From Acidobacteriota bacterium (GTDB lineage Bacteria > Acidobacteriota > Terriglobia > Bryobacterales > Bryobacteraceae): a stretch of 64,000 nucleotides of DNA. The stretch lies in the NCBI GenBank assembly GCA_025353165.1, contig JANXRE010000024.1, positions 1 to 64,000 on the forward strand. Reading direction: 5' to 3'. Below the pieces are notes generated by a model. The model did no database searches. It was not told the origin of the DNA and was given only the letters and a program-made list of their open reading frames with translations. Made by a program: the position numbers and the translations under genes. Below, piece by piece: positions 1 through 64,000 of the stretch (positions are counted from its first letter, which is position 1; the number at the start of each line of letters is the position of its first letter).

Positions 1-317
1 GCGGTGGCGCAGTCGGGGTACTTCTTGAGGAGCAGGTGGCCGTTGTAGTGGAAGTCGCCGACGATGGGGACGCGCACGCCGAATTTGTACAGGGTCTCGA
101 CGACTTTCGGGACGGCCTTGGCAGCGTCATCGTTGTTGACGGTGACGCGGACGATCTCGGAGCCGGCGTTGGCGAGCGCGATGGTTTGGTTGACCGTGGC
201 GATGACGTCGGCGGTGTCGGTGTTCGTCATGGATTGGACGACGATGGGGTTGTTTCCCCCGACCTTAACGCCCCCGACGTTGACGGCCACCGAGTGGCGG
301 CGCGGTAATGCTGGCAT
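1..317 (-). CDS. ispG: IspG, 4-hydroxy-3-methylbut-2-enyl diphosphate synthase, N-terminal part (cut by window edge)
   Basis: This is the N-terminal ~105 residues of the flavodoxin/ferredoxin-dependent HMBPP synthase. The enzyme is the [4Fe-4S] step of the methylerythritol phosphate isoprenoid pathway that converts MEcPP to HMBPP. Reading from the ATG at 317, the protein starts [20 protein letters not shown] and continues with the family hallmark [12 protein letters not shown]. It then has the TIM-barrel segments [12 protein letters not shown] and [12 protein letters not shown]. The cysteine ligands lie beyond the window. A TACTGT box sits 7 nt before the ATG (complement of 325-330), so the transcript may be leaderless. 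Family assignment is secure; only the remainder of the gene is unseen. Confidence 0.93.
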
Positions 318-444
318 GTAAGTTACAGTACCCCCAGAACTTCTATTGTAACTGGCATGTTGAACAGGGTGCGGGAGTTCGAACGTCGGGAGGACCCATG
401 AAGGTCCGAAATGATGATAGCCGGAGGCCGACGCTCGCCCCCGC

Positions 445-855
445 TCACTTCTCAAGAAACCTGGCGAGCCGTCGTCTGAGCTTCGCAGTAGCCTTCGTTT
501 CACATTCCCAAACCAAATGCACACGCCAGCCAAGTTCGCAGAGCTTCCTCCCGTTCTCCTCATCGCGCCCCTGATTGCGGGCTAGTTTTGGACCCCAATA
601 CTGGACGCGCGACTTGGGTATATGCGAATCGATGCAGCCAGAGTGCTGATGCCAGAAGCAGCCGCGGACGTCAATGATTGCTTTCAAACGCGGAAGTACG
701 ATATCCGGCTCGCCCGGCAGCGTTGCGACGTGCAGCCGATACCTGTAGCCCACCCTATGGACCAGTCTGCGAACGATCATTTCCGGCGACGTGTCCCGGC
801 TTCGGATCCGGCTCATGTTCGCCGAGCGGCGTTCCGGGGTGAGCTTGTCGGTCAA
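445..855 (-). CDS. vsr: Very short patch repair (Vsr) endonuclease
   Basis: A 136-aa Vsr-type DNA mismatch endonuclease, the usual family length. Vsr nicks at T:G mismatches created by deamination of 5-methylcytosine and normally travels with a C5-cytosine methyltransferase. Visible signatures are the N-terminal [16 protein letters not shown] block with Glu25, GEPDIVLPR with the catalytic-type Asp51, and [11 protein letters not shown]. The last supplies His69 and His71 and the zinc-type Cys66/His71/Cys74. The start is TTG at 855, sharing TTGA with the stop of the upstream restriction gene, so the two are probably translationally coupled. No methyltransferase is in the window, which is odd because Vsr implies one in the cell. 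Confidence 0.93.
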
Positions 856-1751
856 ACTGCCAAATCCAGCGGAAGGTCCGAAATGTCCTTGAGGCGTTTC
901 CCGTCGACCATGATCTTCACCAGATTGGCCGAATCCTCGATGCCGAGATTCTGAACTCCAGTAATCAACTCCGTCAGCGCGAAATGGTATACGCAGTCCA
1001 GGTCCCCGGTGCCGAGGGCAAGTGAAGCCAAGCGGCTCGGCAGCGGCTCTCCTGTCACGACTGCGATATGTGGCAGCCGTCCCTTCCGGTTCCGGATCAA
1101 ATTCAATGCTTCGGAACGGGCGTTTTGAGCCCGATCACTTCGCAATGTCCACTTGCAGGAGATGCTGGCGTGCAGGATGGGCAGAGCGTTGTTCCGCTGC
1201 CTGAGACTCGAGCGCAGAGCTACCGTGTCATCCACGATCAGTTCACCGGGATTGATGATCTCGTCTGGCTCCGCTTCACGCACTACCAGGACGTCCGGAG
1301 TGATTACGTAGTCGCTCCCGAGCAAGACCGCAATCTCCGGGTTCTTGGCGGCTACCTCTGAGAGTTCCGCCAAGTGATGGTACTGTTCAAACCGGAAGAT
1401 CGCCCGCTTTTTGGGGTTAAAGTCCCATTTTCCTGGGCGCAGAGCCTTCAAAGTGGTGAACGTCTCTTGTACGAAGGAACGAGTGATCTGTTCGAACTTG
1501 CTCCCCGATATTTGTCCAGCCAGGCGGCCGCCCAGCGTGGCCTCCGTCTGGATCTGGTCGAAGATGGCCCGGGCGATCGCTATGCTTGTTTGACTATCCC
1601 CGTCTGCATTTGACGGAAACTCATCGGGCATGCCGTTCTTCGGTCTATTGCGATGCTCCATCCGCAGGACGCCGCTTCGCAAGAGAGCGGCATGGTAGCC
1701 CCCTCGCGCGGCGACGGTATACGATGCATTCGGAATCACGATCTGTATCAA
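852..1751 (-). CDS. NgoMIV-family type II restriction endonuclease
   Basis: A 299-aa protein very close to NgoMIV (recognition GCCGGC) as I remember that sequence. Tell-tale segments are ASISCKWTLRSDRAQNARSE, NRKGRLPHI and the C-terminus [16 protein letters not shown]. The permuted PD-(D/E)xK site is visible as Glu87 (KFEQI), Asp153 (TPDVLVV), the Ser198-Cys-Lys200 motif and Glu214. Arg204, Asp206, Arg207 and Arg240 sit at the offsets of the NgoMIV base-contacting residues, so GCCGGC specificity is likely (inference). Similarity begins before the first ATG (residue 31), so I chose the TTG at 1751; GTG at 1739 is an alternative. The stop overlaps vsr by 4 nt. No cognate methyltransferase is nearby. 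Confidence 0.9.
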   Translation of the reverse strand: MIQIVIPNASYTVAARGGYHAALLRSGVLRMEHRNRPKNGMPDEFPSNADGDSQTSIAIARAIFDQIQTEATLGGRLAGQISGSKFEQITRSFVQETFTTLKALRPGKWDFNPKKRAIFRFEQYHHLAELSEVAAKNPEIAVLLGSDYVITPDVLVVREAEPDEIINPGELIVDDTVALRSSLRQRNNALPILHASISCKWTLRSDRAQNARSEALNLIRNRKGRLPHIAVVTGEPLPSRLASLALGTGDLDCVYHFALTELITGVQNLGIEDSANLVKIMVDGKRLKDISDLPLDLAV

Positions 1752-1754
1752 CTC

Positions 1755-1775
1755 AATGTTCTATTCTAGAACATT
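1755..1775. promoter_or_regulatory. Perfect 9-bp inverted repeat, probable operator of the restriction island
   Basis: AATGTTCTA, a 3-bp spacer TTC, then TAGAACATT form a perfect dyad in the 54-bp gap between the divergent restriction gene (start 1751) and the XRE gene (start 1806). It lies directly upstream of the restriction start and in the -35 zone of the XRE promoter. That is where a controller-type repressor would silence or balance both arms. The likely ligand is the XRE protein encoded next to it (inference). The sequence is the inverse of the Gram-positive LexA half-site order, so a LexA box is less likely. Confidence 0.6.
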
Positions 1776-1793
1776 TTCTGCTTATCAAGGCGA

Positions 1794-1805
1794 TACGCTC
1801 ACGGT
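1794..1805 (+). promoter_or_regulatory. -10 box of the XRE operon, probable leaderless start
   Basis: TACGCT (1794-1799) is followed by 6 nt and then the GTG at 1806, so transcription would begin at or next to the start codon. No Shine-Dalgarno sequence precedes the GTG. A clear -35 hexamer is not visible because the operator dyad occupies that position. Confidence 0.4.
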
Positions 1806-2051
1806 GTGATCAGGAGGCTTGGCGAGAAGAACATCATCGGTGAGCGCGTCGCAGAGGCGCGGGGCTTCCGCAGGCCACAATTAACTCAGGATGCGCTCTC
1901 CGGAAAACTCGCACGATTGGGCCTGCAACTTGACCGGGCCGCAATCGCCAAGATCGAAAACAATCATCGCCGCGTTCTCGATTATGAGCTCAAGGCAATA
2001 GCAGAAGCCCTGCGTGTCCAGGTCGACTGGCTGCTGGGAGGCAAGAGGTGA
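1806..2051 (+). CDS. XRE-family helix-turn-helix regulator (restriction controller-like)
   Basis: An 81-aa single-domain HTH protein. The HTH_3/Cro-C1 fold covers about residues 10-75: IGERVAEAR, then LTQDALSGKLA and LDRAAIAKIENNHRRV as the HTH, closing with LKAIAEALRVQVDWLLGG. Size and position beside a divergent restriction gene match the small C (controller) proteins of type II restriction systems, but direct evidence for that role is absent. It starts at GTG 1806 without a ribosome-binding site and has a TACGCT box 6 nt upstream. Its stop overlaps the next gene by GTGA, so it leads an operon with the HNH nuclease. It probably binds the 1755-1775 dyad. Confidence 0.82.
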   Translation: MIRRLGEKNIIGERVAEARGFRRPQLTQDALSGKLARLGLQLDRAAIAKIENNHRRVLDYELKAIAEALRVQVDWLLGGKR

Positions 2052-2743
2052 GGGACGCCACCTCCCAATTACGCTCCGCGACCAGGCGGGCCAAGTCCGA
2101 CGTCGCTAACAAGCTTGTCAGCATGTTTCTTCACGAATTGAGCCGAAAGATTGCTGATAAGTGGAAGCTGAGAGTCGATAGCGAGGAGTACGAGCAGCTT
2201 GTGAGGCGGGAATTTGATAACCGATGTCCGTATTGCCTTTGTGTTCTAGTCGGTCCGGACTCCGTGATCGAGCATCTTGACGGGATGAACCGTTATCGTG
2301 TGGGCCTTCATGTTCCTGGAAACGTCCTGGTTGCCTGCCGAAAATGCAACTGTGAGAAGCGCCGCGATGATTCACTTAAGGCCCTCACGCTGGCTGCCTT
2401 TGGCTGGGCATCGTTTCTCTCCCATGATGGAAGCCGGTGCGGTTCATCGTGCCCGACCTGCCGATATTGGATGGGTGTTTGGGAGAATGAGGCCGAGCGG
2501 AAGAAGCGGCTCAGCGACAACATGGAAAAGATTCGGTCATTCCGTAGCGGATTCCCCGAATTTGAGCAGGCATTGCCGTCGTTGATGGAAGTACTTCCGA
2601 CGCTGTTGACGAAGCTCTATTCTGATTGCCAGACGTTTGCCGAAGGAGAAATCAAATCGCTCCTGGAAAGGATTGACCAAACCCCGAGTGCGGGACCTCG
2701 AGTGGAATCAGGACGTGTGGGGAACGCCCAATTCGTCGGATGA
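2048..2743 (+). CDS. HNH endonuclease domain protein
   Basis: A 231-aa protein with a zinc-supported HNH fold at about residues 58-106. Cys60-x2-Cys63 (CPYC) and Cys97-x2-Cys100 (CRKC) frame EHLDGMNR (His76) and PGNVLVAC (Asn92). A second CPTC-type cysteine pair follows near residue 137, in a region that may hold another zinc site. The C-terminal third is helical with no motif I recognise. The GTG start overlaps the XRE stop by 4 nt, and its own stop overlaps the next small ORF by 4 nt. Role is unknown. The context suggests a nuclease of the restriction island, either a second effector or a modification-dependent enzyme. Confidence 0.8.
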   Translation: MRDATSQLRSATRRAKSDVANKLVSMFLHELSRKIADKWKLRVDSEEYEQLVRREFDNRCPYCLCVLVGPDSVIEHLDGMNRYRVGLHVPGNVLVACRKCNCEKRRDDSLKALTLAAFGWASFLSHDGSRCGSSCPTCRYWMGVWENEAERKKRLSDNMEKIRSFRSGFPEFEQALPSLMEVLPTLLTKLYSDCQTFAEGEIKSLLERIDQTPSAGPRVESGRVGNAQFVG

Positions 2744-2949
2744 TCCACAGCGATCTTAAAGTTGTTTTCGGGTTTTGGATACCGTCTACAAGGCCGCCCG
2801 AAATGAGGTCCGACTCCGTTGAACGCGTCGCCGTCAAAATTGTGCTGGCACGCAGTCGCATAGAATCTACGGCATCTACGATCACTGTCGACCGGGCCAG
2901 ACAGGTACTCGTTTTCGCCTATCGACGGCGGCAGCAAGAACATGGCTGA
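2740..2949 (+). CDS. Small ORF (69 aa) coupled at both ends, unknown
   Basis: The ORF begins with an ATG inside the ATGA overlap with the HNH gene and ends 8 nt inside the following DUF3883 gene, as expected for a member of a tightly packed operon. The protein is basic, has a hydrophobic LKVVFGFWIP stretch near its N-terminus and RQVLVFAYRRRQQE at its C-terminus, and resembles nothing I know. Without it there would be a 198-nt hole in an otherwise overlapping operon. Coding is not proven; the interval could also be a decayed gene fragment. Confidence 0.35.
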   Translation: MIHSDLKVVFGFWIPSTRPPEMRSDSVERVAVKIVLARSRIESTASTITVDRARQVLVFAYRRRQQEHG

Positions 2950-3775
2950 CGAAGCGAAACTAGGGAAGCAGTGGCAGAACGATGAGCTCGACGCAATCGT
3001 GGCCGACTATTTCGACATGCTCGAAGCCGACTTGTCTGGCCAGCCATACGTCAAGTCCCGGCACAGTCAGGCTTTGATGGCGCAGATCGGCAGGACCCAC
3101 CGGTCGGTCGAGTTCAAACATCAGAACATCTCGGCCGTCCTGGATGAACTCGGAATGCCCTGGATACCGGGTTACATTCCCAAACGCAACTACCAGAACG
3201 CCATCTTCGACGCGATTGACCGTTATCTGACCTTGCACCCGGCGATTCTCGATCGTGTGCCGGCGGCTCCAACGCTGGCTGTCCCGCCCTCGACTGTGTT
3301 TGTCGATGCGCCCGTCCTCGCTGCCGAACACAGGCCGATCCCCGACCGTCTGCACAGACTTGTTCAGAAGTTTGATCCGGTCGAGCGCGACTACCGCAAT
3401 CATTCCCTGGGCCAGGCTGGGGAATCTTTCGTTGTGGATCTCGAACGGCGCCAGCTCGCTCAGGTCGACCGCGCCGATTTGGCGCGAAGAGTTCGATGGG
3501 TGGCCGCCGAGGACGGAGACGGCGCTGGCTACGATATTCTCTCCTTCGATCCGCGCGGCTGCACACGGCTGATCGAAGTGAAGACCACGAATGGGTCGGC
3601 ACGAACTCCGTTTTATCTCAGTCGGAATGAGCGCGGTGTCGCACAGGAGAGGCCGGGAGAGTGGTGCATTTATCGGGTTCATCTCTTCGCCAGGGAACCC
3701 CATGTTTTTACGATTACTCCGCCTCTGGAGAATTTCGTCCATCTCCGGCCTGAGACGTGGCGCGCTTCGTTTTGA
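2942..3775 (+). CDS. DUF3883 (NO VEIN-type) PD-(D/E)xK-like protein
   Basis: A 277-aa protein with an N-terminal alpha-helical region at residues 1-105. This starts GKQWQNDELDAIVADYFDML and contains SVEFKHQNISAVLDELG, as in many DUF3883 proteins. A linker leads to a C-terminal DUF3883 domain at about 150-272. The nuclease-like core is visible as Glu161 (GQAGESFV), Asp198 (GYDILSF) and Glu212-x-Lys214 (LIEVKTT), followed by PFYLSRNE. DUF3883 proteins are common partners of restriction and other defence genes. It is the last gene of the XRE-HNH operon, overlapping the upstream small ORF by 8 nt. Its target is unknown. Confidence 0.85.
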   Translation: MADEAKLGKQWQNDELDAIVADYFDMLEADLSGQPYVKSRHSQALMAQIGRTHRSVEFKHQNISAVLDELGMPWIPGYIPKRNYQNAIFDAIDRYLTLHPAILDRVPAAPTLAVPPSTVFVDAPVLAAEHRPIPDRLHRLVQKFDPVERDYRNHSLGQAGESFVVDLERRQLAQVDRADLARRVRWVAAEDGDGAGYDILSFDPRGCTRLIEVKTTNGSARTPFYLSRNERGVAQERPGEWCIYRVHLFAREPHVFTITPPLENFVHLRPETWRASF

Positions 3776-3821
3776 TGTCAAGCCGCAAACAGGCGGCAGA
3801 CTTAACGCGGATTCGCGCCAC

Positions 3822-4061
3822 AATGCCACGAAGATTCCCCTATATGTCCATGGCATGGAAGAGGTTCGTTCATGAAAACGCTGAAGTATAAGAAGTGCCG
3901 CGCAACGAATACCGCGACCTCGGCAACGCCCGCGCCTTCATCCGCGAGTTTCTGGAAAAGACCTGCAAGGGAAGCGACTGCATTCCGCGTTGGGCTACAT
4001 GCCGCCCGCTCGGTTCGAACGAAGTCAAAAGGATGCCGCTGCGCGGCAGCTTTCTGTATGA
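3822..4061 (+). pseudogene. IS3-family transposase (rve integrase) C-terminal remnant, frameshifted
   Basis: Fragments of an IS3-type DDE transposase C-terminus are readable in shifting frames. MKTLK at 3872 belongs to the family's ESFMKTLK block. NEYRDLGNARAFIREFLEKT follows at about 3903-3965. A one-base loss then moves to the frame reading LHSALGYMPPARFERSQKDA, which ends at TGA 4061. At least two indels separate the pieces and nothing upstream of the last catalytic block survives. It lies immediately downstream of the defence operon and marks the right border of the island. Confidence 0.8.
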
Positions 4062-4398
4062 GTTCTCTTAGGCATCTGGAAATCTTTCCATCCGATGGAG
4101 GCGCCAGCCTGCGGCCAACGCCCCCGCTCATCCTTTGGATTAGTTTCCGGCTGGATATTCCTCGGCAGGTTGGTCTCCACCAGAGCCCGCGTCTGCTTCA
4201 CCAGCCGGGCACCAGTATGCTGCAATGTCGTCTTGCCGGGCGAGTGTTTTTCATCGAACGGTCAACTGTATCTTAACTGTATGTGTCAGCCGACGGGGCA
4301 AGCGCGAAACGGCCTGATCCATCCGGTTCACCAGCGAGTGACGGTTGTCGGTTGGCAGGTTCGATAGCAACCTGCCGGTCAATGGGTCCAACGACCCG
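4062..4398 (+). other. Gene-free 337 bp, probable IS-derived tail
   Basis: No credible gene on either strand. The stretch follows the IS3 transposase remnant directly and probably includes the rest of the element's right end, but I could not identify a terminal inverted repeat. It ends at the stop codon of the phosphatase gene on the opposite strand. Confidence 0.4.
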
Positions 4399-5058
4399 TC
4401 AGCGCCAAGTGTGCAGCCCCTTTCCCATGTGGGCCACGCTGTTGAACGAATCGAGGGTGATTCGGCCGCCGCCGAAGACGAATTCCGTGACCGAGCAGTT
4501 CCGAACGCGCCAGTTCAATTCGAGGAAACTCCGGTCTGGGGCGGCCATGGCCGTTTGCACCGCGACTCCGATGGGGCCGCCCGAGGTGAACACGGCTACT
4601 CGCCGTCCGCCGCCGCCCGCTCCCACGATGCGGGCGAGTTCTTCGCGGACGCGGTCGCGGAAGGCGGGCCAGGGTTCAACGCCCTCGGCGGTCTCGCCTT
4701 CCAGCCAAGCCAGCATCGCGATTTCGAACATCCGTTGGAAGGCGCGCGCGTCGCCCCGAGGTACCCGTTCACGATGCGCGTTTCGCAGCACGCCGTGAGC
4801 GTCGTATTCGTTCCAGCCCGCCCGGGCCTCTGGCGGTGGCCAGGGACGGCCGTGCTCCGTGAAGACGCCGGCGACAACCCGCTCCGTCGCAATGTGACGC
4901 CCTAGCGTGCCCGAGTAGACCTCGTCGAACTCGACGCCATTGCGGATCCACCACTCGCCCAGCGCGCGGGCCTGTTGCTCGCCCTTCGGCGAAAGACGAT
5001 CGCCGTCCGTTTCGAAATTCGCCACCTGTCCGTGGCGGATCAGCGTGAGAGTGCTCAA
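4399..5058 (-). CDS. Histidine phosphatase family protein (phosphoglycerate-mutase fold)
   Basis: A 219-aa branch-1 histidine phosphatase. LTLIRHGQ carries the RHG motif with the phospho-accepting His9 at the very N-terminus. [12 protein letters not shown] follows, and VFTSGGPIG supplies the second-half catalytic region, though Ser-Gly-Gly replaces the usual S-H-G. The missing second His could weaken phosphatase activity or indicate altered chemistry. The start is TTG at 5058, sharing TTGA with the acyl-CoA dehydrogenase stop, so it is the third gene of that operon. Its substrate is not evident; co-transcription with acyl-CoA enzymes is the only clue. Confidence 0.85.
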
Positions 5059-6257
5059 CGGGCGTGCTTCTTCAATTCGAGCTTGGCGACCGATTCGCGA
5101 TGCACTTCATCGGGACCGTCGGCCAAGCGCAGCGTGCGCGAGTTCGCCCAGGCCGCCGCGAGCTCGAAATCCTGGCAAACGCCCGCGCCGCCGTGCGCCT
5201 GAATCGCGCGGTCGATCACGGCCAGCGCCATGTTCGGCGCCACCACCTTGATCATCGCGATTTCGGCGCGGGCTTCTTTGTTGCCCGCCTGGTCCATCAT
5301 CCACGCGGCCTTGAGGGTCAGCAATCGCGCCTGCTCGATCTCGATCCGCGAGTTCGCGATATCGGCGCGCAGCGTGCCCATCTCGGCCAGCGTTTTGCCG
5401 AAAGCCGTCCGCGACAGCGCCCGTTTGCACATCGCTTCGAGCGCGCGCTCGGAAACGCCGATCAGGCGCATGCAGTGATGGATGCGCCCCGGTCCGAGCC
5501 GGCCCTGCGCGATCTCGAAGCCGCGGCCTTCGCCCAGCAGCAGGTTCGACGCCGGCACGCGCACGTTCTCAAACAGCACCTCGCCGTGCCCGTGCGGAGC
5601 GTGGTCGTAGCCGAACACCGTCAGCATGCGCTTGATCTGCACGCCCTGGGCGTCCATCGGCACTAAAATCATCGACTGCTGCTTATGTTTCGGCGCGGCG
5701 GGGTCGGTTTTCCCCATGAAGATCGCGATCTTGCAACGCGGATCTCCCGCGCCCGAGGACCACCATTTGCGCCCGTTGATGACGTACTCATCGCCGTCGC
5801 GCTCGATGCGCGCGCAGATGTTGGTGGCATCGGAGGACGCGACCGCCGGCTCGGTCATCGCGAAGCACGACCGGATCTCGCCCGCCAGCAGAGGCTTCAG
5901 CCACCGCTGTTTTTGCTGCTCGCTGCCGTACCGCACGAGCACTTCCATGTTGCCCGTGTCCGGCGCCGAGCAGTTGAAAACCTCGGGCGCCATTACGCTG
6001 CGGCCCATGATTTCGCACAGCGGCGCATACTCGAAGTTCGAAAGGCCTGCGCCGTACTCCGGCTCCGGCAGGAACAGGTTCCACAAGCCCGCCGCGCGCG
6101 CCTTCGGCTTCAGCTCCTCGATGACCGGCACCGGACGCCACTCGCCGGCCTCGGTCTCCTGGTAGTAGCGCTTCTCGCTCGGGTAGATGTGCTCGTCCAT
6201 GAACGCGGCGACGCGCTTCTGGTACTCCCGGGTTTTCTGCGAGAATCCGAAATCCAT
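5055..6257 (-). CDS. Acyl-CoA dehydrogenase
   Basis: A 400-aa FAD-dependent acyl-CoA dehydrogenase that would oxidise acyl-CoA to enoyl-CoA and pass electrons to ETF. Domains run in the standard order. A helical N-domain starts [13 protein letters not shown], and the middle beta domain contains [13 protein letters not shown] and [12 protein letters not shown]. The C-terminal helical domain has [17 protein letters not shown] and [17 protein letters not shown]. This C-terminal motif is typical of the ACAD10/11-like branch. I chose the ATG at 6257 because GGGAGGT lies 6 nt upstream; the frame stays open further but without a better start. It sits 2 nt after echA and overlaps the phosphatase gene by 3 nt. 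Confidence 0.93.
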
Positions 6258-6259
6258 GT

Positions 6260-7045
6260 CTACCTCCCGGTGAATTGCGCGGCGCGCTTTTCCATCCAGC
6301 TCGCTATGCCTTCGCGAAAATCGGCGCACTGGAGAGACGCCAACATCTCCTGCTCCGCCGCCGCCATCGCCTCGTCGAGCGTTTGTCCGGCGCCCGCGTA
6401 GATTTGTTTCTTGACGATCCCGACCGATCGCGGAGAAGATTCGTTCGCGAGCATGCGCGCGTAATCCCGCACCTTTTCAGCGAGCTGGTCCGCGGGGAAA
6501 GTACGGTTCACGAGACCGATGCGCGCCGCCTCTTCGCCGTCGATCATCCGGGCTGTCATCAGCAGATCCAAGGCGTGCGCCGGGCCGACCAGACGCGGCA
6601 GCAGCCACGCGACGCCGTATTCCGCGATCAGCCCGCGGCGCGCGAATGCCGTTCCAAAACGCGCGTCGGGCGAAGCGAACCGGAGGTCGCAGAACAGCGC
6701 CAGGATCAAGCCGAATCCGACCGCGGGACCGTTGACGGCCGCGATCACCGGCTTGGTCATCGCGCGCGGCATGGTGACGGTGTGGCCCAGGGACGAGCGA
6801 ACTCCGGTCGCGGTTCCGGTGGCCGCGATCTGCCCGAGCAGCGCCATGTCCGCGCCGGCGCAGAATCCGCGACCCGCTCCGGTGAGTATGATTGCCCGAA
6901 CGCTCTGGTCGCGTTCCGCCGCGCCGAATGCGTCCGCGAGTTCCTCGTTCATTTGGCCGGTCCACGCGTTGAGCTTGTCGGGCCGGTTGAGCGTGATCGT
7001 CGCTACGCGATCGGCTACGTCGTACAAAATCTCGGTGTATGGCAT
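6260..7045 (-). CDS. Enoyl-CoA hydratase/isomerase family protein
   Basis: A 261-aa crotonase-fold protein, normal length. Features are [12 protein letters not shown] at the N-terminus, the oxyanion-hole segments [13 protein letters not shown] and [21 protein letters not shown], and [17 protein letters not shown]. The Glu in AEYG is at the isomerase-type position, while the first hydratase Glu is not obvious, so the exact reaction (hydration or isomerisation) is open. It is the first gene of the operon leading into acyl-CoA dehydrogenase and a phosphatase, together a fatty or branched acyl-CoA degradation set. A good promoter lies directly upstream. Confidence 0.92.
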
Positions 7046-7053
7046 CCTCGGGA

Positions 7054-7083
7054 AGTATAGCGCGCCGGATAAGCGGTTGTTCA
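7054..7083 (-). promoter_or_regulatory. Promoter of the echA operon
   Basis: On the minus strand TGAACA (7083-7078), an 18-bp spacer and TATACT (7059-7054) precede the ATG at 7045 by 8 nt. The start point would fall at or within a base or two of the ATG, so the mRNA is probably leaderless. The -35 overlaps the vapC stop codon region. Confidence 0.55.
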
Positions 7084-7503
7084 GGCAAATGGGTTTAGAA
7101 TCGTGAGCTTACCGATTTGAAGTCCGTGCTGCAGATCCTCGGTGAACAGCGTCTCACAGGACGCGCTCAGCGCGCCCGCTACGATGAGCGAATCGTACCA
7201 GCCGATCCCATACCGGCCCTTTATTCCGATTGCTTCGCTGTACAGGGCCTCCGAACTGTGGACCACCAGTAGGGGCTGGAGGACATTGGCGAGATAATCC
7301 TGTGCATCCGGTATTTTCATCGACTCCGGAAACTTCCGAAAAGTCACGCTGAAAAACTCCTGGACTACTTGGAAACTGATCACTCCGCGCCGCTCGGCCA
7401 ACCCGTCGCGAATTAGTTCAGACGCCCGTCTTTGCTTGACGGGCGCCAGATCGTCAAATGCGTAAACGAAGAGGTTCGTGTCGAGAAAGAACCTACCTCT
7501 CAT
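7081..7503 (-). CDS. vapC: PIN-domain toxin, VapC family
   Basis: A 140-aa PIN ribonuclease. The acidic Mg-binding residues typical of VapC are visible: Asp8 in FFLDTNLFVYAF, Glu49 in VVQEFF, Asp103 in GWYDSLIVAGA and Asp121 in FTEDLQHG. Known VapC toxins cleave tRNA or rRNA and are held inactive by the neighbouring antitoxin. It overlaps the upstream antitoxin gene by 11 nt, the standard order with the antitoxin first. All active-site acids are intact, so it should be functional. Its target is unknown. Confidence 0.9.
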   Translation of the reverse strand: MRGRFFLDTNLFVYAFDDLAPVKQRRASELIRDGLAERRGVISFQVVQEFFSVTFRKFPESMKIPDAQDYLANVLQPLLVVHSSEALYSEAIGIKGRYGIGWYDSLIVAGALSASCETLFTEDLQHGLQIGKLTILNPFA

Positions 7504-7711
7504 TCATCTCATCCCGGGTGTATTTGCGGCCCGCCCTGACGTACGACAGTCGCTTCATTACTTCGTCATAACGCTGACCGGCATCGGGCTGAGTGGTGTA
7601 TTGCCGCAACCACTCCCGAAACGCGGCATTCAAGGTGGTGCGCTGGGTACGGGCAATCTCTCGCGCTTGCTCGATCAGGTGCTCTTCAGCGCTTAGCGTC
7701 ACGTTCTTCAT
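7493..7711 (-). CDS. vapB: Ribbon-helix-helix antitoxin, VapB-like
   Basis: A 72-aa protein beginning MKNVTLSAEEHLIEQAREIA, a short beta-strand plus two helices as in RHH (Arc/MetJ-type) antitoxins. A C-terminal tail would wrap the toxin. It overlaps vapC by 11 nt. On the minus strand a TACACT box (7725-7720) precedes the ATG by 8 nt, and a dyad at 7725-7739 lies across this promoter, the usual site for autorepression by a VapBC complex. Family assignment rests on fold pattern and partner gene rather than a diagnostic motif. Confidence 0.82.
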   Translation of the reverse strand: MKNVTLSAEEHLIEQAREIARTQRTTLNAAFREWLRQYTTQPDAGQRYDEVMKRLSYVRAGRKYTRDEMNER

Positions 7712-7719
7712 GCGATTTC

Positions 7720-7747
7720 AGTGTACACGAGAATCGTGTGCTATCCT
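7720..7747. promoter_or_regulatory. Shared vapB/msrA promoter-operator with dyad
   Basis: The 42-bp gap between vapB and msrA holds back-to-back -10 boxes. For vapB, TACACT lies on the minus strand (7725-7720), 8 nt from its ATG. For msrA, an extended -10 TGC-TATCCT (TATCCT at 7742-7747) lies 6 nt from its ATG. Between them lies the dyad ACACGA-GAA-TCGTGT (7725-7739), and GTGTACAC (7721-7728) is itself palindromic. A VapBC complex bound here could also affect msrA (inference). Confidence 0.5.
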
Positions 7748-7753
7748 GCAAGC

Positions 7754-8278
7754 ATGCCCTCCGAAATCGCCACTCTGGGCGGCGGCTGCTTCTGGTGCCT
7801 GGAGGCCGTTTACGACCGGCTCAAAGGCGTGCTTTCGGTCGAATCCGGCTACATGGGCGGCCAGCGCGAGAACCCGACCTACCAGCAGGTCTGTTCCGGA
7901 GCCACCGGGCATGTCGAAGTGGTCCAGGTGGCCTTCGACCCGGATGCCACGAACTATCGCGAGATCCTCGAGGTCTTCTTCGCTATTCACGATCCGACCA
8001 CGCTCAACCGGCAGGGCAACGATGTCGGAACGCAGTACCGGTCCGTTGTTTTCTACCACTCGGATGAGCAGCGGCGCGTGGCGGAGGAGATTATCCGGGA
8101 GCTGGATTTTCCGACCGCGGTAGTAACCGCGGTCGAGCCCGCACAGCCGTTCTATCGCGCCGAAGATTACCACCAGGAGTATTTCGCCAACAACCCGAAT
8201 CAGTCGTACTGCTCGTTCGTGGTGGCGCCGAAGGTAGCGAAGTTCCGCAAGAATTTCGCCGAGCGGCTGCGCGATTAA
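7754..8278 (+). CDS. msrA: Peptide-methionine (S)-S-oxide reductase MsrA
   Basis: A 174-aa MsrA that reduces methionine-S-sulfoxide in proteins with thioredoxin-derived electrons. The catalytic motif GGCFWC gives nucleophilic Cys12, followed by LEAVYDRLKGV. Also present are GYMGG, GHVEVVQV, the FFAIHDPTTLNRQGNDVGTQYRS-type core and the terminal YC-S-F segment. A frame extension begins 33 nt upstream at 7721, but the ATG at 7754 puts GGCFWC at the normal distance from the N-terminus. A TATCCT box 6 nt before the ATG and no ribosome-binding site point to a leaderless mRNA. It ends 7 nt from the convergent permease gene. Confidence 0.95.
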   Translation: MPSEIATLGGGCFWCLEAVYDRLKGVLSVESGYMGGQRENPTYQQVCSGATGHVEVVQVAFDPDATNYREILEVFFAIHDPTTLNRQGNDVGTQYRSVVFYHSDEQRRVAEEIIRELDFPTAVVTAVEPAQPFYRAEDYHQEYFANNPNQSYCSFVVAPKVAKFRKNFAERLRD

Positions 8279-8285
8279 AAATACT

Positions 8286-9911
8286 CTACGGTGCAAGGCC
8301 AGGAGCCACGTAAGCGTAGAACACCACGATCAGCCCGATCACCGATGCCAGCAGAATGCTATGTTTCAGCGTGAAGCGGAACAACTTCGACTCCTCGTTG
8401 GAGGTCAGTCCGCTGGCCGCTGCCGCGACGGCGATGCTCTGCAAGCTGATCATCTTTCCCATCACGCCGCCGCTTGAATTCGCTGCCGCCATAAGGACTG
8501 GATTCAAGCCGAGCCGCGAAGCGGTGACGACCTGCAGGTTTCCGAACAGCGCGTTCGTCGATGTGTCCGAGCCCGTCAGAAAGACGCCCAGCCAGCCGAG
8601 TAGCGCGCTGAAGAACGGGAACAGTTTTCCGGTAGCGGCGAAGGCTAGGCCGAGCGTAGCGGTCGCGCCCGAGTAGTTCATAAGAAATGCCAGTCCCAGT
8701 ACCGCCGCCATCGTCACCAGCGAAAACGCGAGCTGCCGTAGCGTGTCCGCCATGATGTTTAAAAACAATGCGGGCCGGACGCGCAGAGCCAGGGCGGACA
8801 GCAGGCACGCGATGGCGCAGGCCGATCCCGAGGCCGACAACCAGTTCACGCTGTAAGCGGCGGCATACGGGGCCGGCGCCTTGACCACCGGCGGCATCCG
8901 CTCGATCAAGTAGTGCAGCCCCGGCCATGGAACCACTCGCGTCACGGAGTTCAGCAGCCGCGCTACCGGCTCCCATCCCCACAACAGGACGACGACTACC
9001 AACAGAGCGTACGGCGTCCACGCCAGCAGCGATTGCGCGGTGAAGGCGGAGGCGGGCCGGCTGCCGGCGTCGTGCTCGCCCGGCAGTTGGAAGCGGTCGC
9101 GCGGACGCCAGACGAGAAACAGCGCGACCAGACAGGCCATGGCGGTCAGCGAGGACAACAAATCCGTAAGCTGCGGGCCGACGAAATTCGACACCGCGAA
9201 TTGCACCGCGGCAAACGAGACACCGCACACCGCGATGGCTGGAAGGACGCCGCGAACCGCGCGCCATCCGCCCATTACGGCGATCAGGTATCCGGGGATG
9301 AACAGGGACACCGGCGCGCAGATGCGTCCGATTCCCGCGCTCAAGCGAAGAAGGGGCAGGCCGGTGATTCCGGCCAGCGTGACGGTGGGAATACCGATGG
9401 CTCCGAACGCGACCGGCGCTGTGTTGGCCAGCAGGCAGATGCCGGCCGCGAAGAAGGGCGAGAACCCGAGTCCGGCCAGCATAGCCGCCGCGACGGCCAC
9501 GGGCGTGCCGAATCCCGCCGCGCCCTCCAGGAAAGCGCCGAACGCGAAGGCGATCAACAGTGCCTGCAAACGCCGGTCGTCGGTGAGGCTCGCCACCGAG
9601 TTCTTAATTAACTCGAAGCGTCCGGTCTCCACCGTAATGCGATACAGGACAATGGCCCAGTAGACGATCCAGCCGATCGGGAACAGGCCGAATGCCGCGC
9701 CGTAAGTGACCGCGCCGGCCACTTGCACAACTGGCATACCGTATGCGAACAGCGCGACCAGGACCGTCGCGCCGAGCCCGAAGAGCGCGGAGACCCACGC
9801 GGGCTTGCGCTTTACCCCCAGCAGGAACAGCAGCGTGAACACCGGAGCCATCGCCACCAACGCCGACCACGCGAGACTGTCTCCGACCGGGGTGTAGTTC
9901 TGCTGCCACAT
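8286..9911 (-). CDS. lldP: L-lactate permease family transporter (LctP/LldP)
   Basis: A 541-aa polytopic membrane protein of the lactate permease family, which takes up lactate or glycolate with protons. It begins MWQQNYTPVG, typical of the family, and has about 12-13 hydrophobic segments. Signature stretches include GAFLEGAAGFGTPVAVAAAML, ANTAPVAFGAIGIP and the C-terminal TGSDTSTNALFGNLQ and ANSSGGVMGKMISLQSIAVA. Substrate could be lactate, glycolate or another 2-hydroxyacid; no lactate dehydrogenase genes are adjacent. It is divergent from hpnB with a 23-bp gap, and convergent with msrA. Confidence 0.93.
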   Translation of the reverse strand: MWQQNYTPVGDSLAWSALVAMAPVFTLLFLLGVKRKPAWVSALFGLGATVLVALFAYGMPVVQVAGAVTYGAAFGLFPIGWIVYWAIVLYRITVETGRFELIKNSVASLTDDRRLQALLIAFAFGAFLEGAAGFGTPVAVAAAMLAGLGFSPFFAAGICLLANTAPVAFGAIGIPTVTLAGITGLPLLRLSAGIGRICAPVSLFIPGYLIAVMGGWRAVRGVLPAIAVCGVSFAAVQFAVSNFVGPQLTDLLSSLTAMACLVALFLVWRPRDRFQLPGEHDAGSRPASAFTAQSLLAWTPYALLVVVVLLWGWEPVARLLNSVTRVVPWPGLHYLIERMPPVVKAPAPYAAAYSVNWLSASGSACAIACLLSALALRVRPALFLNIMADTLRQLAFSLVTMAAVLGLAFLMNYSGATATLGLAFAATGKLFPFFSALLGWLGVFLTGSDTSTNALFGNLQVVTASRLGLNPVLMAAANSSGGVMGKMISLQSIAVAAAASGLTSNEESKLFRFTLKHSILLASVIGLIVVFYAYVAPGLAP

Positions 9912-9934
9912 ACAGGTAGCGCGACAATATCAGA

Positions 9935-11050
9935 GTGATCGCAGCCGCCGCAACCGGAGCCGTCGCGCTCGCCGCATGGATTTACCTCGCCGCGGCGCGA
10001 GGCCGTTTCTGGCGCGTTCGCGAAGAACCCCCGCCCGAGGGGTCGCCGGTGAATTCCGTGGCGGTTGTGATCCCGGCACGCAACGAGGCCGCCAGCATCG
10101 GCGATGCGGTGCGTTCGCTCGCCGCTCAGAACTACGCGGGGCCGCTCGGCATTATCGTTGTGGACGACGGCAGCTCCGACGATACCGGCGACATCGCTCG
10201 CGCGGTGGCCGGGACAAAGGTGCTCCGCGGCGAGCGGCTGCCGCCCGAATGGACCGGCAAGATGTGGGCGGTGGCGCAAGGAGTGGAAGAGGCGCGCGAG
10301 ACCGAGCCCGAGTACATACTGCTGACCGACGCCGACGTCGTGCATGGGCCGGACAGCGTTCGCAGTCTGGTGGCGCGGGCCGGGGCGGAGGGGCTCGACA
10401 TCGCGTCCCACATGGTGCTGCTGCAAGCCCGCTGCTTGCCGGAACGCCTGCTCATCCCGGCGTTCGTGTTCTTCTTCCTGAAGCTGTATCCGCCCGCGTG
10501 GATCGCCGATCCGAAACGCGCGGCGGCGGGAGCGGCGGGCGGCTGCCTGCTGATTCGCCTCGCCGCGCTGGATCGCATCGGGGGCGTCGCTGCGATTGGC
10601 GGAGACCTCATCGACGATTGCGCGCTCGCTGCGCGCGTGAAGCATTCGGGCGGGCGCATTTGGATGGGGCTGACGCGTTCCACCGAAAGCGTGCGCGGCT
10701 ACAGGACGTTCGGCGAGATCCGGCGGATGATCGCGAGGACCGCGTTCACGCAGTTGAACTACTCGCTGCCGCTGCTCGCCGGAACGGTGCTCGGCATGGG
10801 CCTGATCTACATCTCGCCGGTCGCTCTTCTGTTCTCCGGCGACCGTCTCGCGATGGGGCTCGCGGCCGCGGCGTGGTTTCTGATGTCGGCGCTGTACGCT
10901 CCGATGCTCCGCTTCTACCGGCTGTCTGCGATCTACGCGCCGGCGCTTCCGCTGGTGGCGCTCTTCTACACCGCCGCCACCATCGAGTCCGCCATCCGGC
11001 ATTATACGGGGAGCGGAGGAATGTGGAAGGGGCGCGCCCGTGCGAGGTGA
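9935..11050 (+). CDS. hpnB: Hopanoid-associated glycosyltransferase HpnB
   Basis: A 371-aa GT2-family glycosyltransferase with the full HpnB pattern. An N-terminal membrane anchor (WIYLAAARGRFWR) precedes the GT-A fold starting VAVVIPARNEAASIGDA. IIVVDDGSSDDT follows, then GERLPPEWTGKMWAVAQGV, the LLTDADVVH DxD-type site and VFFFLKLYPPAWI. GGDLIDDCALA and two or three C-terminal membrane helices complete it. HpnB is found in hopanoid biosynthesis clusters and is thought to act on hopanoid or related lipid head groups. No squalene-hopene cyclase or other hpn gene is in this window, so it stands alone here with an AGE-type epimerase. The start is GTG 9935. Confidence 0.9.
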   Translation: MIAAAATGAVALAAWIYLAAARGRFWRVREEPPPEGSPVNSVAVVIPARNEAASIGDAVRSLAAQNYAGPLGIIVVDDGSSDDTGDIARAVAGTKVLRGERLPPEWTGKMWAVAQGVEEARETEPEYILLTDADVVHGPDSVRSLVARAGAEGLDIASHMVLLQARCLPERLLIPAFVFFFLKLYPPAWIADPKRAAAGAAGGCLLIRLAALDRIGGVAAIGGDLIDDCALAARVKHSGGRIWMGLTRSTESVRGYRTFGEIRRMIARTAFTQLNYSLPLLAGTVLGMGLIYISPVALLFSGDRLAMGLAAAAWFLMSALYAPMLRFYRLSAIYAPALPLVALFYTAATIESAIRHYTGSGGMWKGRARAR

Positions 11051-11068
11051 CTCCTATATCCTGGACTC

Positions 11069-12232
11069 ATGCTCCAGGATTACGCCGCGCGCTATCGCCG
11101 CGAACTGCTCGAATCGGTCGTTCCGTTCTGGATGCGGCATTCGCTGGACCGCGAGTTCGGCGGGTATTTCACCTGCCTCGATCGCCAAGGCGCGGTTTAC
11201 GACACGACGAAATACGTCTGGCTGCACGGCCGCGCGGCGTGGACCTTTTCGAAGCTGTACAACGAAGTCGAGCGGCGCCAGGAGTGGCTGGATGCGGCCG
11301 GCTCGATCCTCGACTTCGCGCGCAGGAACGGCCGCGACGCCGAGGGCCGGTTCTATTTCAGCCTCACGCGGGAGGGCCAGCCGGCGTTCTACCAGCGCAA
11401 GCCGTACTCGGGAACGTTCGTCGCGATCGGCTGCGTCGAGTACTACAAGGCGACCGGCGAGCGCGCGTACCTGGACGAAGCCATCGACATTTTTTGGCGC
11501 GTGAAGCAGTGGATTGAGCAGCCCGCGCTTCTCGGCCGGCCCGTGTTTGCGGGCCAGGCGCGCGTCAGCCAGCTAGCCGATTGGATGGTGCTGGCGATGA
11601 TGCTGATGGAACTCGCGGCGGTGCACGACGACCCGCGCTACCTTCCGCTGATGTGCGAGTGCTTCGACCGGACGCTGGACCATCTGGAGCCTTCGCGCAA
11701 CGTGCTGCTGGAGAACGCCACTCCCGGCGACGCGTCGTTTCGCGACACGCCGAACGGCCGCATGTACTGCCCGGGATCGTCGGCTGAAGTGGCGTGGTTC
11801 CTTCTGCATCTGCTGCGTTTCGATCCGGATCCCGCGCGGCAGGCCCGGGTGCTGGACATTCTCGAAGCGAGCCTGGAACTCGGATGGGACCGCGAGCACG
11901 GCGGGCTGTATTACTTCATGGACATCGACGGCCGGCCACCGCTCGCGCTCGAAGCGCCGATGAAACTCTGGTGGCCGCATACGGAAGCGATCTACGCGAC
12001 GATCCTGGCCTACACGCTGACACGCGAGAATCGCTGGCTCGGATGGATCGAGAAGCTGGACCGCTACGCGTTCGAGCACTTCTCGGACCCGGAGCACGGA
12101 GAGTGGTTCGGGTACTGCGACCGCCGTGGCGGACGGACGAGCGAGTGCAAGGGAAACCATTACAAAGGCGCGTATCACGTGCCGCGTTTCCTGCTGTACA
12201 GCGCGCAGGCGATTGAGCGTGCGGGTAAATGA
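11069..12232 (+). CDS. AGE-family N-acylglucosamine 2-epimerase / sugar isomerase
   Basis: A 387-aa (alpha/alpha)6-barrel enzyme of the AGE superfamily (GlcNAc 2-epimerase, cellobiose 2-epimerase, aldose-ketose isomerases). Recognisable blocks are YVWLHGRAAWTFSKLYNEV, RKPYSGTFVAIG, SSAEVAWFLL, the His-containing EAPMKLWWPHTEAIYATI and SECKGNHYKGAYHVPRF. These supply the conserved catalytic His pair. Which sugar it acts on cannot be told from the sequence. It follows hpnB by 18 nt but has its own TATCCT box (11057-11062) 6 nt before the ATG, so it may be transcribed separately as a leaderless mRNA. Confidence 0.9.
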   Translation: MLQDYAARYRRELLESVVPFWMRHSLDREFGGYFTCLDRQGAVYDTTKYVWLHGRAAWTFSKLYNEVERRQEWLDAAGSILDFARRNGRDAEGRFYFSLTREGQPAFYQRKPYSGTFVAIGCVEYYKATGERAYLDEAIDIFWRVKQWIEQPALLGRPVFAGQARVSQLADWMVLAMMLMELAAVHDDPRYLPLMCECFDRTLDHLEPSRNVLLENATPGDASFRDTPNGRMYCPGSSAEVAWFLLHLLRFDPDPARQARVLDILEASLELGWDREHGGLYYFMDIDGRPPLALEAPMKLWWPHTEAIYATILAYTLTRENRWLGWIEKLDRYAFEHFSDPEHGEWFGYCDRRGGRTSECKGNHYKGAYHVPRFLLYSAQAIERAGK

Positions 12233-12835
12233 TAACTAGGCTGGTTGATCGCCAGATTCTTACGAGATGCTTTTGCGCCTTGACCCGCTCCAGAGCAGCC
12301 GTCTCCGCCGCGAATACTGTTGCGCGTTATAAGATCGTCTGCTGTGAAAGGTGCACGGCTATTACCGGGTCCGCTGGAACAACCGAGCGAGTCTCCGGCA
12401 AATTGTAAATCGACGGCCAGTATTGTTCGTTAGTGTGCCGGGCTCCTCCACACAAGGTGGATCCCGAGCGTCATGAGTAACGGCGTGTTCATGCAAAACC
12501 GATTGACGGATGTCGATCACTGTTTCACACGAAGAGAGACTCTGCGCCGCTTCGCTCCGCACTGATCGACATCATCGGAATGCGCACCGAGCAATCGAAG
12601 CTGTTCTGCGGTAGAGAATGGCATGGGCTGGCCTTCGCCAAATTGTACCGTTTGCGGAGCAGAGATATGTCGCGGGACTTTCTGCCGACCTGAGAGATCT
12701 GAGTCCCCCGAACTCCTTATGAGATCAGACCCTTGGGTGGTCCAGCACTCCCTTTCACTCCGTTACGCGATGCTTTCGAGAGACGGAAATATGCTGTGGG
12801 CAACCACTCGGTCGCTGTAAGCTTTGGAAAGGAGA
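12233..12835. other. Gene-free 603 bp
   Basis: I see no supportable gene on either strand. The longest open frames are short, lack family motifs and lack ribosome-binding sites. Base composition is lower in GC than the neighbours. It may be a decayed gene or mobile-element scar beside the tRNA gene, but I recognise no transposase or integrase fragment. Confidence 0.4.
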
Positions 12836-12911
<76 letters not shown>

Positions 12912-12941
12912 TACCTGCGATCAACATAGCACACCTACGCA

Positions 12942-14363
12942 TCAGTCCGGCAGTTGGGAATCGCCTTGCAGCAAGATGTCGATTTCACGCGCCGCTTTGC
13001 GGCCTTCGGCGATGGCCCATACCACTAACGATTGGCCGCGGCGCATGTCGCCCGCTGCGTACACGCCGCGCACGGAGGTCGCGTAGCCGGTAGTTTTGAC
13101 GTTTCCGCGGGCGTCGAGTTCCACGCCGAGCCGGTCGATCATGCCGTTGCGGGCGGGGCCGGTGAAGCCCATCGCGAGCAGGACCAGATCCACGTCGAGA
13201 GTGAACTCGGTATCCGCAACCGGCTCGAACTTGGGCGGCGGTCCGACGTGGATGCCATGCAGTTGCTGGACGCGGCCCCGCTCATCGCCGGTGAAGCGCG
13301 TGGTCGCAACAGCCCAATCGCGAATGCCGCCTTCTTCGTGCGAGGATTCGGTGCGGAGTTGCAGCGGCCACAGCGGCCATGGAGTGGACGCCGACCGATC
13401 GGGCGGGGGCGTGGGCATGATCTCGAACTGGTGAACGGAAGCCGCGCGCTGGCGATGCGAGGTTCCGAGACAGTCGGCCCCGGTGTCGCCCCCGCCGATG
13501 ATCACCACACGCTTGCCGGTGGCAAGGATTTCGTTCGTGCGCGGAACCTGGTCGCCGGCTATGCGCTTGTTCTGCTGCGGGAGGAAGTCCATCGCGAAGT
13601 GGACGCCGTCGAGTTCCCGGCCGGGGACGTTCAGATCGCGGGGATGTTCGGCGCCGCCGGCGAGAAGGATGGCATCGAATTCGCGACGCAGATCCTCGAC
13701 GGGAACGTTGCCGCCGACGTGAGCGTTCGGTCTGAACTGCACGCCTTCCGCCATCAACTGGTCCAGACGGCGGTCGATGTGCAGCTTCTCCATCTTGAAG
13801 TCCGGGATGCCGTAGCGAAGCAGGCCGCCGATGCGGTCAGCCTTTTCGAAAACAGTCACGGCATGACCGGCGCGGGCGAGCTGCTGGGCGGCGGCGAGAC
13901 CGGCGGGACCGGAACCCACGACAGCGACGCGCTTGCCCGTCTTCACTAGGGCCGGGCGCGGCTGAATCCAGCCTTGCTGGAAGGCGTAATCGATGATGTT
14001 CTTCTCAATCGCCTTGATGGCGACCGGCGGCTCGTTGATGCCGAGGACACAGGAGGCTTCGCACGGTGCGGGGCAGAGGCGTCCCGTGAACTCGGGAAAG
14101 TTGTTGGTCGAGTGGAGGACGCGGATCGCCTCACGCCACCGGCCGCGGTAGGCGAGATCGTTCCAATCGGGAATAATGTTGTTCAGCGGGCAGCCGGTGT
14201 GGCAGAAGGGCACGCCGCAATCCATGCAGCGCGCGCCTTGCTTGCTCACTTTCTCAAGGGGGAACTCCTGGTAAATCTCAAACCAGTCGTTGACACGATC
14301 AGCGACCGGGCGGCGCGTTGGGAGCTCGCGCTGATACTCGAGGAATCCGGTTGCCTTACCCAT
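12942..14363 (-). CDS. gltD: Glutamate synthase [NADPH] small subunit GltD
   Basis: The 473-aa beta subunit of glutamate synthase, which feeds NADPH electrons to the large subunit. The N-terminal iron-sulfur region has [17 protein letters not shown] and CPAPCEASC. The FAD Rossmann motif is [21 protein letters not shown] near residue 148, and the NAD(P)H site is [13 protein letters not shown] near 290. The C-terminus contains [23 protein letters not shown]. Its start overlaps the gltB stop by 8 nt (ATGGGTAA), so the two subunits are translationally coupled in equal amounts. Confidence 0.97.
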
Positions 14364-17300
14364 GGCTCGCTCCGGTTCCGGCCAGGACGGGGGCGGTATC
14401 GGTCTTATCGATCCGCTTCACTCCCATGACTCTCTTGTATTCGTGCGGGAAGACTTTTACGAATTTGGGAAGCATTCCGTCAAAGTTGTCGAGCACCCAT
14501 TTCGCTCGCGGACTGGCGGTGAGATCGGCGTGACGGGCAATCAGGTCGCGCAACTGCTGGATCTCACCGCCCTCCTCCAGCGGCTCGAGATCCACTGTTG
14601 CCTGGTTGCATAAAACATGCGCAAACTCGCCTGTCTCATCGAGAACGTAGGCGATGCCGCCGCTCATACCCGCGCCGAAGTTGCGTCCCGCGCGGCCCAG
14701 CACCACGACGAGTCCCTTGGTCATGTACTCGCAGCCGTGATCGCCCACTCCCTCAACAACCGCGGTCGCGCCGGAGTTGCGCACGGCGAAGCGTTCCCCG
14801 GCCATGCCGTTGAAGAAAGCTTCCCCGCTGGTGGCTCCGTACAAACAGACATTTCCGACAATAATGTTTTCTTCCGGCTGGAAGGTGGAGGTGCGCGGCG
14901 GGTAGACGACGAGCCGTCCTCCCGACAGGCCCTTGCCCACGTAATCGTTGGCGTCGCCCTCCAGCGTCAGCGTGACCCCGTTGGCCAGGAACGCGCCGAA
15001 GCTCTGTCCCGCGGAGCCGTTGAACTGGAAGCGGATGGTATCGTCCGGCAGCCCTTGCGAACCGTGGCGGCGCGCAATTTCACCGGAGAGCATCGCGCCC
15101 ACCGTGCGATGGACGTTGCGGATCGGCAGCTTGAAATCGACCGGCGTTTTGTTCTCGATGGCTTCGCGCGCATGATCGATTAGTTTGTAATCGAGCGCCT
15201 GAACGAGACCATGATCCTGCGAGATCAGGCAGCGGCGGCCGACCCGGCCGGGGACCTGCGGGCTGTACAGCAGATTGGTTAGATCGATGCCGCGCGCTTT
15301 CCAGTGGTCCACCGCGCTGCGCATCTCCAGCATTTCGACGCGGCCGACCATCTCGTCCATGGTGCGGAAGCCTAGGCGCGCCATCCACTGCCGCACTTCC
15401 TCGGCGATGTAGAAGAAGAAGTTGATGACGTTCTCGGGCGTGCCCGTGAATTTCGCGCGGAGTGCGGGATCCTGCGTCGCGATGCCCACCGGACAAGTAT
15501 TCAGGTGGCACTTGCGCATCATGATGCAGCCCATCGAAACCAGCGGGGCCGTCGCAAACCCGAACTCCTCCGCGCCGAGCAACGCGGCGATGACGACGTC
15601 GCGCCCGCTCTGCAGTTTGCCGTCCGTTTGTATTCGCACGCGGCTGCGCAGGTCGTTGAGGACCAGCACCTGCTGGGTCTCGGCTAGGCCGAGTTCCCAC
15701 GGGATGCCGGCGTGCTTGATGGAAGTCAGCGGACTGGCGCCGGTGCCTCCGTCGTGTCCGCTGATCAGGATCGCGTCGGCGTGCGCCTTGGCCACGCCCG
15801 CGGCCACCGTACCTACTCCGACTTCGGCGACGAGCTTTACCGAAATACGCGCCCGCGGATTGACGTTCTTGAGATCGTAGATAAGCTGTGCGAGATCCTC
15901 GATGGAGTAGATGTCGTGGTGCGGCGGCGGCGAGATGAGGCCGACGCCGGGGATGGAATGACGCACGCGCGCGATCACTTCATCCACCTTGTGGCCGGGA
16001 AGCTGGCCGCCTTCACCCGGCTTGGCTCCCTGTGCGATCTTGATTTGCAGATCGTCGGCGTTGACCAGGTAATTAGTGGTGACACCAAACCGCCCGGAAG
16101 CCACCTGCTTGATCGCGCTGCGGCGTTCGTCGTAGTAACGGGCTTCGTCCTCGCCGCCCTCGCCAGTGTTGGAACGGCCGCCGATGCGGTTCATCGCGAT
16201 GGCGAGCGTCTCATGCGCTTCCTTGGAAATGGACCCGAAGGACATGGCGCCGGTGGCGAAGCGCTTGACGATTTCGGCGGCGGGCTCGACTTCGTCGAGT
16301 GGGAGGGGCTCGGCGGCCGTGCGGATGTCGATGAGTCCGCGGATGGTACAGAGATTCTTGGCCTCGTCGTCGACCAGCCGGGTGTATTCCTGGAACGTTT
16401 CGAAACTCGACTGGCGCACAGCCTGCTGCAGCTTCGCGACCGTCGCGGGGTTGAAGCGGTGATACTCGCCGCGGACGCGGTACTGGTAGTTGCCGCCGAC
16501 ATCGAGCTCGGTGTCCACGTCCTGTTGCGGGCGGAACGCATAGGCGTGCTTCATGGCCGCTTCCCGCGCGATGACGTCGAGGCCGATGCCTTCGATGTTG
16601 GACGGGGTTCCGGTGAAGTACTTATCCACCAACTTCCGGTTCAGACCGACGGCTTCGAAGATCTGCGCGCCGCGGTAACTCTGCAACGTCGAGATGCCCA
16701 TCTTCGAGAAGACCTTGAGGAGTCCTTTGTTGATGGACTTCTTGTAGTTCTTTAGCGCCGTGTCGAAGTCGGGTAACGTGCCGCGCCGGGCCATGTCCTC
16801 GAGTGTTTCGATGGCGAGGTATGGGTTGACGGCGCTGGCACCGTAGCCGATCAACAGGGCGAAGTGCATCACCTCGCGGGGTTCGCCGGATTCAATGATT
16901 AGCGCGACCTGAGTGCGCGTTCCCTCGCGCACCAGGTGATTGTGCACTGCGGTGAGCGCGAGCAGGCTGGGGATGGGCGCGTAGTCCTGGTCGACGCCGC
17001 GGTCGGACAAGATGAGCAGGCTGTACCCGGATTTGATTGCGAGGGAGGCGCGGCGGCACAGGCCATCGAGCGCGCGCTCCAAGCCCTTCTCGCCTTCCTC
17101 GACCGCGAACAGCATCGGCAAAGTGGTGGCGAGAAACTCGCCCCAGCTCACGCGCCGGAGTTTCTCGAGGTCGCGATTGGTGAGGATGGGATGGGGCATC
17201 TTCAGCGTGTGGCAGTGCTGAGGAGTCTCCTCGAGGATGTTGCGCTCGGTGCCGATGTAGCTGGTGAGCGACATGACGAGCTCTTCGCGAATCGGGTCGA

Positions 17301-18903
17301 TGGCCGGGTTGGTGACCTGCGCGAAGAGCTGCTTGAAGTAATGAAACAGCGGCTGCGGCTTGTCGGAGAGACAGGCGAGCGGCGTGTCGGTGCCCATGGA
17401 GCCGACGGGCTCCTGACCGTCGACGGCCATGGGAAGCATCAGCGTGCGCAGATCTTCGTCGGTGTATCCGAACGCGCGCTGGCGGCAGACTATCGTTTCG
17501 TGATCGCTCTCGATGACTCGCGAAGGCTCAGGCAGGGCGTCGAGGTGGATCTGATTCTGTTTCAGCCACTCGGCGTAGGGCTGGCGCGCCGCCAGCTTCG
17601 CTTTCAGTTCTTCATCGGGGATGATGCGGCCTTCCGAGAGGTCGGCGAGCAGCATCTTGCCGGGCTGGAGGCGGCCCTTGTACTTGATGTCCTCGGGCTT
17701 GACCGGCAGCACTCCGGTTTCCGAAGACATGACCAGCAGCCCGTCGTGCGTTACCAGATAGCGCGCGGGACGGAGCCCGTTGCGGTCCAGCGTCGCGCCG
17801 ATAACTCGGCCGTCGGTGAACGCGACGGCTGCCGGGCCGTCCCACGGCTCCATGAGGGACGCATGGTATTCGTAGAAGGCCTTCTTCTCCGGGCTCATGG
17901 TGGAGTCGGCGTCCCACGCTTCGGGGATCAGCATGGCCAGAACGTGCGGGAGCTCGCGGCCCGCCAGCGTCAACAACTCGACGGCGTTGTCGAGCGCCGC
18001 GGAGTCGCTGACGTCGGGCTGGATCACCGGGAAGAGATCCTTCATGTTCTTGAAGCGCGGCGAGGCGAGCACGCTTTGGCGGGCATACATCCAATTCGAG
18101 TTGCCGCGAATGGTATTGATCTCGCCGTTGTGGCAGAGGTAGCGGAACGGGTGCGCGAGTTGCCAGGTGGGAAATGTGTTGGTCGAGAAGCGCTGGTGGA
18201 CGAGACAAAGGGCGCTGCGGCAATCCGGGTCGGCGAGCTCGCCGTAAAAGTTCGCGATCTGCTGGGCCAGCAACAGTCCTTTATAGATGATGGTGCGCGA
18301 GGAAAACGACGGCATGTAGAAGAACGATTTCTCGCGGATGTCGGTCAAGCCGATTTCGTTCTCGGCGCGGCGGCGAACGACGTAGAGGCGGCGCTCGAAC
18401 TCGTCCTGCGACAGATTGGAAGCGCTGCGCACGAACAACTGCTCGATGTAGGGTTGGGTGGCGCGGGCCTGGCGGCCGATTGCGTCGGAGTTGACCGGAG
18501 TATCGCGCCAGCCGAGGACGCTGAGGCCCTCGGAGCGCACGATGCGCTCGATGATGCCCTCGCAAATGAGGCGCTGCTGGGGCTCGACCGGGAGAAAGCA
18601 CATCCCAACGCCGTACTGCCCGGGGTCGGGGAGGGTGAAGCCGAGGTTGGCGCACACGCGGGCGAAGAACTCGTGCGGAATTTGGATGATGAGCCCCGCG
18701 CCGTCGCCGGTTTCCGGATCGCAGCCGCATGCGCCGCGGTGGGTCAGGTTGAGGAGGATTTGCAGACCCTTCTGGATGATGTCGTGCGATTTATGACCGT
18801 TGATGTTAGCGACGAAGCCGATGCCGCACGCGTCGTGCTCGCGGGAAGGGTGGTAGAGCCCTTGGGGTGCAGGCAGGCCGTGTGTATGCTGGAGGTCGTT
18901 CAT
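14356..18903 (-). CDS. gltB: Glutamate synthase large subunit GltB
   Basis: The 1515-aa alpha subunit, which makes glutamate from glutamine and 2-oxoglutarate in the GS-GOGAT cycle. The class-II glutamine amidotransferase domain starts after a short propeptide; [12 protein letters not shown] carries the nucleophile Cys27. The central domain and FMN-binding synthase barrel follow, with [23 protein letters not shown] and [13 protein letters not shown]. The 3Fe-4S cysteine cluster is [17 protein letters not shown] and the C-terminal beta-helix contains [25 protein letters not shown]-like sequence precedes the ATG, so this mRNA does have a leader. A divergent LysR gene lies 112 bp away. Confidence 0.98.
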
Positions 18904-18934
18904 ACTGCCCCTTCCCGGAGGGTAGGTATCTGGC

Positions 18935-18964
18935 AGTATAGCGAGTTTTCGTAGTATTGGTCAA
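18935..18964 (-). promoter_or_regulatory. gltBD promoter
   Basis: On the minus strand TTGACC (18964-18959), an 18-bp spacer and TATACT (18940-18935) form a near-consensus sigma-70 promoter. The gltB ATG lies about 31 nt beyond the -10, leaving a short leader that contains a purine-rich ribosome-binding site. Confidence 0.7.
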
Positions 18965-18990
18965 ACTAAATTTAACGTCTTGCAATATTA
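18952..18990. promoter_or_regulatory. LysR-type dyad between gltB and its regulator
   Basis: TAGTATTG (18952-18959) and CAATATTA (18983-18990) form a 7/8 inverted repeat with a 23-bp centre. It overlaps the -35 of gltB at one arm and the -35 of the LysR gene at the other. This AT-rich arrangement is what a LysR regulator that activates gltBD and represses itself would use. Binding is inferred. Confidence 0.45.
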
Positions 18991-19008
18991 GTAAATTCGA
19001 TATATACT
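18980..19008 (+). promoter_or_regulatory. Promoter of the LysR regulator gene
   Basis: TTGCAA (18980-18985), a 17-bp spacer and TATACT (19003-19008). The TTG start codon begins 7 nt after the -10, so the transcript should be leaderless. Both hexamers and the spacer are close to consensus. Confidence 0.65.
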
Positions 19009-19015
19009 CAGCCCA

Positions 19016-19921
19016 TTGAGCTCGGATAACCTTAAGCTATTCAAAGACATCGCTTTGAGTCGAAGTATCAGCAAGGGGGCGGCCCACAACCAGATCAGCC
19101 AATCGGCAGCCAGTCAACACATTCAGGAGCTGGAACGCCAGCTGGGAGTGGTTCTTCTCGATCGCTCCACCCGTCCGCTGAGCGTTACCGAGCCGGGCCG
19201 GATGTACCTGGATTTCTGCCGCGATGTGCTTCGCCGGCAGGAGGATTTCGACGCCGCGCTGGATGGATTCCGGCGGGGGACCGAGGGGCGCGTGCGGGTG
19301 GCGGCGATTTATTCGGTTCAATTGTCCGAGATGGCGGAACTGGAGGCGGCGTTCTCGCGCCTGTATCCGGAGGGCGAGCTTCGCGTCGAGTATCTCCGGC
19401 CGGAGAAAGTGTACGAAGCGGTCCTGGATGACGGAGCGGACATCGGGCTGGTGAGCTACCCGGAGTCGACCCGCGAAATTACGGTGATCCCGTGGCGGCA
19501 GGAGGAGATGCTGGTGGCGGCCTCGCCGTACCACCCGCTGGCGGCGCGCCGGGCGATCCGGCCGAGCGACCTGGCGGGAGCCGATTTCATTTCCTTTGAC
19601 GAGGACCTGCCGATCCAGCGGGAAATTGACCGGTTTCTGGCGGAGCACGGCGTCGAGGTCCGGCGGGCTTTTCATTTCGACAACCTGCAGATGATCAAGG
19701 AAGCGGTGGAGCAGCGCGCGGGGGTGGCGATTTTGCCGGCGCGGGTGATGTATGCGGAACTGGCGCAGGGGCGGCTGGCGGCGATGCCGTTCGAGGGCGC
19801 GGCTTTGTACCGGCCGCTGGGGATCATCCACCGTCGGCGGAAACGGTTTAACCGGGTAGCGGAGGCGTTTTTGGAGCTATTGCAGGCGGCTCCGTCCGGG
19901 GTTGCGGTTGGTATTGAGTAA
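19016..19921 (+). CDS. LysR-family regulator, GltC-like by position
   Basis: A 301-aa LysR-type regulator. The winged HTH is at residues 1-60: LKLFKDIALSRSISKGAAHNQISQSAASQHIQELE. It is followed by LGVVLLDRSTRPLSVTEPG and a periplasmic-binding-like effector domain from about 90. The N-terminal helix-turn-helix has the usual S-Q-S-A-A-S-Q-H-I core. It is divergent from gltB with a 112-bp gap, the same layout as Bacillus gltC/gltAB, so control of glutamate synthase is the obvious hypothesis. The start is TTG 19016, placed 7 nt after a TATACT box. The effector (for example 2-oxoglutarate or glutamate) cannot be read from sequence. Confidence 0.92.
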   Translation: MSSDNLKLFKDIALSRSISKGAAHNQISQSAASQHIQELERQLGVVLLDRSTRPLSVTEPGRMYLDFCRDVLRRQEDFDAALDGFRRGTEGRVRVAAIYSVQLSEMAELEAAFSRLYPEGELRVEYLRPEKVYEAVLDDGADIGLVSYPESTREITVIPWRQEEMLVAASPYHPLAARRAIRPSDLAGADFISFDEDLPIQREIDRFLAEHGVEVRRAFHFDNLQMIKEAVEQRAGVAILPARVMYAELAQGRLAAMPFEGAALYRPLGIIHRRRKRFNRVAEAFLELLQAAPSGVAVGIE

Positions 19922-20017
19922 GCTGCTGATTTCTTTTGGGTTAACCCCTCCGTGGGTTCGTTTCGTAATTGTGCGCGGTGTCGGCTCAGTGACCGATCCG
20001 TTTTCATAGCCCCCGCC

Positions 20018-20107
20018 GCGTCGGCACTCGTGCCGACGCTTGGCGGGCCGGGCGGAAAATGGTGTCGCGAAGAGTCGCCACACGGCACGCACGGGTGCGT
20101 GCGCCAC
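20018..20107. repeat. Two-hairpin dispersed repeat, copy 1
   Basis: The copy has a perfect stem GCGTCGGCA-CTCG-TGCCGACGC (20018-20039). A spacer follows, then hairpin A (GTGTCGCGAAGAGTCGCCACAC, shown in part, 20062-20083) and hairpin B GCACGCA-CGGG-TGCGTGC (20085-20102) ending GCGCCACG. Hairpins A and B match copies at 41829 and 55539. The copy lies in the 218-bp gap between the 3' ends of the LysR gene and the convergent GAF-ANTAR gene. It could act as a bidirectional terminator or a REP-like element. Confidence 0.65.
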
Positions 20108-20139
20108 GTCGCACTGCAACGTCTAATCGCTGACGGCCC

Positions 20140-20907
20140 TTACGGTCGCGGCTCAGAATTCATGGAAGCTTCGGTTTTCCGGGACAAATTCTCCGCCAGG
20201 ATGATCGCCTCGGCCAACTCCCGCATGGGACGCCGCAGCCGGCGGCTTTCGTTCCGCAGCCGCAAGTACGCCTCTTCCTCGGTCAGGTTGTGCCGCGCCT
20301 GGATCAGTCCCTTGGCCCGCTCCACCAGCTTCCGCGTCTCGAGCTGCCGCTTCAGGTCTTCCTTCTCTGAAACTAACCGCTCATTCTCGTCTTCGAGAAA
20401 TTCCTTGGCAATGGCCGAGCCCATCTGCTCGCCTGTGAAGGTGAGCATCGCGACTTCATCCGCGGTGTACTGGTGCTGGTCGCGATGGTGAACGTTGACG
20501 ACGCCCAGCACCTCGCCCTTGGAGAGCAGCGGGACCGAGGCGAACGCCTGATACGTGTCCTCCACCAGGGCCTTCATCCGTTTGAATCGCGGATCCAAGG
20601 AAGCGTTGCTCGACAACACGACCACGGCCTTATGTTCCGCGACCCAACCCGTGACGCCCTCGCCCATTTTCAGGCGAATCTGTCCGAGGTCGGCGGCGTG
20701 CGGCACCTGGGATGCGCGCAGCACGATCTCGCCCAAATCGCGCTCCAGGAGATAAACCAGGCACGCGTCGCATTGCGTCACCTGGACGGTGAGGCCCACG
20801 ATCTCGCCCAACATCTCGTCCAGGGACAGATCGGACGTGACGATGTTGGAAATGCGGTGCAGGAGCGCAACCTGAGAAGACGGGGGTTCCATCATAACTG
20901 AGGCCAT
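20140..20907 (-). CDS. GAF-ANTAR domain regulator (RNA-binding antiterminator)
   Basis: A 255-aa two-domain protein. A GAF sensor domain spans about 15-165 (LHRISNIVTSDLSLDEML, VQVTQCDACLVYLLE, GEGVTGWVAEHKAVVV, SVPLLSKGEVLGVVNVHH). A short coiled coil (LEDENERLVSEKEDLKRQLE) leads to a C-terminal ANTAR domain with RKLVERAKGLIQARHNLTEEEAYLRLR. ANTAR proteins such as NasR and AmiR bind paired hairpins in leaders and prevent termination, often in nitrogen-assimilation operons, which fits the nearby gltBD. No ANTAR target leader was recognised in the window. A TACCCT box lies 5 nt before the ATG at 20907. Confidence 0.9.
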   Translation of the reverse strand: MASVMMEPPSSQVALLHRISNIVTSDLSLDEMLGEIVGLTVQVTQCDACLVYLLERDLGEIVLRASQVPHAADLGQIRLKMGEGVTGWVAEHKAVVVLSSNASLDPRFKRMKALVEDTYQAFASVPLLSKGEVLGVVNVHHRDQHQYTADEVAMLTFTGEQMGSAIAKEFLEDENERLVSEKEDLKRQLETRKLVERAKGLIQARHNLTEEEAYLRLRNESRRLRRPMRELAEAIILAENLSRKTEASMNSEPRP

Positions 20908-21000
20908 ATTCGAGGGTATGGCATCCAGCCGGGAAGGGCAATCGGAATTTCTTATCGGGATGATTTATGATGTCTGGACCGTTCCGGGGAACGCCTGGAC

Positions 21001-23148
21001 CTACGCCACCCCAAACCTCAACAGCCGCGCCGCCGACCAATCGGACTTCGCTTCCAGCGTCACATTTTCGACTGCCCCGTAAATCGCCCGCGCATCGTCG
21101 GGGGAAATAGCCGTGCCCTTACCGCTCACCGGGCCCGCCAGCACAATGCGGCGCGGAGCAATCGAAGCCGCCACGGCCGGCAGATCCGTGTGATTCAATA
21201 GTCCCGGCACGAAGTTTGCGAAGGGGTGGTCGTACCGCTCCGTGTTTACGATGTCTTCGAAGGAAACAAGGCAGCCGGAGAGGTAGACCGCTTCGATACC
21301 CGGGTCGAGCGCGGCGGCGAATAACGCCGGGACCGTTAGTTTTTCCGACGCCGCAATCCGGATTGGACTTCCCGTCCTTTTGCGCAAAGCGGCCGCGATA
21401 GCCAGAATATCGGTGACGCGCTGACCCACCAGTGGCTTGCCCAGAATCAGCGATCCCCACGCATAATTCTCCTCTTGCGCGTGCCACGCCGCGTACCCCG
21501 GGGCTCCGGGACTGTACTCCGGCCGCAGCGCTCCCACGCCGCGGACATCGGCGGCGCACACCACCGGACTCCCCGGGCCAAGCACCGAGTCGGCATCCGG
21601 CTGGAACCATAGACGCTCGGCCTCTAAAGGATCCAAAACAAGTAACACGGGTTTGTTCCTGGGCGCGTTTTCCGCCGTCAGGATCCACCCCGGAAGCCAT
21701 ACGCCCGGATCGGAGGCAACCTCCAGCGCTTCCACCCGCACCTTCCCCGATTGCGAGCGCGCCACGATCCGGGCCGAGCCCGAGGTGGCGGGACGCGAGG
21801 CCCCGATCAGTACATCCAGCGGCATCCGGGTTCTCTCCACCTTTCTCCGATTCAATACAAACGGAGTGGCGCTCCCGACGGATCGAACCACGCTTCCGGA
21901 TGCTGTTGCCCAAAGCAGGTTTTCCGGCTCGGGATTCACGGAAGGCTCATTGCGGACCGGCGTCCCATCGTTCTTGAGCCAGCGCGTGAACCAGTTATAA
22001 ATCAGAAGCCGGCTGTCCAAGGCAAGCGAATGCGGCAGTGGAGTATCTGCCCACTTCAAATGATCCGGCCGCTTTAACACCGAGTAAGTGGCCTGTAACT
22101 TCTGATACTCCTGCCACGCGTTAGCGACATACTGCGATGAGTAAGTCGCGTAAAAATCGCGATCGCTCGGCCAGATCAGCATCGGTTTCGGCGCAAAGGG
22201 ATAGAAAAGATCCCAACGGTCGAAACCAAGCGGACCGGAGTACACCAAATTCTGCTCCGCGTCGTCGGTTGAGCCAGGCGGCACAAACGGCAGTGCCGCG
22301 AAGTTCTCGATGTTGCCCATGCACGGAGCCGCCGCGGCCAGCCGGTCGTCGGCGGCGGCCAGCAGCATGCTCAGGGTCCCGCCGCCGGAATGGCCAGTCG
22401 CCCCCACGCGCCTGGCATCCACCATGGGCAGCGATGTCAGATAATCCAGACTGCGGATGGCGTCCCACAGTTGAAATCGCGTCGCGGTGTCGCCATACAA
22501 CAGCATCTGTTTGCCGGGAGTTGTATGTTCTGAATCCACGTCCGACAGACGCGATCGGTTGCCCGACGCCCGAAGATACGCGACGCGCTCGCCCTGCCCG
22601 ATGGGATCGAACGCCAGTACGACAAACCCCAGTTGCGCCAGCCCTTGGCAGCAGCGCTGGTAATTCGCAAACGACTTGCCTTCCTCGTAGTGCCCGCTTT
22701 GAAACAGGACTGCTGGAAACGGCCCCCCGCTGCTTTTGGGAATGTATAGATTAGCGGAAACGAACAGCCCCGGCCGGCTCTCGTACAGGATCTTTTCGAC
22801 CTTGTATCCTAAGCGATCGAACGACCCGGTGGTGCGCGCGTTCAGCGGCGTGCGCTCGGGCATCCCGCCGATCAGCTTCCAGAGAGTGGCGCGCGCCCAC
22901 TTCTGCCGCGCCTCTACCGCGGCCGGCGATACCAGCTTCGCAATCTCGGAGTTCCGCTTCTCCACTGCCTGTTTCGCCAGGTGCCGAAGGTAGTCGGGTA
23001 GGCAGCGCGAATACTGGCGGAAATGCGCGCCCGGAAACGGTGCCAGCGCGGCCGCGAACAGCTCTCGTCGGGTAACACCGCTTGCTAACGCGCGCGGCTC
23101 GGAAGAGTTGCTTCTGAGCCACGACCGTGAGGGAGTGCTTCCGAACAC
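21001..23148 (-). CDS. Alpha/beta hydrolase, acetyl-xylan-esterase/dienelactone-hydrolase type, Tat-like signal
   Basis: A 715-aa secreted hydrolase. TRRELFAAALA near residue 26 resembles a twin-arginine signal. The alpha/beta fold spans about 110-370, with AVLFQSGHYEEGK, VVLAFDPIGQGER and the nucleophile Ser254 in TGHSGGG. A second hydrolase-like half without an obvious GxSxG runs from about 430 to the end. Similar proteins are annotated as acetyl xylan esterases or carbohydrate esterases; the true substrate is unknown. The GTG start at 23148 shares one base with the stop of the upstream TonB receptor, so uptake and hydrolysis are probably co-expressed. Confidence 0.8.
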   Translation of the reverse strand: MFGSTPSRSWLRSNSSEPRALASGVTRRELFAAALAPFPGAHFRQYSRCLPDYLRHLAKQAVEKRNSEIAKLVSPAAVEARQKWARATLWKLIGGMPERTPLNARTTGSFDRLGYKVEKILYESRPGLFVSANLYIPKSSGGPFPAVLFQSGHYEEGKSFANYQRCCQGLAQLGFVVLAFDPIGQGERVAYLRASGNRSRLSDVDSEHTTPGKQMLLYGDTATRFQLWDAIRSLDYLTSLPMVDARRVGATGHSGGGTLSMLLAAADDRLAAAAPCMGNIENFAALPFVPPGSTDDAEQNLVYSGPLGFDRWDLFYPFAPKPMLIWPSDRDFYATYSSQYVANAWQEYQKLQATYSVLKRPDHLKWADTPLPHSLALDSRLLIYNWFTRWLKNDGTPVRNEPSVNPEPENLLWATASGSVVRSVGSATPFVLNRRKVERTRMPLDVLIGASRPATSGSARIVARSQSGKVRVEALEVASDPGVWLPGWILTAENAPRNKPVLLVLDPLEAERLWFQPDADSVLGPGSPVVCAADVRGVGALRPEYSPGAPGYAAWHAQEENYAWGSLILGKPLVGQRVTDILAIAAALRKRTGSPIRIAASEKLTVPALFAAALDPGIEAVYLSGCLVSFEDIVNTERYDHPFANFVPGLLNHTDLPAVAASIAPRRIVLAGPVSGKGTAISPDDARAIYGAVENVTLEAKSDWSAARLLRFGVA

Positions 23149-26100
23149 TAGAACATCACCTTCAGCGCCACTTGCAGTATCCGCGGAGGCGCGGCGCTGA
23201 ATATCTGCCCGAACGTCTGGTCCGCTTGCGTGCGATCGAGGCCGGTGTTGCCGTTGCCGGTGTAGAGCTGGAAGTTGACGTTGTTGAACACATTAAATCC
23301 TTCGGCGCGGAACTGCACGCTGAGCCGCTCGCCCACCTTCGTATTCTTGATGAGCGAGATGTTGTTGTTGAACATGCGCGGGCCGCGTAGGATATTCTTC
23401 CCGGTGTTTCCAAACGTTCCGAGCGCATTCGGCCGGAACAACGAGGCGTTGAACCACTGTTGCACCATGTCCCCGTGCGACCGGCTGGAGCTGAGCTGCG
23501 CCTGGCGAGTGTTCGTGCCCGTGAAGTCCGCCCGGTCCTCGAAAACCCCGCTTAACGAATTATCCACGCCGCTGTACACCGTGAATGGAGATCCGCCTTG
23601 CCAGCTCACGATGCTGCTGAGTGCCCACCCGTTGATCGCTTTGTCCGCCAGCCCAGTGACTCCGAGGCGAGGGAACTGGTAGGTGCCGGAGAACTTGAAC
23701 ACGTGCCGCACATCCTCGTCCGACGGTCCGTAGTCGAAATGCCGGTCAAACGGATTGGTGCTCGAATTATAACTGCCGATCGGGGCGAAATCGTTAAGCT
23801 CTTTCGCCCAGGAGTAATTCGACAGTATCGATAGCCCCGCGCTGAAGCGCTTTTCCACGGTAAGCTGAAAGGCGTTGTAATTGGAGTTAATGGCCGAGTC
23901 GACGACATTCACAAAGCCGTAACTCGGGTACAAACGCCGCGCCTGCTCGTTGGCAGCGGTGGATATCGGAGTGCCGTTCGGGTTGTTGCCGGGGGTGTAA
24001 ATGGCGGGATTCGCTTCGAAGAGACCCGACTCCTGATCCGCTGTCCCGTAGAGGTGCGTGCCCTTGTTCCCCACATAGCCTGCGCGCACCAGGACACCTT
24101 TCGCGAATTCACGTTCCAGGGTCAGGTTCCAAAGATAGATCACCGGCAACTGAAAGTTCTGGGCGAAAATCTGCGTAAACGCGAGAGGGCCCTGCGGGAA
24201 TGCCGAGTTCGCGGGAGTGGACTTGCTAATGCCGCCAAAGCTGGAGGGAAAGGGATTGGCCACGCCGGCGCTGCCGTACGGGTCTTGAAAATTCACATCG
24301 GTCAGGGAGATGATGGGCGCGAACGGCGGCACGCCGACCACATCCTGGAAGGCGACGGTATTCGGGATCGCGTAATACAACCCGACGCCGCCGCGGATGC
24401 TGGTCTTGCCGTCGTTGGTCAACCGGTATGCGAAGCCAAGGCGAGGCGCAAAGTTCCCAGGCTTGCTTGCGATGGAGGCAGCCGGACAGCCCGCGTCGTG
24501 ATTGCTTCCGCCAAACAGAAGTCCCAGCGGCGCGTTGGGAAACCTCGTCGATTGCTTTCCAGGCTCAAAGCAGGCGACGCGTCCCTGGCTGTCCTGATAA
24601 GGGAACCAGGGATCCCATCGCAGCCCCATGTTGATCGTGAGCTTGTGTGAGGCGCGCCAGTTATCCTGCACGAACGCGCTCCATTTAATGCCCGTGAAAT
24701 TCAGGTAGAGGCCGCCACCCTGAATGAACTGCGACACCTGCCCCAACGCGAAATCGGCCATGTTATTTCCCGAAAGGTTATTGCTGAACCCGAACACTCC
24801 GTTCTGCTCATAGGTGTTGGCCATCGGCGCGCGGATGCGCAGGGCCTCGCCTCCGAAGTGCAACTCGTGCGCGCCCGCGATGTAAGTTACGTCCTCGCGG
24901 TAAGTCTGATCGCCCCGGTTGAACGCGCCGTAGTGGTTGGTCTGGATCGAAAAACCGCCACTCACGCCGACCGAAAGCTCGCAAGGCTTCGTGGTGGCAA
25001 TGTTCACGCCCGCTTCCGGAAAGCAAAACGGAGCGCCCGACAACGATCCGCCATTCTGCTGATTCCAGCCGAACCAGGAATTGAACAACAGGTGCGGACC
25101 CGCCGTGTAAGTGTGAGTTACAGCCACGTTCTGCACACGTACCTGGTTGCCCGAGCTGTCGGCCTGTAGCAGGTTGGTCTTCGCAAGGAAAGGCTGCTGG
25201 TTGAAATTGGTGAAGAAGTAGCGCACCGAGAGCTGATGCTTTCCGCGGACGTAGTCGCCCTTCACCATGAACTGATCGTCGTGCCAGGTCTGGCTCGGAC
25301 CGAGATACGTGATCTGCTGGCCCGGACCGTTGGGGAGGGGAATCGTCTTCAACAGAAACTGCGATGCTGCATTCATCCGGTTGCCCGGAATCACGTTACC
25401 GGCGAAGGGAACGTTGTTATTGAGCGGGTCGGTCAATTGCACGCCGGGCAAGAGGTCCGAGAAGTCTCCGGTGCGTTCTGCCGAGGTAGGAACAAAGGCG
25501 ATGTTCCCCTGCGGCGCATTCGCGTACCGCGTGCCCTGGTACGTCCCGAAGTAAAACAGGTGGTCTTTCAGGATGGGCCCGCCCACCGCGCCGCCGAACT
25601 GATTCCGCTTGATCTGGTCGTGCTCGGGCGCGAAGAAATTCCGGGCATTCAAGTCGCCGTTGCGCAGGAATTCGAACACATCGCCATGGATATGGTTCGT
25701 TCCCGACTTACTCACCACGTTCACCACGCCGCCCACCGCGTTCCCATACTCGGCGCTCATGTTCGTGCCTTGCACGCTGAATTCCTGAATAGCATCCGGG
25801 TTCGGGAAGGGAAGATTGGCGTTGATGTAAGTATCGTTGTACGCTACGCCGTCCAGTTGGTAATTGATGCTTTCCGAGAATGTCCCGTTGGTCTTGGCGT
25901 ATTGTTCGCCGGGATAGGTTCCGCCCTCGCAGTTCGCGCCGCAGTAGTGCGAGCTGGCGTCCGTCACGCCGGCCGATAGAAACACGAGCTGCTGCACCTG
26001 CCGCCCGTCCAGCGGCAGATCGACGATCTGCCTTTCGGTGACCACTTGGCTCACGGTCGCCGACTCGGTTGTCACCAGCGACGCGTCGCCGGTGACGGCG

Positions 26101-26444
26101 ACCTGCTGCGAGATCGCGCCGACGGTGAGCGTCACCGGCTGCGTGGCCGCCTGGTTCACGGTCAGCTGAATTCCCGATTGCACATACGTAGTAAACCCGC
26201 CCTTCTCCACCGTCAGGCGGTACTTGCCGATGGGCAGGCGAGGGAACAGATACTCACCCGCCGAGCCGGACATCACTGTCCGGGTAAAGCCGGTGTCCAG
26301 GTTGGCGATGGTGACCTGGGCCTCCGGAACGGATGCGCCGGACGTATCCCCGACACTGCCGCTGAGGCTCGCCGTAGTAAATTGCGCGGGCAGCGGCAAG
26401 GAAATAGCTAGCAGCCCGATAACGAACGCTGTGAAACGTAGCAT
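23148..26444 (-). CDS. TonB-dependent receptor, Oar/carboxypeptidase-regulatory type
   Basis: A 1098-aa outer-membrane receptor. A signal peptide (MLRFTAFVIGLLAISLPLPAQ) is followed by a carboxypeptidase-regulatory beta-sandwich at about 22-105 (ASLSGSVGDTSGASVPEAQV). A plug domain comes next (YQLDGVAYNDTY, MSAEYGNAVGGVVNVVSKSGTN) and then a long beta-barrel ending in ALKVMF. The family is greatly expanded in Acidobacteria and moves oligosaccharides or peptides across the outer membrane. I chose the ATG at 26444 because it begins the signal peptide and GAGAGG lies upstream; the frame runs further without support. It is first in a two-gene operon with the hydrolase. Confidence 0.92.
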   Translation of the reverse strand: MLRFTAFVIGLLAISLPLPAQFTTASLSGSVGDTSGASVPEAQVTIANLDTGFTRTVMSGSAGEYLFPRLPIGKYRLTVEKGGFTTYVQSGIQLTVNQAATQPVTLTVGAISQQVAVTGDASLVTTESATVSQVVTERQIVDLPLDGRQVQQLVFLSAGVTDASSHYCGANCEGGTYPGEQYAKTNGTFSESINYQLDGVAYNDTYINANLPFPNPDAIQEFSVQGTNMSAEYGNAVGGVVNVVSKSGTNHIHGDVFEFLRNGDLNARNFFAPEHDQIKRNQFGGAVGGPILKDHLFYFGTYQGTRYANAPQGNIAFVPTSAERTGDFSDLLPGVQLTDPLNNNVPFAGNVIPGNRMNAASQFLLKTIPLPNGPGQQITYLGPSQTWHDDQFMVKGDYVRGKHQLSVRYFFTNFNQQPFLAKTNLLQADSSGNQVRVQNVAVTHTYTAGPHLLFNSWFGWNQQNGGSLSGAPFCFPEAGVNIATTKPCELSVGVSGGFSIQTNHYGAFNRGDQTYREDVTYIAGAHELHFGGEALRIRAPMANTYEQNGVFGFSNNLSGNNMADFALGQVSQFIQGGGLYLNFTGIKWSAFVQDNWRASHKLTINMGLRWDPWFPYQDSQGRVACFEPGKQSTRFPNAPLGLLFGGSNHDAGCPAASIASKPGNFAPRLGFAYRLTNDGKTSIRGGVGLYYAIPNTVAFQDVVGVPPFAPIISLTDVNFQDPYGSAGVANPFPSSFGGISKSTPANSAFPQGPLAFTQIFAQNFQLPVIYLWNLTLEREFAKGVLVRAGYVGNKGTHLYGTADQESGLFEANPAIYTPGNNPNGTPISTAANEQARRLYPSYGFVNVVDSAINSNYNAFQLTVEKRFSAGLSILSNYSWAKELNDFAPIGSYNSSTNPFDRHFDYGPSDEDVRHVFKFSGTYQFPRLGVTGLADKAINGWALSSIVSWQGGSPFTVYSGVDNSLSGVFEDRADFTGTNTRQAQLSSSRSHGDMVQQWFNASLFRPNALGTFGNTGKNILRGPRMFNNNISLIKNTKVGERLSVQFRAEGFNVFNNVNFQLYTGNGNTGLDRTQADQTFGQIFSAAPPRILQVALKVMF

Positions 26445-26490
26445 ACTCTTAGAACCTCTCGTAAGATCATAGCGTTGCCGGAGGGCGCGT

Positions 26491-27661
26491 GTGGGAATCG
26501 AAACGCCAAGGCGTGTTCGGAGGCTGCTGATTCTGTTGCTGTTCGCGGCCACGGTTCCAGGCATCGCTCAGCAAAACTGCTCAACCCTGCCCCTGTCGAA
26601 TTCGAAGAGTGCCACCGAGCAGGTGATGGTGTTTCTCGCGGAATACAATATGGATCGGAGACGGCCTCGCGATTTTGGCCTCCATCCAGGAGAGTCCCCG
26701 GATCGACGCAATCGGAATGGCTTACACATTGGCCTCCGAGCTCGCCGCCTATTACCTTAAGCAACAGCGCGCCAAAGGAGGTTACGGACCTTGTCTTCTG
26801 CCGCGCGCCCGCGTCCGTACAACCTCCCCAGGGATTTTTATCGCTGGCGATCTTGGGAACTCGGTCCGACATGGATAAATTTCTCGGGAGCGGTTCTCTT
26901 CTCTCCGTCGGCGAGTTGCTGAAGCCTTACCAACCGGGAAACACCGGTATCCTCAATTTTCCGCCCGGCAGGGTGCTGACCGCGCCGCCCGCTGTGGATA
27001 CCCAAGCACCGCGACGTGTGACATGGCAGCAAGCGGCGGTGCCAATGTCGATTGCTCCCGTCCTGGCAACAGTATCCGGGATGGTCTTGGACGAGCGCGG
27101 GAATCCGGTAGCGGGCGCGGTGGTATCGCTTACCGCCTCTTCCATTGCGTATACCCAACCGCAAGCGCGAATGACGCTGGCCGACGGAAGTTACCGCTTC
27201 ATGGATACTCCGGGCGAGTACTTCATTTCCGCGCGGCTTGGCGGCGACAGGGACAGTGGAAGCCATAAAGTGACATTGACGCCGGGTTCTCCATCGAACC
27301 TGAATCTGTCCGTTCAGCGGGCCAGTGAGGGGGTCTCGCCCGAGCCACCGGCGATCCGCGAGATTTAGAGAATTTCTACGCCGGCCAAATCCTGGAGAGC
27401 AGGCGCAACAATTTCAGGGGCCGCTGGAACGGCGGGATCGTTTCCCGGCTGGATAGCGGCCGCGTGGACAGAATCCGCTATTTCCCGAACACGTCCACGA
27501 TCAAGGTCGACACCATCGAAGTGTGGTCCCAAACCCGGTTCGACGTGAGAACAGGCAGGAAGATCGGGACGTCTCCCGGAAGGCCGATCCCGCAGACCAT
27601 CAGCATTCTGCAAACGCCGAAAGGCTGGTACATCACCGATATTCGGTTCGTCAGAAACTGA
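26491..27661 (+). pseudogene. Frameshifted secreted protein with carboxypeptidase-regulatory domain
   Basis: One protein seems to be spread over three frames. It starts at GTG 26491 (GGAGG upstream) with a signal peptide MGIETPRRVRRLLILLLFAA...GIAQ and EQVMVFLAEYN. The next frame carries GDGLAILASIQESPRIDAIG and LASELAAYYLKQQRA (about 26655-26780). The third carries VTDLVFCRAPASVQPPQG and a carboxypeptidase-regulatory fold (VSGMVLDERGNPVAGAVVSL, 27076-27250). The last returns to the second frame with ENFYAGQILESRRNNFRGRW and WYITDIRFVRN ending at 27661. Three indels make it a probable pseudogene; sequencing error is the alternative. It overlaps the convergent TonB receptor by 11 nt. Confidence 0.65.
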
Positions 27662-29957
27662 AGCCCAGCCGGATGTGATAACTGCGCGGCGCCGCGATGG
27701 CGCTCCCCGAGAACAGACCCGCGAAATTCAGCACGTTCAGACGATCCGTCAGGTTGAGAATCTCGCCTTGCACACGGATCGAACTGGACTCCCCGGTCCG
27801 GAATATTCCGCCTCCCGACAGGTCCACGGAATAGCTGGGGCGGAGCCGGCTGCGATCAAAATTGATCCGTGACACCACGCGCTCGCCGTATTGCGTAATG
27901 AGATCCGCGGGAGCGTCCCCTCCCAGGTCCACTGGAAGCCCGCTCCCATACCAGCTTCGCAGTCCGATCCAATACCGCTTTGCCACCTTCGATCGCAAGG
28001 CCGCCGAAATCGTGTTCCTTTGCACAGTGGATAGGTCGAAGCGTTCCCTGGACGTAAGCGCCAGTGCGGCGTTTTCCAGAATCAGGCCGCCGGTGATCGG
28101 AAAAAGCCCCGTTCCCACCTGGTTGGTATAAGACGCAAATCCCGAGATGGGCCCCCAGCCTGGGACTTCGATTTTGGTCTCGAAGCCCTTGATCTCGGCG
28201 CTATAGTTCGACGTCGGGAAGCTGATCCCGGTGTTCAGAAGGAAGCTATCGTCCGGCCAGTTTCGGAGGTCGCGCCGGAAATAGGCGGCATCTATGCGCA
28301 TGCGCGAGGCGAGTGTCCGCGAGAACCCTCCCTCCCAGAAATTCCCGCGAGCGGCGGGCACCGGCAAGCCGGTTGTGCCCCGCGTGAGGCCCAGCGCGGC
28401 GGCGGAGCTCGAGACCAGCAGATTCTGTATCGGAGGCGGTTGGAAAACCCTGTCGTACGACCCGCGCAACATCAACTTCGCGAACGGCCAGTAGAACGAA
28501 AGGCCGGCTCGCGGGCTCCAGGCCTGCTCGTCCACCAGCAGCCGGTAGTGGTCGTAGCGCATGCCGAGGCTCACCGTCAGGTTCTTCAGCCGGTAAAGAT
28601 CCTGCACGAAAAACGATTGCTCGCGGCTTTGCCGCCGGTCGCTAAACAGGAACGCGCGGGGAACGGACGGATCGAAGTAACCCGGGTCCATGATCGCGTA
28701 ACCGAATTGCTCCCGAACCACCGTGAACACGGCTTCCGCTCCGGTCTTAAACTCGTGCCGGCCATGGTGCGCCGTCACGGCGCCCTTCAGGTATGTCTCG
28801 CGGAAGCCGCGGTCCTGATTCGCCGTGACGGGCGTTGACAGAGGGTTCGACTGCAGTCCCGCCGAGAGATCTCGAACCATCGCGCGGATATCGGCCAGTA
28901 GGCTCGGCGAAATAATTCGCTGGTATGAGATCTGTCCCATCGTCTCCTGTGCGCCCCGGTCCTGCCGCTGGCCCGCCTCCTGCTGGACCAGTTCGTTTGG
29001 CGCCAGAAACTGCGTGCGGCTTCGCGAGAAGCCGACCCGCAAGCGATCGCGCTCCGTGAAGTCATGTTCGAGCTGCACCGTCTCGCCGGTTTCCGCCCCG
29101 TGATTCGTGTAGTTCTCTTCGACCGGGGGGTCCAGGTAACGATCCGTCGCACTGTACCGCCCGCTGAGGCCGAACGATGTTGCGCCCCGCGCGTAATTGG
29201 TGGCCAGGTATCCGCCGCCCGTATCGAAACTCCCGCCCTCGGCCGCCCCTTCCCCGTGCCAACCGGCCGCGAAGTCCCGTTTGGTGTCCACTTCGACGAT
29301 GCCGCCGAGGCGGCGTCCGTACTCCGCCGGGAACCCGGAAGTGAGGATGTTCATCGACGCGAAATTCTCGACATTCAGTTCCGGGGCGAAGGCCGGGCTG
29401 CGAACGTCGGTGATCGGGAATCCGTCGATCAGGTACTGAGTGCCGCCGTCCACGCCTCGAGGGTGCACCACGCCACTGCCCTCCTGGACCCATCCCGGCT
29501 GCTGTAGGACCAGGTCGAGCACCGTTCTACCGGGGAACGAGATCGGCCGCTTCTGCAGTTCATCGGCCCCGATGTAGTTCCGTGAACCCGGCTCGCGCGG
29601 GTCCGTCAGCGTTGCGGAAACGTCGACGCTGGATGACATGGCGGCGAGGGACAGCGTGAACTTCTCCTCGCGGGGGAATTGCGACTCGATGGTCACCAGT
29701 CGGGATGCCGGCGCGAAACCGCTGCGTTGTACCTGGACTCGGTAGCGCCCGAACGGAAGGCCTTTGAACATCTGCCTCCCGGAGAGATCGGTGTTCAGGG
29801 TTTGAAGAGTTTGCGAACTCCGGCTACTCAGTTCGACAGTTGCCTCGACGGGAGAGCCGGAGGCATCGACCACCAGCAGCCGGAGTTCTCCCTGAAACAC
29901 TTGGGCCAGACACGCCGTGCCCGCCAGGAGGAGGTGAATGGCAAGATATTTCCGCAT
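27651..29957 (-). CDS. TonB-dependent receptor, carboxypeptidase-regulatory type (768 aa)
   Basis: A smaller Oar-like receptor. A signal peptide (MRKYLAIHLLLAGTACLAQ) is followed by a regulatory beta-sandwich at about 23-105 (LRLLVVDASGSPVEATVELS). The plug is at about 115-235 (RTVLDLVLQQPGWVQEGSG, QYLIDGFPITDV, SGFPAEYGRRLGGIVEVDTK), and the beta-barrel ends RSYHIRLGFSF with a C-terminal aromatic residue as outer-membrane porins require. It is the last gene of an operon with the beta-propeller (57 nt upstream) and the jelly-roll protein. The ligand is unknown. Confidence 0.9.
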   Translation of the reverse strand: MRKYLAIHLLLAGTACLAQVFQGELRLLVVDASGSPVEATVELSSRSSQTLQTLNTDLSGRQMFKGLPFGRYRVQVQRSGFAPASRLVTIESQFPREEKFTLSLAAMSSSVDVSATLTDPREPGSRNYIGADELQKRPISFPGRTVLDLVLQQPGWVQEGSGVVHPRGVDGGTQYLIDGFPITDVRSPAFAPELNVENFASMNILTSGFPAEYGRRLGGIVEVDTKRDFAAGWHGEGAAEGGSFDTGGGYLATNYARGATSFGLSGRYSATDRYLDPPVEENYTNHGAETGETVQLEHDFTERDRLRVGFSRSRTQFLAPNELVQQEAGQRQDRGAQETMGQISYQRIISPSLLADIRAMVRDLSAGLQSNPLSTPVTANQDRGFRETYLKGAVTAHHGRHEFKTGAEAVFTVVREQFGYAIMDPGYFDPSVPRAFLFSDRRQSREQSFFVQDLYRLKNLTVSLGMRYDHYRLLVDEQAWSPRAGLSFYWPFAKLMLRGSYDRVFQPPPIQNLLVSSSAAALGLTRGTTGLPVPAARGNFWEGGFSRTLASRMRIDAAYFRRDLRNWPDDSFLLNTGISFPTSNYSAEIKGFETKIEVPGWGPISGFASYTNQVGTGLFPITGGLILENAALALTSRERFDLSTVQRNTISAALRSKVAKRYWIGLRSWYGSGLPVDLGGDAPADLITQYGERVVSRINFDRSRLRPSYSVDLSGGGIFRTGESSSIRVQGEILNLTDRLNVLNFAGLFSGSAIAAPRSYHIRLGFSF

Positions 29958-30014
29958 TGCGTCGGCAGCGCTTGGTCCGAGGGAATGCTCCCAGGATACT
30001 TCAAAATCCGGAGC

Positions 30015-30989
30015 CTACCTAGTCTCGTAGACAAGAATCCCAGCGGGCTGTTCACCCCGATGAGGGACGGCAACCAACAGTTCTCCCCACTCCGGAACAA
30101 ACAGTCCGGTCCGCGCGCCCGCGGCGGTCGCGTAGTGTCCAATGCGGTTGTAACGATCGGCGTCCTTTTGCTCGAAAACATCGACGAAGCCGGCGCCGCC
30201 AATCACGTAGACCCGGCTTCGGGCTGCGTCGTAAAAGAGATCGTCCGTGTCACCGGCGATCTCCACCGATGCGGTCTGCTTCCCCGTCTCTATATCGATC
30301 ACCAGCATCCGAGTCGGCGCACGGCATCCGGTAAACAAGCGGTGGTGAGCCTCATCGAGCGCCATGGGGTAGTTCTTCAGTGCGGACGTGACGGGCCACT
30401 TGGCAAGCAGGGTGTTCTTCGCCAGATCGGCGACCTGTATCTCTTTCCGGTCCGGCACATTCACGAACACGCGAGTTCCGGTCTTCTCAAGCTGGAAGGA
30501 CTCCGGGTGCGCGTCGAGGGCAATCTCGCCGGTCTTCTTCCCGTTCGAGTCCAGGAAGCCGAGCGCGCCGTCTCCGTAGCCCACAATAATCCCGTGGCTG
30601 CGCGAGTCATACCGGATGTTATCCGCATCGCCTGAGAACTTGACCGTCGTGACGAGCTGGAAGGTGCTGCCATCAAAGATCTTCGTGGCGCCGTCCTGCG
30701 CGCAGGCGACGAAGAGACGATTCGTGGCCGGCTCGTAGAACACCCCTTGCGGTTCCGCCAGATCTGAAATCGTCCGGAGATGCTTTCCGGTCCGTAGGTC
30801 GAGTACTTCAACGGTATGGTTACCGAGGGCCGAGACGAAGATCCGCCGCCCTTTCAAGTCCACGCTGAAATGGTCGATCCGGTTGTTCACATGCGGAAGA
30901 TCGATGCGGCTTTTCAGCGACAGGCCAAGCGAGTCCTGACCGCTGGCGATCGCGGCCAGGGTGAATAATGCGGTAATGGCGTATTTCAT
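30015..30989 (-). CDS. Secreted YncE-like beta-propeller protein
   Basis: A 324-aa protein with signal peptide MKYAITALFTLAAIASGQ and repeated beta-propeller blades of about 42 residues. Examples are VDLKGRRIFVSALGNHTVEVLDLRTGKHLRTI, ATNRLFVACAQDGATKIFD and ARSRVYVIGGAGFVDVFEQ. The YVTN/YncE-type blade pattern (R-x-F-V-...-V-x-D-x-x-T-G-K) is clear. Such proteins are periplasmic or exported and often act as binding or scaffold modules; no catalytic residues are evident. It lies 16 nt after the jelly-roll gene and 57 nt before a TonB receptor, so it may serve the receptor. Confidence 0.85.
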   Translation of the reverse strand: MKYAITALFTLAAIASGQDSLGLSLKSRIDLPHVNNRIDHFSVDLKGRRIFVSALGNHTVEVLDLRTGKHLRTISDLAEPQGVFYEPATNRLFVACAQDGATKIFDGSTFQLVTTVKFSGDADNIRYDSRSHGIIVGYGDGALGFLDSNGKKTGEIALDAHPESFQLEKTGTRVFVNVPDRKEIQVADLAKNTLLAKWPVTSALKNYPMALDEAHHRLFTGCRAPTRMLVIDIETGKQTASVEIAGDTDDLFYDAARSRVYVIGGAGFVDVFEQKDADRYNRIGHYATAAGARTGLFVPEWGELLVAVPHRGEQPAGILVYETR

Positions 30990-31005
30990 GAGGTTTTCCC
31001 GAATC

Positions 31006-31656
31006 TCACCTTTCCCTCAGCTCGAAGTCGTCGAAGTAGATGACGCTGTCCGCCTTCGTCCAGAGACCGGCCTTCCCGGATTCGCGGAAGGTGGAATCCT
31101 CGACATCGAACAGTTTTTCGCCGTTGAAATAGACCGTGAACAGCGGACCATTGAAAGTGACCCGAAGAGTGTTCCAGGTCTTTGCCGGCACCTTGCGCTT
31201 CATACCATACGTACCGGACGGCGTGCCCTTCGGGGCGATGGAACTGCGACGTCCGTTTTGCACCTTGTAGAGGACGACATTGTCCTCCAGCGCATTGGCG
31301 CGAACGACGTAGTAATTATTGGGGTCGCGGTACCGCCAGACGAGACCGGCGCCCTGATCGACTTTGCCCGAGATCGCCTTGATTTTCACGGTGAGCTCGC
31401 CGTTCTGGAAGTTGGCTGTATCCAGGATGGCCAGCGGGAAGCGTCCATCGGTAGGGTCGCTTGAGGTCTGTGCCAGCACATTCGGTTTGCTGGGTGCGCT
31501 GGGATCCTTCAGCACCTCCCATTTTGGCGCGCCACCCGTGTGGGTCATGGCTACCGTCCAGCCGGGCGGCGCGGAGCCCGGTTGCGCGGAATCGAAATTG
31601 ATGACCTCGGCCGCCGCGATGACAGGCAGGACGAGAAGCGTAAGCAGTAGTTTCAT
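31006..31656 (-). CDS. Secreted DUF1080/LamG-like jelly-roll protein
   Basis: A 216-aa exported protein (signal MKLLLTLLVLPVIAAAE) with a concanavalin-like jelly-roll. The pattern includes GELTVKIKAISGKVDQGAGLVWRY, NNYYVVRANALEDNVVLYKV, WNTLRVTFNGPLFTVYFNG and GKAGLWTKADSVIYFDDFEL, as in 3-keto-disaccharide hydrolase (DUF1080) and LamG-type domains. It could bind or hydrolyse a glycan; I cannot identify catalytic acids with confidence. A strong ribosome-binding site (AAGGAGG) precedes the ATG, and it heads the operon that continues with the propeller and TonB receptor. Confidence 0.82.
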   Translation of the reverse strand: MKLLLTLLVLPVIAAAEVINFDSAQPGSAPPGWTVAMTHTGGAPKWEVLKDPSAPSKPNVLAQTSSDPTDGRFPLAILDTANFQNGELTVKIKAISGKVDQGAGLVWRYRDPNNYYVVRANALEDNVVLYKVQNGRRSSIAPKGTPSGTYGMKRKVPAKTWNTLRVTFNGPLFTVYFNGEKLFDVEDSTFRESGKAGLWTKADSVIYFDDFELRER

Positions 31657-31736
31657 GGAAGTCCTCCTTCAATCAATATAGAGCCGGATACGGGCGGACG
31701 AGCCTGAATTGTGCTTAACATTTTCTGACAGGAAAT

Positions 31737-32199
31737 TCAGGCTTGCGCCGGCGAACCTTCAGGTTGGCCTCCGCAATCGCCGCTCCGGGCTTTGTTCAGG
31801 AGCTCGATCATCGCGGCGGGAGTGACAATCCGGGTGGATTTGTGCTGTTTCAGGGAAAGGAGTTCTTTGTAGCCGGTCACAAGAAACTCACATTGGCTGG
31901 CTTCAGCCAGCGCGAGCAGGTAGCTGTCCTTGGGGTCCGGCGCGAAAGGGACGGCGGACAGGTCCTGGCAGAACAAAGAGAAGTCCCGAATGCCCGCGGC
32001 GAGCAGTTCGGCCACACTTGCGCGAAGTCTCGCACGGAAGAACGGATGGCCGGCGACGTCGCGGAGTTCCGCAATGAGCGTATCGCAGGCGACGAGCGTG
32101 AACGTCTTGCGCTCCCAAGCGTCGAGGAGCTTGGCTGGCGCGCCCCGGGGGCGAGAGAAGAGCGGACAGCAGGATGTTGGTGTCGAGGATAAGGCGCAT
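31737..32199 (-). pseudogene. PIN-domain toxin, broken by a frameshift
   Basis: The ATG at 32199 begins MRLILDTNILLSALLSP, the N-terminus of a PIN ribonuclease. After the C/G tract at about 32144-32153 the frame is lost. The rest of the protein continues one base off as APAKLLDAWERKTFTLVACDTLIAEL, then PDPKDSYLLALAEASQCEFLVTGYKELLSL and ends at 31737. A single extra base in the run CCCCCGGGG explains the break. If real, the toxin is dead. If this is a sequencing error or slippage site, the gene would encode a normal ~150-aa VapC. Confidence 0.75.
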
Positions 32200-32300
32200 C
32201 AGGGCCGTTCGGCTCGCTTCCGGTACTGCTTGGCCCGGACGTCTTCGACGGCCTCGTCAATCATTTTCTGGAGCTCGTCCGGGAGGAGGAGAGCGCGCGA
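32199..32300 (-). pseudogene. Antitoxin remnant upstream of the broken PIN gene
   Basis: The minus-strand frame reading ALLLPDELQKMIDEAVEDVR and ending RAKQYRKRAERP stops in a TGA that shares one base with the PIN start ATG (TGATG). That is the usual antitoxin-toxin junction. No start codon or normal N-terminus is present upstream; a 15-bp tandem duplication lies exactly where it should be. The antitoxin is probably truncated. Confidence 0.5.
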
Positions 32301-32301
32301 C

Positions 32302-32331
32302 CTTGAGATATAAGGACTTGAGGTATAAGGA
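32302..32331. repeat. 15-bp tandem duplication
   Basis: CTTGAGATATAAGGA (32302-32316) is followed at once by CTTGAGGTATAAGGA (32317-32331), a 14/15 match. It lies between the antitoxin remnant and the DUF1259 gene and contains TATAAG-like promoter material for either direction. Confidence 0.8.
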
Positions 32332-32337
32332 ATAGAG

Positions 32338-32355
32338 GCGCTTACCCGCAAGCGC
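32338..32355 (+). promoter_or_regulatory. Hairpin in the DUF1259 leader
   Basis: GCGCTT-ACCCGC-AAGCGC forms a 6-bp stem with a 6-nt loop, ending 8 nt before the ATG at 32364. It occupies the place of a ribosome-binding site, which is otherwise absent, so it could influence translation. Function is speculative. Confidence 0.35.
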
Positions 32356-32363
32356 TCCGGCTT

Positions 32364-33287
32364 ATGAAAAACCTCAGCCTCATCGGATTCCTATTCATCA
32401 CCGGCCTCTCCGCCGTGGCCCAAGACATCCCGTCTGACTATCAAGAGGTCCTCAAAATCCTCGGAAAGCGCGGCGATTTCAAGGACAACGTCCTTAAAGT
32501 AGGGATCCCGCGAAGCGACGTGACGGTGATTATCGACGGCATCGCGACTCCCACGCCATTCGGCTTTGGCGGTTGGCTCGCCATGACCAAGGGCAACGGC
32601 GGCGCCGATGTGATGATGGGCGATCTGGTCCTGTTGGAAGACGAAGTGAATCCGGCCATGTCGGCGCTGCTCGACAGCGGCTTGGAGGTGACCGCTCTTC
32701 ACAACCATTTCTTCTTCGAGAGCCCCCGGATGTTCTACATGCACGTCCACGGTCACGGAAATGCTGCCAGCCTCGCCAAAATGGCCAAGCCCGCTCTGGA
32801 CCTGATCGGCAAGAAGTCGCCGCAACATCAAAGTTCCGTGTCAGGCGGCACTTCGAAGGTTTCCGCGGGCCAGCTCGATACGGCCGGGATCGCCAAGCTG
32901 GTTGGCCACGAAGGCGAGCAGACCGGACCGGTGTACAAGATTACGATCGGACGGCCGGACATCGACCTGCGCGAGTCGGGCGCGGTCATAAACGCCCGCA
33001 TGGGCCTCAACACCTGGGCGGCCTTCTTCGGAACCGACGCGAACGCCGAGATCGCCGGTGACGTGGCCATGCTGCCTCACGAGGTGACGCCGGTCCTGAA
33101 GGCGCTCCGGGCCAACGGCCTGAGCGTCGTCGCGATTCACAACCATATGACCGGCGGAGATCCGGCGGTCTATTTTCTGCACTACTGGGGCACGGGCCCC
33201 GCGGAAAAGCTTGCGAACGGATTCAAGGCAGCCCTAAATGAAACGGGCAAAGGGCACCATGAAATGGATCACGCGGGAGCGCGCTAA
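32364..33287 (+). CDS. DUF1259 (LppY/LpqO-like) secreted protein
   Basis: A 307-aa exported protein with signal MKNLSLIGFLFITGLSAVAQ and two DUF1259 repeats. Each repeat carries an HNH-type cluster: ALHNHFFFESPRMFYMHVHGHG starting near His113, and AIHNHMTGGDPAVYFLHYWG near His259. Each also has a preceding PFGFGGWLAM-like or MGLNTWAAFFG-like segment. In many bacteria DUF1259 genes lie next to chromate-resistance genes (chrB, chrA), and a chrB-like remnant and an MFS gene follow here. The biochemical role is unknown; the clustered histidines suggest metal binding. Confidence 0.9.
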   Translation: MKNLSLIGFLFITGLSAVAQDIPSDYQEVLKILGKRGDFKDNVLKVGIPRSDVTVIIDGIATPTPFGFGGWLAMTKGNGGADVMMGDLVLLEDEVNPAMSALLDSGLEVTALHNHFFFESPRMFYMHVHGHGNAASLAKMAKPALDLIGKKSPQHQSSVSGGTSKVSAGQLDTAGIAKLVGHEGEQTGPVYKITIGRPDIDLRESGAVINARMGLNTWAAFFGTDANAEIAGDVAMLPHEVTPVLKALRANGLSVVAIHNHMTGGDPAVYFLHYWGTGPAEKLANGFKAALNETGKGHHEMDHAGAR

Positions 33288-33366
33288 ACAGATTCTGGAG
33301 CGCGAATTTGCGCTCTACGATGCGCTTTCCGCGGAGTGCCGCCGGCGAACCGCCGCCGACGAATGA
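33259..33366 (+). pseudogene. Mini-ChrB: 35-aa ORF joining ChrB-like N- and C-terminal ends
   Basis: The ATG at 33259 lies within the DUF1259 gene and opens a 35-residue frame. It begins MKWITRERAK, the start of chromate-resistance protein ChrB. It then passes to EREFALYDALSAECRRR, like the VYDALYAWCR-type end of ChrB, with the long middle missing. The stop TGA overlaps the MFS start as ATGA. The in-frame internal deletion is inferred from motif memory and from the usual DUF1259-chrB-transporter gene order. It probably makes no working ChrB but may keep translational coupling through the operon. Confidence 0.5.
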
Positions 33367-34538
33367 CGCGGCGTTCCAGCCTCGCGGACTTCTTCGGCCT
33401 CAACCGGAACGTGGTCCTGCTGCTGTGCGGCATTATCCTGATCGGTTCCGGGGAAGAGCTGTGGATGCGGTTCGTTCCCAGGTACCTGGAAGGCCTGGGC
33501 GCCGGTGTCTTTCTAATTGGCCTCTTTGACGCGATCAAGACGCTGTTGGGGGCGCTATATGCGTTCCCGGGCGGGCTGATCGTGGACCGTTGGGGACACC
33601 GGCGTGCCTTTGTTGCGTTCACCGTCCTCTCGATTGCCGGTTACGCCGTGGTCCTGGGCGCCGGAAGTGCCGCGGGTGTCCTGGCGGGGATGTTCTTGTT
33701 CCTGGCATGGAGCAATCTTTCTCTCCCCGCGACCTTCTCGCTGGTGGGACGAACTCTGCCCGCCCGGAAGCACGCCATGGGAATCGGCGTGCAATCGTTG
33801 ATCAAGCACATCCCGATACTGGCCGGACCGGTGGCGGGCGGCCTGCTGATCGACCGCCTGGGCCTGGTCCGCGGCGTGCACGTGGGCGTTGCCGTTACGA
33901 TCGTGTTAGCGGTCTGTGCGCTCGGGCTGCAGAATGCGATGCGGTCCGAGGACAGGCCGTCGCCGGCGCTCGGCTGGAATCTGTCCGGCGTAGTCCGAGG
34001 GTTCGATCCCGCGCTGCGGCGGCTGCTTTTCAGCGATATCCTCATTCGCTTTTGCGAGCGGCTTCCCTATGCCTGGGTTGTGATCTACGCCATGGATCAG
34101 CGGGGTGCGACCGCGACCAAGGCCGGAGTGCTGATCGCCATCGAAATGGCGGCGGCGATCGCGTGCTATGTGCCGGCCGCGTACCTTGCGGACCGGTTCG
34201 GGAAAGAGCCGTTCGTCCTCGCCACTTTCGCGATGTTCACCCTGTTTCCGGTATCGCTGCTGCTGGCGGGGAGTTTCAAGTGGTTGGCGGTGGCCTTCGC
34301 CGTTCGCGGATTGAAGGAGTTCGGCGAACCTGCGCGGAAGGGTCTCATCATCAGTTACTCGCCGCCCGAGACGCGGGGCCAGACCATCGGCGCCTATTAC
34401 CTGATTCGCGACACGATTGTCACCACGGGATCGTTCCTGGGAGCGGCTCTCTGGAAAATTTCGCCGGAAGCGAACTTTGCCGCGGCCGCCGCCCTGGGTG
34501 CGCTCGGCACTCTGCTGTACGTGCGGCGTGGCACATGA
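33363..34538 (+). CDS. Major facilitator superfamily transporter
   Basis: A 391-aa membrane protein with about 12 helices. The MFS motif A between helices 2 and 3 reads GGLIVDRWGHRRA, and an equivalent half-two motif reads AAYLADRFGKEP. I chose the ATG at 33363 because it overlaps the preceding mini-ORF stop (ATGA) and puts MTRRSSLADFFGLNRNVVLL just before helix 1. Context next to DUF1259 and a chrB remnant suggests an oxyanion or metal-related substrate, but this is a guess. Its stop overlaps the following DUF5916 gene by 4 nt. Confidence 0.9.
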   Translation: MTRRSSLADFFGLNRNVVLLLCGIILIGSGEELWMRFVPRYLEGLGAGVFLIGLFDAIKTLLGALYAFPGGLIVDRWGHRRAFVAFTVLSIAGYAVVLGAGSAAGVLAGMFLFLAWSNLSLPATFSLVGRTLPARKHAMGIGVQSLIKHIPILAGPVAGGLLIDRLGLVRGVHVGVAVTIVLAVCALGLQNAMRSEDRPSPALGWNLSGVVRGFDPALRRLLFSDILIRFCERLPYAWVVIYAMDQRGATATKAGVLIAIEMAAAIACYVPAAYLADRFGKEPFVLATFAMFTLFPVSLLLAGSFKWLAVAFAVRGLKEFGEPARKGLIISYSPPETRGQTIGAYYLIRDTIVTTGSFLGAALWKISPEANFAAAAALGALGTLLYVRRGT

Positions 34539-36796
34539 CCTGTCCACTTCGATGGCGCTGCCTCGCCGGCGCCGCGCTCTGGACGGGCATCGGGCTTGTC
34601 CCGAGTCGCGGCCAGGCGCCCGAATCCCGGGTTGCGCGCGCCATTCGCGTGGAGCGGGCGCCCAAGCTCGATGGCACTCTGAACGATCCGCTGTGGCAAG
34701 GCGCGGAGCCCATTACGGATTTCCGGCAGCGCGAACCCTATGAAGGGCGGCCAGCCACCGAACGCACCGAAGTCCGCGTGCTCTACACGCGCCACGAAGT
34801 CTACTTCGGAATCGCCTGTTATGATTCCGACCCGAAGAGCATTGTCGCCACCGAACTGCGCCGCGATTTGCCCCAGACACTGGACGATTCCTTTGAGATC
34901 CTGATCGATTCCACACACGACCGGCGAAACGCATACGTCTTCCAGATCAATCCGCTGGGCGCCCAGGTCGACGGCCTGATCACGGAAGAGGGCCGCGCCG
35001 AGAACCAGGACTTCGATCCCGGCTGGGACGGCGTGTGGACCTCCTCCGCCACGGTCACGGCTACAGGCTGGACCGCCACGGTCGGCATTCCTTTCTCGAC
35101 GCTGAACTTCACGCAGGCTCAGGACGTGGTCTGGGGTCTGAATTTCAAGCGGTTCATACGCCGCAAGAATGAAGAAGACCTCTGGTCCGCTTATAGCCGG
35201 GTATTCGGCCTCGTGAAAGTTTCTGAGGCCGGGGAGCTGCGCGGCATCAACGAAATCGGCAGCGGCAGGCTGTTCATCGTAAAGCCGTACGCGCTTGGAG
35301 GATTCAGCTCGCTCTCCGGCAGCGGTACTCGCGCGCTGCATACCGGCGGAGTGGACATCAAGTATGGCTTGCGATCGAACCTGATCGCCAACCTCACGTT
35401 GAACACCGATTTCGCCGATACCGACGTCGACCGGCAGCGATTCAACCTGACGCCGTACAAGCTGTTCTTCCCGGAAAAGCGCCAGTTCTTCCTCGAGAAT
35501 GCCGGCATCTTCGATTTCTCGACCGGGTTCAACGACCTGCTCTTTTTCAGCCGGCAAATCGGAATCGACCCAAACTCTGGGCAAATCGTGCCCATCGATG
35601 CCGGGGGCAAGATCACCGGCTCTTTGGGAGGCTTTCAACTTGGCGTCATGGACGTGAAGACGCGGGCGGACGGCCTAAACCCGTCCGCCAATTACAGCGT
35701 GGTGCGCGTCAAGCGGTCGTTATTCGGGGACTCCTACATCGGCTTCATTGCCATCGACAAGGAGTCCGGAAATGTTTTGGACCGCTACAACCGGACGGGC
35801 GGAGTGGACACGAGGCTGGTCTTCTTCAAGAATCTGGTGCTGCATGGCTATGCAACGAAAACCGGCTCTCCGGGCATTCACAGCGGCAACACTGACTTTG
35901 GCGGCGACATTGCCTACAAGACGAACTGGCTGGACTTCAACGCCCGGCACAACAAGATCGGCCCCAACTTCAACCCCGAGGTGGGGTTCATTGAGCGCAC
36001 CGACGCCAAACAGGACTGGGTGGATCTGACCCTGACGCCCCGCCCAAGAATCCCGGGCGTTCGCGAATTGAGCTTCGAGGGATTCTTCTTTAACGCTCCT
36101 GACACTCACGGTGTTGTCCAGACCCAGGAGTGGCAAGCTACTTTTCGGGCGCTCTTCCATAACGGCGCGTACACCGACGACGATCTGTATGATGTCTTCA
36201 CCCAGCGCATCACGCAGCCCTTCAAGGTTTACAAGAACTTCTACATTCCGGCGGGCATTTACCACTTCGCCCGCCACCAGCTCACGTTTGGCTCGGGCCA
36301 GGATCGCAGGCTGACGTTCAATCTATTCGAACGCTTCGGGACCTACTACACCGGTCGCCTGAACGAATCGAACTTCCGCGCCAACTACCGGCCCGCGCCG
36401 CGCTTCTCCGTTTCCGCGAGCACCCAGTGGAATCGTTTTACGCTCGCGCAGGGAGATTTCTCGGTGGTGCTGGCTGGTTTGCAGGCCAACTATTCGTTCT
36501 CGCGCGCACTAACCACCAGCGCCTTCGTCCAGATGGATACGGCCAACACGCGGGCGGTGAGCGCCAATATCCGGCTGCGATACAACTACCGCCCCGACAG
36601 CGATTTGTACGTGGTGTACAACGTCGGAACACAATTCGCCAGCCTGGCCGCCGCCAATCCGATGCAACTTCGCGAGCAGCGTCTGTCCGTGAAACTGACG
36701 TATTCATTCATGCCGAAGGGAGGCGCCGGATCGGGGCGCCCGGCCGGAACTACTCGCGTTCCCGACGGCCGCGAAACGACCGGCGGCCGTATCTAG
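34535..36796 (+). CDS. DUF5916 outer-membrane-type protein with CBM9-like N-domain
   Basis: A 753-aa protein. A cleavable signal (MTCPLRWRCLAGAALWTGIG...) precedes a CBM9/DOMON-like sandwich at about 40-215 (IRVERAPKLDGTLNDPLWQGA, VYFGIACYDSDP, DDSFEILIDSTHDRRNAYVFQINPLG). The DUF5916 beta-barrel region then has LNTDFADTDVDRQRFNLTPY, LFFPEKRQFFLENAGIFDFSTG and many aromatic strands to the end. It is expected in the outer membrane; function is unknown. I set the start at the ATG overlapping the MFS stop (ATGA); the frame is open far upstream but there it only shadows the MFS gene. Its TAG stop is shared in CTAG with the convergent RidA gene. Confidence 0.88.
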   Translation: MTCPLRWRCLAGAALWTGIGLVPSRGQAPESRVARAIRVERAPKLDGTLNDPLWQGAEPITDFRQREPYEGRPATERTEVRVLYTRHEVYFGIACYDSDPKSIVATELRRDLPQTLDDSFEILIDSTHDRRNAYVFQINPLGAQVDGLITEEGRAENQDFDPGWDGVWTSSATVTATGWTATVGIPFSTLNFTQAQDVVWGLNFKRFIRRKNEEDLWSAYSRVFGLVKVSEAGELRGINEIGSGRLFIVKPYALGGFSSLSGSGTRALHTGGVDIKYGLRSNLIANLTLNTDFADTDVDRQRFNLTPYKLFFPEKRQFFLENAGIFDFSTGFNDLLFFSRQIGIDPNSGQIVPIDAGGKITGSLGGFQLGVMDVKTRADGLNPSANYSVVRVKRSLFGDSYIGFIAIDKESGNVLDRYNRTGGVDTRLVFFKNLVLHGYATKTGSPGIHSGNTDFGGDIAYKTNWLDFNARHNKIGPNFNPEVGFIERTDAKQDWVDLTLTPRPRIPGVRELSFEGFFFNAPDTHGVVQTQEWQATFRALFHNGAYTDDDLYDVFTQRITQPFKVYKNFYIPAGIYHFARHQLTFGSGQDRRLTFNLFERFGTYYTGRLNESNFRANYRPAPRFSVSASTQWNRFTLAQGDFSVVLAGLQANYSFSRALTTSAFVQMDTANTRAVSANIRLRYNYRPDSDLYVVYNVGTQFASLAAANPMQLREQRLSVKLTYSFMPKGGAGSGRPAGTTRVPDGRETTGGRI

Positions 36797-38007
36797 CGCA
36801 CGGCGACGATCGAGATCTGTTCGAGCGTAAGGTAGATGCCCTTCTCGCTGGGAGCGCGCCCGGCCGGGGGCAGTTGCTGAAGGGTAGTGCGGGCCGGGTG
36901 CACTAGGCCGAAGTACTCGGCGTAGACTCCGTTCATTCGCGTGAAATCGTCGAGATCGTCGAGGTAGACGTTGCTGGCCACGACGTTGGAGAAGGTGAGG
37001 CCGGCTTCCTCCAAACCGTCGAGCAGATTGCGCATGGTCTGGCGGAGTTGCGTCTCGACGGTGGACGCATAGATGCCGCCGTGAGGTCCGGGAATGAAAC
37101 CCGACTTGGCCGAGCAAAATAATGTGTCTCCCGCAAAAACGCAAGGGCTGGCGGTGGGGCTGGGTTCCATGTTCTTGGGCCGGACGGCGCGGCGCCGGGC
37201 CGGATCCACGACGGCAATGCCCGCGAATTCGATGTTAGCGCCCCCTGGCAATGCGGCCGCCTGAATAGTGGCGCGCGCCGGGGTATTGCCGAATTCGAAG
37301 TGCCCGGCATAGACCTCGTTCATGACACTCATCGGGATCTTGCCGGTAAGGTAGGGATTCACGAAGACCATGTTGGGGAAGCCGGCGCCGGCCGCCTTCA
37401 GGGTTTGCTCCATGCCGGCAAGCGCCAGTCGTACCTGTTCGGCGGGATCCTCGGGAATCCGGCCCGTCTGGGGATCCCGTCCGAAGAAGCCGGAAAGGTA
37501 CAGCCGGTCGCCCGCGAGCACGGCGGCGCTGAAGGGAGCGCCCGGGTGATAGCCCGGCGGGGTCACCACTTTTTTCCGTGACAGATCGCGCACCGCCACC
37601 GCGCTGATCTCGACGGGCGTGGCGGGCAGCCTGACGACGCCGATGGTCGACCGGGCCGGCGGCGCCTTGGGGAAGTAACTCCGGTAGAGGCGATCGAGCG
37701 GCGCTTCATCGACGCCGCCGGTCATGTATGCCTGCGTGTAGACGACGTGTTCCATCGTGAGTCCGGCGGCCTCGACGATGGTCCTGATGTTCTCAAGAAC
37801 GTTGCGGAATTGGCCTTCGGTATCCGGCGGAATCTGGCCGGCCGCATCCTTTGCTCCCTGGCCGGAAACATAGAGGAAATCATCGGTCAGGATGCCCGGG
37901 CTGTAAGGGCCAATCAGCTTTATGCCCGGAGGCGAGATCTGTTTCACGGCGCCGAACGCGCAGGTAAGAAAGAGAGTCGCTGTGAAGAGTCTCATATCCA
38001 GTCGCAT
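36793..38007 (-). CDS. Exported protein with three tandem RidA domains
   Basis: A 404-aa protein with signal MRLFTATLFLTCAFGA and three RidA (YjgF/YER057c/UK114) domains at about 25-142, 150-268 and 278-404. RidA proteins hydrolyse reactive enamine/imine intermediates using an Arg that binds the carboxylate. All three domains keep it: Arg119 (PPARST), Arg245 (TPARAT) and Arg373 (HPARTT). The first two also keep the downstream Glu (133, 260). Typical RidA is a ~130-aa trimer, so this reads as a covalent trimer, and the export signal is unusual. ATG 38007 was chosen; ATG 37995 is possible. Confidence 0.85.
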   Translation of the reverse strand: MRLDMRLFTATLFLTCAFGAVKQISPPGIKLIGPYSPGILTDDFLYVSGQGAKDAAGQIPPDTEGQFRNVLENIRTIVEAAGLTMEHVVYTQAYMTGGVDEAPLDRLYRSYFPKAPPARSTIGVVRLPATPVEISAVAVRDLSRKKVVTPPGYHPGAPFSAAVLAGDRLYLSGFFGRDPQTGRIPEDPAEQVRLALAGMEQTLKAAGAGFPNMVFVNPYLTGKIPMSVMNEVYAGHFEFGNTPARATIQAAALPGGANIEFAGIAVVDPARRRAVRPKNMEPSPTASPCVFAGDTLFCSAKSGFIPGPHGGIYASTVETQLRQTMRNLLDGLEEAGLTFSNVVASNVYLDDLDDFTRMNGVYAEYFGLVHPARTTLQQLPPAGRAPSEKGIYLTLEQISIVAVR

Positions 38008-38102
38008 GGTTCATATTATTATCAATCGCTTAGAGGGACGAGTGTGTCCCGGAGCGTTGAGGCTCTAGCAACCGGCCACCGACAAACGTAGAGTAGTATT
38101 TT

Positions 38103-40805
38103 ATGAGCCAAAACTCGGGAACACCCCGGCGGGATTTCCTCCGCAACGTCGCGCTCGGCATCGGGGCCGCCACAAATGCGCCGGGACAATCCCCGCCGGC
38201 CGGCAAGCCCGCCGCCCCCTCGGCAATCGGCTATCCCAGAGTCTTCACCGGCCGCCAACTCGCGATGATCGCCTTCCCTTTGGGCGGTGTCGGAGCCGGC
38301 AGCCTCAGCCTCGGCGGCCGGGGACAACTGCGCGACTGGGAGATTTTCAACCGGCCGAACAAGGGCTACGCGCCATCCTACGGCTTTCCCTCCATCTGGG
38401 CCCAGGCCGGTACAGCGAAGCCCGTGGCGCGTGTTCTCGAAGCGCGCTTTCTGCCGCCTTACGAGGGCGCGGACGGGCTCGGTTCGAACAACGTTCCCGG
38501 CCTTAGCCGACTCGCATCCGCGAAGTTCACGGGCGAGTACCCGCTTGCGCGCATCGATTTTCAGGACCGCGACCTCCCGGTGCGGGTCTCGCTCGACGCC
38601 TTCTCCCCGTTCATTCCGCACGACGCCGAAGAGTCGGGACTGCCGGTGGCGATTCTGCGCTATCGCGTGACGAACCCCGGCCGCGTCGAGGCCAAGGTGG
38701 CCATCGCGTTCTCCGTCGACAATCCTGTCAAGGTAAGCCGCGACCAGGGTGGCGCGGCGGATCTCCACAAGGACTCGCGAGAGAATTCATACCGCTCCGA
38801 GGAAGGTCTCGCGGGAATCGTCATGAGCAATCCCGCGCTGGGCGCCGAGGAGCCCATGCGCGGAGAATTCGCGATCTGCGCCGCGAACTCCGGGGATGCG
38901 CGAGTGACCCACTGGCGCGGGTGGCCGGAGAGCCGATGGTGGAATGCGCCCATGCTTTTCTGGGACGATTTCTCGGACGACGGCGAACTCGGCGCGGAAC
39001 CGGACCCGCACGGTGTCGTTGGCGCGATCTCGGTCAAGCGGACCATCCCCGCCGGGAAGTCGGCCGAATACACGTTCCTGCTCGCCTGGCGTTTTCCCAA
39101 CCGTACTCCGGACTGGTGCGGTTGGGCCGCGCCCAAGGGCGAAGGCAAGACCATTATCGGCAACCACTACTCGGTGCGGTTCGCGAGCGCGTGGGACGCA
39201 GCCCGGCACGTCGCGGATAACCTGCCGGAACTCGAGAAGCGCACGCGCATGTTTGCGAGCGCCTTCCGTGAGAGCACGCTGCCGGCGGCGGTGAAAGAAG
39301 CGGCGTCGGCCAATCTTTCGACGCTCGCATCTACCACCACCTTCCGCACCGCGGATGGCGAGTTCCACGGATTCGAAGGCGTCAACGACAAGGAGGGCTG
39401 CTGCCACGGAAACTGCACGCATGTGTGGAACTACGAGACCTCCACCGCGCACCTGTTCCCGTCGCTGGCGCGTTCGCTGCGCAAGGCGGCCTTCGGCTAT
39501 TCGATGGACGATGCCGGCGCCATGCATTTCCGCCAGTCCCTGCCCGACGGAAAATTGCGCTCGGGTTACGCCGCGACGGACGGCCAGATGGGGCAAGTGA
39601 TGCACGCCTACCTGGACTGGCGATTGTCGGGCGATGCGGACTGGCTGGCCGGGATCTGGCCGCGCGTGAAGAAGGGCCTCGAATTCGCATGGGTAAAGGG
39701 TGGATGGGACAGCGATCGCGACGGCGTCCTCGAAGGCGTGCAGCACAACACCTACGACGTGGAGTTTTACGGGCCGAATCCGATGTGCGGCATCTACTAC
39801 CTCGGTGCGCTGCGCGCCGGCGAGGAGATGGCGCGCGCCGTCGGCGACCAGACTTCCGCCGCCGAATATAGGCGTCTTTTTGAGCACGGCAGCCGTTGGA
39901 TCGACGAGAATCTGTTCAACGGCGAATTCTACATTCAGAAGATTCGCGGGTTCACTAAAGATCAGATCGCTCCCAACCTGCGCAGCGACATGGGTTCGGA
40001 CGACACTGAGAAACCGGAATACCAGGCCGGAGAAGGCTGCCTCGTCGATCAGCTCGTCGGGCAGTACATGTCGGAGGTCTCCGGGCTCGGGGCGCTCGTC
40101 TCGCCGAAGAACCTCCGCACAACGCTCGAGGCGATCTACCGGTACAACTACAAGCGCTCGATGGCTACCCACGACAACGTGCAAAGAACGTTCGCATTGA
40201 ACGACGAAGCCGCCATCGTCGTCTGCGATTACGGCAAGGCTAAGCGGCCGCACATCCCGTTCCCATACTACGCGGAGGTGTTTACGGGACTCGAATACGT
40301 GGCCGCCACCCACATGATGTACGCCGGAATGGTGCGCGAAGGCGTCGAATGCGTCAGCAGCATTCGCGCGCGCTACGACGGATTCAAGCGCAACCCGTGG
40401 GACGAAGCCGAGTGCGGCCACCATTACGCGCGCGCGATGTCGGCCTGGTCCGGCGTGCTGGCCCTCAGCGGATTCCTTTACAACGGGCCGCAAGCCGCCG
40501 TGATCGCGCTACCCCGCGTCAATCAGGACAACTTCCGGTCGTTCTGGTCGTCGGCCACGGGTTGGGGAACTTTCACCCGTGTCGCCGATGGGACCGGCGT
40601 GCGGTTCACCATGCGGGTGCTCTCGGGAAAGCTGCCCTGCGGCTCCTGCGAGATCAAAGCCGGTCCCGGCGCGAGCTCGGTCCGGCTCAACGGCCATAGC
40701 GTGCCCCACAACGTGGAGCGCGCCGGGGAGCGCACGGTGTTCCGGCTCACCGAGCCGGTGATTTTAGAGCAGGACGCGGAACTGCACTTGGAAGTAAAAG
40801 CGTGA
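38103..40805 (+). CDS. GH116 family glycosidase (GBA2-like), Tat-exported
   Basis: A 900-aa protein with a twin-arginine signal (RRDFLRNVALGIGAA). The GH116 N-terminal beta-domain (MIAFPLGGVGAGSLSLGGRGQLRDWEIFNRP) is followed by an (alpha/alpha)6 catalytic domain. The probable nucleophile is Glu554 (HNTYDVEFYG) and the acid/base is Asp649 (CLVDQLVGQY), by comparison with the GBA2 and Thermoanaerobacterium enzymes. Members cleave beta-glucosides or beta-xylosides, and glucosylceramide in animals. The enzyme should act in the periplasm or outside. The gene overlaps the next gene, a G3E GTPase, by GTGA. Confidence 0.92.
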   Translation: MSQNSGTPRRDFLRNVALGIGAATNAPGQSPPAGKPAAPSAIGYPRVFTGRQLAMIAFPLGGVGAGSLSLGGRGQLRDWEIFNRPNKGYAPSYGFPSIWAQAGTAKPVARVLEARFLPPYEGADGLGSNNVPGLSRLASAKFTGEYPLARIDFQDRDLPVRVSLDAFSPFIPHDAEESGLPVAILRYRVTNPGRVEAKVAIAFSVDNPVKVSRDQGGAADLHKDSRENSYRSEEGLAGIVMSNPALGAEEPMRGEFAICAANSGDARVTHWRGWPESRWWNAPMLFWDDFSDDGELGAEPDPHGVVGAISVKRTIPAGKSAEYTFLLAWRFPNRTPDWCGWAAPKGEGKTIIGNHYSVRFASAWDAARHVADNLPELEKRTRMFASAFRESTLPAAVKEAASANLSTLASTTTFRTADGEFHGFEGVNDKEGCCHGNCTHVWNYETSTAHLFPSLARSLRKAAFGYSMDDAGAMHFRQSLPDGKLRSGYAATDGQMGQVMHAYLDWRLSGDADWLAGIWPRVKKGLEFAWVKGGWDSDRDGVLEGVQHNTYDVEFYGPNPMCGIYYLGALRAGEEMARAVGDQTSAAEYRRLFEHGSRWIDENLFNGEFYIQKIRGFTKDQIAPNLRSDMGSDDTEKPEYQAGEGCLVDQLVGQYMSEVSGLGALVSPKNLRTTLEAIYRYNYKRSMATHDNVQRTFALNDEAAIVVCDYGKAKRPHIPFPYYAEVFTGLEYVAATHMMYAGMVREGVECVSSIRARYDGFKRNPWDEAECGHHYARAMSAWSGVLALSGFLYNGPQAAVIALPRVNQDNFRSFWSSATGWGTFTRVADGTGVRFTMRVLSGKLPCGSCEIKAGPGASSVRLNGHSVPHNVERAGERTVFRLTEPVILEQDAELHLEVKA

Positions 40806-41818
40806 CCGCCCGGCCATACCTCGTGCTGGTCGGCGGTTTTCTCGGGGCAGGGAAGACAACTCTGATCCTTGCGGCCGCCCGGGAACTAGAGAAACGCGGC
40901 CTGCGCAGCGCCGCGATTCTGAACGATCAAGGCGACGCGCTGGTGGATACCCAGACCGTCCGCTCCAGTGGCCTGCCCGCCGGGGAAGTCACGGGCGGCT
41001 GCTTCTGCTGCAACTTCACCGAATTGATGGACGTCGCGGACCGTCTCCGCGAACACTCGCCCGACGTGATCTTCGCCGAGCCGGTCGGGAGTTGCACCGA
41101 CCTGTCGGCGACCACTATCCAGCCGATTCGGACGATGTACCTCGATCGATACCGCCTGGCGCCTTTGACGGTACTGGTGGATCCGGCGGGAGCTCCTACG
41201 AATCCGGAATTGGAGTTTCTCTATCGTAACCAGATCGAGGAAGCCGATCTGGTTCTGATGACCAAGGCGGATCTACACCCCTCGCCGCCGCATCTTCGGC
41301 AGGTTAGCGCGAAAACGGGGCAGGGAGTCGCGGCGTGGCTCGACGAAGTTCTCTCGGGAACTCTACAGGCAGGCTCCCGCGTTTTGGACATCGACTACGA
41401 GCGCTATGCGCAAGCCGAAGCTTCGCTCGCCTGGCTGAACTTCGAGGCGACTCTCGAATGCCATCCCGCGCAGTCTCCGGCGATGGTGCTCGGCCCGTTT
41501 CTCGATTCGCTCGACCGGGAGCTGACGCGGGCAGGAGTTGGAATCGTACACCTGAAAGCCACCGACGATTCGTCGTCGGGTTTCCTGAAAGCGGCGCTCT
41601 GCGCCAACGGCCAGGAACCGGCCATCGAAGGAGCGCTCGACGCCTCTCCAACGTCGCGTCACGACCTCCTGCTAAATCTGCGAGCCTCGGCGAAGCCGGA
41701 ACCGGTGCGCGAAATCGTGGAGCGCGAAGTCGGAAAGCTGCCGGGCTCGCTCACCGGTATGCGCCTGTCCTGTTTCTCGCCCTTAGCCCCAAATCCCCAA
41801 TACCGGATGCAATTATGA
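40802..41818 (+). CDS. G3E (CobW/COG0523) GTPase, metallochaperone-like
   Basis: A 338-aa SIMIBI-class GTPase. Walker A is GGFLGAGKTT at residues 11-20, and the zinc/cobalt-type cysteine motif GGCFCC (Cys67, Cys69, Cys70) is intact. IFAEPVGSCTDL corresponds to the switch/Walker B region, and LVLMTKADLH is the base-recognition motif (T/NKxD). COG0523 proteins insert or deliver metals to client enzymes. The C-terminal half is divergent and lacks a clear CobW_C domain. The GTG start overlaps the GH116 stop by 4 nt; why a glycosidase would be coupled to a metallochaperone is unexplained. Confidence 0.88.
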   Translation: MTARPYLVLVGGFLGAGKTTLILAAARELEKRGLRSAAILNDQGDALVDTQTVRSSGLPAGEVTGGCFCCNFTELMDVADRLREHSPDVIFAEPVGSCTDLSATTIQPIRTMYLDRYRLAPLTVLVDPAGAPTNPELEFLYRNQIEEADLVLMTKADLHPSPPHLRQVSAKTGQGVAAWLDEVLSGTLQAGSRVLDIDYERYAQAEASLAWLNFEATLECHPAQSPAMVLGPFLDSLDRELTRAGVGIVHLKATDDSSSGFLKAALCANGQEPAIEGALDASPTSRHDLLLNLRASAKPEPVREIVEREVGKLPGSLTGMRLSCFSPLAPNPQYRMQL

Positions 41819-41828
41819 AATGGATGAC

Positions 41829-41878
41829 GTGGCGCACGCACTCGTGAGTGCCGCGTCGCCACTCCTGGCGACGCGCGG
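41829..41878. repeat. Two-hairpin dispersed repeat, copy 2
   Basis: In reverse orientation relative to copy 3, hairpin B GCACGCACTCGTGAGTGC (41834-41851) is imperfect at its base and is followed by hairpin A GCGTCGCCA-CTCC-TGGCGACGC (41853-41874). The copy fills the space between the 3' ends of the G3E GTPase gene and the convergent M28 peptidase gene, and touches the peptidase stop codon. Confidence 0.75.
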
Positions 41879-43468
41879 CTATTTCGTTGCGGGCTTCGCC
41901 GCCTCAGTCTCTGGCTTCGGAGGAGGCGGCATCTGCTCCTTCGAGAATCTCGCGAGAGGCTGCTCGCGATTCGCGACATGCCAGACCGCGGCCGCGATCA
42001 CCGTCGATGCTTTCATTGCATCGTCCGGAACAATGCGCTCGTAGGTATCCAGGTTGGTGTGCCAGGTATGCGAGCCGTATTCGATGGGGTCCTGCGACAT
42101 GCCGATGCCTGTCAGTCCCGCGTTGCTGAACGAAGTGCTATCCGTCCCGCCGATGTTGCGGGATTTCGACTCCGCCGCCCCAACTATGCCGAGGTCCTCG
42201 AAGGGAGCCAGCGCGGTTCGCACGGCGGCCGCAGCCTCCGGCGGTCCGAACACGCTCGCGCCACGCACGCGCCCGGTGCCCGAATCGATATTGAAATACG
42301 CGACCAGGTTTGAGAATTCGGGTTTCGGTTCTTCGAACTTGCCGAAGTGCTCCTTGACGTACGCCTGCGAACCGAGCAGCCCCTGCTCCTCGCCGGACCA
42401 CAGTGCGATGCGGATGGTCCGGCGCGGCTTGAGGCCGAGAGCCTGCATCGTCCGCACTGCTTCCATCATCATCGACACGCCGATGGCGTTGTCGGTTGCG
42501 CCCGTCGCCGCGTGCCAGGAGTCGAGATGGCCGCCCAGCATGACAATCTCGGAAGACTTGTCCGTGCCGGGAATCTCGGCGACCACGTTGTAACTGGTCT
42601 CGCCGGCGGGATAGGTGTGGTTGACGATATCGAACTTCAACTGCACATCCTCGCCGTCGCCGAGCAACCGCTCAATCCGGCCGTAGTCTTCGTTGCGTAG
42701 AACCACGGTAGGCACAGCCTTCGCGATGTCATAAGATTTATTGGCGAACGCGCGGATTTGTCCGTGCTCGCGGCCCGCGTCGCGGATACGAAGCAGCGCG
42801 CCGTTCGCGGCCAGCCAGGGATCGATCATCTCGTCGATCTGATTCGCGGTGAGTTTTCCGGCCACGGGCTGCGGCCGCTGCGGGAAGTTGGGTGGCGAGG
42901 GATGGATCGGGTCGAAGCGCGAGCGCAGTTCGGAATCCTCGACGCGCTTGTTTTGCGGATTAAAAGCGACGCGAACCACCGCGGCTTTGCCAAGCAGGAT
43001 CATCCTGCCCTGTACCTTTGCCCGGTTGGCGTCGAGCCACGCCGTCAGTTCTTCCTTCGTGGGAGTTTCAGGAGGAACCAACTCGACAGCCCGGCCCGTG
43101 ACTGGTCCGTCGGTGGACGGCGTCCACGCCCAGACTTCGAAGGTCAGCGTATCCTGCACGGGCGTAATGAGGAAGCCCGAGGCGCGCTCATTCGACCATC
43201 CCGGGTGACCCCACTTCCAGGGTTCGAGACGTACGTTCTTGAGCCCCCATTCCGTGAGTGTAGCCGCAGACCATTTGGCGGCCGCTTCATGCTGGGGAGA
43301 TCCGGTCAGGCGCGGCCCGTAGCGGTCGGTCAGCATATGAAGCGTTCGCATCACGTGCGAGTGTTCGGCCGCCTCGCGGCGGATTCGCCAGTTCGTGTCT
43401 TGATCGACAGTCTCCTGCGCCGACAGCAACAACGGCAGGAAGGCGGCGAAGAGAAGGAGCTTTCTCAT
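41879..43468 (-). CDS. M28 family zinc metallopeptidase, exported
   Basis: A 529-aa secreted peptidase with signal [19 protein letters not shown] protease-associated-like insert ([12 protein letters not shown] region) precedes the M28 catalytic domain. Zinc ligands are visible in [23 protein letters not shown] (His, Asp), in [13 protein letters not shown] (Glu, the general base neighbour), and in later Asp/His residues ([19 protein letters not shown]). Members are aminopeptidases or glutamate carboxypeptidases. I chose ATG 43468 because it starts the signal peptide; the frame extends upstream into the divergent gene without support. Confidence 0.92.
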
Positions 43469-43522
43469 GACTTCAATCAGCATATGCCCGCGCTGGGCCG
43501 CGCCGCGTGATAGAACTGTCAC

Positions 43523-44914
43523 TTGATCCTCGACGAACGCACCTTCACCGCCGCCGACCAGCATGCTTTCGCGGAACTCTCCGGGGATGCCAACCCCATG
43601 CATCTGGACCCCGTCGCCGCGCGCCGGACGGTCTTCGGAGCGCCGGTGGTTCACGGCGTGCATCTATCGCTCTGGGCTCTGGATAGCTGGTTTCGGACTG
43701 GCGCCAGTGGTCCGGCCGCACTGACGACAGTGTCGGCAGCTTTCAAGAAAGGCGTTCTGGTCGGGGCCGGCGTCCAAGCCGTAGTCGTCACCGGCGGCGA
43801 CGAGTTCAACTTGAATGTCTGCCAGGGCGAGGCGTGCATGACGATCATCCAGGGCCGGCTTGGCGAGCCCGCCGGGTATTCGGAGAAACTGCCGGCACTG
43901 GAGGCGATGCCGTGCCGCGAACTCGACTTCGCAACCGCCGCGGAGGCTCATGGAATTCTCCCCATGGCCTGGCAGGCTGACGCTGCCGCCCGGCTGTTCC
44001 CAACCCTCAGCGCAGTATTGCCGGCGTACCAAGTGGCGGCTTTGCTGGCGACCACGCGGCTGGTCGGCATGCACTGTCCCGGTCTGCACTCGCTCTATTC
44101 GGAACTGGCCCTGCAATTCGATTCAGCGGCCGCGGGTCCGCCTGAGATGGCCTTCCGTGCAGATCGTTCCGATGCGCGCTTCAGGTTGCTCCGTCTAGCC
44201 GTCAGCGGGCCCGGATTCACCGGAAAGCTCGGAACCTTCCTGCGCCCACCGCCGCAACGGCAGGCCTCTTTTGCGGAGCTGGCCACGTCGGTTGAAAAAG
44301 GAGAGTTTGCGGGACAGAGAGCGGTTGTCGTCGGCGGTTCTCGCGGGCTCGGTGAAGTAACCGCGAAGCTATTGGCCGCCGGCGGCGCCCAGGTACAGGT
44401 GACTTATCATCGCGGGCGCGCGGATGCCGAAAGTGTCAGCGCTGAGATCAACGCGGCGGGTGGCCACTGTGGGGTCGCTGAATTTGACTCAAACCGGCCC
44501 TCCGCGATTCGCGCGGCCGCGGTTCCCACGCACCTCTACTATTTCGCCTCTCCGCGAATTACGGCCGATAAGTCCGAAGTCTTTTCGACCGAGCGCTTTG
44601 CTTTGTTCTGCGAATTCTTCGTGGATGGCTTTGCCAAGACGCTGCTCCGCTTTGCCCGGAGCGAGGAAGCCATCCATGTGTTCTATCCGTCGACTGTATT
44701 CCTCGATCATCCCGTTCCGAACATGGCCGAATATTGCGCCGCCAAGGCGGCGGGAGAAGAGATTTGCCGTCAACTGGAGCACCGGTTCCCTGCCTGGCGG
44801 ATTCATGCCCCGCGGCTGCCGCGCATGCTGACCGATCAAACCACCGGAATCTTGCCAGTGAAGACGGAACCCGCGCACGTAGTGATTCTGCGCGAATTGC
44901 GCCGCATGGCCTGA
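43523..44914 (+). CDS. MaoC hot-dog / SDR fusion protein
   Basis: A 463-aa fusion. Residues 1-120 form a MaoC-like (R)-specific hydratase hot-dog: FAELSGDANPMHLDPVAARRTVFGAPVVHG, with the conserved GDxNPxHxD Asp and His. A central 120-240 region resembles a second, degenerate hot-dog (AVLPAYQVAALLATTRLVGMHCPGLHSLYSE). Residues 265-463 are a short-chain dehydrogenase with AVVVGGSRGLGEV and the Tyr-x3-Lys in AEYCAAKAAGEE. The two activities could act in sequence on 3-hydroxyacyl or 3-ketoacyl thioesters. The start is TTG 43523 with a TAGAAC box 6 nt upstream. A surface-polysaccharide operon begins 22 nt downstream. Confidence 0.85.
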   Translation: MILDERTFTAADQHAFAELSGDANPMHLDPVAARRTVFGAPVVHGVHLSLWALDSWFRTGASGPAALTTVSAAFKKGVLVGAGVQAVVVTGGDEFNLNVCQGEACMTIIQGRLGEPAGYSEKLPALEAMPCRELDFATAAEAHGILPMAWQADAAARLFPTLSAVLPAYQVAALLATTRLVGMHCPGLHSLYSELALQFDSAAAGPPEMAFRADRSDARFRLLRLAVSGPGFTGKLGTFLRPPPQRQASFAELATSVEKGEFAGQRAVVVGGSRGLGEVTAKLLAAGGAQVQVTYHRGRADAESVSAEINAAGGHCGVAEFDSNRPSAIRAAAVPTHLYYFASPRITADKSEVFSTERFALFCEFFVDGFAKTLLRFARSEEAIHVFYPSTVFLDHPVPNMAEYCAAKAAGEEICRQLEHRFPAWRIHAPRLPRMLTDQTTGILPVKTEPAHVVILRELRRMA

Positions 44915-44916
44915 TG

Positions 44917-44922
44917 TATACT
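44917..44922 (+). promoter_or_regulatory. -10 box of the O-antigen ligase/flippase operon
   Basis: TATACT preceded by TGATG. Transcription would start near 44929, about 7 nt before the GTG at 44937. No -35 hexamer is convincing and the sequence overlaps the end of the upstream MaoC-SDR gene. Confidence 0.45.
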
Positions 44923-44936
44923 CAAGATGCACTACC

Positions 44937-46328
44937 GTGCGTCAACTTCCGTTTACTCCTCAGGTTCAACTGACCTCCGCTCCGCTACTGAACACCGCGG
45001 CTGCCGGACCGCCCAAGCAGATTAAACGCTTTACGGAGGTTTCCAACCCGATCCGGAAAATAGGTTTTTATGCGTCGCTGGGCTTCATGTTTTTTCGGTT
45101 CAGCGAGGCGCACCAACTTTTGAATATGGTGCTCGGCATTAACACCTTCCCCCTGTATATATTTGGAATTCCAGCGATTATCGGTTTGATTCTCTCGGGC
45201 GGCGTGCGCCGGGCGTTCAGCATGAAGTGCGGATGGTACTGGCTGGGGTATCTGGTGTGGCTGGTGATGTGCATTCCGTTCAGCTTTTGGCCGGGTGGGT
45301 CCTTTGGGGTCGTGCTCTCGTACGTACGGACTCAATGGCTCACGTTCTTCCTGATCGCCGGACTGGTGATGACATGGCGGGAATGCTGGATATTGATTAA
45401 CATGCTCGCGGTGGCCGGGGTGGTCGCGGTTGGCACGGGCAAGTTCTTTGTGACCACGTCCGCTAACTCGCGCATTGAACTCACGGCCGGCACGTACGCG
45501 AACGCTAACGATTATGCGGCCCTGCTCATCCTGATGGTTCCCTTCCTTGCCCTGGTGATGTTCACGCCCAGGCGAAACGTGCTGTGGCGGGCGGGCGCAC
45601 TCTTCACATTATTGTATGGCGGCTATCTGATCCTGGCTACCGGTTCGCGGGGAGGGCTGGTTGGGGTTATCGCAGCCGGGCTGTTTGTCCTGGTCAAACT
45701 GTCGATGCGCGCGCGGATTATGGCCCTCGCGGGATTCACGGTGGGGGGGCTGTTTCTGGTGAGCGTGACGTCGGACACGATAGTGACTCGCCTGACAACG
45801 GTGTTTTCCAACGCGGACGGCGGCGCCAGCGAGTCGGCGCAGATACGCAGCCAGTTGTTCAGATTCGCCGTCATGGACACCATCACGCATCCGGTTTTCG
45901 GCGTTGGGCCGGGCCAGTTCGGAGACTTCACGGGTTCGCAGACGCGGCATACGGAAGGCGGCAACCCCGGTTTGTGGTTCCAAACCCACAACACCTACCT
46001 CCAGGTTTCCGCCGAATGCGGCTTACCTGCCTTTTTCTTCTTCGCGGCTGCCCTGTTATCGACTCTTCGATTGCTGTCCAGGATCTATGCGGGGACGAAA
46101 CGCCGCGTAGGAGAGTCGGAAGAGCTCAAGAAGCTGAATTTGTCCGCTCTTTGTATGCTGGCTTCGTTCATCGGCTTCGGCAGCGCCGTGTTCTTCCTGT
46201 CCTTCGCGTATCATTTCCACCTCCCGGCAATGACCGGCATCGCCATGGTGATGGCGCAGGTTGCCGAGCACGAATTCGGTATCCCGGTGCTCCGTGCGGG
46301 GCGCGTCCCGGCCGCGCGGCCGCGGTAA
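44937..46328 (+). CDS. O-antigen ligase / Wzy-family membrane protein
   Basis: A 463-aa polytopic membrane protein with about 10-12 helices and the Wzy_C signature. The signature includes ILATGSRGGLVGVIAAGLFVLV, the HPVFGVGPGQFGDF segment and HNTYLQVSAECGLPAFFFF in a large periplasmic loop. Members ligate O-antigen to lipid A-core or polymerise O-units; sequence cannot separate WaaL from Wzy. The GTG start at 44937 is preceded by a TATACT box at 44917. The stop overlaps the next gene by TAATG, a flippase, so the pair handles export and assembly of a surface glycan. Confidence 0.88.
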   Translation: MRQLPFTPQVQLTSAPLLNTAAAGPPKQIKRFTEVSNPIRKIGFYASLGFMFFRFSEAHQLLNMVLGINTFPLYIFGIPAIIGLILSGGVRRAFSMKCGWYWLGYLVWLVMCIPFSFWPGGSFGVVLSYVRTQWLTFFLIAGLVMTWRECWILINMLAVAGVVAVGTGKFFVTTSANSRIELTAGTYANANDYAALLILMVPFLALVMFTPRRNVLWRAGALFTLLYGGYLILATGSRGGLVGVIAAGLFVLVKLSMRARIMALAGFTVGGLFLVSVTSDTIVTRLTTVFSNADGGASESAQIRSQLFRFAVMDTITHPVFGVGPGQFGDFTGSQTRHTEGGNPGLWFQTHNTYLQVSAECGLPAFFFFAAALLSTLRLLSRIYAGTKRRVGESEELKKLNLSALCMLASFIGFGSAVFFLSFAYHFHLPAMTGIAMVMAQVAEHEFGIPVLRAGRVPAARPR

Positions 46329-47848
46329 TGGAAGCGAACGCGGCGGCTCCTGAAACCTTGACTCGCAAGGCCCTGGTGGGGACCAGTTGGTCGGCGCTCT
46401 CGAACATTATCCGGCAGGCGTTTTCGTTCGGATCGGTTGCGGTGCTGGCCCGCCTGCTTGGCCCGTCGGTATACGGCTTGATGGGAATGGCGACGCTCGT
46501 CCTCTCCTTCCTCGCCAATTTCCGCGATCTTGGAACGGCGACGGCGATCATCCAGCGCCCCCAGGTTTCGAAGCGGCTGCTTTCGAGTCTCTTCTGGGTG
46601 AATTGCGGCCTGGGAGTGGTGCTTGCCGGTGCCGGGTTCTTCGCCGCCGTTCCGGCGGCCGCGTTCTTCCACGAACCGAAACTGGTTCCGCTGCTGCGGT
46701 GGATCTCGCTCTCTTTCTGCGTCACGACCATCGGAGCGGTCCCCAATTCAGTGCTCGTGCGCAAGATGGCGTTCGACAAGATCGCGATCGCCGACTGCGT
46801 GTCGGTGTTGATCGGCTACTCCCTGTCGATACCTTGCGCATTCGCGGGCCTTGGCGTTTGGAGCCTGGTGGCTGGCAGCCTCGCTACCTTCACGTGTGCG
46901 ACCGTTCTCTACATGGCGTTGTGCGGTTGGCGTCCGTCGTTGGAATTCGATCCTGCCGAGATCCGGTCGGTGACCGGGTTCAGCCTGAATCTGGCGGGCT
47001 TTGGAATGGTCAACTACTTCGCTCGGAACGCGGATAATGTGGTGGTCGGCCGGGCGCTCGGGTCCGTGCAACTCGGGTATTACCAGATGGCCTATACCCT
47101 GTTTCTGCTTCCGATTCAGAACATCAGTTCCCTCATCGGTCAGGTTTTGAACCCAGCTTTTTCCCGGATCCAGAACGAGGATGCGCGTTTCCGATCCGCC
47201 TACATCCGAGGCAGCATGTTGATCGCGCTGATCTCATTCCCGGTGATGGCCGGCCTGGGCGTGGTGGCGGACCCGTTCATTCGAACGCTGCTGGGCGCGA
47301 AGTGGATTCCGGTGATCCCCGTTCTTCAGATCCTCGTCCCAGTCGGGATTTTCCAGTCGGTTCATGGGACGGTCGGGCAAATCTTCATCGGCAAGGGGCG
47401 GACGGACTGGATGTTCCGTTTGGGACTGTACGCGTCGGTGATGTACGTCGCCTCCTTTCTGGTGGGCGTCCGATGGGGTATGCGTGGCGTCGCGTCGGCG
47501 TATGCCATTGCTTACTTCGTTTTCGTCCTTTATCCCGGGTTGCGATTTCCCTTCAAACTGATCGGCCTGACGGTTGGCGAGTTCATGCGTCACCTCTTGC
47601 CGCAGATCGCGATCACGTTGGGCATGGCTGCCGTCTGCGCCGGTTGGTTGATGGCTCTTTCATCGCTGGGCGTATCGAATGTCTTGGCACGTCTCCTGTC
47701 GACCGTCTTGATCGGCGCCGCCGTTTACGTCGCTGCGATGCTAATCATTCGGCCCGCGGTTATCGGCCATCTCGAGGAAGTTATCGAGACCATGCGGACT
47801 CCGCTCGGCGGGACGATCCTGCGGATGATTCGAATCGGCCGCGGTTAA
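46328..47848 (+). CDS. Lipopolysaccharide/polysaccharide flippase (Wzx/MOP superfamily)
   Basis: A 506-aa membrane protein with about 14 helices in the polysaccharide transporter pattern. Blocks include TLTRKALVGTSWSALSNIIRQ, LARLLGPSVYGLMGMATLVLSF, DLGTATAIIQRPQVSKRLLSSLFW, GFSLNLAGFGMVNYFARNADNVVVGRALGSVQLGYYQMAY and the WzxC-like C-half. It would flip undecaprenyl-linked glycan units across the inner membrane. I used the ATG at 46328 within TAATG. Its TAA stop is shared (TTAA) with the convergent permease gene. Confidence 0.9.
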   Translation: MEANAAAPETLTRKALVGTSWSALSNIIRQAFSFGSVAVLARLLGPSVYGLMGMATLVLSFLANFRDLGTATAIIQRPQVSKRLLSSLFWVNCGLGVVLAGAGFFAAVPAAAFFHEPKLVPLLRWISLSFCVTTIGAVPNSVLVRKMAFDKIAIADCVSVLIGYSLSIPCAFAGLGVWSLVAGSLATFTCATVLYMALCGWRPSLEFDPAEIRSVTGFSLNLAGFGMVNYFARNADNVVVGRALGSVQLGYYQMAYTLFLLPIQNISSLIGQVLNPAFSRIQNEDARFRSAYIRGSMLIALISFPVMAGLGVVADPFIRTLLGAKWIPVIPVLQILVPVGIFQSVHGTVGQIFIGKGRTDWMFRLGLYASVMYVASFLVGVRWGMRGVASAYAIAYFVFVLYPGLRFPFKLIGLTVGEFMRHLLPQIAITLGMAAVCAGWLMALSSLGVSNVLARLLSTVLIGAAVYVAAMLIIRPAVIGHLEEVIETMRTPLGGTILRMIRIGRG

Positions 47849-50256
47849 TCCTGCCGGAGCGCGACAGCCGGGTCGATGCGGGCGGCGCGCCATGCGGGGA
47901 TGGCCGCGGCCGCGATTGTGATCAGCGCGATCGCACAGGCCGCGATGGCATATCCGAACGCGTCGGTCGCTTGCACGCCGAACAGCATGCTCTCGATCAA
48001 GTGCGAACCGGCCGCCGCCAGCGCGATTCCGCCTGCCAGGCCGGTTGCGGCGAGTGTTCCCGCGCGAGCGAGGACCAGCGCAACCACGCGCGAGGGCGCA
48101 GAGCCGAGTGCCATGCGCAGCCCCAGTTCCGCCGTCCGCTGCGTCACCAGATACGCCATCACGCCGTACACTCCGGCCATCGCCAGCAGCAGCGCAACCC
48201 CGGCGAACACGGCGACGAGGAACGTGCGGAAACGCGGCGTGGCGATGGAGTCCGAGATCATGGCGCTCAGGGTGGTGGTCTTGAGGGCGATTTCCGGATT
48301 CAGCGACCGGATCTTCCGTTCCACTGCGTTCGTCATGGCCTCTGGCGCAGACGTGGTGCGCACCGCGATTTGCAGCTCGTTGGCCATGATCGGATGCTGT
48401 TGGAAGGGCATATATAGTTCCGGTCCCGGCGCCTGGCCCGGACCGTCCGATCGCACTTCGCCGACGACTCCGACAATCGTCATCCATTTGTCGGAATCCA
48501 GCCCGCAGATGATCTTGTGGCCGATGGGATCTTGATTGGGGAAACTCTTCTTCGCCAGCGAATCGCTCACGATCGCGACGAACGGCTGGTCATACTGATC
48601 GGCTACGGTGAAATCGCGGCCTCGCAGCAGCGGGATGCCCATCGTGTCAAAGTACCGCGGGCTCGCCAGGCGGAAGCCCGCCTCGCGCTGCACGTTCAAG
48701 CCGTCGATTCCGTAATATCCGTTCGAGCCGTAGCGGCCGGCCGGAAGACCCATTGCGGCGGAGGCGGATTTCACTCCGGGGAGATGCTCGATCTCGCCCA
48801 GCGCCTGTTCGAAAAATCGAGTGCTGGCCAGCATCTTCGGCATCGTGTTGGCCGGCGAATGCGCGTAAGTCACGAGAATGTTTTCCGTGCGGAAGCCGAG
48901 CGGCGCCGCGTTGAGTTCGACGAAGCTGCGGACCAGCAGTCCCGCTCCGACGGCGAGCGCGAACGATAGGGCGATCTCGCAAGCGACCAGCGTATTCCGC
49001 AAGCGCGCGGAGCGGCCGCCTACCACGCCGCGCCCGGACGACGCCCGCAATCCGTCCTGCACGTCGTTTCGCAGTGCCTGCGAGGCCGGCGCGAGGCCGA
49101 AGAGAACGCTCGACAACACCGACACCGCGATGCCAAAAGCGAGCACCGTCCAATCGACGCGCACATCCCCCATGCGCGGGAGATTCTCGGGCGCAAGCCA
49201 TTGAACCGCGCGCACTCCGCCGTATGCCGCCGCGATTCCCGCGATGCCGCCGGCCAGGCCAAGGGCGAGGCTCTCCATCAACATCTGCGCGACAATTCGC
49301 GCGCCGCCCGCTCCGAGCGCGGCGCGAACGGCGAACTCGCGAGTCCGGGTTGCCGCCCGCGCGAGCAACAAGTGGGCGACATTCGCGCAGGAGATCAGGA
49401 GCACCAACAGAACCGCCGCCATCAGCAGCACGACGGTGGAACGAACCTTCCGCACGACGTTGTCGCGGACGGGAATCGCCGCAAATAGCTTGGCCTTGTT
49501 TTCCGCGGGGTAAGCCTTCGCCAATTGCACGCCCAGCGTTTCGAGCCGTGTGGTTGCTTGGGCGGGAGTCACTCCGGCTATCAAGCGCGCGACCGCTTGA
49601 TAGTTGAATGCCGTCCGGTTACGGTTGTCGGGCATCTGCGGCGAGGCGGCCCAGATCTCGGCTTTCGCGGGGAAAGCGAAGCCCTCGGGCATCACGCCGA
49701 CCACTTCGTACGGATGGGTGTCGATGTGAACGATCTGGCCGATCGCTTTGTCGACGCCGCTTAGTGCGCGGCGCGCAAAGGAGGGGCTGACCACTACGGA
49801 CCTCTCCGCCTCCGCCGCGGTGAACATGCGGCCGGCCAGCGGCGCGGCCTCAAAAACGCGGAAGAAGTCCGGCGAGACCCAATAGGAATCGGCCCACTCG
49901 GCCCGGTCGCGGAGTTGCACGCCGACTTCGCCGCCGTGGAAGCGCCCCACGGCGTCGAAAATGTCGTGGGCTTGCACGAGGTCGATGTAATCGCCGCCGC
50001 TGACCCGGATGGTCACCCGGCCGGTGTCGGTCCAACGAGTGTTGATGGCGACCACCCGCTGCGGGTCGGCAAACGGGACCGGGGCGAGCAGAACGGCGTG
50101 AAAGACGCTGAACATGGCGGTGCTCGCGCCGATGCCGAGCGCCAGAGTGAGTATGGCGAATGCGGTAAACCCAGGTTCGCGCCCCAGCGCGCGAAACGAT
50201 TGACGGAGTTGTACCCAGATCATCTTGATCACAATTCTACTGAGGTTCGCGTTCAC
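47845..50256 (-). CDS. ADOP-type duplicated ABC permease (MacB-PCD/FtsX)
   Basis: An 803-aa permease with the duplicated layout called acidobacterial duplicated orphan permease. The first half has helix GFTAFAILTLALGIGASTAMFSVFHAVLL, a periplasmic MacB_PCD domain (about 50-240) and an FtsX domain with AVLLVLLISCANVAHLLLARAATRTREFAVRAALGAG. The second half repeats PCD (about 440-640) and FtsX (GVALLLAMAGVYGVMAYLVTQRTAELGLRMALG). No ATPase domain is fused. The GTG at 50256 forms a GTGA overlap with the upstream gene; ATG 50223 is an alternative. It is the last gene of a four-gene run from ybbA. Confidence 0.92.
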   Translation of the reverse strand: MNANLSRIVIKMIWVQLRQSFRALGREPGFTAFAILTLALGIGASTAMFSVFHAVLLAPVPFADPQRVVAINTRWTDTGRVTIRVSGGDYIDLVQAHDIFDAVGRFHGGEVGVQLRDRAEWADSYWVSPDFFRVFEAAPLAGRMFTAAEAERSVVVSPSFARRALSGVDKAIGQIVHIDTHPYEVVGVMPEGFAFPAKAEIWAASPQMPDNRNRTAFNYQAVARLIAGVTPAQATTRLETLGVQLAKAYPAENKAKLFAAIPVRDNVVRKVRSTVVLLMAAVLLVLLISCANVAHLLLARAATRTREFAVRAALGAGGARIVAQMLMESLALGLAGGIAGIAAAYGGVRAVQWLAPENLPRMGDVRVDWTVLAFGIAVSVLSSVLFGLAPASQALRNDVQDGLRASSGRGVVGGRSARLRNTLVACEIALSFALAVGAGLLVRSFVELNAAPLGFRTENILVTYAHSPANTMPKMLASTRFFEQALGEIEHLPGVKSASAAMGLPAGRYGSNGYYGIDGLNVQREAGFRLASPRYFDTMGIPLLRGRDFTVADQYDQPFVAIVSDSLAKKSFPNQDPIGHKIICGLDSDKWMTIVGVVGEVRSDGPGQAPGPELYMPFQQHPIMANELQIAVRTTSAPEAMTNAVERKIRSLNPEIALKTTTLSAMISDSIATPRFRTFLVAVFAGVALLLAMAGVYGVMAYLVTQRTAELGLRMALGSAPSRVVALVLARAGTLAATGLAGGIALAAAGSHLIESMLFGVQATDAFGYAIAACAIALITIAAAAIPAWRAARIDPAVALRQD

Positions 50257-51611
50257 CGCGTCGCGACAACGGCCTCGCTGATCGCTCCCTTGTAGATTAC
50301 ATGCAGGTGCTGGCTCTCGATGAACGAGCGTTGCTCCGGTTCATACAGTACATACACGGGCCGGTCCAGCGGAGGTACGTGCAAATCCTCGAAATGTGGC
50401 AATGCGCCGCCGAACGATTGGCTGTAAAAGTTCACGCACGCGGTGTATTTCCAATCTACGTACGCATTGTTTATCGGTTGGCGGCGGGCCAGGTTGTTCA
50501 GGACGAAATAGATTGCCCTGGTGTCGGCGTCGTATCTCCATTCCTTGAACCAGGAAAGGCGGAGGCATCCCGCGAAGTAGATGGCCGCAAATACGAACCA
50601 TGCCACCGTCGCCGCGCTTCTGCGGGGGACGGTTGCCGCGAGAAGCACCAAGAGCAGCGGCACGAAGAACAGGCCTGTGCGGTCCAGCGGCAGCGGCAGA
50701 CCAAACAGCCTAAAAGCGAGCCAGTGGATGGCGAACGTGGCCAGAAACACGGCGAAGAGCAGGGGCGGCAGCACGGCCTTGCGAAGTGCCGCGAGAACGA
50801 GTTGGACGGCGAGCAGAATCGAAAACAGAATCGGGAGCGCCTGCCCAATTTGCTTGAATACACTCAGGTGCGGATTGGGTGTAACCAGACAGGAGCGGAT
50901 GAACTCCGTCAACATCTGCGAGACGGACGCCGCGCCGTAGTACAGGTGGCCTTTCTGCCAGTGCAGGAGCGTTTCACCGCAAATGCAAAGCGTCACCACT
51001 ATGCCTGGAAGGAGGGCGGCGGCGAGCAGTCGCTTGCGCGGCCAGCAGCACCAGATCAGGGCGAGAATCGCGACCGCATCGGCGAAGGCGAACGAGAAGT
51101 TCGCGCAGAACGACAACCCGGCGCAAATGGAGGCGATTGCGATCGTTCTCAGTGTAGCCTCGCGTTTCAAGCAGACCCTTATCACGATAGCGAGAACCGC
51201 GGTGAAAAACGCCAGAGCCAAACTATAGCCGCGAGAAGCAACCAGGTAATCCTGGACGAACGGATTGCAGGTCAGGCAGATGAATAGCGATAGCTGGAAC
51301 AGCGGACCCGGCGCAAGCAGCCGTGAAAGCCGAAGGCACACGCCGATATAGATAGCCGCCCCGAGCAGCGCCGGGATCCGAACCGTCAGATGCGAAAGGC
51401 CGAATACCGACGTGACCAGCCGGACCAGCGCCGTGTGGAGCACGTGATTACTGGAACTGGGAGTCCACTGCGCCGGCCATGCGGGCGCGGCGAACGTCAG
51501 GTAGGAGAAAGCTTCGTCGAACGTGATGGATTGGACGCAGGCCCGCGCGATCACCCAGAGCATCGCGAAGGCCGCCGCGATCAGCAAAGGCGAGTCGCGC
51601 TTGAGGTTCAT
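50253..51611 (-). CDS. GT-C-like polytopic membrane protein (glycosyltransferase-39-type, uncharacterised)
   Basis: A 452-aa membrane protein with about 10-11 helices. Near the N-terminus, SITFDEAFSYLTF in the first extracytoplasmic loop resembles the acidic motif of GT-C (PMT/ArnT-type) transferases. HVLHTALVRLVTSVFGLSHLTVRIPALLGAAIYIG matches their second and third helices. The C-terminal soluble tail (about 370-452) is unrecognised. I chose ATG 51611 because it overlaps the YbbP stop (ATGA); the frame extends 300 nt upstream but there only shadows ybbP. It may glycosylate a lipid or protein at the envelope. Confidence 0.72.
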   Translation of the reverse strand: MNLKRDSPLLIAAAFAMLWVIARACVQSITFDEAFSYLTFAAPAWPAQWTPSSSNHVLHTALVRLVTSVFGLSHLTVRIPALLGAAIYIGVCLRLSRLLAPGPLFQLSLFICLTCNPFVQDYLVASRGYSLALAFFTAVLAIVIRVCLKREATLRTIAIASICAGLSFCANFSFAFADAVAILALIWCCWPRKRLLAAALLPGIVVTLCICGETLLHWQKGHLYYGAASVSQMLTEFIRSCLVTPNPHLSVFKQIGQALPILFSILLAVQLVLAALRKAVLPPLLFAVFLATFAIHWLAFRLFGLPLPLDRTGLFFVPLLLVLLAATVPRRSAATVAWFVFAAIYFAGCLRLSWFKEWRYDADTRAIYFVLNNLARRQPINNAYVDWKYTACVNFYSQSFGGALPHFEDLHVPPLDRPVYVLYEPEQRSFIESQHLHVIYKGAISEAVVATR

Positions 51612-54169
51612 TCGTCGCGCAAAATCTGCAGGGGCTTCTGTCCCAGGATGCGAAACGAAGCCATCCATCCGGCCACGTTGGCGATGAGGGCTGTTGCCGC
51701 GATCGACAGCAGGTGCGGCCACCACGCCAGCGGCAGCTCGGTTTTCAGAAGACGCTTCAGGACCAGCACCGAGAACGCCGTTGCCAGGATGCTTCCCATT
51801 ACGCCCGCAACCGTTCCGAGGATGAGGAACTCCACCGAAAAAATTGCGGCGATGCGGCGGCGCGTCGCGCCGAGGGTCTTCAGCGTGACCACTTCGCGAA
51901 TTCTGCGCCACCTCGTTCCGGCGATGCTCGAGGCCAGGATGATGGCGCCGGCCAGAATCGCGAACGCGGAGATGAACCGGATCACCACCGAGATCTGCTC
52001 GACTACCTGCTGGACGATGGCCAGCACGTCGGCCAGGTTCACTACCGTTATGGTCGGGAATTTGCGGTAGAGCGCCACCTGCAGGAGGCCGACAGCGTCC
52101 GGTTTCACGCGCACGCTGCCGTAGAAAATCACCGGAGCTTGTTCCAACGCGCCGGGGCTGAACAGAAACTCCAGACGCCCGGCGAGGTGAACGGGATCGA
52201 TCCGGCTGATGCAGGCCACGGAGGTGGAAACGTCGCGGCCGGCGATCTTCCAGTCGATCCGGTCGCCCACTTTGAGGAGCAGAGTCTTCGAAGCGTCTTC
52301 CGAAGCGCAGATCTCCGGCTGGTTTGGTTTCTGCCGCCAGAATGCGCCCTGCAGGACTTCCGCATAAGCGGGTTTCTCCGCTACCGCGGTCACCTGCCGG
52401 GTGGACCGGAAGCGGCGGCCGAATCCCTTCAGATCCCGTTTCTCCAGCCCTTGACCGTTGATGCGGACGATCTTGGCCCCGACGGTCCCCATCAGCTCCG
52501 GGGCCTTCTCGATACCCTTCTGCCGGTTCAGCAGTTGCAGCACGGCGGGCGCATCCTTAGCCGATACGTCCAGCAGGAAAACGTTCGGCATTTCCGGCGG
52601 AGCGGTCGTGTTCATCTCCGCCAGCACTCCATGCTGGATCAGGTACACCGTCAGGGTGAACATCACTCCGATCCCCATGGCGACCAGCGCGGCCTGGGCG
52701 TGATTGCCCGGGCGGTACAGGTTCGCCATGCCGTGACGCGCCGCCACGGGCCAGCGCCACGGGGCGCGGCGCAACAGCAATTTCAATCCGCGCAACAGGC
52801 ACCACGCGATGGCTCCCAGGGCCAGCAGGCTGACGAGCAAAGCTCCCGTGAAATAGGCTCCGAGGCGGGCGGCATCGCGCCAGGTTCCGCTGGTCAGCGA
52901 TCCGGCGATCGCGGCCAAGCCGAGGATCAAGGCCGCGCCCGCCAGCAGCGAATCGCGGCTCTGGAAGATGCGCACGCGCCAGGGCGGCTTGGACTCCTGC
53001 ATCTCGCGGCGGAAAATCAGAACCGGCCGGATGCGCCTCACCCGCAACAGCGTCGGCACGGTGAATAGCAAAGTGGTCAGCAAGCCGATGGCGAGTCCCT
53101 GGGCCGCGGGCACGATGTCGAGAGAGATGCCGGGCGATTGAGGGAAGTACTTCGCGATCAGGATGGGGAACACACCTTGCACAGCGAGACCAAGAAGGAT
53201 CCCCAACAGTCCTCCGGCCAGACCCAAGCCCACGGTCTGGATGAGGTAGATCCTCATCACCTGCGAAGACCGCGCGCCCAGGCATTTCATCACCGCGATG
53301 GTGTCCAGGCGCTGCTGCAAGTGGGCGCTCATGGCCGTCGCCACGCCGAGCGCCCCCACGATCAAGCTGATCAGACTGACGAGACTGAGGAACGTGGTCG
53401 CCTCTTCGAGACCTTTGGAAATGATCGGGTGTGTTTCGGTGGCGTCGGCGATCATGCTTTCCGGGAATGCCGTCTTCAGGTCTGCCCGGATCGCCTCGAT
53501 CTTGATTCCGGCGGGGATCTTGAAAAGGAAGCGCTCGGCGGCGCGGCTGCCCAACTGCATCAGTTTCGCGCGGTCCAACGCTGCGCGCGTCATGAGCATG
53601 CGCGGCCCGATGTTGAGACTGCCTGCCATACGGTCGGGTTCGTTCCGGACCACTCCGGCGATCCGATACTTCTCGCCGCCGACGCCGATCTCGTCGCCGA
53701 CGTTCTTGCCGGACCGTAACAGGAAATCGTCGGAGACCGCGACGGTTTCAGCCGTCAGGGCGGTCCGCGGGTCGAAGTCCGGTTCGAGCCGCAGCTTGCC
53801 GAAGAAGGGGTAACGCGTTAGATCCACCGCCTTGATCGACACCAGGATGGGGGGCTTTCCCTCTCCAGCGCCGGCCATCGAAATGGTCTCGGTGATCCAG
53901 GTCCGCACGACTCCGCGCTGCGCGAGCGCGTCCATCCGAGCGATCTGCTCTGGCGTTGGCAGCGCGAAGGTTCGCACCGAAAGGTCCGCCGCAAGGAGCG
54001 TGCGGGCCTCGCGCATCAGCATGTTGTGGAACGCGCGGCTGAATCCGCGCACGCCGGTGAGCGCGCCGACACCGGCCGCGACCGCCAGGATCACAAAAGT
54101 GAATTTCAGAGCGGAGGGCCGCGCTTCCCTCCACGCGATCTTCGCCGCTGTCCGCCAGCCGAACCTCAT
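51608..54169 (-). CDS. ybbP: YbbP-like ABC transporter permease (FtsX domains)
   Basis: An 853-aa permease with helices at about 22-45, 250-400, 430-520 and 715-850. It contains two FtsX domains: LISLIVGALGVATAMSAHLQQRLDTIAVMKCLGARSSQV and FISAFAILAGAIILASSIAGTRWRRIREVVTLKTLGATRRRIA. N-terminal and middle periplasmic regions lie between. Length and paired neighbours (YbbA ATPase upstream, TesA divergent) match the E. coli ybbAP-tesA arrangement, a proposed lipid or toxin export system. Start ATG 54169 overlaps the ybbA stop by 4 nt. Confidence 0.92.
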   Translation of the reverse strand: MRFGWRTAAKIAWREARPSALKFTFVILAVAAGVGALTGVRGFSRAFHNMLMREARTLLAADLSVRTFALPTPEQIARMDALAQRGVVRTWITETISMAGAGEGKPPILVSIKAVDLTRYPFFGKLRLEPDFDPRTALTAETVAVSDDFLLRSGKNVGDEIGVGGEKYRIAGVVRNEPDRMAGSLNIGPRMLMTRAALDRAKLMQLGSRAAERFLFKIPAGIKIEAIRADLKTAFPESMIADATETHPIISKGLEEATTFLSLVSLISLIVGALGVATAMSAHLQQRLDTIAVMKCLGARSSQVMRIYLIQTVGLGLAGGLLGILLGLAVQGVFPILIAKYFPQSPGISLDIVPAAQGLAIGLLTTLLFTVPTLLRVRRIRPVLIFRREMQESKPPWRVRIFQSRDSLLAGAALILGLAAIAGSLTSGTWRDAARLGAYFTGALLVSLLALGAIAWCLLRGLKLLLRRAPWRWPVAARHGMANLYRPGNHAQAALVAMGIGVMFTLTVYLIQHGVLAEMNTTAPPEMPNVFLLDVSAKDAPAVLQLLNRQKGIEKAPELMGTVGAKIVRINGQGLEKRDLKGFGRRFRSTRQVTAVAEKPAYAEVLQGAFWRQKPNQPEICASEDASKTLLLKVGDRIDWKIAGRDVSTSVACISRIDPVHLAGRLEFLFSPGALEQAPVIFYGSVRVKPDAVGLLQVALYRKFPTITVVNLADVLAIVQQVVEQISVVIRFISAFAILAGAIILASSIAGTRWRRIREVVTLKTLGATRRRIAAIFSVEFLILGTVAGVMGSILATAFSVLVLKRLLKTELPLAWWPHLLSIAATALIANVAGWMASFRILGQKPLQILRDE

Positions 54170-54837
54170 GGCTCGTCAGCCACAACGCGACCGTCTCTTA
54201 ATGTGATGCGGCGGTCGGCCCGGAGCGCCAGTTCCTGATCGTGAGTCACGAGCACGAGCGTGGAGCCTCCGCGCCGGTTCATGTCGAACAGCAGGTCGAG
54301 AATGCGGCTTCCGTTCTCACTGTCGAGATTGCCCGTTGGCTCGTCGGCAAACAGGATGGGCGGGCGGGTGATGAAAGCGCGCGCCAGGGCCACGCGCTGC
54401 TGCTCGCCGCCGGAGAGCTGAACGGGGTAATGCTCGCCGCGCTCCGCGAGTCCGACGCTGGCGAGCAACTCGCGGGCGCGTGAAGCGCCGTCGGGGCCGC
54501 CGCCGGTCAACTCATAGGGGAGCAGCACGTTTTCTTCCGCAGTCAGCGTCGGGATGAGGTGGTAAGACTGAAACACGAATCCGATCTTGCGCCCGCGCAG
54601 TTCGGCCATGCGGTCTTCCGGCAGGCCGGCTATCTCCTCGCCGTCGAGCAGAATGCTGCCCGAGGTGGGCGAATCCAGCCCGGCGAGCAGGCCGAGCAGC
54701 GTAGTTTTTCCGCTGCCCGAAGGGCCCAGGATCGCCGCCACTTGTCCTTTCGGAATGTCGAGATCTATTCCGCGCAGAATCTCGACGCGGTGCGTGCCGG
54801 TCGAAATTGTTTTTGTAAGCCCCCGAACCTGGATCAA
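54166..54837 (-). CDS. ybbA: YbbA-like ABC transporter ATPase
   Basis: A 223-aa ATPase of the LolD/MacB/YbbA class. Walker A is GPSGSGKTT (residues 39-47). The Q-loop is in [21 protein letters not shown], typical of this class, the signature is LSGGEQQR, Walker B is [12 protein letters not shown], and the H-loop is LVTHD. It would power the YbbP permease encoded 4 nt overlapping downstream, and possibly the orphan ADOP permease further along. The start is TTG at 54837; CATAAT lies 5 nt upstream on the minus strand, hinting at a very short leader. It is divergent from tesA. Confidence 0.94.
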
Positions 54838-54864
54838 ACTCCATTATGAACCGGCGGGCATAGG

Positions 54865-55533
54865 ATGATGTCTGTAGTGAACCGTCTTCTCCTTATCGCG
54901 GCGCTTTTGCTTACGGCCTGTGGCACGCACAAGCCCGATCCAGCGCCGGAAGAAACCACGGCCGCCAAGCCGGCACAATCGGATGACCGGCGTGTGTTGG
55001 CCGCCTTCGGGGATTCGTTGACCGCGGGATACGGCGCGGAGCCAGGCAAGAGTTACCCCGATTTCCTGCAGCAGGAGATCGATCGGAAAGGGTATCGATG
55101 GCGCGTCGCAAATCTCGGTGTGAGCGGCGATACTTCGACGGACGGACTGGCCCGGGTGGGCGAGGCGATCGCGCTGAGACCGGGCATCGTCATCCTCGAA
55201 TTGGGCGGCAACGACGGACTGCGCGGGATACCGATTGAGCGCATGCGCGACAATCTCGATCGGACGATCGCCGAATTTCAGACGGCGGGAGCTAAGGTTG
55301 TTCTCGCCGCAATGACGCTGCCTCCGAATTACGGGCCGGAGTACATCTCTGGTTTTGAGACTGCCTATCGCGACCTGGCCAGGAAATACCGTTTGACGAT
55401 GATCCCTTTTCTACTGAAAGGCGTCGGAGGACACGCCGAGTTGATGCAGCGGGATGGTTTGCATCCCACGGCCGAGGGAAACCGGCGGGTGGCCGCGAAC
55501 GTGATGCGGGTGGTCGAGCCGTTGTTGAGGTAA
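54865..55533 (+). CDS. tesA: TesA-like GDSL lysophospholipase/arylesterase, probable lipoprotein
   Basis: A 222-aa SGNH hydrolase. The N-terminus has a lipobox (LLTACG, Cys19), so it is probably a lipoprotein rather than freely periplasmic as in E. coli. Block I is AAFGDSLTAGYGAEPGKSYP with nucleophile Ser51, the block II glycine is in NLGVSGDTSTDG, block III is ELGGNDGLRG and block V is RDGLHPTAEG with Asp/His. It would hydrolyse acyl-CoA, lysophospholipids or aryl esters. GTG 54877 is an equally good start (RLLLIAALLLTACG directly after). The divergent ybbA-ybbP pairing is conserved across bacteria. Confidence 0.92.
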   Translation: MMSVVNRLLLIAALLLTACGTHKPDPAPEETTAAKPAQSDDRRVLAAFGDSLTAGYGAEPGKSYPDFLQQEIDRKGYRWRVANLGVSGDTSTDGLARVGEAIALRPGIVILELGGNDGLRGIPIERMRDNLDRTIAEFQTAGAKVVLAAMTLPPNYGPEYISGFETAYRDLARKYRLTMIPFLLKGVGGHAELMQRDGLHPTAEGNRRVAANVMRVVEPLLR

Positions 55534-55538
55534 GACAG

Positions 55539-55585
55539 GCGTCGCCAAGAGTGGCGATGCGGCACGCAAGAGTGCGTGCGCCACG
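55539..55585. repeat. Two-hairpin dispersed repeat, copy 3
   Basis: Hairpin A GCGTCGCCA-AGAG-TGGCGATGC (55539-55560) is directly followed by hairpin B GCACGCA-AGAG-TGCGTGC (55562-55579) and the tail GCCACGC. It is the cleanest copy: both stems are 7-9 bp with an identical AGAG loop. It lies between the 3' ends of tesA and the convergent DUF4965 gene. Confidence 0.8.
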
Positions 55586-55590
55586 CAAGC

Positions 55591-57657
55591 TTAGCGGCTG
55601 GACCATTTCTTCCAGGTGGCTGGATCGTCCAGCATCTTGATGAACACTCCTCCGACTACCGAGCGCGCCTGAAAGCCCACCTGTTTTCCGGTGGTGGTGG
55701 AGTACCAGTCGCTCAAAGGGACGCGCGTTGGAGTCTCGTTGGCGAAACGGTAACCCGCATCGGCGATGGATTCGAAGCCTCGCAAATCGCCGGCCAGCGT
55801 GGCCGCCCAGATGAGCCAGTCGAGTTTCGTGTAGGCCTCGCGATTGTCGAGCGGGAGCCCGAACTCGTTGCGCTTGGTTTGGTAGAACGCGGTTTCATCC
55901 CGCGCGATCGAGGCAGGGAAGAGATGGTAGCCGAGGAGGTTGTCCCACACAAGGTTGTACTTCTGGCTCCACGTCCCCGGCTTGTCGAAGGCCAGGCGGT
56001 AGTGGCCGCCATCGGCAGCCATTCCCGTCCAGTTCGCTGCCATGTTGCGCGACAAGGCCAGGTATCGTTCCGCTTCGGGAGTCTTCCCAAGCGCGGCGGC
56101 AAGTTCCGAGTAACTCCGCAGGGCGAGGATCGCTTTCAACGACAGGTTCGTATTGTGCGCGAGGTGTCCCGCGAAATCGTCGGTACAGAGCTGATTTTCC
56201 GGATCCAGCCCTTTTTCGCCCAAATACCCGGCCCATCTCGAAAGAATCGGCCAGTATTTTTCCGCGAGGCTCGCATTGCCCTCGGCCTTCGCGAGGGCGG
56301 CGATCATAATGAGCATGTTTCCGCTCTCCTCGACGGGCATCTGGTTCTCCTCGCTGGTTTCGCCGCCGCCGTAGCCCTGGCCATCGGCCAGCGGGTACCG
56401 CCCCAAGTCGTGCGGCGCGTACGGCCAGCGCCATCGCGACATGGCGGCGTATTCCAGGACGGGGACCAGTTGCGCTTCCAACAGGCTGGGGTTCAGCAGG
56501 AGGAAGAACGGCGAGGAAGGATATGTAACATCGACCGTGTCGATGGAGCCGTTGCTGAAATTCTCCTTGGAAAAATAGAGCGGCCGGCCATCCACGTCGG
56601 CTACCAATTTGTGGGCCGCGAGAGTCTGGCGGTATGCCGCGATGGCCAGGGCGGCATATTTCGGACCGCCAGCGTGCACGAGGTCCGCGGCCAGTTCTTC
56701 GTCGAACTTCTTCGCCCGTTGGAGCAGCGCGGGATAATCGGCCACCGCCGCGCGGAGAAGTCCGGCGGCATCCATGCCGTTGCGGCGCCAGTAGGGACGA
56801 AGGCGGCGCTGGAAATACTCGATGGAGAATATGTCGTCGTAGGCGAGCAGGGCATATCGGGATACCGCCGCGCCCGATACCCGGCCAAAATCGAGCTTCG
56901 CCGCCAGCACCGGCGGATCGTCCCGATAGGGATCGGTCTGATCGAGTTCGTCGTTTTCGGGCAAGAGTCCGGTTTCGACGAAGCGCTGCGCGGCCCGAGG
57001 GGAAGAGGTGCGCAACTCGCCCGCCGGCGCGGTGAGGTACAGGTAGCCCCAGTCAATCCGCAGGTCGTCGCCGGATTTCGCCAGCACGGATTGATCCGTG
57101 GAACCGGCGCGAATCGCCTCCATTTCGCCCGCGCGCAATCGCGAGCAGGCGACGCGTTGCTCCGGCGTGTTGACCGCGATGCGCGCGCTGGCGTCGAAGT
57201 ATACGGAAACGGCGTGAGTGCGCCCGTCCGTGGATCGGACGTCCCAGATCAGGTAGGTCGCCGGGCGCGACAAAATGTCCAGGTCGGAAGGAAAGGCGGG
57301 GGTGAAGAACGTGAAATCCAGATGCAGGCCGCCGCCCTCGAAATGGTAAATGGAACGTGTGGGTGTCAGCTCAAAGCCGGTCTGCGCCATGGCCGGAGTG
57401 CCGCGCGGGCGGTCTCCTGCGAATCTGTACGCGGCTCCGTCCACGCGGATCAGGCCGGCCAGGGGTTGCGGGGCTCCAGTCCAGTGCCGCGCCGGGCCAT
57501 CCGTTAGGCGGTCGTGGAAGGACCAGATGCTGAAGTACGGATCATGGACGATCAAGGGCGTGGCCGGGGGACGAATCGGCGACGGAGGCTCGGCCGACAG
57601 GCAGGCGAGCGCCAGGGAGATGGCCAGCCCCGGACATAGGAATTGAGGAGAAGACAT
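55591..57657 (-). CDS. Exported DUF4965/DUF5127 glutaminase-like (GtaA-type) protein
   Basis: A 688-aa protein with signal MSSPQFLCPGLAISLALACLS. The N-terminal DUF4964-like part has PLIVHDPYFSIWSFHDRLTDGPARHWTGAPQP. The DUF5127 sandwich and the helical DUF4965/DUF1793 domain follow, with YPSSPFFLLLNPSLLEAQLVPVLEYA, WPYAPHDLGRYPLADGQ and PVEESGNMLIMIAALAK. Further blocks are DDFAGHLAHNTNLSLKAI and KYNLVWDNLLGYHLFP. The family is named after fungal glutaminase GtaA, but bacterial members may act on glycans given the (alpha/alpha)-barrel core. No partner gene is adjacent. The start is ATG 57657. Confidence 0.9.
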   Translation of the reverse strand: MSSPQFLCPGLAISLALACLSAEPPSPIRPPATPLIVHDPYFSIWSFHDRLTDGPARHWTGAPQPLAGLIRVDGAAYRFAGDRPRGTPAMAQTGFELTPTRSIYHFEGGGLHLDFTFFTPAFPSDLDILSRPATYLIWDVRSTDGRTHAVSVYFDASARIAVNTPEQRVACSRLRAGEMEAIRAGSTDQSVLAKSGDDLRIDWGYLYLTAPAGELRTSSPRAAQRFVETGLLPENDELDQTDPYRDDPPVLAAKLDFGRVSGAAVSRYALLAYDDIFSIEYFQRRLRPYWRRNGMDAAGLLRAAVADYPALLQRAKKFDEELAADLVHAGGPKYAALAIAAYRQTLAAHKLVADVDGRPLYFSKENFSNGSIDTVDVTYPSSPFFLLLNPSLLEAQLVPVLEYAAMSRWRWPYAPHDLGRYPLADGQGYGGGETSEENQMPVEESGNMLIMIAALAKAEGNASLAEKYWPILSRWAGYLGEKGLDPENQLCTDDFAGHLAHNTNLSLKAILALRSYSELAAALGKTPEAERYLALSRNMAANWTGMAADGGHYRLAFDKPGTWSQKYNLVWDNLLGYHLFPASIARDETAFYQTKRNEFGLPLDNREAYTKLDWLIWAATLAGDLRGFESIADAGYRFANETPTRVPLSDWYSTTTGKQVGFQARSVVGGVFIKMLDDPATWKKWSSR

Positions 57658-58521
57658 GGTGTATGCATGAAGATATCAACATTCGGAATAAGACTGGCAC
57701 AATACCGGGAAATAGGTACCGTGGGGCTGCCTTGTTTCTGGCGTTTTACAGTTGTGCGTCGTAGGCTCTAGCTGACTACCGGATGGGGCGGGGAAGGGCT
57801 TCCGGGAAATAGATTCGAACTGGCAGGAGCCGCTCACTGTGCAGCCGATGTGCCGGCAGCATCGGAAGACTGACCTGCGACGTGCAACGAACGATACACA
57901 ACACTGACCAGTAGCCACGGAAAATAATAAAAGAACGGTCCCACACCGAGCGGAATCCACTGGACATCGCGCAGGCCGCCGAGGCCAGTGTGGAGGTGCT
58001 CCGAATCTTGATCAGTATCGGCCCCGCCGAGACAATGCACTTTCAAACCTGGCCGGATAAGGCGTGCAACGCCCCTCCCCTGACAGCAGTGGATCCGGTC
58101 ACAGGAATATCGGTGACTTCTCCCAACCTTAATTCTCCACCGTTTGGTGGCGAGGATTTCCAAACTAACCTGATCATGCCGGAGCCGTTCCCATTTTCTG
58201 AGCCGCAAGCTCCCGCCAGGCTCAATCATCCGTCCTACCGGAACAACGGGAATCGCGATGGGCGTGGTCAATTTGCTGACGGCGATTAGCCTTTCCATCG
58301 GCCAACCGCCGTCGTTCTTTAAGTTGTTTCCATTGCAACCGACGGGATGTCGGTAATCTATCCCCGTAAAATTTTCTGAATCCCCACCGCGATAATATCG
58401 ACGGGGATGCATCGTATGAATGAGAGTAGAAATGTTCCGGGACCAAAACGACAAGCACGCCTCGCCCTATACCGAACTCTACGGCTTCCTCAGGCGGGCT
58501 TTCTCCTACGTGCCGATTCAC
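57658..58521. other. Gene-free 864 bp with possible decayed membrane-protein end
   Basis: No complete gene is supportable. On the minus strand at about 57834-57985 a segment reading LGVGPFFYYFPWLLVSVVYR then SLHVAGQSSDAAGTSAAQ looks like the last helix and tail of a membrane protein, but no recognisable body precedes it. Stops and low-complexity codon use interrupt the upstream part. The rest holds nothing I recognise. Confidence 0.4.
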
Positions 58522-59553
58522 TCAATCCGCGTGCTCTTGCAGCCGCGTGGACTCGCGGACCACCAGTCGAGTTGAGTAGCAGACGCCGATCTGTTCGATC
58601 GGTGGGCGCCGCTCAATCATTTCGATGAGCAGTTGCGCACCGAGGGCGAGCATGTCGTACCAAGGAATCTCCACTGCCGTGAGCGCGGGACGCGTGAATG
58701 CCGTTTCGCGTGTCCCGTCCATCGCCACAACACCGATGTCTCGCGGCGCGTTGATGTTCAGATCGTGGAGCGCCTTCAAGCAGCCCAGGGCAGCGCGATC
58801 ACTACTCACCACCAGCGCGTCGGGAGGAGCGGGAAGTTGCATCAGCCGCCGCGCGCCTTCGTACCCTCCTTCCAGATTCAACTCGATCTCCGTCACCAAC
58901 GCTGGCTCGACAGCCAGCCCGGCCGCCGCATGGGCCTGCTCGAAGCCTTGCTGATAGAGCCTGTTGCTGACATAGCGCGTGTTGCCGGACAACAGCCCGA
59001 TGCGGCGATACCGGTATTTCAGCAAGTGCTCGGCCGCCATGAATCCCACCTTTAGGTGGTCGGCGCCGATGTAATTGAGCGCGGTCCCCGGAAGCAGGCG
59101 GTTCACGATCAGAAACGGGATATCGTGCTTGCGGAATGGCTCCGAGTCCCGCACCTCGTCCCGCGTGCGGAACAGCAGGGCGCCCGCGAATTCCTGACGA
59201 GCGATCATCACGTCTTCCGCTTTGTCACCGAGTTGCGGATTGTAGGAACCGACCATGGCGGCATAGTTGAACCGCGCGGCGACATCGCCGATGGCACTCA
59301 AGCCCTGTTGGGTGAAGTTCGTCCGCATGCCCCATTGTTCGGCTGCGGCGGGCATGAGAAAGCCGATTAAGCGGCTCCGTCCGGCATCGCCGCGTGCCTC
59401 GCCCGGCCGGTAGTCCATCTGATGAACGGCCGACAATACCCTCCGCCGCGTACCTTCGTTGACGCCCGCCACTCCATTCAGAACCCGTGAGACCGTGCTG
59501 GCGGAAACACCCGCCTTGAGGCCTATGTCGCGCAAAGTGTTTCTTGCAATCAC
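58522..59553 (-). CDS. LacI-family transcriptional regulator
   Basis: A 343-aa LacI/GalR regulator. The N-terminal HTH reads TLRDIGLKAGVSASTVSRVLNG, followed by the hinge helix region DYRPGEARGDAGRS. A periplasmic-binding-like sugar domain follows (IGFLMPAAAEQWG, FLIVNRLLPG, YIGADHLKVGFMAAEHLL, IGLLSGNTRYVSNR, DALVVSSDRAALGCLKAL). I chose GTG 59553 because it puts the HTH about 5 residues from the N-terminus; the frame extends upstream across the operators. It is divergent from an Oar-type TonB receptor and probably controls it. The inducer is likely a sugar taken up by that receptor (inference). Confidence 0.9.
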   Translation of the reverse strand: MIARNTLRDIGLKAGVSASTVSRVLNGVAGVNEGTRRRVLSAVHQMDYRPGEARGDAGRSRLIGFLMPAAAEQWGMRTNFTQQGLSAIGDVAARFNYAAMVGSYNPQLGDKAEDVMIARQEFAGALLFRTRDEVRDSEPFRKHDIPFLIVNRLLPGTALNYIGADHLKVGFMAAEHLLKYRYRRIGLLSGNTRYVSNRLYQQGFEQAHAAAGLAVEPALVTEIELNLEGGYEGARRLMQLPAPPDALVVSSDRAALGCLKALHDLNINAPRDIGVVAMDGTRETAFTRPALTAVEIPWYDMLALGAQLLIEMIERRPPIEQIGVCYSTRLVVRESTRLQEHAD

Positions 59554-59668
59554 TGCAACAATTTTGTAACGGATGAAGATATTTTGCAATATCCGGCCGA
59601 CATCTCTTGACAAAATACGCTGCGGGTTGAGAGATTGAAAGTTTACTGGATAGCGCAACGCTTTGCAA
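59544..59668. promoter_or_regulatory. Three TTGCAA-core operator candidates between lacI-type gene and TonB receptor
   Basis: TTGCAA occurs at 59544-59549, 59584-59589 (within ATATTTTGCAATAT) and 59663-59668 (centre of the perfect palindrome CTTTGCAAAG, 59661-59670). The first two are 40 bp apart and the last two 79 bp apart. LacI-family regulators bind short palindromes of this type. The first site lies on the regulator's own start region, suggesting autoregulation. Binding is inferred. Confidence 0.5.
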
Positions 59669-59742
59669 AGACCGCAACAAAACATCCACCCGGATGGGCT
59701 GCCCGACCGGGCTGAACTACAAATGGCCAGGAGGCCCTTCCA

Positions 59743-62700
59743 ATGGAATCGAGACTGAATCTACCAGCCAGGTGGCTGGGCGTGCTTATATTTGCCGTTC
59801 TGCCGGCGGCGCAAGTCTGCGCACAATCCACTTTTGCCAGCCTGAGCGGAACCGTGCGGGATAGCTCGGGAGCGGCCGTGCCTGGAGCCGACGTAAGGCT
59901 CACCGAGGTGCAAACCAACGTAGTGCAACGAACCCTCACCGCAAATGACGGGATCTTTCGGTTGCTCAACCTTCTTCCGGGCCGCTACGTTGTTGTCGTG
60001 TCCAAGGCCGGGTTCAGCGAAACTCGAACCGCGGAATTCGATCTCGCGGCCCGTCAGGAACAGCGTGCCGATGTGTCGCTCGCCATCGCCAGCCAGGTGA
60101 CTAAAGTCGACGTGACGGCCGCGCCGCCGATCATCAACACGGAAAGTAGCAGCGTGAGCGATGCCACCAGCAACCGCGATCTCATCAACGCGCCCCTCAA
60201 TTACCGTACGTTCAACACCTCTCCGTTCCAGGCCTTGTACGTGATGCCCGAAGTGGTGGCCAGCGTCGCCGGACCCAATGGCTCTACCGCCAGCGAGTTC
60301 AACATTCAGGGATCGTCATGGAACTGGACCGACGTTTCGGTGGATGGCATCTACGTGGGCAGCGCGCGCCGCGGCGGCGCAATCCTGGACTCGTTCCCTT
60401 CCGCCGAAACCGTCTCAGAAATGCGGGTCAATGCCATTGGCAACAACGCCGAGTTCGCACAAGTGGCCGATGTCTCATTCATCTCCAAGGGCGGCACCAA
60501 CCAGTTCCACGGATCCGGTTTCTACAACTACAACGGCAACGCCTTGAACGCGAACCCCTTTGTCGCCTATAACCAGGTCAATACCGGCGTCGCATCGCGC
60601 TCGGTGAACAACAATTTCGGCGGCAGCGCCGGCGGGCCGATTTTACGGAACAAGACGTTCTTCTTTGCCACCTACGAGGGGTTGCGCATCCGGCAATTCG
60701 CCGCGCAGGGCGCCCATGTCTTCCCCGACGCCTTCCGCCACGGCGACTTCAGCTCGCTGCTCCAAGGAGCGACCCCCATTCAACTGAAGGACCCGTTTAC
60801 CGGTCAGCCCTATCCGGGCAACATCATTAGCGAGCCGGCGAATCCGGTCTCGAAGACGCTGATCGACAAGTACTTTCCCGCGCCGAATGCCAGTCTGGAC
60901 CGGTTTCAATTCGCCAGTCCCGCCAGCACGCCTTCCGATCAATACGACATTCGCATCGACCACAACATCTCCGACCGCCAGCGAATATTCGGCCGGTGGA
61001 CCTCCAAGTACTTGACGCCGACCTTCCCTGTCCAGTTCCCCGCGCTCGGGAATGGGTCGGTGGAAAACCGCCCGCACGATCTCGTTCTGTCGTACAACTT
61101 TGTCATCACGCCGTCGACTCTGAATGAGTTTCGCTTCGGCTGGTCGCAGTCCAACCAGTTAATCAAGCCGATCGGCATCGATCACCAGCAGGCGGTTCAA
61201 GATCTGGGACTCAAGCTGCTGGCCACCACGTTCCCGAAAGGCGCCGGTTTTCCGCATTTTATCGTCGATGGTTACGATCCGATCAACTACCAGCGCGAGG
61301 AGGACCTCAAGGAGCGGAACATCGAGTACGGGGACAATTTCACCTGGACGCACGGGCGGCACACGCTGAAGTTCGGCGGCGTCATGCACCAGTTCAAGGT
61401 CAACGAGCAGGCGACCTTCAATGGGGCCGACGGCCTCGGTGAGTTCTTTTTCCACAATTTCATTCCCAGCAAGCAAGACCCGGCGGTCGACGGCGGCACG
61501 GGTTACTCGGTGGCCAACTTCTATCTGGGCCTGCCCTCGTTTCTCGATCAGGACAGCGCCGGTCCGGACTGGCAAGGCGTTGCCCGGCAGTACGGCCTTT
61601 TCGCGCAGGACACCTGGAAGGTTTCCTCGCGTCTGACGCTGAGCTATGGCCTCCGCTGGGAGTACCATCCGCCGTTCCATGAGGATTTTGGCAACGTCAC
61701 AAACTTCGACCGAGCCACCGGCAACGCTATAGTCCCCGACGAGAAATCGTTGGCGCTGGCAGCGCCGACATTCGTGCAGTCTCTCAATGGCGCCAAGCTG
61801 CTCACGGCGGTGCAGGCCGGATTTCCGAGGTCGCTGCGTTATTCCGACAAGAAGGACTTCGGCCCGCGGCTCGGCTTCGCCTGGCTACCTGTTGCCAATT
61901 CGACCAACACCGTCATTCGCGGCGGGTACGGCATGTACACGATTCGGACGCTGGGCGCGGTCTTCAATTCGCTCACCGCGATCCACACGGCGAGCGCCGT
62001 CAACTTTTTCCCGGTAGTGGATACACAAACGCACACCCCGAGCATTGTTTGGCCGAACACCACCGACAATTCACTGAATGTCGGCGCGGCGCCACTCCAG
62101 AGCTTCTACACGGCGAATGATCCGCATTTCCTCGAGCCGCTGACCCAGCAATGGAGTCTCACCTTTGAACACCAGTTCACGCCGGCGATGAGCGTGCGCG
62201 CGAGCTACAGCGGCCAGCACGCCACACGGTTGGGCTACAATCCCAACCTGAACCAGATCCCGTTCAACTCGACCGGAGCCGGCGCGTCCGGGCCTCCGGC
62301 CAATCGACCCTTCCAGAGCTGGGATTACGTCAGCTCGCGCGACAACGGCGGCACGAACGACTATCATGACCTCTCGCTCCAATTCAAAGCCACTTCCAAG
62401 GATCTGACGCTGAGTTCGACCTATGTCCTGGCTCGAGCCATGACCAATGCAGAAGGGCCGGTCGGCGATTACAACTTCACTTCGGAGATCGGCGATACGC
62501 CTTCAGACCGCTTCCACATCAATCTGGACCGTGGGCATCAACTCGGAATCCCCACCCAGCGCTGGGTGACGACGTTCGACTATTCCTCGCCCTTCAGTGC
62601 CGGCGGCCGGTGGGGAGGCAGCGCGCCGCGCCCCGTGCGGGCTCTCGCCGGCGGGTGGGAATTGTTCACCATCTTGAGCGTGTCCTCCGGCCATCACTTG

Positions 62701-63129
62701 ACGCCATTCAGTTTCTGGAACACTAGCGGTATCGAGAGCCCGCCGCCGAACCGCGCCGATCTCGTATCGGGCCAGGATCCCAACTCCGGCCCCCATACAG
62801 CCGAGCAGTGGTTCAACACTGCCGCATTCACCACGACGGCGTTTCATACCGGAGGCAATACGAATTTCCTAGGACGGATCGGCAACTCGCCGATGGGCAA
62901 CGTCATCGGACCCGGTTATTTCGACCTCGACCTGTCGCTCCGCCGGAACCTTTCCATTCACGAACGCTGGCGTTTGGCGCTCCTGGCCCAAGCCAAGGAC
63001 GTGCTCAACCACCCGAACTTTGGCGATCCATACATGTACGCGGATGATACCGCCAACTTCGGAAAGATCTTCGGCATTCGCCCAAACTCGACACGAACGC
63101 TGATCATTGGTGGGCGGCTGGAATTCTGA
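59743..63129 (+). CDS. TonB-dependent receptor, Oar/carboxypeptidase-regulatory type (1128 aa)
   Basis: The largest of the three Oar-like receptors. A signal peptide (to about residue 28, VLPAAQVCAQ) is followed by a carboxypeptidase-regulatory sandwich at about 30-115 (ASLSGTVRDSSGAAVPGADV). A plug comes next (FNIQGSSWNWTDVSVDGIYVG, AQVADVSFISKGGTNQFHGS). The barrel then contains NNNFGGSAGGPILRNKTFFFATYEGLR, DTWKVSSRLTLSYGLRWEYHPP and a C-terminal aromatic residue (GGRLEF). AGGAGG lies 10 nt before the ATG, so this mRNA has a normal leader. Control by the divergent LacI regulator is likely. The ligand, probably a glycan, is unknown. Confidence 0.94.
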   Translation: MESRLNLPARWLGVLIFAVLPAAQVCAQSTFASLSGTVRDSSGAAVPGADVRLTEVQTNVVQRTLTANDGIFRLLNLLPGRYVVVVSKAGFSETRTAEFDLAARQEQRADVSLAIASQVTKVDVTAAPPIINTESSSVSDATSNRDLINAPLNYRTFNTSPFQALYVMPEVVASVAGPNGSTASEFNIQGSSWNWTDVSVDGIYVGSARRGGAILDSFPSAETVSEMRVNAIGNNAEFAQVADVSFISKGGTNQFHGSGFYNYNGNALNANPFVAYNQVNTGVASRSVNNNFGGSAGGPILRNKTFFFATYEGLRIRQFAAQGAHVFPDAFRHGDFSSLLQGATPIQLKDPFTGQPYPGNIISEPANPVSKTLIDKYFPAPNASLDRFQFASPASTPSDQYDIRIDHNISDRQRIFGRWTSKYLTPTFPVQFPALGNGSVENRPHDLVLSYNFVITPSTLNEFRFGWSQSNQLIKPIGIDHQQAVQDLGLKLLATTFPKGAGFPHFIVDGYDPINYQREEDLKERNIEYGDNFTWTHGRHTLKFGGVMHQFKVNEQATFNGADGLGEFFFHNFIPSKQDPAVDGGTGYSVANFYLGLPSFLDQDSAGPDWQGVARQYGLFAQDTWKVSSRLTLSYGLRWEYHPPFHEDFGNVTNFDRATGNAIVPDEKSLALAAPTFVQSLNGAKLLTAVQAGFPRSLRYSDKKDFGPRLGFAWLPVANSTNTVIRGGYGMYTIRTLGAVFNSLTAIHTASAVNFFPVVDTQTHTPSIVWPNTTDNSLNVGAAPLQSFYTANDPHFLEPLTQQWSLTFEHQFTPAMSVRASYSGQHATRLGYNPNLNQIPFNSTGAGASGPPANRPFQSWDYVSSRDNGGTNDYHDLSLQFKATSKDLTLSSTYVLARAMTNAEGPVGDYNFTSEIGDTPSDRFHINLDRGHQLGIPTQRWVTTFDYSSPFSAGGRWGGSAPRPVRALAGGWELFTILSVSSGHHLTPFSFWNTSGIESPPPNRADLVSGQDPNSGPHTAEQWFNTAAFTTTAFHTGGNTNFLGRIGNSPMGNVIGPGYFDLDLSLRRNLSIHERWRLALLAQAKDVLNHPNFGDPYMYADDTANFGKIFGIRPNSTRTLIIGGRLEF

Positions 63130-63409
63130 AGTGCCTGTGGCTGAGCGGGACTTAGCGCCGGGTACCCGAGCATTCAGGAAAGCGCTCGGCGCGCCAGCGA
63201 CGGCAGTGTCGGATTCGTCATGACCAACATCGCTCCTGGTAGCGTCACTTTTCGCTGCCGGTCAACTTATTGACTTGGATTGCCGTCCGGAGCTTCGTAC
63301 ACGGTGTAAACCACGGACGGTTCGTCCACAAAGACATTGGATTCCAACATTGGTCACGGATTCGAACTACTCGATCACGCTGGCGTCACAGCATATCCTT
63401 ACTTGTGCT
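63130..63409. other. Gene-free 280 bp downstream of the receptor
   Basis: No gene and no clear terminator hairpin seen. It separates the TonB receptor from the IS21-derived remnant. Confidence 0.4.
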
Positions 63410-63540
63410 GTTGACTCCGCACGCGCCACGGCCGCAGATCAGCGATCGCGATTCCGAAGTGATGGCGATCCCCGTTCCGACGGGAAGCCGATCACTTTTC
63501 GGCGGTTCCCGGAATGGTGATCGCCATCGTCGCAATCTAT
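63410..63540. mobile_element. Probable IS21 terminal region with repeated transposase-site motifs
   Basis: The stretch contains several related motifs in both orientations: GATCGCGATTCCGAAGTGAT (63443-63462), GCCGATCACTTTTCGG (63487-63502) and TTCCCGGAATGGTGATCGCC (63505-63524). IS21 ends carry multiple copies of a roughly 20-bp transposase-binding repeat, and an istA-like start follows about 100 bp downstream. The exact terminus (perhaps TGTTGACTCCG near 63411) is a guess. Confidence 0.5.
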
Positions 63541-63641
63541 TTATTAAGCCGTCTTCATGAAGTGCGCTGGGCAAACCAGCGGCAGGCTGGTCTCCACTGA
63601 GAGGTGGAGGATACCGGTTGCCGCAAGATTAAGAATTGCCC

Positions 63642-64000
63642 GTGCGCAAGAGCAAGGAAGTTCTGAGACTGCAGGCTCTGGGGCTGTCCCAGCGCCAGAT
63701 CGAGTTGTGCGGGCGGTCAGGCGACGGTTTCGGATTACCTGAAAGCCGCCGAAACGGCGGGGTTGGAATGGGCGGACGTCGCCGATTTGGGACGACGACC
63801 GATTGTGGCAGGCGGTGGCTCCCTCTCGGGGGGCGCCCCGGGGCTGCGCGGAATGGCCGGCTGCAAGGCCCGGCTTGCGTCGAAGATATTGACTACCGCA
63901 CAGCGCGGGGCTTGGACCGGCAAATGGTGCGATCGCTGACCGCCAATCGGGCTGGGTGCGGGAACACCAGCATCTGTTCCTGGTGGGGCCAACGGGTATC
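63642..64000 (+). pseudogene. IS21 istA/istB remnant, internally deleted and frameshifted, runs off the window
   Basis: GTG 63642 starts MRKSKEVLRLQALGLSQRQI, the IstA N-terminus. A shift follows to QATVSDYLKAAETAGLEWAD and another to DDRLWQAVAPSRGAP, so at least two indels lie within the first 60 codons. From about 63880 the sequence is IstB: ACVEDIDYRTARGLDRQMVR, then in another frame GWVREHQHLFLVGPTGI, ending at the Walker A motif. Nearly all of istA and the start of istB are missing between these parts. The element is dead. Confidence 0.78.

Follow-up and report, generated by a model that had tools for sequence, protein, structure and literature searches.

Gene and domain organization

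In the window (the whole stretch of DNA that was analysed, 64,000 nucleotides), positions 36793-38007 encode a protein of 404 residues in which three RidA-type domains are fused in one chain, an arrangement known as 3x-RidA. The preliminary description placed the gene at the right coordinates, but its strand has to be corrected to minus: the 404-residue product is the minus-strand translation, and the plus strand of the same interval contains stops in frame 1. The following features were assigned.

36793..38007, minus strand: 3x-RidA gene with a signal-peptide-like start, 404 amino acids (minus-strand translation, Pfam and NCBIfam); Met5 (37995) is possible as the start instead of Met1
37948..38007, minus strand: signal-peptide-like N-terminus, residues 1-20 (hydropathy, n-region charge and like N-termini in the named relatives)
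37585..37917, minus strand: RidA domain 1, approximately residues 31-141 (Tyr35, Gly49, Asn73, Arg119, Glu133)
37198..37548, minus strand: RidA domain 2, approximately residues 154-270 (Phe159, Gly173, Asn230, Arg245, Glu260)
36796..37179, minus strand: RidA domain 3, approximately residues 277-404 (Ala286, Ala300, Lys301, Asn359, Arg373, Glu396/Gln397)
36985..37179, minus strand: highly conserved N-terminal half of domain 3, residues 277-341 (conservation; putative pocket pairing with Arg245 of domain 2)

Both the Pfam family Ribonuc_L-PSP (PF01042; 219.7 bits against a cut-off of 27.3, E 9.5e-66) and the NCBIfam family TIGR00004 (202 bits against 106.25) match the protein in three stretches, which bears out the proposal of three RidA domains in one chain. 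The open reading frame is not a chance one, because full-length relatives occur in 34 of 101 genomes (own genome included, and counting G005, whose three-domain frame was detected separately), 80 loci could be named (the best 80 of 130 relatives), and comparison with a paralogue encoded in the same genome, 86% identical, gives a dN/dS of 0.18. In addition, 858 plasmid records were matched: among the 15 matches listed, the coverage of 79-83% represents one stretch of approximately 370-390 bases matched three times, and these 15 are therefore single RidA genes and were rejected as triple fusions.

The fused arrangement is thus present, yet it had already been published: passages of Niehaus et al. 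(2015, PMC4433059) describe 3x-RidA proteins, such as EF_0115, with three tandem RidA domains as in the protein of the window, and presume that they form a covalent trimer. The words signal, secreted, periplasm and extracellular, and the stem Acidobacteri, have 0 occurrences in the main text of that paper. Furthermore, no description of an exported RidA or an exported 3x-RidA was found among the literature matches listed. Relative to the literature found, the novelty would lie in the export, the partners and the unequal sites of the protein, the triple fusion itself being known.

Export signal

The N-terminus (hydropathy 2.24, n-region charge +1) has the form of the signal peptide that had been proposed to precede the RidA domains, and the protein is apparently exported. 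Among the best 80 of the 130 relatives, a signal-like N-terminus by a simple hydropathy test is found in 79 of the 79 with a called start, as well as in L054, the start of which was set manually. Four ordinary single RidAs encoded in the window's own genome all fail this test; 14 of 39 other genes of the window pass it, and it is consequently unspecific for signal peptides. Several further three-domain RidAs also carry export-type starts, and one related three-domain RidA (L169, genome G043) has no signal peptide evident by eye.

Unequal active-site pockets

The substrate-binding pocket of RidA is formed by Tyr17, Gly31, Asn56, Asn88, Arg105, Pro114 and Glu120 (PMC1884159). The protein of the window can be compared with the homotrimeric RidA and TdcF proteins (PMC1884159): the single-domain matches listed are 26-38% identical to it across one domain. 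It has equivalents of Arg105 and Pro114 in all three domains and of Glu120 in domains 1 and 2; it differs in being a single chain with an export-type start and three unequal pockets, one of which contains Ala286, Ala300 and Lys301. The substrate-binding arginines noted earlier are all in place (Arg119, Arg245 and Arg373), as is the wider distance from Arg to Glu in domain 3, which is +23 (Glu396) or +24 (Gln397) against +14 in domain 1 and +15 in domain 2 and includes an insertion of approximately 8 residues between Arg373 and Glu396/Gln397. Inspection by eye did not find the full set of seven pocket residues in every domain. Domain 1 has Asp105 at the place of Asn88, and domain 2 has Phe159 at that of Tyr17 and a glycine at that of Asn56 (both by eye); in domain 3, Ala286, Ala300 and Lys301 occupy the places of Tyr17, Gly31 and Gln32, and the Glu120 region appears, by eye, to be displaced by the insertion.

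In an alignment of 68 proteins, the window's included, Arg119, Arg245 and Arg373 are kept in 62, 68 and 60, respectively. Of the 34 invariant positions of the family, 28 lie in the C-terminal half of domain 2 and the N-terminal half of domain 3, and conservation across the family peaks in the latter (residues 277-341), where 21 of 65 positions are invariant. Domain 3 therefore looks specialised; it had been suspected of having diverged and does have the longer spacing, but with this N-terminal half it is not simply a diverged copy. Three equal active sites are unlikely because one set of residues is both invariant and altered while the other two have been lost in some relatives. In the invariant pocket, the absence of Tyr17 and Gly31 equivalents and the added lysine mean that the chemistry may differ from that of RidA.

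All eight sequences without Arg373 also lack Tyr35, which is missing from only 4 of the other 60, in some of these through gaps at match edges (Fisher test, 6.7e-8), and the three sequences with cysteine at position 119 also have one at 159. As proof of pocket pairing this covariation was rejected: the tree shows only 4, 4 and 1 changes, and with so few independent events it is a hint only.

Predicted fold

An AlphaFold (AF2) model predicts one compact chain with high confidence (pLDDT 94.8, pTM 0.93), in keeping with the single-chain part of the suggested pseudo-trimer. The only end-to-end PDB matches of this model among those listed are chorismatases (FkbO/Hyg5; 4bps, 5ag3 and 5a3k); their overall fold is shared by the model (Z 26.3, rmsd 3.0 over 285 aligned residues).

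This likeness raises the alternative, which we consider unlikely but serious, that the protein has been repurposed in a chorismatase-like manner, with a single specialised pocket between domains 2 and 3 that would catalyse a reaction other than imine hydrolysis, for example one that hydrolyses or isomerises a sugar acid or another carboxylate, the PLP-enzyme neighbours described below merely sharing the pathway. Such a reading would suit the one invariant pocket, with its Lys301 and without equivalents of Tyr17 and Gly31, as well as the MR/MLE, HpcH/HpaI and UxuA-like neighbours of sugar-acid type found in a few loci and a gluconolactonase-type fusion. It sits less well with the sequence data, in which the 49 PDB sequences with a match at E <= 0.001 include no chorismatase and identity in the structural match is 13-15%, with the retention of each of the three RidA arginines in most of the aligned proteins, and with a PLP-enzyme linkage that suits RidA chemistry.

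AtzD, the cyanuric acid hydrolase, offers a further single-chain comparison, since it is described as being thought to consist of three concatenated YjgF-type units (PMC3758960). In that account its active site is in the central barrel, whereas the conserved residues of the protein of the window appear to lie at RidA-type positions between domains. The Toblerone fold of AtzD with its central metal site has no row among the PDB matches listed, which is no evidence of its absence.

Association with PLP enzymes

RidA is seen as a cytoplasmic guard against enamines from PLP enzymes. Neighbouring genes were identified with a codon-usage gene caller, after which every frame was scanned with HMMs. 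At least 900 nt of upstream sequence is available for 77 loci: 30 of them have, immediately upstream of the 3x-RidA gene and in the same direction, a gene for a DgaE-like PLP ammonia lyase, 9 have a HisC-like PLP aminotransferase directly upstream, and 38 have neither; in the stricter set with at least 1.3 kb upstream, the counts are 29 and 8 of 74. In all but one of the 29 pairs measured (28 of 29), the DgaE-like and 3x-RidA genes are separated by -4 to +51 nt, with starts chosen by script. The RR motif of a twin-arginine start is present in 27 of the 30 DgaE-like and all 9 HisC-like neighbours. Adjacency changed at least 5 times for DgaE and at least 3 times for HisC on well-supported branches of the 68-row tree. 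Of 101 genomes, 17 carry a DgaE-like gene of the near clade (with a best E <= 1e-100), and every one of the 17 contains a 3x-RidA, in a count that ignores kinship. These operon-like pairs in relatives lend indirect support to the extracytoplasmic imine or enamine chemistry proposed at the outset, and elsewhere, too, RidA genes have been described as clustering with PLP lyases (PMC4433059).

The DgaE-like partners differ from DgaE itself in their twin-arginine start and in scoring far below the curated cut-offs (seven proteins with 155-173 against 385 bits for TIGR01437 and 130-168 against 600 bits for NF047797); the family match has an E of 8.6e-31 over 323 residues, and the PLP-type lysine motif SGGK, present in 16 of 16 partners, aligns with SGAK of 7lc0.

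No PLP gene lies beside the copy in the window, which is flanked by a convergent CBM9/DUF5916 gene and a divergent GH116 gene. Its sister L047 (99* in the 68-row tree) has a DgaE gene 5 nt upstream. In the genome of the window, DgaE-like sequence appears only from the other clade, 43% identical; there, a Tat-type single RidA gene comes immediately after a Tat-type DgaE-like gene. A general rule of DgaE-Rid adjacency was rejected, as a Rid gene is near DgaE-like genes of the other clade in 3 of 20 sampled loci (two of the three on the opposite strand), or in 4 of 21 with the locus of the window's genome. By eye, each of the five Rids in these four loci begins in a twin-arginine-like manner; in two of the four loci the Rid gene is on the opposite strand.

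E. coli RidA is also a chlorination-activated holdase chaperone. A role in general envelope protection, as a non-specific periplasmic imine scavenger or such a holdase untied to one PLP enzyme, seems improbable: the lack of a PLP neighbour at the window copy and in the 38 loci, and the export-type starts of several other three-domain RidAs, would fit it, but the repeated, tight linkage to two PLP families and the invariant pocket would not. Still less credence is given to a binding protein or regulator rather than an enzyme, or to the extracytoplasmic ribonuclease of the old L-PSP annotation that survives in the Pfam family name, as these are opposed by the conserved arginine positions, the PLP-enzyme linkage and the lack of any RNA-related gene among the named neighbour clusters, which cover a minority of the neighbours.

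Proposed function

That the 3x-RidA is an exported, covalent RidA pseudo-trimer acting as an extracytoplasmic hydrolase of imines or enamines (2-aminoacrylate-type), or a close relative of such an enzyme, is a reading to which we give about even credence. It would serve exported PLP enzymes, mostly DgaE-like ones. The DgaE-like enzyme would dehydrate an alpha-amino-beta-hydroxy acid (glucosaminate or another amino-sugar acid being the likeliest) to yield an enamine. From the imine, the exported RidA would then produce ammonia and a 2-keto acid by hydrolysis, and the exported PLP enzyme would thereby be spared. Every pocket would combine Arg and Asn from one domain with the Tyr17, Gly31 and Glu120 positions of the next, the main working site being the domain-2/domain-3 pocket (Arg245 with Ala286, Ser299, Ala300, Lys301 and Glu396) and the other two pockets being auxiliary.

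More tentatively, Acidobacteriota may possess a periplasmic, PLP-based deamination pathway that is finished by dedicated exported RidA pseudo-trimers with broken three-fold symmetry. In the periplasm, enamines would be released by DgaE-type lyases and by aminotransferases, both exported through Tat. One inter-domain pocket would have been rebuilt around Arg245 and the invariant Lys301, which may act as a Schiff-base or second-anion group, to accept a larger substrate, for instance the imine of an amino-sugar acid, leaving the two canonical pockets free to decay. Judged from sequence, the pairing, in many relatives, of an exported RidA with PLP enzymes bearing export signals would mean that a large soil phylum faces enamine damage, or runs a complete deamination route, beyond the cytoplasm. 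The protein would also provide an asymmetric RidA trimer made by nature, allowing each of the three sites to be mutated separately, as is impossible in a homotrimer.

Precedents exist for parts of this scheme. PvdN and PtaA of pseudomonads are described as Tat-exported PLP enzymes active in the periplasm, in siderophore tailoring and, in that account, without a RidA partner (PMC6206403). OngD of the ong cluster is presented as a RidA required, together with a deaminase, for the use of an oxidised amino sugar; in contrast to the three-domain, export-type protein of the window, it is a single-domain RidA of 127 amino acids in a pathway that its description places in the cytoplasm (PMC9537276).

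Domain structure and fold of the triple-RidA protein

The triple-RidA gene lies on the minus strand, where its frame is open (the plus strand of 36793-38007 has stops in frame 1), and the window holds no close partner for it on the same strand. The gene and its immediate neighbors are as follows:

36793-38007, minus strand: triple-RidA gene, open frame of 404 aa
34649-36796, convergent to the triple-RidA gene: CBM9/DUF5916 gene, the two ends overlapping by 4 bases
From 38103, direction opposite to the triple-RidA gene: GH116 gene, 95 bases away

The GH116 glycosidase gene (38103-41818) has a twin-arginine-like start and overlaps a CobW-type GTPase gene by 4 bases.

The N-terminus of the window protein reads MRLDMRLFTATLFLTCAFGA and is followed by three RidA domains. 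Both PF01042 (Pfam; 219.7 bits) and TIGR00004 (202 bits against a cut-off of 106) match the protein in three stretches, bearing out the three domains in one chain of the preliminary description, and the arginines that it singled out (Arg119, Arg245 and Arg373) all occupy the position of Arg105 in single-domain RidA numbering. None of the 49 PDB sequences found at E ≤ 0.001 is a solved triple RidA, each being matched by a single stretch.

An AlphaFold2 model of the mature protein, computed from a 68-sequence alignment, has a mean pLDDT of 94.8 and a pTM of 0.93, with no residue below 70. Among the matches listed by Foldseek and VIA-align, only the chorismatases 4bps, 5ag3 and 5a3k cover the chain in full (Z 26.3; 285 residues aligned at rmsd 3.0; residues 21-383 of the model); the single RidA chains listed cover about one domain (Z 15-18). 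Chorismatases are YjgF-type pseudo-trimers.

The name 3x-RidA was given in 2015 to proteins with three fused RidA domains, together with the idea of a covalent trimer (PMC4433059), and the apparently exported 3x-RidA is rated here as a variant of this described architecture. The words signal, secreted and periplasm do not occur in the main text of that paper; no use of the term 3x-RidA beyond it was found in the literature searched, and no paper on an exported RidA was found among the top-ranked literature matches.

Distribution and N-termini of the relatives

Full-length relatives of the window protein occur in 34 of the 101 genomes, its own included. In 33 of these the identity is 45% or more across most of the query; the remaining one, G005, has its match listed in two pieces, yet an intact three-domain open frame is present. 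G001, the sole other genome of the same genus among the 101, is without a full-length relative. The second copy in the window's own genome, on contig C63 (L127:15534-16952), shares 86% identity with it in the mature part; the pair has a dN/dS of 0.18, with a minimum of 0.085 in the N-terminal half of domain 3. The C63 copy follows a flavin monooxygenase-like gene, and part of that gene's C-terminal end seems, by eye, to be repeated just upstream of the 3x-RidA gene. A search of species genomes yielded 130 relatives, the best 80 of which are 51-71% identical to the window protein and are titled acidobacterial except L073 (Acidimicrobiia; title probably wrong).

A hydrophobic N-terminus precedes domain 1 in all of these best 80 of 130. 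The 79 with a called start all pass a hydropathy test, which asks for a 10-residue stretch near the start that scores 1.75 or more and for an n-region charge of zero or above, as does L054 once its evident start is typed in; none of four ordinary single RidAs of the window's own genome (L001, L002, L004 and L005) passes. Because 14 of 39 other window genes also pass, the test is not specific for signal peptides. Signal cleavage in the 3x-RidA family is predicted from sequence. Two further single RidAs of the own genome also look export-like, L003 (Sec-like) and L010 (twin-arginine). Signal- or lipoprotein-like starts are seen by eye in distant three-domain RidAs of the phylum (L163-L166, both genes of L167, L168, L172 and L173); those of L166, L167 and L173 are lipoprotein-like, and the two L167 genes stand in tandem. 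A counter-example is L169 (941-2179; genome G043), a degenerate three-domain relative with no evident signal peptide by eye, in which Arg replaces the conserved Lys.

PLP enzymes encoded upstream

Upstream sequence of 900 nt or more is available for 77 of the 80 loci. The adjacent upstream gene in the same orientation encodes a DgaE-like PLP lyase in 30 of these, a HisC-like aminotransferase in nine and neither in 38 (29, 8 and 37, respectively, in the 74 loci with at least 1.3 kb). With script-picked RidA starts, 28 of the 29 gaps measured from DgaE-like to RidA gene lie between -4 and +51 nt and the other is 127 nt; four loci have an overlap of 4 nt. A script finds an RR motif in 27/30 DgaE-like and 9/9 HisC-like proteins; of the remaining DgaE-like proteins, L049 is cut by a contig end, L072 shows TRRGLF and L099 looks broken. 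TIGR01437 matches seven of the DgaE-like proteins (E 2e-45 to 1e-50) with scores well below its cut-off, and the SGGK lysine is present in all 16 of 16. Adjacency changes on starred branches of the 68-row tree at least five times for DgaE and at least three times for HisC.

Seventeen of 101 genomes encode a DgaE-like protein of the near clade (best E ≤ 1e-100); all 17 contain a 3x-RidA, and 17 other genomes have a 3x-RidA without such a protein (Fisher 2.9e-10, kinship ignored). L047, the sister of the window protein, has a DgaE-like gene 5 nt upstream. The single DgaE-like gene of the window's own genome belongs to the other clade (43%), has a twin-arginine start and is directly followed by a single RidA, also with a twin-arginine start; the two overlap by 4 nt with a GTG start and not at all with a later ATG. 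The stretch L140:2998-6476 (contig C21 of this genome) holds this pair and, after it, a peptidase S51-type gene that begins with a signal-like sequence. Genomes G072-G074 each encode at least 17 DgaE-like PLP lyases, and twin-arginine-like starts are seen by eye in those of 20 sampled loci.

RidA genes cluster with PLP enzymes able to release enamines (PMC4433059); the same pairing recurs in the acidobacterial loci, where both partners have export-type starts. Pseudomonads are known to have Tat-exported PLP enzymes (PMC6206403), use of an oxidized amino sugar by Pseudoalteromonas requires a RidA (PMC9537276), and in haloarchaeal chitinase clusters DgaE-like genes are drawn with a glucose dehydrogenase and a RutC-family gene, the product of which is termed a repressor (PMC12343721). 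Taken with these precedents, the pairing of an export-type DgaE-like enzyme with RidA leads us to propose that an exported lyase would act on an amino-hydroxy acid, probably a sugar acid, to release an enamine, which the exported 3x-RidA would hydrolyze; export, substrate and reaction of the pair are all predicted. In the case of the window copy, the partner would have to work in trans or belong to another kind.

Inequality of the three sites

The seven conserved pocket residues of TdcF are Tyr17, Gly31, Asn56, Asn88, Arg105, Pro114 and Glu120; of these, Glu120 forms a bond with residue 107 of the adjacent subunit and would clash with any side chain at Gly31 (PMC1884159). From this bond it follows that Arg105 and residue 107 come from one subunit and Glu120 from the other, and Gly31 and Tyr17 probably belong to the Glu120 side. 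In the fused chain, the Arg of domain n would face the Tyr17/Gly31 side of domain n+1.

All 68 aligned proteins keep Arg245, whereas 62 keep Arg119 and 60 keep Arg373. When the six half-domains are compared, 28 of the 34 invariant positions fall in the C-terminal half of domain 2 (7) and the N-terminal half of domain 3 (21), the other four holding 1, 2, 0 and 3. Asn279, Met280, Ser283, Thr285, Ala286, Ser287, Pro288, Cys289, Cys298, Ser299 and Lys301 of domain 3 are kept in 68/68; Ala286 aligns with Tyr17, Ala300 (66/68) with Gly31 and Lys301 with Gln32.

Tyr35 is absent in all eight rows without Arg373, versus 4 of the 60 others, and the three rows with Cys at 119 all have Cys at 159. These paired losses are consistent with the n to n+1 pairing and are only a hint, because the tree shows just 4, 4 and 1 changes. 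In the three Cys119 proteins (L074, L080 and L082), Cys119 and Cys159 may be joined by an inter-domain disulfide, which would close one of the pockets.

A tree of the individual domains (63 rows, few columns) sorts domains 1, 2 and 3 of the family into a starred group each. The third domains fall into a group of 16 rows (96*) together with domain 3 of several further exported subfamilies and with a single RidA, so that the asymmetry among the domains looks old. By eye, domain 3 also carries a Lys at the Lys301 place in both L167 genes, in L168 and in L171, but not in L163 or L164.

Other neighbors and fusions

An exported double cupin, MR/MLE, HpcH/HpaI, UxuA-like and cytochrome c genes each occur in a few loci. 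The double cupin (L052:7775-8653 and similar) is signal-like at its start, weakly resembles ureidoglycine aminohydrolase and lies two genes upstream of RidA in eight loci. A gene of the acido-empty-quinoprotein/PQQ dehydrogenase kind (L101:4650-6224) belongs to a cluster that recurs in 22/80 loci. In L117, L123 and L125 the RidA chain continues into a C-terminal SMP-30/gluconolactonase-type domain (SGL match in L123, E 4.9e-46), and a model built from these three finds the domain in 9/80 loci, the three fusions included.
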